Below are positions 1 to 24,749 of a DNA stretch of 24,749 nt, one piece after another. The DNA lies in the IMG/VR virus record IMGVR_UViG_3300036715_001970, positions 1 to 24,749 of that record. One strand, 5' to 3'. The translations under genes were made by a program, and so were the position numbers. The notes below the pieces were generated by a model. That model made no database searches and was not told the origin of the DNA. It saw only the letters and a list, made by a program, of their open reading frames with translations. The stretch comes from a virus. Within the stretch, counting starts at the first letter, position 1, and each line of letters begins with the position of its first letter.

Positions 1-1
1 A

Positions 2-163
2 ATTGACAATTATCGAACCGATGAAGTGAATGAAGTGATTCGCATAACTCGTTCACTCTCAAAGCACATCGAAGAGAATAAAAAAGGACAAGCCATAAAT
101 AGTAATGACTTGTCCGGTTCAGTAGCGAGGGCAGGACTCGAACCTGCGACCTGTGGGGTATGA
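2..163 (+). CDS. Possible 3' end of a gene reading rightward into the tRNA (partial)
   Basis: One frame is open from base 2 to a TGA at 161-163. The first ~35 codons look like ordinary charged helical protein (EVNEVIRITRSLSKHIEEN). The last ~12 codons read antisense through the tRNA and give ARAGLEPATC, a tail commonly seen when a reading frame runs across a tRNA. It converges on the leftward head operon. It may be the C-terminus of a real gene, possibly a recombinase or a late phage gene, or it may be chance. No function can be assigned from this fragment. Confidence 0.25.
   Translation: MDNYRTDEVNEVIRITRSLSKHIEENKKGQAINSNDLSGSVARAGLEPATCGV
80..115 (-). terminator. Rho-independent terminator after the tRNA and head operon
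   Basis: Bases 86-96 and 105-115 form an 11-bp stem with one mismatch around an 8-nt loop. Read leftward, the hairpin is followed by six T (plus-strand A at 80-85). It lies directly behind the minus-strand tRNA and the protease/capsid operon, so it probably ends that transcript. Confidence 0.8.
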
Positions 164-194
164 GCCGACCGAGCTACCACTGCTCCACCTCGCG
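123..194 (-). tRNA. tRNA with CAT anticodon, initiator-like (fMet), slightly degenerate
   Basis: A 72-nt cloverleaf can be drawn: acceptor CGCGAGG/CCTCGCT, D stem GAGC/GCTC, anticodon loop CTCATAC, T stem GCAGG/CCTGC with loop TTCGAGT. Position 1 (C) and position 72 (T) do not pair, a hallmark of bacterial initiator tRNA, and the T arm fits that class. The anticodon stem GTCGG/CCCAC has a C·C mismatch, so only two of the three G:C pairs typical of initiators remain. No CCA is encoded. It lies in the same direction as the phage head genes and before their terminator, which suggests it is phage-borne. An elongator Met or Ile2 tRNA is less likely. Confidence 0.75.
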
Positions 195-209
195 GTATCC
201 TCCCATCTG

Positions 210-240
210 GCCACGGCTTTGATGCTATCGCTACCGTGGC
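210..240 (-). other. Hairpin between the last head-operon gene and the tRNA
   Basis: GCCACGG at 210-216 pairs perfectly with CCGTGGC at 234-240 around a 17-nt loop. There is no T run, so it is not a simple terminator. It could protect or process the 3' end of the mRNA upstream of the tRNA. Function unknown. Confidence 0.4.
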
Positions 241-261
241 GCTATCGGGGGGTTTATTTCA

Positions 262-1026
262 TTAAGGCTGGAAGTCAGGCTTGATTTGCGCCTTCACAAA
301 ACCAAGAGCTTCGATGAGCTGCGGTAAGTCTCTGTGCTTCCATTTCACGCTGCCTTGGAATACTCTCACCTTACCGAATTCCTGCTCACCTTCAGGAGTG
401 GCAAAGAATTGGCATAAGACTGGTTCAAGATCGCGGTCAAGTGGAGCAAACACTTTATACTCTTCCGTCACAAAGGCGATGCCCCAGTTGCGGGAGTTGT
501 TCAGCGTATTGTGAAAGTGAAGATTTGCATCTACACCTTCATGCTTGTAGGTGAACTCATACTCGATGTGACCGAGGCGAGGCATACGACCAGCAAGACC
601 TGCGACAGTTACCGGATTGGTTTTAGGCCAGTAGCCTTCAATGTCTTTTACCGGAACAATGTTAAAGGCAGTCTTCGCAGCGGTATAAGTCGTGGCGTCA
701 ATGATGGTCGGCAAATCAAATCCTTTCTTTACCAGAAAGAATCCAAGTATTCCCGTTCCCTCTTCCAGACAGTCGCCAGCATCAGTGTAAACGGCTGTGG
801 ATGTACCAATCGCTTCAGTACACGCATAAGCCACCGTGGCAAACAGCGATCCGCGCATAGGCACAGCACCGAACCATGTCACACAGATGTAGGTGACCAG
901 GTAAAGTGTGGCCAGCGCAGAAAATACTGCGAGCACCGGAAGCTCTGCCGTAGCAGCAATCAGCACCGCGCTGATGAGCATCAGCATGATATCAAGAGCG
1001 CGGTATAAAATCTTATTTGCTTTCAT
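262..1026 (-). CDS. 254-aa phage protein with two N-terminal membrane segments
   Basis: I do not recognise a named family. Residues ~8-28 and ~30-52 are strongly hydrophobic and form a likely helical hairpin. They are followed by ~190 soluble residues with mixed beta/alpha character, which resemble structural proteins of Bacteroidota phages (for example around GILGFFLVKKGFDLPTII). It is the last protein gene of the leftward head operon, just before the tRNA. The start is supported by a TTTTTAAACCCA leader ten bases upstream. The arrangement parallels the capsid protein in the same operon, which also carries two hydrophobic segments at its N-terminus. It could be a membrane-anchored assembly factor or a virion protein. 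Confidence 0.75.
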   Translation of the reverse strand: MKANKILYRALDIMLMLISAVLIAATAELPVLAVFSALATLYLVTYICVTWFGAVPMRGSLFATVAYACTEAIGTSTAVYTDAGDCLEEGTGILGFFLVKKGFDLPTIIDATTYTAAKTAFNIVPVKDIEGYWPKTNPVTVAGLAGRMPRLGHIEYEFTYKHEGVDANLHFHNTLNNSRNWGIAFVTEEYKVFAPLDRDLEPVLCQFFATPEGEQEFGKVRVFQGSVKWKHRDLPQLIEALGFVKAQIKPDFQP

Positions 1027-1054
1027 GGCAATAAAATGGGTTTAAAAAGTGGGG

Positions 1055-1570
1055 TTAGGGCTGTGGTGCAGGCGAAGCTGTCAACTCCGCAATCTTTGCA
1101 TTCGCAGCGTCGAGCTGTGCCTGCAAAGCTTTGGCGGCAGAAGGATTCTTCAGGTCATTAAGCCGGGCGATCTCTTTGTTGGCAGCCGTAAGATCAGCCT
1201 GTGCCTGCGTGTAAGATGCGGCCAATTCATCGTGCTTCGATTGCAAATCAGTGAGCTGACCAGATACTTCATCCAGCTTTATTTTCAGCGTTTCAACTTT
1301 TGCGGCGGTTGCATCTGGTGCCGGTGCTACCGGATTTTCAAAAATAGTAAAGGCTTTCTGCTCATCTTCAGAAAGCGCATCGAATTGGATTTCATTTTTA
1401 AACGTTCCGAATTCGTCGGCATAAAAGCAGCGTTCACCAGGAGAATCTTTGAATACTCCTTCCGCTAAAACTTTGAGCTCTTCCAAGCTGTACTTTGAAC
1501 CTTTTGCACTTCCAATGTTATTGGTGCCAAGTGCTTGCCTCATGGCTAATTCTTGTTTGTCGATTACCAT
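1055..1570 (-). CDS. 171-aa protein with C-terminal coiled coil
   Basis: Residues 1-85 are mixed and contain an acidic, aromatic stretch. After a Pro/Ala linker (~residues 81-88), residues ~90-160 form a heptad-rich coiled coil (VETLKIKLDEVSGQLTDLQ and onward), and the protein ends in a Pro/Ala tail. It lies between the 254-aa protein and the small membrane protein in the head operon. Some Mu-like phages carry similar small proteins of unknown role near the capsid gene. Function not assignable: minor virion protein or assembly factor. Confidence 0.75.
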   Translation of the reverse strand: MVIDKQELAMRQALGTNNIGSAKGSKYSLEELKVLAEGVFKDSPGERCFYADEFGTFKNEIQFDALSEDEQKAFTIFENPVAPAPDATAAKVETLKIKLDEVSGQLTDLQSKHDELAASYTQAQADLTAANKEIARLNDLKNPSAAKALQAQLDAANAKIAELTASPAPQP

Positions 1571-1577
1571 AAAAAAT

Positions 1578-1790
1578 TTATTTAAACAGTTTTTTGATTT
1601 TTTTTAAGCTTTCCGTTACGATCCATCCGACGATAGCACCGAGAGTGGCGAGAACTAGAGTGTCCAATACTACCGCCCAACTCAGATTACTCCCTGGGAG
1701 TATGGCTACCACGAAGGCTTTCACAAGCCCAATGGTAGCGCCTATCGCGCTACCAATGGGATGAGATTCTACTGAGTGATTCACTTTCAA
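1578..1790 (-). CDS. 70-aa two-helix membrane protein (holin-like or assembly)
   Basis: Two hydrophobic segments at ~residues 13-33 and ~38-60 are separated by a short PGSN turn and followed by a basic tail (KKIKKLFK). Size and topology fit a class II holin, but position does not decide it: it starts three bases after the capsid gene stop and no endolysin gene is next to it. Alternatively it is a membrane partner for the hydrophobic N-termini of the neighbouring capsid and 254-aa proteins. Confidence 0.65.
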   Translation of the reverse strand: MKVNHSVESHPIGSAIGATIGLVKAFVVAILPGSNLSWAVVLDTLVLATLGAIVGWIVTESLKKIKKLFK

Positions 1791-1793
1791 GGA

Positions 1794-2945
1794 TTATTGC
1801 TGTACGATGGCAATTACACCGGCCTGATCAAAGCGCTCACGGCTTGCTCCTACACGCACCAAGGCACTGTAGTAGTCTCCTTGCATCAGCGCATCATTCT
1901 GGTTAGAGAATGGCTTCATTGAGCCGAGAGCAACGTGCACCTTATCGAAGTCAACCAACAAGGCACAGTTGTTATCAGTAGCGGCGTTTGTAACCGTCAC
2001 ATCAAGCGGGTCTTTGGCCAACGGAGTACCAGCATTGGTGAAGCGAGGCAACACATCGGTACGGATGATATCAAACCCGTGAATGCGAACCAGGTCACCG
2101 TTGTTGCTAAACTGAGCACCTACAACGGGCAAGTTGTAAAGCGTAGTTAGTACAGAGTCTCCCTTCAATTGAGTGTACATTGTTTCATCCATAATGATAG
2201 CCCTTCGTCCATCATTAATTTCTTGCTTGGTCTGAACAATCAATTGTTGTTTTGCCGATGCAACATCGGCCACCTGGAATTTATTTCTGTTACCGGTAGC
2301 ACCAGGAAGGTTTAACCCTGCTGTTGATGCACCCGAAGTGCGGATGATGTTGGCACTGTTAAGAGTAGCCATACCGACGTTTTGTCCAAACCAACGATAC
2401 AAGATGTTCTGTGCGGCTTTCTGGCCACCGCTATTCATCATGTCTTGCAGGATGTTGGCAATCTTGTCGTAGTTCAACTCGGACTTTTCAGCGTCAGAGA
2501 TACGAACGGCATCAGAACTCAACACATCGATAGCGTAAGTGATATCGCTATCAACACGGTTAACTAAGTTAACGGGGAAGTTCTGACGGTTACGATACCA
2601 GTTTGGAACAGCACCAGCTTGCGGAATATGCACCACTGCATTATTCAACACGTTGCCGCTTCTGTCGCGAGCTTTCCTGATCCAGTCATACTTGCGGAAC
2701 AAGTTCTCGGCAAGTACCTGGTCCCATATTTCAGTGAATACACCCAGTGCTAAATTGGCCTTTCGGGCATTCAGCAAGTCAGGATTTTTCACCAACACAT
2801 AAAAACGAACGGCGGTCATGATCAACCCGAAGGCGACCATGCCAATGAGCATACTGGCTAACGAAACGTCAGCGGCAGACGCGAACACCGTTGCAAAAAG
2901 CAGCACCGATACGATGCTGAGCAAAAATTTAAAAATGGGTTTCAT
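1794..2945 (-). CDS. Major capsid protein with hydrophobic N-terminal extension
   Basis: 383 aa. From about residue 65 the sequence looks like the capsid proteins of Bacteroidota phages: GVFTEIWDQVLAENLF, then a long HK97-like body ending in DYYSALVRVGASRERFD. Residues 1-64 are unusual. A signal-peptide-like segment (~5-24, ending ASA) is followed by a second hydrophobic helix (~29-51). The ATG at 2945 is chosen because longer readings run through the upstream decoration-like gene in the wrong frame. It follows protease/scaffold and decoration-like genes, the normal order for a capsid gene. The extension might be removed by the prohead protease or used for membrane targeting. Confidence 0.8.
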   Translation of the reverse strand: MKPIFKFLLSIVSVLLFATVFASAADVSLASMLIGMVAFGLIMTAVRFYVLVKNPDLLNARKANLALGVFTEIWDQVLAENLFRKYDWIRKARDRSGNVLNNAVVHIPQAGAVPNWYRNRQNFPVNLVNRVDSDITYAIDVLSSDAVRISDAEKSELNYDKIANILQDMMNSGGQKAAQNILYRWFGQNVGMATLNSANIIRTSGASTAGLNLPGATGNRNKFQVADVASAKQQLIVQTKQEINDGRRAIIMDETMYTQLKGDSVLTTLYNLPVVGAQFSNNGDLVRIHGFDIIRTDVLPRFTNAGTPLAKDPLDVTVTNAATDNNCALLVDFDKVHVALGSMKPFSNQNDALMQGDYYSALVRVGASRERFDQAGVIAIVQQ

Positions 2946-2973
2946 TGTCTTTGTTAGAAGTTTAAAAAGTGGA

Positions 2974-3321
2974 TTAAATACTTGCCCAGGCTGCGTTGCC
3001 GGCGAACTGTGTTCCATCCCAGGTGAGCACATAGCGCTCAGTCTTATTGATCGCTCCTGCATTGGTTGCGCCTTTGATGGTGCTGGCTGCTGAGCCGAAC
3101 GTAACACTGCGTGCCGTTCCACCCTGTACAATCTCCACTTGCACTTCAGCACCTTTGATAAGGTCCTGTGCTGCCTGCAAACTCAGGGTATAGTTTTGCG
3201 TTGTGGGAAGGTTGATCTTCGTCTTGGACGAGTTGATCGTACAGGTGATCGCCGCTGCATCGGCGGGGGACTGGATATCCATATCCGTCCACGGGAACTT
3301 GTTATAATTGGTAACTGCCAT
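2974..3321 (-). CDS. 115-aa head decoration-like protein
   Basis: A short, beta-rich protein with Thr/Ala/Gly-rich composition (SVTFGSAASTIKGATNAGAI) and a C-terminal YVLTWDGTQFAG motif of the kind seen in small virion decoration or fibre-base proteins. It lies between the protease/scaffold gene and the capsid gene, the usual place of Mu- and lambda-type decoration proteins. The start follows a TTTTAACCCCCA-type leader at 3348-3335. The name rests on position and composition only. Confidence 0.6.
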   Translation of the reverse strand: MAVTNYNKFPWTDMDIQSPADAAAITCTINSSKTKINLPTTQNYTLSLQAAQDLIKGAEVQVEIVQGGTARSVTFGSAASTIKGATNAGAINKTERYVLTWDGTQFAGNAAWASI

Positions 3322-3327
3322 GGCTGG

Positions 3328-3873
3328 TTAGTTTTGGGGGTTAAAAGGTTTTCCGAACTGTGCCTGCCAGATGGCATCCAGATAAGCCTTGTCATTGGGG
3401 TCTGTGCTGGCACGTAGTTTATTCAGACCATTGCCGCGACTAAGTTTTTTGTACTCTTCGCGCAACTCTTCCTCGGTCTTGCCGACAGGGTTGTTTCCGC
3501 CTTCAGACTTGAGGTGCTTCGATACACCTTCAAAGGCGACAAGACTATCGAGTACCGCTTTCACTGAAGCATAACCTTCCTCTCCATTGCTGGCCAACTT
3601 TATAAAGTTGTCCTTCTGTGCAGGCAGGATTTTTTTTGCAGACAGCGCGGTATCAACCAAAGCAATGGCCTTGTCTTTGAGAAGCTTGGTCTTCTCATTC
3701 TCGACTTCAGTGCGTAGCGTGGCGATTTGATTTTCCAGCTCCGCTATTTTGCTGGACTTGGCACTCAACTGATTCACAAGCGTGGTCACCGACTCTGCTA
3801 CCAGCTCTTCTGTTGCTGCTTCAGGAAGGTTAACCAACTTGCTCGCAGAGAGCGCGTGGATCACTTTTTTCAT
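3328..3873 (-). CDS. Possible nested in-frame scaffold protein start
   Basis: Inside the protease gene, an ATG at 3873 (residue 175, MKKVIHAL) is preceded by AAACCCAATTTAT. The same leader stands before several ordinary gene starts in this phage (1026, 13491, 16151). Initiation here would give a 181-aa scaffold made of the coiled-coil half, like Nu3 in lambda C or gpZ in Mu I. This is inference from the leader and from family precedent. Confidence 0.45.
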   Translation of the reverse strand: MKKVIHALSASKLVNLPEAATEELVAESVTTLVNQLSAKSSKIAELENQIATLRTEVENEKTKLLKDKAIALVDTALSAKKILPAQKDNFIKLASNGEEGYASVKAVLDSLVAFEGVSKHLKSEGGNNPVGKTEEELREEYKKLSRGNGLNKLRASTDPNDKAYLDAIWQAQFGKPFNPQN

Positions 3874-4395
3874 GGATAAATTGGGTTTGTTTGAGTTAAA
3901 AAAATTCTTGATGTCGTCGGTGGTTGTGCTTTCGCTCAGGCGTAGAGTACCTCTGCCAGCTAATGAAACTTTGCAGCAGTTTGGATTTGCTCCGATGTCA
4001 GTGATGCTTACTTCCTTCAACACACACTTCGTTACTGTCGGCAGTGTTTGTCCTGGAAGCATCAAGGCCGGGTCTTCACTCCATTCGAGTGCATCGAATC
4101 CGATGCTCGCCATATTGAGGATGCCCTTGTCGTACTTCGATGAAATCTTCATAGCGAAATCATCGTCAGTGTCAAACACAGGCGTAGCGATGAGCTGATT
4201 GCCTTGACGTGTCATTCCTGTCCAGTTTCCGATCGGCAGAATCTGATCATCATCATCGTCTTCACGACGAGTATGATCCCAAAGCATGATTGGATTTTTA
4301 CTGAATAAGGAAAGATCAATTCCATCCGTGAGCACACGGAATCCATAACTATTTACAACACTTTCGTCGGTGATAATGATGGGCTTTGCTGGCAT
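3328..4395 (-). CDS. Prohead protease (S78/HK97-like) with C-terminal scaffold region
   Basis: 355 aa. Residues 1-~150 resemble the HK97-family prohead protease. H41 lies in MLWDH, followed by an ILPIG-type strand, and S130 lies in LKEVSITDIGAN, matching the family's L-x-E-V-S-x pattern. Residues ~175-355 are helical, with a coiled coil (SSKIAELENQIATLRTEVE) and a charged tail, as expected of a scaffold. The fused layout resembles Mu gpI and lambda C, which carry a nested scaffold. It is the first gene of the leftward head operon, starting at the divergent promoter region. It should process the scaffold and perhaps the capsid N-terminus. Confidence 0.8.
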   Translation of the reverse strand: MPAKPIIITDESVVNSYGFRVLTDGIDLSLFSKNPIMLWDHTRREDDDDDQILPIGNWTGMTRQGNQLIATPVFDTDDDFAMKISSKYDKGILNMASIGFDALEWSEDPALMLPGQTLPTVTKCVLKEVSITDIGANPNCCKVSLAGRGTLRLSESTTTDDIKNFFNSNKPNLSMKKVIHALSASKLVNLPEAATEELVAESVTTLVNQLSAKSSKIAELENQIATLRTEVENEKTKLLKDKAIALVDTALSAKKILPAQKDNFIKLASNGEEGYASVKAVLDSLVAFEGVSKHLKSEGGNNPVGKTEEELREEYKKLSRGNGLNKLRASTDPNDKAYLDAIWQAQFGKPFNPQN

Positions 4396-4463
4396 TGCGC
4401 TTTTTTTGTTCGCAGCAAAAGTGCAAAGCAGAGCAAAGCGAAAAAGGTCGCGAAATCAACGCA

Positions 4464-4498
4464 ACAACTATGGTTGTCTAGTAAACAACTATAGCTGT
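4464..4498. repeat. Tandem operator-like palindromes, centres 21 bp apart
   Basis: ACAACTATGGTTGT (4464-4477) has perfect 5-bp arms. ACAACTATAGCTGT (4485-4498) repeats it with one arm mismatch and is embedded in a wider AAACA/TGTTT dyad. The centres are exactly two helical turns apart, as expected for two dimers bound on one face of the DNA. Confidence 0.6.
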
Positions 4499-4517
4499 TT
4501 AGTCTATTTAGCGGCCA

Positions 4518-4537
4518 GATAAAAAACCTTTTTTATC
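4518..4537. promoter_or_regulatory. Perfect inverted repeat just upstream of terS
   Basis: GATAAAAAA and TTTTTTATC flank a central CC, giving 9-bp arms. The tiny loop argues against a normal terminator. It sits between the paired palindromes and the terS start, so it may be a protein-binding site or a weak hairpin controlling terS. Confidence 0.4.
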
Positions 4538-4551
4538 CCTCCTTTGCACAC

Positions 4552-5016
4552 ATGAGATTGAAGAAAACCGACAGCGAAGCACTACGCAATCGTGCTTATG
4601 AGCTGTACATGAACACCGGCATGAGCTACTCAGAGATAGCCGCTGCTGTCGGTGTCGGCAAAGACACGGTAGGCGATTGGGCCAAGCGCTACAACTGGCA
4701 GCAGAGCAAAGCCGCCAACAGCATGACGAAGGAAAAAAACATCAGCATGCTGCTGGTTCACATGAACAACCTTCTCGAAGAGATCAACAAACGAGAGAAA
4801 GGAAAACAGTACGCGACACCTGCTGAAAGTGATCAAATACTGAAGTGGACAAAAACGATTGATCAACTCAGTGGCCGCACTTCACTCCCCGATTATTTCA
4901 ATGTCATCACCGAGTTTTTAAAATATCTCAATGGCACAAATCCTGAGTCAGCGAAAAATATAGCCGACCTAAGCAAAGAGTTTTTACAGATAAAAACGAG
5001 AGAGCTTGAAAAATGA
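4552..5016 (+). CDS. Terminase small subunit
   Basis: 154 aa. Residues ~8-45 form a helix-turn-helix (ELYMNTGMSYSEIAAAVGVG, then KDTVGDWAKRYNW) typical of phage terminase small subunits. The remainder is helical and charged, suited to oligomerisation. It overlaps the large-subunit gene by four bases (ATGA), which implies translational coupling. It recognises phage DNA for packaging; in Mu-like phages packaging starts at the prophage end. First gene of the rightward head operon. Confidence 0.8.
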   Translation: MRLKKTDSEALRNRAYELYMNTGMSYSEIAAAVGVGKDTVGDWAKRYNWQQSKAANSMTKEKNISMLLVHMNNLLEEINKREKGKQYATPAESDQILKWTKTIDQLSGRTSLPDYFNVITEFLKYLNGTNPESAKNIADLSKEFLQIKTRELEK

Positions 5017-6536
5017 GTAGCGCAAAAAAACTCGCACGAGACTTTGATGAATTCATCAAACAGATTAAAAGTAGCACTCCCGCAGAGATGGGAGAATCGC
5101 CACATCGTCGGCGTGAACGCGTCAATAATTTGATGACTCACTGGCCAAGTTTTATGAAGTACTATTTTCCAAAATGGGCTAAGAGTGATTTTGCTCCATT
5201 TCACCTACGTTGTGGAAATGCCGTAATGGAATGGCCGGAAAAAAAAATGATCGTTGCATGGGCGATGGCGCGCAACTTGTCAAAGACTACTTTCTGGCAG
5301 ATGATGGCGATGTACATAAACTGTCGCTACATCATGAAACTCAGAAAAGGTTTCGAGGCAGGCTTGTGGATGAGTCAAAATAAGGACCTTTCAATGCGAG
5401 ACCTTTATCCAATAATGCTTCAGTTCGAGCATAATAATCGACTGAAAAATGATTTTGGAGAATTTAAAACGCTTGGCCAATGGGAGCAACAATATTTCGT
5501 TACCCAACAAGGCATTAGCTGGCTCGCTCTGGGTAAGGAACAAAGTCCCCGAGGAACTAAAAATGAAGATGTCCGGGTAAATTTTCATATATGGAATGAC
5601 TTTGACGATGATGAGGAATGCCAAAATCCAAATCGTCTTGATAAAACATGGGAGCGTCTCTCAAAAGCTTACCTAGGTACCCTTGATGTAAGTGGAGAAG
5701 GACTTATAGTGGGGCTAAACAATATCATTCACGAAAAAAGCCTCATGAAACGTCTGATCGAAATTGCAGACTGGTCTGAAATTGTTAACCTACTAGACAA
5801 TCGCGGAAGACCTACATGGAGCAGATTTTCTTTATCAGATTGTCAGTACATGATTAAGAAAATGGGGCCGCTGGCATCGCAAAGCGAATACTTTAATAAC
5901 CCGATTACCGAGGGTAAAGTATTTAGAAAAGAATGGATGCAGTGGAAATCGATGTCTGACTTAAAAGGGTACGTTGCTTTAATTGCTTATCTCGACCCAA
6001 GTTTCTCGGACAAAAAGAATAGTGACCATAAAAGTTGGTTGTTGCTTGGACTAAAGGATTCTCAGATTCATGTAATAAAAGCCTTTTGTGATCGCGCGAG
6101 TATTGAGGAAATGGTAGAATGGGGATACCAGATTGAAAAGTATGTAAAGGAGAAAAATGAAGTTTGTGAATTCTTTATGGAGGACGTGTTCTACCAATCC
6201 CTTCTTTATAAAGATTTTGCGGCGGCAGCAAAATCCAAAGGCTGGCCAATACCAGTTCAAGGTGATAAGAGAGATAAACCTGACAAAGACAGACGCATAA
6301 GTGCCTGCCAAGGATATTTCGAAAGAGGAGAGGTCTATTTCAATCTCGATGAAAAGACCAATCACCACATGGAAAATCTACTCTTTCAATTCACATCATT
6401 TGAATCCGGCAAAACAACGATTAAAAAAGATGGCCCTGATGCTTTTGAAGGTGGTAAGCATCTTCTATTTGAAAAAGTACAAACACAAGGCGACCCTCTT
6501 TATGGCAGGCTTTCCAAACCCAAAAATTTATACTGA
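5013..6536 (+). CDS. Terminase large subunit
   Basis: 507 aa. The N-terminal ATPase has a deviant Walker A, ARNLSKTT (residues 86-93), with Ser where the Gly before the Lys is usual. A Walker B-like hydrophobic strand plus acidic run lies at ~191-202 (FHIWNDFDDDEE). The C-terminal RNase H-like nuclease shows D328 in AYLDPSFSD, E390/D391 in FFMEDVFY and D476 in DGPDAFEGG, the expected acidic triad. Length fits Mu gp28-type terminases. It acts in ATP-driven headful packaging. Its stop overlaps the next start (TGATG). AT content is visibly higher than in the flanking portal gene. Confidence 0.9.
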   Translation: MSSAKKLARDFDEFIKQIKSSTPAEMGESPHRRRERVNNLMTHWPSFMKYYFPKWAKSDFAPFHLRCGNAVMEWPEKKMIVAWAMARNLSKTTFWQMMAMYINCRYIMKLRKGFEAGLWMSQNKDLSMRDLYPIMLQFEHNNRLKNDFGEFKTLGQWEQQYFVTQQGISWLALGKEQSPRGTKNEDVRVNFHIWNDFDDDEECQNPNRLDKTWERLSKAYLGTLDVSGEGLIVGLNNIIHEKSLMKRLIEIADWSEIVNLLDNRGRPTWSRFSLSDCQYMIKKMGPLASQSEYFNNPITEGKVFRKEWMQWKSMSDLKGYVALIAYLDPSFSDKKNSDHKSWLLLGLKDSQIHVIKAFCDRASIEEMVEWGYQIEKYVKEKNEVCEFFMEDVFYQSLLYKDFAAAAKSKGWPIPVQGDKRDKPDKDRRISACQGYFERGEVYFNLDEKTNHHMENLLFQFTSFESGKTTIKKDGPDAFEGGKHLLFEKVQTQGDPLYGRLSKPKNLY

Positions 6537-6964
6537 TGGCTTTTTTAGTAGATACCGATTATAAAGCGCAAGTGAAAGACGACATCCTTGCGATGATTAT
6601 CGAAAACACCAACAGCCTGCGCACCGATGCAGAGCTGAAGACCGAGGCGCAGATAACCGGGTACCTGCGCATACGTGGCTACAATACCGGCGCAATATTT
6701 GGCGCATCAGGTATCGCACGCAATGCGCACCTGGTGATGATCTACATTGATATGGTGCTGTACCACCTGCATAGCCGCATCAGCCCAGGGCAGGTACCGG
6801 TAACCCGATCAGACCGCTACAGTGATGCCATAAAGTGGCTTGAAATGGTCAGCCAGGGAAGTCTTGCACCTGATCTGCCGGTACTGGCTCTGGACGACAA
6901 CGGAATCAACAAGCAAAGTGTGGTCGTGGCAGGTTCTGGCACGCCGCGTAACCACTACTACTAA
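6536..6964 (+). CDS. Mu gp36-like head-tail connector protein (DUF1320-like)
   Basis: 142 aa and mostly helical. After PGQVPVTRSDRYSDAIKWLE there is a short VSQGSLAPDLP segment and a flexible tail, the layout of the DUF1320/gp36 family that forms the adaptor between portal and tail. It is coupled to terL through TGATG. The basis is family resemblance and position. In Mu the gene lies after the capsid; here it sits between terL and the portal. Confidence 0.65.
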   Translation: MAFLVDTDYKAQVKDDILAMIIENTNSLRTDAELKTEAQITGYLRIRGYNTGAIFGASGIARNAHLVMIYIDMVLYHLHSRISPGQVPVTRSDRYSDAIKWLEMVSQGSLAPDLPVLALDDNGINKQSVVVAGSGTPRNHYY

Positions 6965-6968
6965 TCCA

Positions 6969-7079
6969 ATGGCAACAAAGGTATTTAGCACCCCTTTAAC
7001 AAGGCTTTGGTTTGACGATATCCAAAATCTCGACCTCTCGCCCCTTTCAGGGTGCGCTCTTTTTAAATCGAAAATTTGA
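6969..7079 (+). CDS. 36-aa small protein between gp36-like and portal genes
   Basis: An ATG four bases after the previous stop opens 36 codons (start MATKVFSTPLTRLWFDDIQN). The TGA is followed, after four bases, by the portal ATG. The two junctions are alike (TAATCCAATG and TGACCCAATG), which argues for a real coupled gene. No family recognised. Confidence 0.5.
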   Translation: MATKVFSTPLTRLWFDDIQNLDLSPLSGCALFKSKI

Positions 7080-7083
7080 CCCA

Positions 7084-9267
7084 ATGGCAAAAAAGACATC
7101 AAAACCCACTACCGAAGCACTTCCACCACAGACTAACGAAGTACCTGATCTGGCTAAAAAGCCGATCATTATCCAGGACAACACCGTAACGGTCTATCAA
7201 CTCTACCGCGGCAATCAGGATATTGCTTCCTGGTATCAGGCTGTAAAGACTGCCGAGCTGCTTCGCAATCCAAACCGTCGCTATCTCCTTAACACGTATG
7301 TGGACATCACCATCGACCTGCACCTGACGGCCATGATGGAGAAAAGAATCAGGGCTGTGAAGACCGTGCCTTTCGAATGGGATGGACTTGTCAATGATGC
7401 CGTAAAGGAAAATTTTAAGGCTCCGTGGTTTATCGAAACGATCAAGCACATCATGAGCAGCATATTTTGGGGTACTACGCTGATCGAGTTTGAAACCGGC
7501 GAAGATGGCTTGATTGCAGAATCCGAACTGGTGCCCAGGCAGAACGTAAAACCGGAGTTCGGTATCATTAGCGTTGATGGATTCAGCCAGCAGGGCATAC
7601 CCTACCGCGAAGGCATCTATCAAAACTATCTGTTAGAGGTAGGGCATAAGCGTGATCTTGGACTGTTAGCCAAGCTGGCACCCTACGTCTTGATGAAGCG
7701 GATGAACCTCGCCGACTTCAGCCGGTACAACGAAATGTTTGGCCACGATTTGCGCGTCTATTATTATGACCCAAGCAAGCCCGACGCTAAAGCCAAGGTA
7801 GAAGCCAGCGCCAAAGACTATGGCACCGCCGCCTATATAGTACTTCCGCAGAATTACGGCAACGTCGATTTCAAGGCGAGCAACAAGCAGAGCAGCGCGG
7901 CGATGTATAAGGAGCTGCACGATATTCTCAACGATGAGATCACCATAGGCATTTTAGGGCAGACGCTTACCACCAGCGTGAACAGCAAAGGAGGAAGCCG
8001 TGCGCTTGGCGACGTGCATAAGGATGTCGAGGGAAGCATCAACATGGAAGACCGACTCATGTGCGAGTACGTGCTGAATTATCCTTTTAAAAAGAACATC
8101 CTTATTCCTCACGGTTATCCAATGGATGGAGTAAAGGGAGCTTTCAAGCTTACCGAGGAAGTGGATATTGAGACTAAGCAAACTATGTGGATGGACTTGA
8201 TCGATCGCGGGTTTCCTATCGCGAGCGAAGACATCTATGCTGAGTTTGGCATCCCTGATCCAGCCGATCGGCCTATCTTCATAAAAACACCTACCGCTCC
8301 ACCTGCTCCTGATCCTGCCGATCCAACCGATCCGAAACAAACGGACCCGAATAATGAAGACCCAAATTCACAGCCCGGAGGTGCAGGCAAAAAAAAGCCT
8401 CAAGGCGAAAAGCTAAGCGCTAAGCTTCAAAAACTTTATGCGCGGCAGTGTCCGGTTTGCAGCGGAAGTAACCTATCGACGCGAGGTATCATCACGCTTG
8501 GGTACAAAGATGATCTCAGTGAGGTGATTGATGCGATCATCGCTAAAATGAAACAGGGCGACCTGAAGCCGGGAAGTGTTGATCCTGATCTTTATGAACT
8601 GATTGGCTCTCGCCTGTTTGATGCCGTTGAGCGCGGCTACGGCACCACCATTGACGCCGGTGCGCAGGTGGCCAAAGACACGCTCATGGCACTGCGCGAC
8701 AATGTATATCGGTTCAGCGCTTTCAAAACCTACCACTTTATTCAGGAGGCTAATACGCTTTTGAAGAATGAAGATGGCACGCTAAAATCATTCGCCGATT
8801 TCAAAAAGGATATTCTTCAGCTCAGTAAGGAGTATAACATCAACCTGCTGCGCACAGAATACAATCAAGCTAGAGCAGCCAGCCGGATGGCACAGAAGTG
8901 GCAGCAGTTTAAAACTGATCAAGCTGCGCTACCGCTCCTTCAGTATGTTACCGTGGGCGACGGACGGGTACGCAAAGCTCACCAGGCGCTCAATGGTATC
9001 ACACGACCTGTTAATGATGCCTTCTGGAAGAGCCCTGCATCACACCTGCCTCCTTTGGATTGGAATTGCCGGTGTACGGTGAAACAACTAGCCGCAGGAG
9101 ACATCACGGACGTGAACTTTGAAAAGCTGCCGGAAATCAAAAAAGGATTTGGGTATAACTGGGGCGAAGAAAAGTTTGTGTTCCCGCCGGATCATCCGCA
9201 GTTCACGGTCAATCCAGGCGACATACAGAGTGCCAATGACAACTTCGATTTGCCTTTACCATCTTAA
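7084..9267 (+). CDS. Portal protein (DUF935/Mu gp29-like) fused to MuF head morphogenesis domain (gp30-like)
   Basis: 727 aa. Residues ~30-400 resemble the DUF935 portal (IDLHLTAMMEKRIRAVKTV, SVNSKGGSRALGDVH). A Pro/Asp/Asn-rich linker (~400-440) and a CPVC knuckle (456-459) lead to a helical segment and a C-terminal MuF domain. That domain shows GDGRVRKAH (H633), LPPLDWNCRC (660-664) and surrounding family signatures. In Mu these are two genes, 29 and F. The portal ring is the DNA channel; MuF is a minor head protein injected or bound at the portal. The ATG at 7084 is preferred over one at 7012 because the latter overlaps the 36-aa gene. Confidence 0.88.
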   Translation: MAKKTSKPTTEALPPQTNEVPDLAKKPIIIQDNTVTVYQLYRGNQDIASWYQAVKTAELLRNPNRRYLLNTYVDITIDLHLTAMMEKRIRAVKTVPFEWDGLVNDAVKENFKAPWFIETIKHIMSSIFWGTTLIEFETGEDGLIAESELVPRQNVKPEFGIISVDGFSQQGIPYREGIYQNYLLEVGHKRDLGLLAKLAPYVLMKRMNLADFSRYNEMFGHDLRVYYYDPSKPDAKAKVEASAKDYGTAAYIVLPQNYGNVDFKASNKQSSAAMYKELHDILNDEITIGILGQTLTTSVNSKGGSRALGDVHKDVEGSINMEDRLMCEYVLNYPFKKNILIPHGYPMDGVKGAFKLTEEVDIETKQTMWMDLIDRGFPIASEDIYAEFGIPDPADRPIFIKTPTAPPAPDPADPTDPKQTDPNNEDPNSQPGGAGKKKPQGEKLSAKLQKLYARQCPVCSGSNLSTRGIITLGYKDDLSEVIDAIIAKMKQGDLKPGSVDPDLYELIGSRLFDAVERGYGTTIDAGAQVAKDTLMALRDNVYRFSAFKTYHFIQEANTLLKNEDGTLKSFADFKKDILQLSKEYNINLLRTEYNQARAASRMAQKWQQFKTDQAALPLLQYVTVGDGRVRKAHQALNGITRPVNDAFWKSPASHLPPLDWNCRCTVKQLAAGDITDVNFEKLPEIKKGFGYNWGEEKFVFPPDHPQFTVNPGDIQSANDNFDLPLPS

Positions 9268-9311
9268 AAATTTAAACCTCGGGGACAGGAGTCATCTGAA
9301 CAAATATACTT

Positions 9312-9557
9312 ATGAACAAACCAAAGATTGGTAGGATTGTGATTTACAAGACTACAGAACAAGACAAGAAAAACTTCAGAGATGGTTTTGAGCATGCCAA
9401 CGTTGTGGATGAACTTCCTGCCGTGATCGTTAACGTTTGGAGCGACACGTGTGTGAATGTAAAAGTTCTGACAGACGGAAGAACCCAAGACCTGTGGAAG
9501 ACCAGTATCAACCAGGGTGATCAGGCCGGTAATTGGAATTGGCCAGTGATCGAGTAA
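9312..9557 (+). CDS. 81-aa conserved phage protein (GRIVIYK...NWNWP type)
   Basis: A small beta-rich protein that starts GRIVIYK, has a central PAVIVNVWSD strand pair, and ends GNWNWPVIE. This general pattern (an opening G-x-I-V-x-Y, an A-x-I-V strand, a closing W-x-W-P) is seen in small proteins of many phages; their function is unknown to me. It lies between the portal-MuF gene and the gpG-like gene and is followed by a strong hairpin. Confidence 0.65.
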   Translation: MNKPKIGRIVIYKTTEQDKKNFRDGFEHANVVDELPAVIVNVWSDTCVNVKVLTDGRTQDLWKTSINQGDQAGNWNWPVIE

Positions 9558-9568
9558 AGTAATAGAGG

Positions 9569-9598
9569 AATGGAGCGGCTTTAAAAAACCGCTCCATT
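9569..9598 (+). terminator. Strong hairpin between the 81-aa and gpG-like genes
   Basis: AATGGAGCGG and CCGCTCCATT pair over 10 bp without mismatch around a 10-nt A/T loop. There is no clear T run on either side, so it may be an attenuator or mRNA-processing hairpin that sets the ratio of upstream to downstream head genes. Confidence 0.5.
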
Positions 9599-9618
9599 CA
9601 ACTTTAAAACTTTCAAAA

Positions 9619-10053
9619 ATGGCATCCCTGGAACAGTGCATTAGCAACCTTAAAACACTCAAAGAACAGCTCCCAAAGATTGCTGCTAATGAGATGGTGA
9701 ACTATGCCCTGGACAACATCAAGGCAGGCACCGACATCAACGGCAGGCAGTTTAAACCACGCAAGGCAGGCACAAAGCGCAACGCTGGCAGAGCCATATT
9801 GGTTGATACCGGCGATGGCCGCAGAAGCTTACGCGGTGTAGCCGATAGCAGGGGAGCACATCTGGAAGGGATTGACTACATGATTTACAACAATGAAGGA
9901 GTGAATGAAACCGTAAGTAAGCGCAGCCGAAAAGGCAAGGAGTTTCAGGCACACATGAATTTACCACAGCGTCAGTACTCCGGCAAAAGTCCAGAGCAGA
10001 CTAGCCGGATAGAAAATATTATCGCCACCAAAATAGTGCAAGCACTTACCTGA
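9619..10053 (+). CDS. Mu gpG-like virion morphogenesis / tail completion protein
   Basis: 144 aa. It matches the layout of the phage virion morphogenesis family (Mu gpG, P2 gpS): an N-terminal helix, NGRQFKPRKAG, a central ILVDTGDGRRSL (the family LV-x-TG), a YMIYNNEG strand and a C-terminal LPQRQYSG (the family PARPF-G position). The role is in head-tail joining or tail completion. It follows the hairpin at 9569-9598 and lies directly before the gp37-like gene. Confidence 0.7.
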   Translation: MASLEQCISNLKTLKEQLPKIAANEMVNYALDNIKAGTDINGRQFKPRKAGTKRNAGRAILVDTGDGRRSLRGVADSRGAHLEGIDYMIYNNEGVNETVSKRSRKGKEFQAHMNLPQRQYSGKSPEQTSRIENIIATKIVQALT

Positions 10054-10054
10054 T

Positions 10055-10543
10055 ATGGAAAAGAAAATATTTGACGAGATCGTCAACCGCCTCAATGATC
10101 CCACAGTAATTACATACCTCGGCACAGGCGCAGTAAAGACAATTGCCTGGTTTGAAGACCAGGTGGAGCAATCCATGGCAAAGGAGGTAGAGAACCACCC
10201 GTTTGAATGCCCTGCCGTGTTCATTGAGTTTGCCAATACCGTGTACGACAACACCGTGCGCAACCGTCAGCACGGCAAAGGCCGAGTTACATTACACATC
10301 GTGCAGCGTCGCATTGGTCAGGATGGCAAAAGCTCATCTACCACCTTCAGCACTTTCGATGCCACTATTGGGTATAAAGACAATTTTATTAACCTGTTTG
10401 ATGGGTTTAAGCTGCCGTGCGCAGCATTGCTCACGCTCACCGACACAGAGGTTGACCATAAGAACAGGCCACTTCGAAACGATAAAGTAACCTTTGGCTG
10501 GAAGTATTCAAGAAAAAAGCCCAGCGGTCTGCCGGGCTTCTGA
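10055..10543 (+). CDS. 162-aa probable tail terminator / Mu gp37-like protein
   Basis: The N-terminus (MEKKIFDEIVNRLND) and alternating strands with an NHPFECPAVFIEF segment resemble tail-terminator or minor tail proteins that follow gpG in Mu-type gene order. A second half with LHIVQRRIG and NLFDGFKLP fits a compact alpha/beta fold. The assignment is by position and general pattern, not a clear motif. It is the last gene of the rightward operon; its stop overlaps the hairpin at 10518-10538. Confidence 0.5.
   Translation: MEKKIFDEIVNRLNDPTVITYLGTGAVKTIAWFEDQVEQSMAKEVENHPFECPAVFIEFANTVYDNTVRNRQHGKGRVTLHIVQRRIGQDGKSSSTTFSTFDATIGYKDNFINLFDGFKLPCAALLTLTDTEVDHKNRPLRNDKVTFGWKYSRKKPSGLPGF
10512..10538 (-). 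terminator. Terminator of the leftward early/DGR operon
   Basis: Bases 10518-10525 (AGCCCAGC) and 10531-10538 (GCCGGGCT) form an 8-bp stem with one mismatch and a 5-nt loop. Read leftward it is followed by TTTTTT C TT. It lies 30 bases past the last leftward stop. On the plus strand the same hairpin sits at the end of the converging head operon and may work in both directions. Confidence 0.75.
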
Positions 10544-10567
10544 AGCGGGTGTATTTTTATTTAGCCT

Positions 10568-10765
10568 TCAATTGTCTTCACCTCTTATGGTTTCGGATAA
10601 TCCTTCAATTGTATATTCAAGTTCATCGGTCTTTTCTTCGCAGATTGCTACGCACTGATCCGCCAGATCGTATAAATGCGAGCTAACTGGCTGGCCAATT
10701 TGCCTGTTTTTCGTAAAGAGATCAATAAACTTTAACCTCAAAACATTCTTCTCATCAGCGGTCAT
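10568..10765 (-). CDS. 65-aa protein downstream of the DGR reverse transcriptase
   Basis: An acidic, helical protein (LYDLADQCVAICEEKTDELE) with two Cys in the middle. It is the last gene of the long leftward operon and ends 30 bases before its terminator. No family recognised. Its place after the reverse transcriptase and the 99-aa gene makes it a possible DGR accessory, but nothing in the sequence proves this. Confidence 0.55.
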   Translation of the reverse strand: MTADEKNVLRLKFIDLFTKNRQIGQPVSSHLYDLADQCVAICEEKTDELEYTIEGLSETIRGEDN

Positions 10766-10779
10766 ATTTCCTTAATCGT

Positions 10780-11079
10780 TTAAGTAAATTCATAGTAATC
10801 GTTATCTCCCTTAATCGTGGTGATGAATGGGAACTTGTTTTCGGGTACCCGGTTGATCATGTCGATCAGCACCGTTGACCCGGTAAATACAATCCTCTTT
10901 TCACCTCCCTTTTCGATCTGCAAAGTAAGCAATTGCGTGCCGTCCTTTTTCTTTGACGGCTCGATCTTGAAAGCGAAAACGGTGATGGGAGTGTTAAACA
11001 GCTTTTGAACAGCTATTTTTTCACCTACGAAAGCCTTGAGCTTTGGCTTGATGTCGAAGTCTTTAAAGTTGTTGATCAT
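10780..11079 (-). CDS. 99-aa beta-rich protein coupled to the DGR reverse transcriptase
   Basis: The start lies inside the end of the reverse transcriptase gene (17-base overlap, different frame), so the two are probably co-translated. The pattern of strands (VGEKIAVQKLFNTPITVFAF, TLQIEKGG, RIVFTGSTVLI) ending in PFITTIKGDNDYYEFT looks like a small OB-fold nucleic-acid-binding protein. It is not like the helical-bundle Avd accessory of the Bordetella DGR. It may help cDNA synthesis or homing, or it may be a general phage single-strand binder. The fold is inferred. Confidence 0.7.
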   Translation of the reverse strand: MINNFKDFDIKPKLKAFVGEKIAVQKLFNTPITVFAFKIEPSKKKDGTQLLTLQIEKGGEKRIVFTGSTVLIDMINRVPENKFPFITTIKGDNDYYEFT

Positions 11080-12025
11080 GGTTTAATAGTTTTTTGGTTA
11101 AATGTTTCGCATCACAGTGACCCAGCCATCCGAGATATGAAGCCTTCGACGGGTGGTTTGGATTCTTCGCCAGCTTGCGGGCAAAGTTCTTTTTGATTTC
11201 CTTCCTGATTCTGATGTGCGAGTGCCTGAACACATAGCCCACAAAGTCAATGCCTCGCACCTCTACCGGAAACACCTGGTGATTCTCTTTCACTTCCAGT
11301 TTCAACCCCTTCAGATACTCTTCGATGTCAATGAGTAGCTTGTGCAGCGTGGGTTTGTCACCCGCCAAGATCACAATGTCGTCGGCATAGCGATAATAGT
11401 ACTTTACTTTCTTTTGCTCTTTCAGCCAGTGGTCAAAATACGACAGGTAGAAGTTAGCAAGGTATTGGCTGAGGTAGTTGCCTATCGGCAAGCCGGGCGC
11501 GCTGTCAACAATCTCGTCCAGCAACCAAAGCAAATCTTTGTCTTTAAATTTCCGTCTCAACAAACCCTTCATCACGTCATGATCAATCGACGGATAGAAT
11601 TTCTTAATGTCGAGCTTCAGGCAGTACCGTGTGCCTTCAATATCTTTTAAGTCGTGGCGCAGCTTGCGCAACAGCAAGTGTATGCCACGCTTTTTAATGC
11701 AACTGTAAGTGTCTGTGGTGAACGACTCCACAAAGATTGGTTCAAGCACGTTCATGATCGCATGGTGCGTGATCCGGTCAGGAAAGTAAGGCAACCGGTA
11801 AACGGTCCTTTCCTTCGGTTCGAAGATGTTAAAAACATCATACTCAGAAGTGTGGTAAGTCTTGCTTTCCAATAGGTCCTGAAGGACCAGCAGATTACCT
11901 TCCTGGTTCTGGTTATGAATGAGAACGCCGTAGTGATTTGATTTGCCCTTTTGCGCTTTCGCGTCTGCCTCATGAAGGTTTTTCAGGCTGGTTATTTTGT
12001 GGTAGATGTTACCAATTCTTTTCAT
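11063..12025 (-). CDS. DGR reverse transcriptase
   Basis: 320 aa. Catalytic motifs are visible: CLKLDIKKFYPSID with D139 (motif A), LPIGNYLSQYLAN at 179-191 (the G-x-x-x-SQ motif of DGR-type enzymes), and YRYADDIVIL with D215/D216 (motif C). The C-terminal region GIDFVGYVF, then SHIRIRKEIK and a GWLGH segment, fits the thumb of DGR and group II-like enzymes. It copies the template repeat RNA into cDNA with errors at adenines. It lies downstream of the template repeat and three variable-protein genes on the same strand, the classical DGR order. Confidence 0.95.
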   Translation of the reverse strand: MKRIGNIYHKITSLKNLHEADAKAQKGKSNHYGVLIHNQNQEGNLLVLQDLLESKTYHTSEYDVFNIFEPKERTVYRLPYFPDRITHHAIMNVLEPIFVESFTTDTYSCIKKRGIHLLLRKLRHDLKDIEGTRYCLKLDIKKFYPSIDHDVMKGLLRRKFKDKDLLWLLDEIVDSAPGLPIGNYLSQYLANFYLSYFDHWLKEQKKVKYYYRYADDIVILAGDKPTLHKLLIDIEEYLKGLKLEVKENHQVFPVEVRGIDFVGYVFRHSHIRIRKEIKKNFARKLAKNPNHPSKASYLGWLGHCDAKHLTKKLLNHDQQL

Positions 12026-12142
12026 TGCCTTTGCTTTTCGTAAGTCGCCTTCTCCGCAGATACCAACGCCTTAGATTTCGTTTAAAGTAATCTTTTGCTA
12101 ATCCCTTGTTTCGGGAGCACGGCCTGCAATGGTGTATCTTTC
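12026..12142 (-). ncRNA. Spacer between template repeat and reverse transcriptase (part of DGR RNA)
   Basis: No gene is visible in these 117 bp. In characterised DGRs the RNA downstream of the template repeat, extending toward the reverse transcriptase gene, folds and primes cDNA synthesis. This segment is in the same position, so it is likely part of that RNA. I did not identify a specific fold. Confidence 0.45.
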
Positions 12143-12221
12143 AGCATAGGTGCGAGCTGACATTCGAATTCGAATTCCAATTATCGTAGTCGTTGTACTG
12201 AAACCCGGAGGAACCGCCCAT
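12143..12221 (-). repeat. DGR template repeat (TR), 79 bp
   Basis: It aligns without gaps to three 79-bp variable repeats. Read on the coding strand it would encode MGGSSGFQYNDYDNW and then NSNSNVSSHLC. It holds 19 adenines on that strand; all 41 differences found in the three variable repeats fall on 18 of them. AAC/AAT codons occur five times, the usual enrichment in template repeats. It is non-coding here: it lies 25 bases after the stop of the first variable protein gene and ends in a TGA. Confidence 0.97.
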
Positions 12222-12246
12222 ACCATCACACAGCCTTTTTTTTATT

Positions 12247-12636
12247 TTACAATAAGAAATAATCCTTGTACAGCTTCACGAACTGCTTCCCGATTTGCAT
12301 TGCCAGCTCCGCGGACTTGTAGCAAAGGCGCGAGCCGACAACCGAATCCGAACCCCAACCATCGCAGACGTCGCACCGAAACCCGGAGGAACCGCCCATT
12401 TCAAACCAAGGGTAGTACTTGTATTCATCGTAATTGTTCCAATCAGGTTTCCATTCTTTGCCATCATTGGCAATTCGGTTTGCTGCCCTTGCGATGATCA
12501 CAAGCTTTGCATGTGCATCCATTGCCTTTCTGTCCTGTTTAGGATAAGCACTGAAATCAGGAAGTACCTTTTTTGCGTCGAGACCCTCAACCTTGCAAGC
12601 GTCTTCAAACGTCTTTATTTGTTTGATCGTTTTCAT
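12247..12636 (-). CDS. DGR variable protein 1
   Basis: 129 aa. Residues 1-~60 are a variable helical N-terminus. KEWKPDWNNYDEYKYYPWF leads into the variable repeat, residues 80-105 (MGGSSGFR...W-S-S-VGSRLC), and a 24-residue helical tail (KSAELAMQIGKQFVKLYKDY) ends the protein. The conserved GGSSGFR and GSRLC frame fits the C-type-lectin-like variable domain of DGR targets. Its repeat differs from the template at 15 positions, all template adenines. It is the gene closest to the template. Confidence 0.92.
   Translation of the reverse strand: MKTIKQIKTFEDACKVEGLDAKKVLPDFSAYPKQDRKAMDAHAKLVIIARAANRIANDGKEWKPDWNNYDEYKYYPWFEMGGSSGFRCDVCDGWGSDSVVGSRLCYKSAELAMQIGKQFVKLYKDYFLL
12321..12399 (-). repeat. 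DGR variable repeat VR1
   Basis: 79 bp aligned to the template without gaps; 15 differences, every one at a template adenine (coding strand). The nine mutable codons read C,D,V,C,D,G,G,D,V, against Y,N,D,Y,D,N,N,N,N in the template. Confidence 0.96.
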
Positions 12637-12638
12637 AG

Positions 12639-13088
12639 TCAGATAAGCATGAACTTTTTATAAACTTCCGTAAACTGATTGCCTGCGTAGCTCGCCAGCT
12701 CAGCGGACTTGAAGCAAAGGCGCGAGCCGACATACGAAGCCGAACCCCAATGATCGCAGTCGTAGTACCGAAACCCGGAGGAACCGCCCATGTAGAAATA
12801 TGGAATAAACTTCCTCTCGTTGCCATCACTCCAATTTGGATACCATCCTTCATTGAGTGATCTGGCGAGCAGTTTCACGATGCGATAAGCAACTTCATCT
12901 GCTTCTAGGCCTTCACACATCTTGTCGAACTCTGCTTGCGTGATCGAATTGTCGGCGAGAATATCCGCGACCGTTTTAATTCGATCGGTCACTTTCTTAG
13001 GCTTCTCTTTGAATGTGAGTTTGCCAGATTGCTTATCGAAGGAATCTACTTCGTAGCCTTCAGGGATTTCAATGTTAATTGTTTTCAT
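12639..13088 (-). CDS. DGR variable protein 2
   Basis: 149 aa. It begins MKTINIEIPEGYEVDSFD, a beta-rich start followed by a charged linker and helices. The conserved NEGWYPNWSDGNERKFIPYF leads to the variable repeat (residues 100-125) and a helical tail (SAELASYAGNQFTEVYKKF). Its repeat has 12 differences from the template, all at template adenines. It ends two bases before variable protein 1 starts. The family resembles small variable proteins seen in many Bacteroidota phages. It is presumably a binding protein; its location in cell or virion is not shown by sequence, and there is no signal peptide. Confidence 0.92.
   Translation of the reverse strand: MKTINIEIPEGYEVDSFDKQSGKLTFKEKPKKVTDRIKTVADILADNSITQAEFDKMCEGLEADEVAYRIVKLLARSLNEGWYPNWSDGNERKFIPYFYMGGSSGFRYYDCDHWGSASYVGSRLCFKSAELASYAGNQFTEVYKKFMLI
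12713..12791 (-). repeat. DGR variable repeat VR2
   Basis: 79 bp, ungapped alignment to the template, 12 differences, all at template adenines. Mutable codons read Y,Y,D,C,D,H,G,A,Y. Confidence 0.96.
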
Positions 13089-13095
13089 AGGTGGT

Positions 13096-13491
13096 TTACT
13101 TTTGGATTATCATGAATTTTTTAAATACATCTACGAACTTGGTGCCTGCATCTTTAGCCAGCTCAGCGGACTTGAAGCAAAGGCGCGAGCCGACACCCGA
13201 AGTCGAATACCAAGAAGCGTAGCCGCCGTACCGAAACCCGGAGGAACCGCCCATGTAGAACCACGCAAAATACTTGTCCCATTTTCCGTTGCTCCAATCA
13301 GGCTCCCAACCTTCGTTGTAAGCCTTTGCTATCAGTGTCGCAAGCTGATAGTTTACGATGTGCGCGTCAGCGCCAAACAATTCGAGTAATTTTTTATAGA
13401 TGATTACCTCTGCATCTGTATCTCCAAGAGATACGAGAACGTCTTCAACGCTGTTGATCCGTTCTGTGAATTCTGTTTTTTCTGTGTTCAT
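13096..13491 (-). CDS. DGR variable protein 3
   Basis: 131 aa. The N-terminus (residues 1-~55) differs from the other two copies. YNEGWEPDWSNGKWDKYFAW leads to the variable repeat (residues 80-105) and a helical tail (SAELAKDAGTKFVDVFKKF). There are 14 differences from the template, all at template adenines. The start at 13491 lies six bases after a TTTTTAAACCCA leader. It is the first of the three tandem targets; no signal peptide or membrane segment is visible. Confidence 0.92.
   Translation of the reverse strand: MNTEKTEFTERINSVEDVLVSLGDTDAEVIIYKKLLELFGADAHIVNYQLATLIAKAYNEGWEPDWSNGKWDKYFAWFYMGGSSGFRYGGYASWYSTSGVGSRLCFKSAELAKDAGTKFVDVFKKFMIIQK
13176..13254 (-). repeat. DGR variable repeat VR3
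   Basis: 79 bp, ungapped, 14 differences from the template, all at template adenines. Mutable codons read Y,G,G,Y,A,S,Y,T,G. Confidence 0.96.
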
Positions 13492-13515
13492 ATAATTTGG
13501 GTTTAAAAAGTTTCT

Positions 13516-14085
13516 TTATGATTGTTTCCACACGCCATCCGTCTTCTGCCATCCAAGTGAGCGGAGGTGCGCCCAGTATCTGGTGAGCTTCGCAGTGTCA
13601 TCACATATGTGCTTTTCATACTCCCGGTCATACACCGCTGGAAATTCTGCTTTCACGGGGGTGCCGTTAGTTGCCAAATCACGTACCTCGTTGTAGTGGC
13701 GTATGTAGTCGGTAATGGTTTTAAGCCCTTGCAGCGGGTATTGAGTAGCCTTTAAATAGGTGTTTACCAGCTGCTCGTTGACGGTGACGTGCGCAATGTT
13801 GGCGCGCTCTTCGCGGGTGGGTGTGTAGGTGATACCCTTGGCCTTTTTGTACATAAAGCTGAAGAGGGCCAGCTTGTCGCTGGCGCTGCGTGGCTTCAGC
13901 TCCTGCACCTTGATGCCGGTAAGGCTCTTCAGTGTTCCTTCATTCATGGTCACTGATGGCATCAGCGTGAATACTGCGTTGCTGTGGTCAAGCTCGTTGA
14001 TGAAATGGACCAGCATGCCCTTGTCATAAAGCGCATAAGCCTGGCCGCGCACTCCATGTATAGTGATTTTGTAAGTCATTGGCAT
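13516..14085 (-). CDS. 189-aa conserved early protein of unknown function
   Basis: The start is at 14085 (MPMTYKITIHGVRGQAYALY), giving 189 aa, or at 14079. A longer reading to 14268 is out of frame with the real upstream 56-aa gene and is rejected. The TAATG overlap with that gene supports coupling. The protein is alpha/beta, with a helical second half (LQGLKTITDYIRHYNEV) and a C-terminal YWAHLRSLGWQKTDGVWK. Not recognised. It is the last early gene before the DGR cassette. Confidence 0.7.
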   Translation of the reverse strand: MPMTYKITIHGVRGQAYALYDKGMLVHFINELDHSNAVFTLMPSVTMNEGTLKSLTGIKVQELKPRSASDKLALFSFMYKKAKGITYTPTREERANIAHVTVNEQLVNTYLKATQYPLQGLKTITDYIRHYNEVRDLATNGTPVKAEFPAVYDREYEKHICDDTAKLTRYWAHLRSLGWQKTDGVWKQS

Positions 14086-14255
14086 TAGTGGTTTTCGGCA
14101 AATCCTCCTGCCCAGGCATCGCCATCGTGTGACTCGAAAGCACGCAAGCTTTGCTTGGTTTCTTCTATCTCGTCTTCCAGCCGCATTTGCATTTCTACAT
14201 CGGCATCGTCGTAAGCCATATCGAGCTGCCTTTGCAGATCGCGAAGCTTGTTCAT
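14085..14255 (-). CDS. 56-aa acidic coiled-coil protein
   Basis: ATG at 14255 opens 56 codons: MNKLRDLQRQLDMAYDDADV, then a helical acidic stretch, ending AWAGGFAENH. The TAA overlaps the next ATG (TAATG). It begins 14 bases after the ATPase stop. The coupled junction and helical pattern support a real gene; function unknown. Confidence 0.6.
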   Translation of the reverse strand: MNKLRDLQRQLDMAYDDADVEMQMRLEDEIEETKQSLRAFESHDGDAWAGGFAENH

Positions 14256-14268
14256 GGATGCGGGACAT

Positions 14269-14931
14269 TTAAGAGATCAAAGACAGCTGACTTGTAACCT
14301 TCGCTTTCGGACGGTCCCAGATAACAAAGTCTGAAGTGCCACCAAAGCGGTTACTTCCATTGTTATGGGCTACGAAGTTTTCAATCCGGACTTTGATGTC
14401 ACATAAGTGACGAATACCGGCATTACTAGCGTAATGAGCTTTGTATGCGACCAGGATAAAGCTCTTGTGCTTGAACATTTCAAATAGCTTCTGTATTTGC
14501 TTCTCATTGAGAGGGAAAAAGCTAATGCTATCAATAATCTGCACGCGCCCGCTATTCGGCCTTTTAAGTTGTTCCAGATACCGCTCGAAATTATTGATTG
14601 AACAGTACGCAAATTTCCCGGCCTTTAATTCAGATAGCTTGTTGCGCATCACACTGCTTTGAATCTGCACGTGTTTGCCCTGTTCTACATTGTTAAGGCG
14701 AACCTTGCCGTAGTGTTCTGCTAGTATCTTGGCAACCTGAATTTGATACTCGGTCTTTCCGTGACCAGGATCGCCATCAGCGTACATAGTGAATCGCTTT
14801 GGCAAAACCCCAAGGTGGCTGCTCCAAGGATCAGGCAGCGTATTGCTTTCAAACTTCCAGTTAGCGATGTCCTTTGCTCCGTAAGTATGCGCTACTTTAG
14901 CGCGTGACTTCTTTTTTGTAGTTGCTTCCAT
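14269..14931 (-). CDS. RecA/DnaB-like P-loop ATPase
   Basis: 220 aa. Walker A GDPGHGKT at 53-60 and a Walker B strand RVQIIDSISFF with D134, followed by LVAYKAHY, fit a RecA-fold ATPase such as phage DNA-repair or replication ATPases. The N-terminus is basic (TTKKKSRAKVAH) and may bind DNA. It lies in the early operon of a transposing phage, so a role in DNA replication or recombination is likely. It is distinct from the MuB-like ATPase at 18336-19298. Confidence 0.75.
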   Translation of the reverse strand: MEATTKKKSRAKVAHTYGAKDIANWKFESNTLPDPWSSHLGVLPKRFTMYADGDPGHGKTEYQIQVAKILAEHYGKVRLNNVEQGKHVQIQSSVMRNKLSELKAGKFAYCSINNFERYLEQLKRPNSGRVQIIDSISFFPLNEKQIQKLFEMFKHKSFILVAYKAHYASNAGIRHLCDIKVRIENFVAHNNGSNRFGGTSDFVIWDRPKAKVTSQLSLIS

Positions 14932-14942
14932 GGTGGGCTTTT

Positions 14943-15173
14943 TTACTTTTTTATTTCGGCAGCTCCGCCGATAAAGAATGATAGCTCTTTGCGCAATTGC
15001 TGGCGTGCGTGGGCCTTGTCATAACCATCGATCGCTATGCGGAATGATGAAACGTGACCAAGGATGCGCGGATGATCAACAAAAACAGTGATCAAAAACT
15101 TGCGGGGATAAACTTTAGCGTCGGGCGTTTTCTTGCCGCGGATGTAGTTGAAGAATTTGATAAAAATATTCAT
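14943..15173 (-). CDS. 76-aa early protein
   Basis: A basic N-terminus (MNIFIKFFNYIRGKK) is followed by two strands (KFLITVFVDHP, FRIAIDGYDKA) and a helix. It overlaps the upstream gene by four bases (ATGA). Not recognised; the small alpha/beta fold and operon position suggest a phage early accessory. Confidence 0.6.
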   Translation of the reverse strand: MNIFIKFFNYIRGKKTPDAKVYPRKFLITVFVDHPRILGHVSSFRIAIDGYDKAHARQQLRKELSFFIGGAAEIKK

Positions 15174-15442
15174 ATATGGTAATCGGGTTTAATGGCAACT
15201 TTGTAATTGATACTTGCTTTGTTCAGATCAACCGGCACAGTATCGCATCGCCGAATGATGCCCATAAGTGTGAATTCGTCTAAGAAATAATTTTCAGCAA
15301 ACCACTTCAGCACGACATGGTATTTGTACTTCTTGTTAAGTGCGTTGTATAGGTCGCGAACCTCACGGTCCTTACACAACCTTCGATCTTTGGTCTGTAC
15401 GCTCAGTGAGCGCTTGATACTTTTTGATTTGCGTTTGATCAT
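15170..15442 (-). CDS. 90-aa HTH-like protein, candidate late-gene activator
   Basis: A basic N-terminus (IKRKSKSIKRSL) is followed by VRDLYNALNKKYKYHVVLKW and WFAENYFLDEFTLMGIIRR, which reads as a helix-turn-helix like those of small Mor-type or phage regulatory proteins. The tail is beta-like. It overlaps both neighbours by four bases. If it is the late activator, the palindromes at 4464-4498 would be its target; this link is inference only. Confidence 0.55.
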   Translation of the reverse strand: MIKRKSKSIKRSLSVQTKDRRLCKDREVRDLYNALNKKYKYHVVLKWFAENYFLDEFTLMGIIRRCDTVPVDLNKASINYKVAIKPDYHI

Positions 15443-15723
15443 ATCTTCTTCAAGAAGTCTTTGGCTATGTTCTGCAACTGCGTGATAGCTTTTGAAAGCT
15501 CTTTATCGCTCATCTCATCAATTGCTTTTTTTACTACGCCCCTGTCTTTCATAAAGGCGTCAATCCTGTTTTTGCAAACCTGCCACCTGGGCATGACTAC
15601 CTCTTCCGCAGAGCGCGGAGCCGCCCACTGCATAGTGTAGCCGATGGCCAGAAGCTTCTGCTTCATCTTCCATTTTCTTTGCCCGTTGAGTTGCGCGTGC
15701 TGCTGCGGAGTGAGGTGTGCCAT
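15439..15723 (-). CDS. 94-aa early protein
   Basis: Residues ~25-60 contain AIGYTMQWAAPRSAEEVVMP, then WQVCKNRIDAFM and a helical tail (ELSKAITQLQNIAKDFLKK). It starts two bases after the Gam-like gene and overlaps the next start by four bases. It resembles small conserved proteins in Bacteroidota Mu-like prophages; no function known to me. Confidence 0.6.
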   Translation of the reverse strand: MAHLTPQQHAQLNGQRKWKMKQKLLAIGYTMQWAAPRSAEEVVMPRWQVCKNRIDAFMKDRGVVKKAIDEMSDKELSKAITQLQNIAKDFLKKI

Positions 15724-15725
15724 GG

Positions 15726-16151
15726 CTAGCTTTTTTTATCGATAATTACCTCGACTGTATCTTCCTCGGTGAGCGACACACAATGATTGGCCAGCATTTT
15801 TTCACGGGCTTCATCATTGGTTAAAATGGCTTTTAACGGTGCCACCTTTATTTCAATTTTTACCAGCTCTGGGTAGTCCTGGACAAACTTGCTGTACACA
15901 AAACCTTCGCATGGCGATACAACCGTTTCTTTGCCGTAGTGGATATAACCACCGCGTAATACGATGTTTCCATCTTCGTCCTTCAGATCAGGGTTGATTT
16001 CGGCAAATCCGAACAGGTGAGCTTTCGCTGCCTTCTGGCGCTCGTTAGCCTGCGACTTCAGCGCAGTAAACTTGATGTACTCGCGCATGGCGCGGTTAGC
16101 CAATTGTAGCTGCGTGAGTGGTTTTCCTTTTTTTGCTTTGCTTTTTTTCAT
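15726..16151 (-). CDS. 141-aa protein, weakly Gam-like
   Basis: After a basic start (MKKSKAKKGKP) comes a helix (LANRAMREYIKFTALKSQAN), a segment FGFAEINPDLKDEDGNIVLR with a GGYIHYG strand, and a C-terminus VKIEIKVAPLKAILTNDEAR with TVEVII. This order (long helix, E-x-N-x-D-L, beta hairpin, basic segment, final strand) recalls Mu Gam, which protects linear DNA ends from host nuclease. Similarity is weak, so the call is tentative. The start follows a TTTTTTAACCCA leader at 16170-16159. Confidence 0.5.
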   Translation of the reverse strand: MKKSKAKKGKPLTQLQLANRAMREYIKFTALKSQANERQKAAKAHLFGFAEINPDLKDEDGNIVLRGGYIHYGKETVVSPCEGFVYSKFVQDYPELVKIEIKVAPLKAILTNDEAREKMLANHCVSLTEEDTVEVIIDKKS

Positions 16152-16296
16152 GATTATTTGGGTTAAAAAAATTCAGTTTTGACGGTTCCGTGATTGCTAT
16201 TCCTTCCAGTTTGTACTTGACCATGATCTTGATGTATGCCTCCTTTAGCTCCTCATCATCCATGGATTTCTCCCGGTTCTGATATCCTCCTTTCAT
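16096..16296 (-). CDS. 66-aa early protein overlapping the Gam-like gene
   Basis: The ATG at 16296 overlaps the previous stop (ATGA). The protein is charged (MDDEELKEAYIKIMVKYKLE) and has a basic C-terminus (KKQSKKRKTTHAATIG) encoded over the start of the Gam-like gene in another frame (56-base overlap). An alternative start is at 16263. Coupling supports reality; function unknown. Confidence 0.5.
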   Translation of the reverse strand: MKGGYQNREKSMDDEELKEAYIKIMVKYKLEGIAITEPSKLNFFNPNNHEKKQSKKRKTTHAATIG

Positions 16297-16658
16297 CGTA
16301 TAGTCTTTATCAATTGATGATACCCTGCGTGCGTGATAGCTCCTTGCAAAAACTTGTTTTCAGGGTTGTGGTAGAACTCGTACATGGCCACATCATCCAG
16401 TGTATTATCGTGGTGATTCCACCAATTGATAAACAGCAGATCAAGTCTATGCCACTCACATTTCCAGAAGCCCCAGAACTGGCGTGTGCTTGCAATCATC
16501 GTCTGATCGTCGCCCTTGCAGCCAATGCTTTCAAGCCAGTCGTAGGCCTTCTCAAACATCATGGCATTTTGCTCGTCGGCGGTCAAGCCAGTGATGTCTT
16601 TGATCACTGCCTGCGTGCGGGCATGTTGAAGTTTGGCTCGTTCGATTTGCGTTTCCAT
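16293..16658 (-). CDS. 121-aa early protein
   Basis: Helical and aromatic-rich, with MMFEKAYDWLESIGCKGDDQ, then WGFWKCEWHRLDLLFINWWN. The many Trp and a YEFYHNPE segment suggest a compact helical bundle. It shares one base with the upstream stop and is coupled downstream by ATGA. Not recognised. Confidence 0.65.
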   Translation of the reverse strand: METQIERAKLQHARTQAVIKDITGLTADEQNAMMFEKAYDWLESIGCKGDDQTMIASTRQFWGFWKCEWHRLDLLFINWWNHHDNTLDDVAMYEFYHNPENKFLQGAITHAGYHQLIKTIR

Positions 16659-17020
16659 TAGCTCAGTTTTTGGTGAATCTGCATCAGTAGGTTTCCTAGT
16701 TCGGGGTTCAGTGTGATGTCGTTGTCATACTCTACCGCCATCTGCCACAGGCATAATGCTTGCGACATCGTGAGCGATACCATGCAGGGCACGTGCAGCA
16801 TATTGAACTGCACAAAGTGGTTGTAGTAGATTTCGCTCATCAGCGCAAAGTTTTTCTTGCCGTCGATGGTGCGCATGTCAATGTTCTGATTGGTGTAATG
16901 CTCCAACTGGCGCATGATGGCTTCGAGCAACTGCACGAAATACATTTTGCACGTGCCTTCAAGTTTGATCAGCACCTTGCCCTTGGCCGAAAGCTTTACG
17001 ATGTGAGTCTTCGCGGTCAT
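16658..17020 (-). CDS. 120-aa early protein
   Basis: Two N-terminal strands (IVKLSAKGKVLIKL) precede helices (YFVQLLEAIMRQLEHY, SQALCLWQMAVEYDND). It overlaps the upstream 127-aa gene by four bases. Not recognised. Helical character and operon position only. Confidence 0.6.
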   Translation of the reverse strand: MTAKTHIVKLSAKGKVLIKLEGTCKMYFVQLLEAIMRQLEHYTNQNIDMRTIDGKKNFALMSEIYYNHFVQFNMLHVPCMVSLTMSQALCLWQMAVEYDNDITLNPELGNLLMQIHQKLS

Positions 17021-17400
17021 ACAATCAGTTTGTTGAGCAGTTCAATCTTGTCATTGATTTGTTGCAACTCCTGCGCGTTCTCTTCCCGGCTCTTCAGGCT
17101 AAGCCCACGCCGCATTTCGCTCTCGATCAAGTGTCGTTTATCGGTGAGCGTGTTGCGCTGCATGATGCGAAGCTTTCGAAGAGTGTGAATGCAGTTTTGA
17201 AGCGCATCTTTCTTTTCGTTGAGGCTTTTACGGTAAGTAATCTCAGCATCCTGCGTGGCCGCGCGTTGCAGCCTGGTGGTGTACACCGGTATTTCGCTTT
17301 CCAGCTCTACCTGCAACACCACTTGCTTACCAATACGCTCGTCGATAGAGGCAAACAGTTCATCTAATTCCTGCATCGATGTTTTCATTGGCAAGGGCAT
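17017..17400 (-). CDS. 127-aa coiled-coil early protein
   Basis: Nearly all helix: ELDELFASIDERIGKQVVLQ, basic-acidic heptads through the middle, and a final ENAQELQQINDKIELLNKLI. The start is at 17400 (MPLPMKTS), or 17388 if the gene does not overlap the one upstream. A coiled-coil rod or adaptor; partner unknown. Confidence 0.6.
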   Translation of the reverse strand: MPLPMKTSMQELDELFASIDERIGKQVVLQVELESEIPVYTTRLQRAATQDAEITYRKSLNEKKDALQNCIHTLRKLRIMQRNTLTDKRHLIESEMRRGLSLKSREENAQELQQINDKIELLNKLIV

Positions 17401-17753
17401 TTAATCCATTCAAAAATTTGTAACAGCATCATCAAGAATGCGCCTCCGATCAGAGCGCCAACAGCAAACACTGCCACGGTCTTTGAGGTAATGGTAGATT
17501 CGCATGGGTCGGCTTCAAGTAGCCTGCCGGTTTCCATTTCCGACATCCTTGCGGCTTCATCAAAATATCCGCAGGCAACCACCGTCTGCATAATACTGTC
17601 AAGCATTTCACAGCGCTGCTTTGAGGCTATGGCGGCATCAGCTTTATCGGCATCACTGAAATGGTCGTCCATCTCGATGCCGCTGATGATGATCTCTTCG
17701 GTTTCCTTTTCGTCGCGCAGCCAGGTGAGCTGCTCTTTGATTAGTTTGTTCAT
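17385..17753 (-). CDS. 122-aa tail-anchored membrane protein
   Basis: An acidic helical N-terminal region (~residues 1-88, with MDDHFSDADKADAAI) ends in one membrane helix, AVFAVGALIGGAFLMMLLQI, and a short Cys-containing tail (KCPCQ). It would be C-terminally anchored in the inner membrane facing the cytoplasm. It starts two bases after the preceding gene. It might act in superinfection control or host takeover; nothing specific is visible. Confidence 0.6.
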   Translation of the reverse strand: MNKLIKEQLTWLRDEKETEEIIISGIEMDDHFSDADKADAAIASKQRCEMLDSIMQTVVACGYFDEAARMSEMETGRLLEADPCESTITSKTVAVFAVGALIGGAFLMMLLQIFEWIKCPCQ

Positions 17754-17755
17754 GG

Positions 17756-18121
17756 TTATCGTGGATTTGGAGTTTGAATTCTATTTTGCACGGGTGGCAC
17801 CTCTTCGGTGATCACGATCTCAAAGACCTGACCGATCAGGCCACGGTAGTAAGGCAGTTTATCACCTTGCATGCGGTTGTATTGAGGGCGTAACGTGGTG
17901 AACAAATCACCCAGTGGCTTCTTGAAGATCAGCATCATGTAGAGCGAGTCGAACTTCAGATTGTACTTTCCGTTGTCGGTGTCGTAGTCGTAAAACTCCT
18001 TCGTCAACTGGTCCATGTGGATGCTCAGCGCCGCTATCAGCATGGCATGCGTTACCGGCTTGCCCTCTTTACCTGCAAGCTTGGTGTAGGTATGCGAGAA
18101 TTTAATTTTAGGATTACCCAT
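17756..18121 (-). CDS. 121-aa conserved early protein (Bacteroidota Mu-like prophage type)
   Basis: The pattern IKFSHTYTKLAG, then DQLTKEFYDYDTDNGKYNL, a hydrophobic LYMMLIFKKP, and GDLFTTLRPQYNRMQGDKLP with YYRGLIGQVFEIVI recalls a protein common in Mu-like prophages of this phylum. The small alpha/beta fold has no known biochemical role. It overlaps its upstream neighbour by eight bases. Confidence 0.65.
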   Translation of the reverse strand: MGNPKIKFSHTYTKLAGKEGKPVTHAMLIAALSIHMDQLTKEFYDYDTDNGKYNLKFDSLYMMLIFKKPLGDLFTTLRPQYNRMQGDKLPYYRGLIGQVFEIVITEEVPPVQNRIQTPNPR

Positions 18122-18335
18122 TGCTCACCTCCTTCAATTCAGATATTCCTCTGCTGCCCTTAGCGATGTTTTGAAGCTGACTTACTACCATTTCAAGGGC
18201 CTGTTCCTTGGTCATGCCAGTACGCTTCAACTCTGCAATCTGCTTACGCACATCGTGGCGGCGTATGTCACGAAGCATTGCAACCATATCGTTGAATTGC
18301 TTCGCTCTGATTTGGCTTATCTCTATCTTTTTCAT
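18114..18335 (-). CDS. 73-aa helical early protein
   Basis: Basic and helical (MKKIEISQIRAKQFNDMVAM, LKRTGMTKEQALEMVVSQLQ). The TGMTKEQALEMV segment looks like a short helix-loop-helix or UBA-type motif. It begins one base after the MuB stop. Function unknown. Confidence 0.6.
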   Translation of the reverse strand: MKKIEISQIRAKQFNDMVAMLRDIRRHDVRKQIAELKRTGMTKEQALEMVVSQLQNIAKGSRGISELKEVSNG

Positions 18336-19298
18336 TTACGCTGCCATTTTTAAGCCCTTCACTCCAAACATGCGCACCACTTCATCACCGGTGATCTTGC
18401 GGCCTTCCTGCTTCTGAAAATCTTTGATGTCGGCAATCCACTGGCTCAGCTTATCGAGGTCTTTGCACTCATGCACGATCACGTTGATGGCTCCTTTGTT
18501 GGTGATGCCTTCACTTACACAGATGTCAACCACTTCCTGCTCGCTCACTTCGCTAAGAAGCTCCACGTTACCAAAGAAGCGCCTGCGCAGCTGAGGGAAG
18601 CCTGCGCGTTGCTTTCCGGCAAGCAGGTCCAGTTTGTTCACCAGGCCAAAGCCGCAGATCACCATGGCACCTTTACCCTGCACCACATCACACACGTCTT
18701 TAATCACCGCATAAACAGCCGGGCGAACCTGCTCCAACTCATCGATCATGATCAGGATACCGCGCTGATTGTTTACCTTCTTTCCGATGGCCTGAATCTT
18801 CTGATGAATCCCTCTGAAGTTTCCAGCGATTCCCATTTCATTCAGGATAGCTTCCACCAGATCGTTGGCGCTCATGTTGCGAGTCGCCTTCACGTATATC
18901 GCGTAGCTGAATTTCTTAGCCACTCTTTCCAAGGCAAAGGTTTTGCCCTGGCCGGTAGGTCCATCGATGATGTAGCGAATGGCTTTGCGCTGAGCCTTGC
19001 GGCATATCTTCTCGATGCGCGTAAAGTTTCGCAGCGATGGCCATAGCAGCCCACCATCGAATTTTATTTCAAGAAAGTCGGCAAGCTTGTGAAAGGTATT
19101 GTCGCCGATGTTACTATCTACGTCTCTGCCTCCTGCGCTGATGGTGTATTTGCCGAGCTTTATCTGGCTGATGTAAGCCGCATTTACTTTGCTGGCTTCC
19201 GCAAGTTTATTCTGGCTGCGGTCTGGATTGTTGGGGTCGATCCATGCGTTTACTGCATCGGTCACCATCTGCTTGTGTTCACGAGTTAGCTTTTCCAT
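18336..19298 (-). CDS. MuB-like transposition ATPase
   Basis: 320 aa. An N-terminal helix-turn-helix (~28-50, SQNKLAEASKVNAAYISQIK) is followed by an AAA+ core with Walker A GPTGQGKT (113-120) and Walker B ILIMIDELEQ (D186, E187). Then come VICGFGLV and an arginine-rich LRRRFFGNVELL segment, and a helical C-terminal region. This matches Mu B: it binds target DNA, stimulates the transposase and gives target immunity. It lies downstream of the transposase with one gene (19337-19810) between them. Confidence 0.88.
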   Translation of the reverse strand: MEKLTREHKQMVTDAVNAWIDPNNPDRSQNKLAEASKVNAAYISQIKLGKYTISAGGRDVDSNIGDNTFHKLADFLEIKFDGGLLWPSLRNFTRIEKICRKAQRKAIRYIIDGPTGQGKTFALERVAKKFSYAIYVKATRNMSANDLVEAILNEMGIAGNFRGIHQKIQAIGKKVNNQRGILIMIDELEQVRPAVYAVIKDVCDVVQGKGAMVICGFGLVNKLDLLAGKQRAGFPQLRRRFFGNVELLSEVSEQEVVDICVSEGITNKGAINVIVHECKDLDKLSQWIADIKDFQKQEGRKITGDEVVRMFGVKGLKMAA

Positions 19299-19336
19299 GA
19301 GTGTTTGATTTTTATGTTGATAATTTGTAGTTGCGT

Positions 19337-19477
19337 TTAAAATCCTTTTTTGTGCTTGTACAGCGGACCAATCGGAAGGCCTACAGAGTCCACCAGTATT
19401 GCCTTTTCTACAGGCTTCACCGGCTTGACATCATCCTTCTTGCACGATGAAAAGAGAGTGGCTAATAGAATAAGCAT
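19337..19477 (-). CDS. Possible 46-aa small lipoprotein from an internal start
   Basis: MLILLATLFSSCKKDD is a short, good Bacteroidota lipoprotein signal with a Cys at residue 12 and a charged +2 region. The remaining ~34 residues are Pro/Lys/Val-rich. Such lipoproteins in phages can be Rz1-like spanins, but no partner gene is recognised nearby. Whether it is made separately or only as the tail of the 157-aa protein is unknown. Confidence 0.4.
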   Translation of the reverse strand: MLILLATLFSSCKKDDVKPVKPVEKAILVDSVGLPIGPLYKHKKGF

Positions 19478-19810
19478 TAAGGATGCCTTACAGCGAAGTA
19501 GCCTATCTATTTCAGCAGCGATAAGAGCGCCAGCCTTTGTAAGTTCACGCACACGCTCATCAAAATTGTTGCCTGCTTCTAAATCGTCTACGTTAGGAGA
19601 TGGCTTCCACATCGATTTATTAAAAGGCCATTCAACTGGAATTTCTAAGCCAGAAAATGAATAATCACGTTGCTCTTCTGGTACTGCATAGCATACAGCC
19701 GCCATTGCAAGTTCATTATCAATGTACTGGTCGTCGTGTTCATCGGTCCATCCTTCTTGATCAATTTGTCTTTTTCTTTCTTCGACAATTAGTTCTGCTC
19801 CTGTTTTCAT
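19337..19810 (-). CDS. Conserved phage protein fused to a lipoprotein-like tail
   Basis: 157 aa. Residues 1-106 match a widespread small phage family: ERKRQIDQEGWTDEHDDQYI, LAMAAVCYAVP, WPFNKSMWKP and KAGALIAAEIDRLLR. That family normally stops about here. Residues 107-157 instead give a hydrophobic run and lipobox-like LLATLFSSCKKDD, then a Pro/Lys-rich tail. An in-frame ATG at 19477 (M112) could make a separate 46-aa lipoprotein. The gene lies between transposase and MuB. Confidence 0.65.
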   Translation of the reverse strand: MKTGAELIVEERKRQIDQEGWTDEHDDQYIDNELAMAAVCYAVPEEQRDYSFSGLEIPVEWPFNKSMWKPSPNVDDLEAGNNFDERVRELTKAGALIAAEIDRLLRCKASLMLILLATLFSSCKKDDVKPVKPVEKAILVDSVGLPIGPLYKHKKGF

Positions 19811-19827
19811 ATTTTGTAAGTTGGGGG

Positions 19828-22020
19828 TTAAAAGTTTTCGTCATCATCATCTTGCGGGCCGTCCAGTCCAAGCTCAAGGCGGTCTAGCTTCACACCTTCC
19901 GGCAGTGGCTCCGGCACTTGCGATAGGTTAAAATCATCGCCCTGAATTTTCTGGTTGAGTAGGTAAGCGTTTGCCGCCTGAAGCACCTCTTTGTCGTAGG
20001 CGTTAGCCTTGATCACCGGCGTGTAGGTACCGCTCTTCTTGGTGCTTTCTACCAGCTCTTCAAAGTCGCTCTGCACCATAGCGCGCTGCATCTTCTTGCG
20101 GTCTAAATGTTGTCCAAGCTCTGCACGCTCGCCTTCGTAGTAGTCGGCAACGGCCATGTGGAATTTACGCTTAGGCAGTGCGGCCATGTGCATGCCTTTC
20201 CATTGTAAAGGGTTGCCTTGCACGTAGAGCAGCAATTCATTGGGTTGTCCGTTGGTCCAAAGTTTAGGGTTCGGTTCATAGCGTACAGTGAATTTTTCGC
20301 CAATGAATTGCTTGCGGAATGCCGGTTCTTCAATGTCATAAGTGAATGGTTTTCCGATCGTGATTTCTATGCCGTTATTGGTGAATTCATATTCCTGATG
20401 CACGAATGTGCTTACCATCTTAGGCTTGCCTTCCACCATCGTGCGCACCTGTTTGTTTTGTCCAGGCATCGCATAGAAGGCTTCAATGTCAATGGCCTTG
20501 GTGAATTCACGTTGCCTGTGCTGTGTGGATGCTACACTCTTGCGATAGAATTCAAGTGGAGACAAGTTGCCCAGGAATGGGCGCGGCATATTGTTGGCTA
20601 TCGTAAAGTCTTCAATCAGTTGGTCCATTGCATTTTCGGCAAGAGGAAGCTTACCGTTTTTCACAGCCAGCGCCAGAGCTTCGCGGTTAGGCTGGTTATC
20701 AAGTGTCTTAGCAAAAGGGTTGGCAGTAAATCCGACATTGAACTTTTGCACGTGATTGTTGAACCACGCAAAGTATCCTTCCACTACTTTGCTTCGGGCA
20801 TTTCCGGCAGTCGCAGGGAAAGCAACAATGCTCATGGCATGAATAGCGTGCTGTGAGCGGTAACTTTGTATCGCGCTGCTGTTGTCGTATTGCACCTGAT
20901 GCGGCAGCTTGCCGCTCACCAGGGCTGCACTGCGTAGCGCTCCGATCACGGCCTCCGTGTTCTCTGTTTCGCTCAGCCAAAATCCAAGCACGCAATGGCT
21001 CGCCGCATCCAGCACGATAAAGATGTTCCAGCGGAAGTACTTGCCTTTGTCGAGGTGCTGAAAGTAGTTGTGTATCGGTGTGCCGTCGATTACCCACAGT
21101 GCATTTGCAAAGCTCGCGTTGATCCGCTCAGTCACCGGCTCAAATACATTGCGGTATTGCTGATATCCGTGGCGCGACTCATACCATAGCGGCTTAATGC
21201 CTGGCTTGAATAGAAAAGCCCGAATGGCATTCACAGTGATAAGTGCCTTTTTATCCCAGTGACCAAACTTTATCATTTCGTTGGCCTTGCGGGTGTAGAA
21301 ATCGAATGTCTGCTCTACCGTCAGCTTGGTCTCGCCATCCGGGTTGGCATAGAGTTGCACCAATAGCGCCTGCTGATCGTTGTCTATCTTCAGCGCGTTG
21401 TCATTGTTCACCCGCTTGCTCACCAGGCTTTCCCAGGCTTGCTGCGCAGTAATGTTTCCTTTAGCCGCCTGTTGAAAGGGCTTTAATTTCTTGTTAAGAC
21501 CTGCCAGCCCGGTGCATTTCCAGCTTGGCCACTGCCGTGCCTCAGCTAATTTTTTAAGCTCACCAATGGCGTCAGTGTAGTAGGCTGGCTTATCGGTAAA
21601 TCCAAGGGCACGTACCTCAGTCGGTTTTATGGTAGCAAGCTTTTGGAGGATATGCGCCTGCTCTGCCTTTGCTTTCGCATGGTGCGCGCGCGTAGCACCT
21701 TTGGTTTGTTTGATGTCCTTGTGTTGTAGGAAGAAATTGTAAGAAGCCTCACTGAAACCAGATTGACGAGCGATTTCACTTGAAAGACATTCTTTTTTAA
21801 GCGAGTCTATTGATGGCATTCCCTTCTCTTGACGGGTCGCTTCAGGAATACTCTCGTAGGCGATTAACACTTTCCGTCCATCTGAAGGATCAGAGATATT
21901 TGCGTAGGATGCTTGTGCTCCTTCTCGGTAATGGTTTAATTCTTTCTTTAAGAAATTAGCAGAGAACCATTTTGTTAGTTCTTTGAATGACAAATACAAT
22001 ATGTTGTCAATGATTACCAT
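19828..22020 (-). CDS. DDE transposase, MuA-like
   Basis: 730 aa. The N-terminal region (~1-270) has helical DNA-binding segments. The RNase H-like core shows D312 in LWVIDGTPI, D379 in HQVQYDNSSA and E414 in SKVVEGYFAWFN; the last two are 35 residues apart, as in the rve/Mu family. A beta-barrel-like domain (~540-620) and a helical tail with an acidic end (GPQDDDDENF) follow. It cuts and joins the phage ends to target DNA for integration and replicative transposition. It overlaps the Zn-binding protein gene by seven bases and is followed by the 157-aa gene and MuB. Confidence 0.92.
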   Translation of the reverse strand: MVIIDNILYLSFKELTKWFSANFLKKELNHYREGAQASYANISDPSDGRKVLIAYESIPEATRQEKGMPSIDSLKKECLSSEIARQSGFSEASYNFFLQHKDIKQTKGATRAHHAKAKAEQAHILQKLATIKPTEVRALGFTDKPAYYTDAIGELKKLAEARQWPSWKCTGLAGLNKKLKPFQQAAKGNITAQQAWESLVSKRVNNDNALKIDNDQQALLVQLYANPDGETKLTVEQTFDFYTRKANEMIKFGHWDKKALITVNAIRAFLFKPGIKPLWYESRHGYQQYRNVFEPVTERINASFANALWVIDGTPIHNYFQHLDKGKYFRWNIFIVLDAASHCVLGFWLSETENTEAVIGALRSAALVSGKLPHQVQYDNSSAIQSYRSQHAIHAMSIVAFPATAGNARSKVVEGYFAWFNNHVQKFNVGFTANPFAKTLDNQPNREALALAVKNGKLPLAENAMDQLIEDFTIANNMPRPFLGNLSPLEFYRKSVASTQHRQREFTKAIDIEAFYAMPGQNKQVRTMVEGKPKMVSTFVHQEYEFTNNGIEITIGKPFTYDIEEPAFRKQFIGEKFTVRYEPNPKLWTNGQPNELLLYVQGNPLQWKGMHMAALPKRKFHMAVADYYEGERAELGQHLDRKKMQRAMVQSDFEELVESTKKSGTYTPVIKANAYDKEVLQAANAYLLNQKIQGDDFNLSQVPEPLPEGVKLDRLELGLDGPQDDDDENF

Positions 22021-22280
22021 CTACCGATTGGGCATTTAGCGTCAATCACTTTGGTCTTGGCTTCCATATCACAGCCGCAGTTTTTGCAGTACTTCTGTTC
22101 GCGAAGTCCGGGGCCTACTGCGTTCTTGTTGTCAGGTCGTGGTGTCACATCGCAGAGCAGGCAATCAGCCATGCGTAGGTTGCTTAGCTTTTCAGTGTCT
22201 TCCTTTAGCATTCCAACCTTGCTGATGGCTTTGTTGAAATGGCCTTCGATGATCTGGCCGATTTGTTTGAAGTCGCTCAT
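22014..22280 (-). CDS. 88-aa Cys-rich, probable zinc-binding protein
   Basis: A helical N-terminal half (KQIGQIIEGHFNKAISKVGM) is followed by CLLCD (39-43), then KYCKNCGCDME and a final CPIG. The C-x2-C ... C-x2-C-x-C arrangement fits a zinc ribbon or knuckle. It lies between the ner-like gene and the transposase, overlapping both, so it may help regulate or assemble transposition. Not a named family. Confidence 0.65.
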   Translation of the reverse strand: MSDFKQIGQIIEGHFNKAISKVGMLKEDTEKLSNLRMADCLLCDVTPRPDNKNAVGPGLREQKYCKNCGCDMEAKTKVIDAKCPIGRW

Positions 22281-22516
22281 GCTGCTTGTAGTTTGCTTTC
22301 ACGAGCAGCCTTGCGCTCCCTTCTTTTTTCTTCGCGTGCAGCCAGTCGCTCACGGTTCTCAAGCAGATCGCTGAATGTTTTCTGAATGTTGTGGTGATCG
22401 TAGCGATGCCCCGCAACCACCATGCGCACAGTGCTGGGACTTATGCAGACTAGCTCCGCTACACGCGTGTAGTCGCCTTTTTCACAACTTTTTTGGATTT
22501 CTCGGAAAGTTTTCAT
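22277..22516 (-). CDS. Ner/Cro-like HTH protein, first gene of the early operon
   Basis: 79 aa from the ATG at 22516 (MKTFREIQKSC). A helix-turn-helix is visible: GDYTRVAELVCISPSTVRMV, then VAGHRYDHH. A very basic helix (REEKRRERKAARESK) ends it. It lies where Mu has ner, opposite the repressor, and should turn down early and/or repressor transcription. A longer reading to 22633 would cross the promoter and repressor start, so it is rejected. Confidence 0.7.
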   Translation of the reverse strand: MKTFREIQKSCEKGDYTRVAELVCISPSTVRMVVAGHRYDHHNIQKTFSDLLENRERLAAREEKRRERKAARESKLQAA

Positions 22517-22541
22517 TAATCTTTGTGTGCTGATTATGGCA

Positions 22542-22572
22542 CAATTATACTTATTTAGTATATCGAAGCAAA
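22542..22572 (-). promoter_or_regulatory. Early promoter candidate (leftward)
   Basis: On the minus strand, TTTG (22572-22569) is followed after 19 bp by TATAATTG (22549-22542). This is close to the Bacteroidota pattern TTTG-N19-21-TAnnTTTG. It lies just upstream of the ner-like ATG at 22516 and overlaps the palindrome at 22546-22562, so repressor binding would block it. Confidence 0.55.
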
Positions 22573-22585
22573 GAAAATTATACTT
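22546..22585. promoter_or_regulatory. Repressor operator candidates
   Basis: TATACT and AGTATA form a perfect 6-bp-arm palindrome with a 5-bp spacer (22546-22562). A further TATACT half-site sits at 22579-22584 within a direct repeat of AATTATACTT (22543-22552 and 22576-22585, 33 bp apart). The set lies between the divergent ner-like and repressor genes. Confidence 0.5.
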
Positions 22586-22588
22586 TTT

Positions 22589-23392
22589 TTGAATAAAGCG
22601 CAGATTGATAGGATTAAGCAGGCTAGGGAGCAAACTGGCTTGAATCAGCAGGAAGCTGCAAAGCTTTCCGGGTTGATTCAGAAGGATATTAGCCTATTGG
22701 AGGCCGGTAAAAAGAAGTTTATACCGACTGAGTATATACAATTTTTGTATAAGAAGGGTGTGGACTTAAATTGGTTGCTAGCAGGCGTTAAGACACCAGA
22801 CGCTTCATCAATTATGGTGTCGGAGCCTCAAGTGCCTTATTTAATCAGCGGTGATTCAAAGAACCAAACGCAAATACCAATAACCGACATCAAGGCCGCT
22901 GCTGGTAGCGGATACATCAATAGTGAGACATTAAGATCAAGTGATTTCGTTAACCTTCCATCCAACCTTGTAAAGAGCGGGCACTACTTGTGCATCAGAA
23001 TAAAGGGCCATAGCATGAGTCCTACACTTCAAGATGGTGGTTTCATGATTATTCGTTTGCTCGAAAAGGCAGAGTGGCGAAATCTTACTTCAGATCGTGT
23101 CTATGTTGTGTGCGATGCAGAAGGTCACACCTATTTGAAACGGCTGCGCAACAGGTTTGCCAGTGGCTTCATCGTTCTCACTAGCGATAATCCTGATAAG
23201 TCCAATTTCCCCAATTTCAATTTGAGTGAATCAGAGATCGTGAGCATCTGGTATGCCGATTGGTATCTGAGTGCCAAGATGCCAAACGTACATGATCAAT
23301 TTTATAGCAAGGTCGAGCGCCTTGAAAACTCAGTCGAAGATTTATCGCGAAAATTTGACGAACTTATTGAACCTAAACTCAAGAAGCCATGA
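22589..23392 (+). CDS. Phage repressor, S24 (LexA/CI-like) autopeptidase
   Basis: 267 aa from a TTG start; an in-frame stop at 22556 and the HTH position leave no better start. The HTH is at ~16-40 (TGLNQQEAAKLSGLIQKDIS). An AAAG cleavage site (A105-G106) precedes the peptidase, with S142 in GHSMSP and K184 in HTYLKRL. A C-terminal coiled coil (~235-262, ERLENSVEDLSRKFDEL) is an addition. It should bind the adjacent operators, keep the early operon off, and be self-cleaved after DNA damage. Confidence 0.88.
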   Translation: MNKAQIDRIKQAREQTGLNQQEAAKLSGLIQKDISLLEAGKKKFIPTEYIQFLYKKGVDLNWLLAGVKTPDASSIMVSEPQVPYLISGDSKNQTQIPITDIKAAAGSGYINSETLRSSDFVNLPSNLVKSGHYLCIRIKGHSMSPTLQDGGFMIIRLLEKAEWRNLTSDRVYVVCDAEGHTYLKRLRNRFASGFIVLTSDNPDKSNFPNFNLSESEIVSIWYADWYLSAKMPNVHDQFYSKVERLENSVEDLSRKFDELIEPKLKKP

Positions 23393-23784
23393 GAAAATTT
23401 GTTGTACTGACAATACTTGCAATATCGATTATCTACTTTGCTGTTACTTACAACAGTAATGTCGTTACAAAAGCACCTGAAAACAGTTCGGAATTCGTTG
23501 TAACAAAAGCAAAGGAATCGAAGCTCCTTTCTAACGGTGAATTTCTAAAGAGAATAAAAAAAGAATCAGAGGTTAAAGATGCTGTTATTACCGAAGTAAA
23601 GGTTCTTTACGTGTCAGTTATTGACGATGGAACTAAAAGGGATGGACTCGCTGAATATTTTTGTGGATTAGTAAAAGAAAGCGCGGTAAACGTAGATCGT
23701 GTAAAGATCGTCAAAGCACGGTCTAATTATGATAGCAATCCTTCTGGATATGGTGTTGTTCTAGGGCAATGTTGGTGCAAATAA
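23389..23784 (+). CDS. 131-aa membrane-anchored or secreted protein co-expressed with the repressor
   Basis: Its ATG overlaps the repressor stop by four bases (ATGA), so it is expressed in the lysogen. Residues ~4-20 are a hydrophobic helix or signal anchor (FVVLTILAISIIYFAV). Then comes a stalk with a repeated VVTKA, and a soluble alpha/beta domain ending in GQCWCK. Three Cys in the C-terminal half could form disulfides in the periplasm. Likely a lysogenic-conversion or superinfection-exclusion gene; family not recognised. Confidence 0.7.
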   Translation: MRKFVVLTILAISIIYFAVTYNSNVVTKAPENSSEFVVTKAKESKLLSNGEFLKRIKKESEVKDAVITEVKVLYVSVIDDGTKRDGLAEYFCGLVKESAVNVDRVKIVKARSNYDSNPSGYGVVLGQCWCK

Positions 23785-23791
23785 AATTGAG

Positions 23792-23826
23792 GGTAACCTA
23801 AAACGGTAACCTAAGGGGTAACCTAA
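23792..23826. repeat. Three direct repeats of GGTAACCTAA
   Basis: Copies are at 23792-23801, 23805-23814 and 23817-23826, with 13- and 12-bp periods. Each holds a near-palindromic GGTAACC. They lie between the lysogeny operon and the phage end. Possible roles are transposase or enhancer binding, or a regulator site. Confidence 0.7.
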
Positions 23827-23889
23827 TTGATAATCAAAGTTGTCAGAAAGGTATTTAAACGGTGTTTGCTTGGTTGGTAATGGGCATTA

Positions 23890-24015
23890 AAGTGCAAATT
23901 TTGGTATTTTGGTTTTGTGATCGCAAAAATTGAGAGTTTGCCAAAAAACCGCTTAAACAAACTGCAATGGCAATATTTTAACCAATCCTCGCAAATTTTC
24001 TCCGCGCAAAATTTT
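23890..24015. repeat. Iterated GCAAAATTTT-type motifs at the phage end (transposase-site candidates)
   Basis: Similar motifs occur at 23892-23902 (GTGCAAATTTT), 23921-23931 (TCGCAAAAATT), 23989-23999 (TCGCAAATTTT) and 24005-24015 (CGCAAAATTTT), with a weaker one near 23970 (GGCAATATTTT). MuA binds several related sites at each phage end, so these are the natural candidates. No gene is visible in 23785-24030. Confidence 0.5.
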
Positions 24016-24029
24016 AATACTTTGGTTCT

Positions 24030-24045
24030 GTACCCCCTAGACTGT
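24030..24045. other. Prophage-host junction (approximate)
   Basis: Reading leftward, the amidohydrolase frame remains protein-like up to about GVNQLSKEQ (24041-24067). It then changes to phage-end sequence around GTACCCCCTAGA. The exact end base and any 5-bp target duplication cannot be fixed without the other end. Confidence 0.55.
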
Positions 24046-24620
24046 TCCTTTGACAGTTGATTGACGCCGGCGATCTGCATCGCTTTCGCATTGGCAAACC
24101 CGGCATGACCACTCGCGTGCGTAAGAAAAACGGGATTGTTGGGTGACACCGCACTTAACAACTCGTGCGTCTGAAATCCCTTCACCACCTTATCCGGTTT
24201 TGAATCCCATTTGTCCTGATGCCAGCCGCGCCCGATGATCCACTCGCCCGGCTGAACTTTCGCTACCGCCTCTTTTACTTTCTCCACCATCTCGGCATAG
24301 CTTTTTATATTTTCAAGATTCAGCGTAAGCTCACTAAATCCAAGACCGATCAAATGGCCGTGCCCTTCGATGAATCCGGGCGTCATGGTTTTTCCTTTCA
24401 AATCGATCCGTAGCGTTTTGCTTCCCGCAAAATTTTCGGCTTCCGCCAATGAACCGGCAAAAAGAATTTTCTCGCCTTTCACTGCCACCGCCTCCACCTT
24501 GTCGTTGGCCTCGTCGCCGGTGTAGATCGTTCCACCCGAGATCACTAAATCCGCTTCAGGGTTTTTAGGGCCACAGCCGATGACAAGAAGGGCGAGCAGG
24601 CATACAAGGAGATGTTTCAT
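24040..24620 (-). pseudogene. Host amidohydrolase lipoprotein (YtcJ-like), interrupted by the prophage
   Basis: The start at 24620 gives a lipoprotein signal (MKHLLVCLLALLVIGCGP). Then ADLVISGGTIYTGDE and the metal-binding TPGFIEGHGHLIGLG are typical of the YtcJ-like amidohydrolase family, followed by GEWIIGRGWHQDKWD and LTHASGHAGFANAKAM. Family members are ~550 aa; here only ~193 host codons remain before phage sequence, so the enzyme lacks most of its barrel. The 3' part should lie beyond the other prophage end. Confidence 0.85.
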
Positions 24621-24683
24621 GACGTTATGGTATTTCTTAAAAATAGAAAGATTCACTTTATCTTCGAACGATAATTATATGCT

Positions 24684-24749
24684 ATGAAAAAATTATTCGT
24701 GTGTAGTCTGGTCTGCATGGCTTGTTTTTCTTCGCTACACGCCCAGCAA
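24684..24749 (+). CDS. Start of a secreted host protein (partial)
   Basis: 22 codons at the window edge, divergent from the amidohydrolase. A basic start (MKKLF), hydrophobic core and SLHAQQ end form a signal peptide of Bacteroidota type (cleavage probably after HA). The mature part is outside the window. Confidence 0.6.
   Translation, partial: MKKLFVCSLVCMACFSSLHAQQ

Follow-up and report, generated by a model that had tools for sequence, protein, structure and literature searches.

How a diversity-generating retroelement (DGR) that lacks Avd can nevertheless diversify its targets is the question raised by a cassette in a viral sequence of 24,749 nucleotides (IMG/VR record IMGVR_UViG_3300036715_001970, positions 1 to 24,749; hereafter the window). 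The one DGR that has been studied in depth requires Avd. Many phage DGRs are found without it, and these have been called incomplete or have been given an 'Avd' from size and charge alone (PMC12386605, PMC4372165, PMC6199706). The answer proposed here, to which we assign a probability of about 80%, is that the window carries an Avd-free DGR, in which the reverse transcriptase (RT), a small OB-fold protein and a structured spacer RNA would together diversify three targets. The sequence evidence behind this reading covers the anatomy of the cassette, its adenine-specificity, the RNA structure, the linkage and fusion of the RT with the OB protein, the mutual exclusion with Avd and the turnover of variable repeats in relatives.

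The window, which represents part of a Mu-like prophage, encodes a MuA-like transposase (19828-22020, minus strand; phrog_310, 1e-39), a MuB-like transposition ATPase (18336-19298, minus strand; phrog_296, 6e-25), TerL, portal and capsid proteins and, as a further context gene, an S24-type repressor (22589-23392, plus strand). Its right end cuts a host amidohydrolase gene and its left end lies beyond the contig. The cassette, all features of which are on the minus strand, is a DGR with an RT, a template repeat (TR) and three target genes, each of them open and containing its variable repeat (VR) in frame. The order is three targets, TR, spacer, RT and then a gene for a 99-aa protein, which starts 17 nt inside the RT gene. 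The RT of 320 aa (11063-12025) is intact, with matches to PF00078 (9e-20) and phrog_1423 (8e-118), the YADD catalytic motif and a GNYLSQ motif. A complete DGR on a Mu-like phage, as described in the initial annotation of this DNA, is thus borne out. The gene at 10780-11079 and the structure in the TR-RT spacer were absent from that annotation, the gene lying mostly beyond the span it covered (11063-13491).

The TR, delimited by self-comparison and repeat alignment, comprises 79 bp (12143-12221) and aligns ungapped with VR1 (12321-12399), VR2 (12713-12791) and VR3 (13176-13254), from which it differs at 15, 12 and 14 positions, respectively. All 41 differences fall at adenines of the TR, although A accounts for only 19 of its 79 bases (hypergeometric probability of such a placement by chance 7e-13, 1e-9 and 9e-12 for VR1, VR2 and VR3), and none of the 237 VR positions in the window shows a non-A difference. 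Coordinates, repeat length and counts annotated before were reproduced exactly on realignment, and when the complete window was independently compared with itself, the pairs of the TR with VR1, VR2 and VR3 were the only A-biased ones. Among relatives, 43 of 1,998 TR/VR mismatches lie off A. The 3' end of the TR carries an IMH*-like sequence, GTCAGCTCGCACCTATGCT (12143-12161), which is fixed in close relatives and whose function is proposed from BPP-1, and an IMH-like 3' end is present in VR1 (12321-12339), with the same sequence in VR2 (12713-12731) and VR3 (13176-13194). Here the TR ends in GTCAGCTCKCACCTATGC, whereas all VRs of the window and of close relatives end in GTCGGCTCKCGCCTTTGC, such that TR positions 64, 71 and 75 are A in the template and G, G and T in every VR of the window. 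Since these bases are fixed in close relatives, and since one relative (L004) retains the T in its VRs despite replacement of the last A of the TR 3' end by C, the three positions are taken as IMH/IMH*-type marks and not as products of mutagenesis; by analogy with BPP-1, the fixed A-A-A versus G-G-T may serve as IMH* and IMH in retrohoming. At TR position 23 an A to G change (CAG to CGG) is shared by all three VRs, and this codon is near-fixed. Hence, 9 of the 41 differences are fixed marks and 3 more lie at the near-fixed codon, and because the same base recurs at positions 64, 71, 75 and 23 in all VRs, these 12 do not represent independent mutagenesis events. What is left as candidate products of mutagenesis are 29 differences over 15 adenines in three repeats, so that the cassette does offer three VRs as a natural three-way replicate of the mutagenesis, but a smaller one than had been stated.

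The three VRs lie in target genes of 129 aa (12247-12636), 149 aa (12639-13088) and 131 aa (13096-13491), arranged head to tail with gaps of 2 and 7 bp and assigned as open reading frames and by family match to phrog_11581, a family without assigned function. Such a layout had been regarded as uncommon, which does not hold for this lineage. Of the window and 80 viral loci whose RTs are related to its own, 58 in total (window included) have enough upstream sequence to be testable, and 49 of these have several VRs per TR (one VR in 9, two in 38, three in 10, four in 1). The same three-VR arrangement is hence found in related genomes, but two VRs are more usual. Two VRs per TR are also usual in loci retrieved with the gene for the 99-aa protein as a seed, and BPP-1-type loci have a single VR in 45 of 45 testable cases. 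In published surveys, several VRs were found in 28.6% of DGRs, four fifths of these with a single TR (PMC6642488), and two target genes in about 13% of DGRs, with a maximum of eight (PMC10743442).

An AlphaFold2 model of target 2 (pLDDT 89) places the VR in an internal loop, the least certain part of the model. This fold finds no PDB match by Foldseek or VIA, and its BFVD matches are uncharacterised phage proteins only. The three targets are small, soluble-looking paralogues, with the VR as an internal loop about 25 residues from the C-terminus, and they probably present a variable binding surface for a ligand. The best-surviving alternative, to which we give somewhat less than even odds, is that they are tail or other virion adhesins, by which the DGR would shift host range as in BPP-1. 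Phage DGR targets are mostly regarded as attachment proteins (PMC8144416), and proteins with a variable surface would suit that role. However, with 129-149 aa the targets are small, the model of target 2 has no C-type-lectin match in the PDB by Foldseek or VIA (the variable loop being poorly modelled), and their family has no known function. They are also encoded last in the early-gene operon, opposite in strand to the adjacent terminase-portal genes, a location that is not decisive by itself, and in a near-complete relative (G001) the cassette with its targets is positioned between early and head genes, far from tail genes.

The gene behind the RT (10780-11079), which has a 17-nt overlap with the RT stop, encodes a protein of 99 aa, 11.4 kDa and pI 9.4, which belongs to phrog_19665 and has no Pfam, NCBIfam or PDB-sequence match in profile searches. 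Its AlphaFold2 model (pLDDT 89.5) has the topology b1-b2-b3-a-b4-b5, and OB folds make up most of its top PDB matches in VIA, including the RuvBL2 OB domain (Z 6.8), SSB (6.1) and PriB (5.3), with further matches to RPA, Teb1 and PRD1 P12. Since no VIA Z reaches 8 and all Foldseek E values are 0.015 or higher, the predicted OB fold is based on topology and the kind of matches, and is to be read as a fold resemblance and no proof of function; the protein probably binds nucleic acid, with which a pI of 9.4 is compatible. A homologue is present at the RT in 76 of 81 RT-seeded window-type loci and was not detected in the other 5. Conversely, a scan of viral and bacterial contigs seeded with the OB gene (run with A4, A3 being too diverse for it) yielded 121 loci, in 118 of 120 testable of which a DGR RT lies directly upstream, the two frames overlapping or touching (mostly 0-19 nt overlap), and an A-biased TR/VR pair was found in 113 of 113 testable loci. 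Homologues also occur in the archaeal viruses ANMV-1 and vir525, where the targets differ, while a 133-aa variant of the OB protein has no match in annotated phages. The pN/pS values of the OB gene (0.13-0.25) and of the RT (0.15-0.23) show purifying selection of similar strength on both. Across phages, the cassette is 58-82% identical, compared with 20-30% for transposase, terminase and portal, and hence it travels as a module. Taken together, these patterns point to the 99-aa gene as a previously unannotated DGR partner, with a biochemical role that may be proposed from them. No earlier OB-fold DGR accessory protein was found in the literature, of which our coverage is incomplete, the accessories described there being Avd, HRDC and MSL (PMC10053308).

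The distribution of Avd is complementary. The bAvd family (PF22296) is encoded neither in the window nor in 16 relatives, the BPP-1 control being positive, and an iterated profile detected Avd in none of the 81 window-type loci; PF05635 was dropped as an Avd proxy, as no control matched it. When RT-seeded samples were searched with profiles for both proteins, the BPP-1-type sample contained 60 Avd and no OB genes, and the window-type, cr55_1 (crAss)-type and BT-TP2-type samples contained 76, 74 and 23 OB genes, respectively, and no Avd, with not a single locus having both. Nearly all OB cases in these samples are found by a profile built from the window-set genes alone. The window DGR hence does not belong to the Avd-type (BPP-1) class. 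On the RT tree a single gain or loss of Avd is observed, whose direction midpoint rooting leaves undecided. In 25 ORFs, including those of Hankyphage p00 and BT-TP2, the OB domain constitutes the C-terminal part of the RT itself (residues 330-423 of the open frame in Hankyphage p00, E 4e-16 with the profile from window-set genes only), and by parsimony at least three changes between separate and fused forms are required on the tree. A DUF4376-like gene behind the Hankyphage and BT-TP2 RTs was considered as the OB protein and rejected, the OB domain being located inside the RT. Since VR diversification in culture has been shown for the DGR of Hankyphage (PMC12135933), whose RT has the fused OB domain, an OB-type DGR can work.

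These results bear on a second alternative, that the RT requires no protein partner and that its OB neighbour is a phage gene with no relation to it, such as one for a single-stranded DNA-binding protein of replication. OB folds are common among phage replication proteins and the gene went undetected in five window-type loci, yet we regard this explanation as unlikely, given that a search seeded on the OB gene meets a DGR RT nearly every time, in unrelated phages and bacterial genomes alike, that the gene recurs in archaeal viruses with other targets, that at least three fusions of it with the RT have occurred and that it remains with the cassette where the phage backbone has diverged.

The third component of the proposed Avd-free system is the TR-RT spacer of 117 nt (12026-12142), for which covariation and a covariance model (R1) predict a structured RNA. 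It comprises hairpin 1 (12119-12116 paired with 12099-12096) and stem 2 (12072-12066 paired with 12048-12042, with an inner pairing of 12060-12059 with 12054-12053), with invariant GUA and GAA on opposite strands. Over 35 loci, compensatory changes are observed at 10 of 12 pairs and 93.8% of cells pair, and the covariation of 0.584 exceeds that of shuffled alignments (0.211 +- 0.019; 0/500) and of slid controls (at most 0.109). Folded alone, the window spacer is no more stable than its shuffles (z 0.45), so that it is the covariation that argues for the structure. The model matches all 24 bacterial and all 28 crAss-seeded OB-type loci (52/52), where the match lies almost invariably immediately 5' of the RT. 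Among 60 Avd-type loci no match falls below E 0.1, three having E 0.17. The RNA was not found at threshold in ANMV-1, vir525 and 5 of 6 tested loci of the BT-TP2 sample, and most of the RT-fused clade has the OB domain without the spacer structure at this threshold. It is not represented in Rfam, the only Rfam match in the window being one tRNA.

Activity of the system is well supported for relatives of the window by differences between closely related contigs. All 13 differing sites in 5,995 bp between L033 and L034 are at TR-A positions of one VR, 6 of 6 differences between L009 and L010 are at TR-A positions, and L032, L033, L034 and L037 reveal that each of the three VRs changes independently. 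For the window itself, the only near-identical contig (L002) has 100% identity over 10,106 bp, VRs included, and is hence uninformative on its own copy; the earlier description as an active DGR thus stands for the relatives, and retrohoming in the window copy may be presumed by extension. That the cassette is a dead relic with old adenine differences is very improbable, since the identical VRs in L002, weak evidence in that the same sample, or a neighbouring one, is a possible source of this contig, are set against an intact RT and OB gene under purifying selection, conserved TR, IMH and spacer, and VRs free of non-A differences.

In the mechanism that we propose for this Avd-free DGR, the RT, acting with the OB protein, would copy the TR transcript, which carries the structured spacer on its 3' side, with adenines misread in the process, and the mutated cDNA would replace the 79-bp VR in any one of the three tandem targets. 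The recipient would be marked by the IMH at the VR 3' end and the template spared by its IMH*. Within a putative complex of RT, OB protein and RNA, the OB protein would most likely bind the spacer RNA, the single-stranded cDNA or both, and tether the bound nucleic acid to the RT, as a counterpart, by analogy, of Avd in BPP-1. Beyond this locus, we consider it probable that at least two DGR ribonucleoprotein architectures exist, the Avd type and a widespread, overlooked OB type, in which a separate or fused OB domain replaces Avd and the separate-gene forms have a spacer RNA of their own. The OB type would span Mu-like and crAss-like phages, archaeal viruses and Bacteroidota genomes, with the window as a clean example. 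If so, an OB partner and its matching RNA would explain how Avd-free DGRs work, provide a second system for dissecting adenine mutagenesis and cDNA transfer, and allow metagenomic DGRs to be tested for completeness; one template feeding three small, non-tail-like genes would further imply a targeted diversification of uncharacterised phage functions.

Compared with known systems, the window shares with the BPP-1 DGR (brt, avd, TR, mtd) the RT, the adenine-specific TR/VR differences, an IMH/IMH* pair and a TR-RT spacer. It differs in that BPP-1 encodes Avd upstream of the TR and diversifies one C-type-lectin tail target, while the window lacks Avd and encodes, downstream of its RT, an OB-fold protein, and has three small targets with internal VRs and another conserved spacer RNA. 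The DGR of the archaeal virus ANMV-1 (PMC4372165) has an OB homologue, AJP62065.1, directly behind its RT, but its target is AdtA, and the figure in its paper labels an Avd ORF, which may or may not be AJP62065.1. Multi-target DGRs, as in Treponema denticola and in a survey (PMC6642488), likewise have one TR serving several VRs, in other organisms and with other target proteins. Hankyphage p00 (BK010646), a Mu-like phage of Bacteroides whose DGR is active, shares with the window the Mu-like genome plan and the OB domain. In Hankyphage this domain is fused to the RT C-terminus, and a 116-bp TR beside the tail genes serves one very large tail-fibre target, whereas the OB gene of the window is separate and its small targets come last in the early region. 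With this RT-OB fusion in a phage that can be grown in Bacteroides, the role of the OB domain becomes accessible to a direct test.

At two of the related DGR loci, the structured RNA that lies between the template repeat (TR) and the reverse transcriptase (RT) in the window occurs twice within a single locus, at 1209-1312 and 3895-3998 in L323 and at 1796-1893 and 3895-3998 in L342, and these paired copies of the spacer RNA suggest the presence of a second template unit upstream in both loci. The TR-to-RT distance is also variable, exceeding that of the other relatives by about 290-410 nt in the loci L004, L009 and L011, and a search of this extra sequence against Rfam gave no match.

The gene for the predicted OB-fold accessory protein was not detectable at four loci with close RTs (L065, L066, L067 and L075), and the conserved motif that follows the variable repeat at these loci is PSALY instead of GSRL.

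At the left edge of the window, a tRNA-Met gene with the anticodon CAT (122-194, minus strand) adjoins the head genes, and a host amidohydrolase gene (PF07969; about 24030-24620, minus strand) is interrupted by the right end of the prophage.

In the cultured Bacteroides phage BT-TP2 (L085), the gene next to the repressor genes at 44868-45161 encodes a protein related to the targets, and the match between them does not extend over its variable part. In Hankyphage p00 (L402), the small ORFs next to the RT had no match to the Avd or OB profiles, and the OB domain constitutes the C-terminal part of the RT itself (38740-40047).
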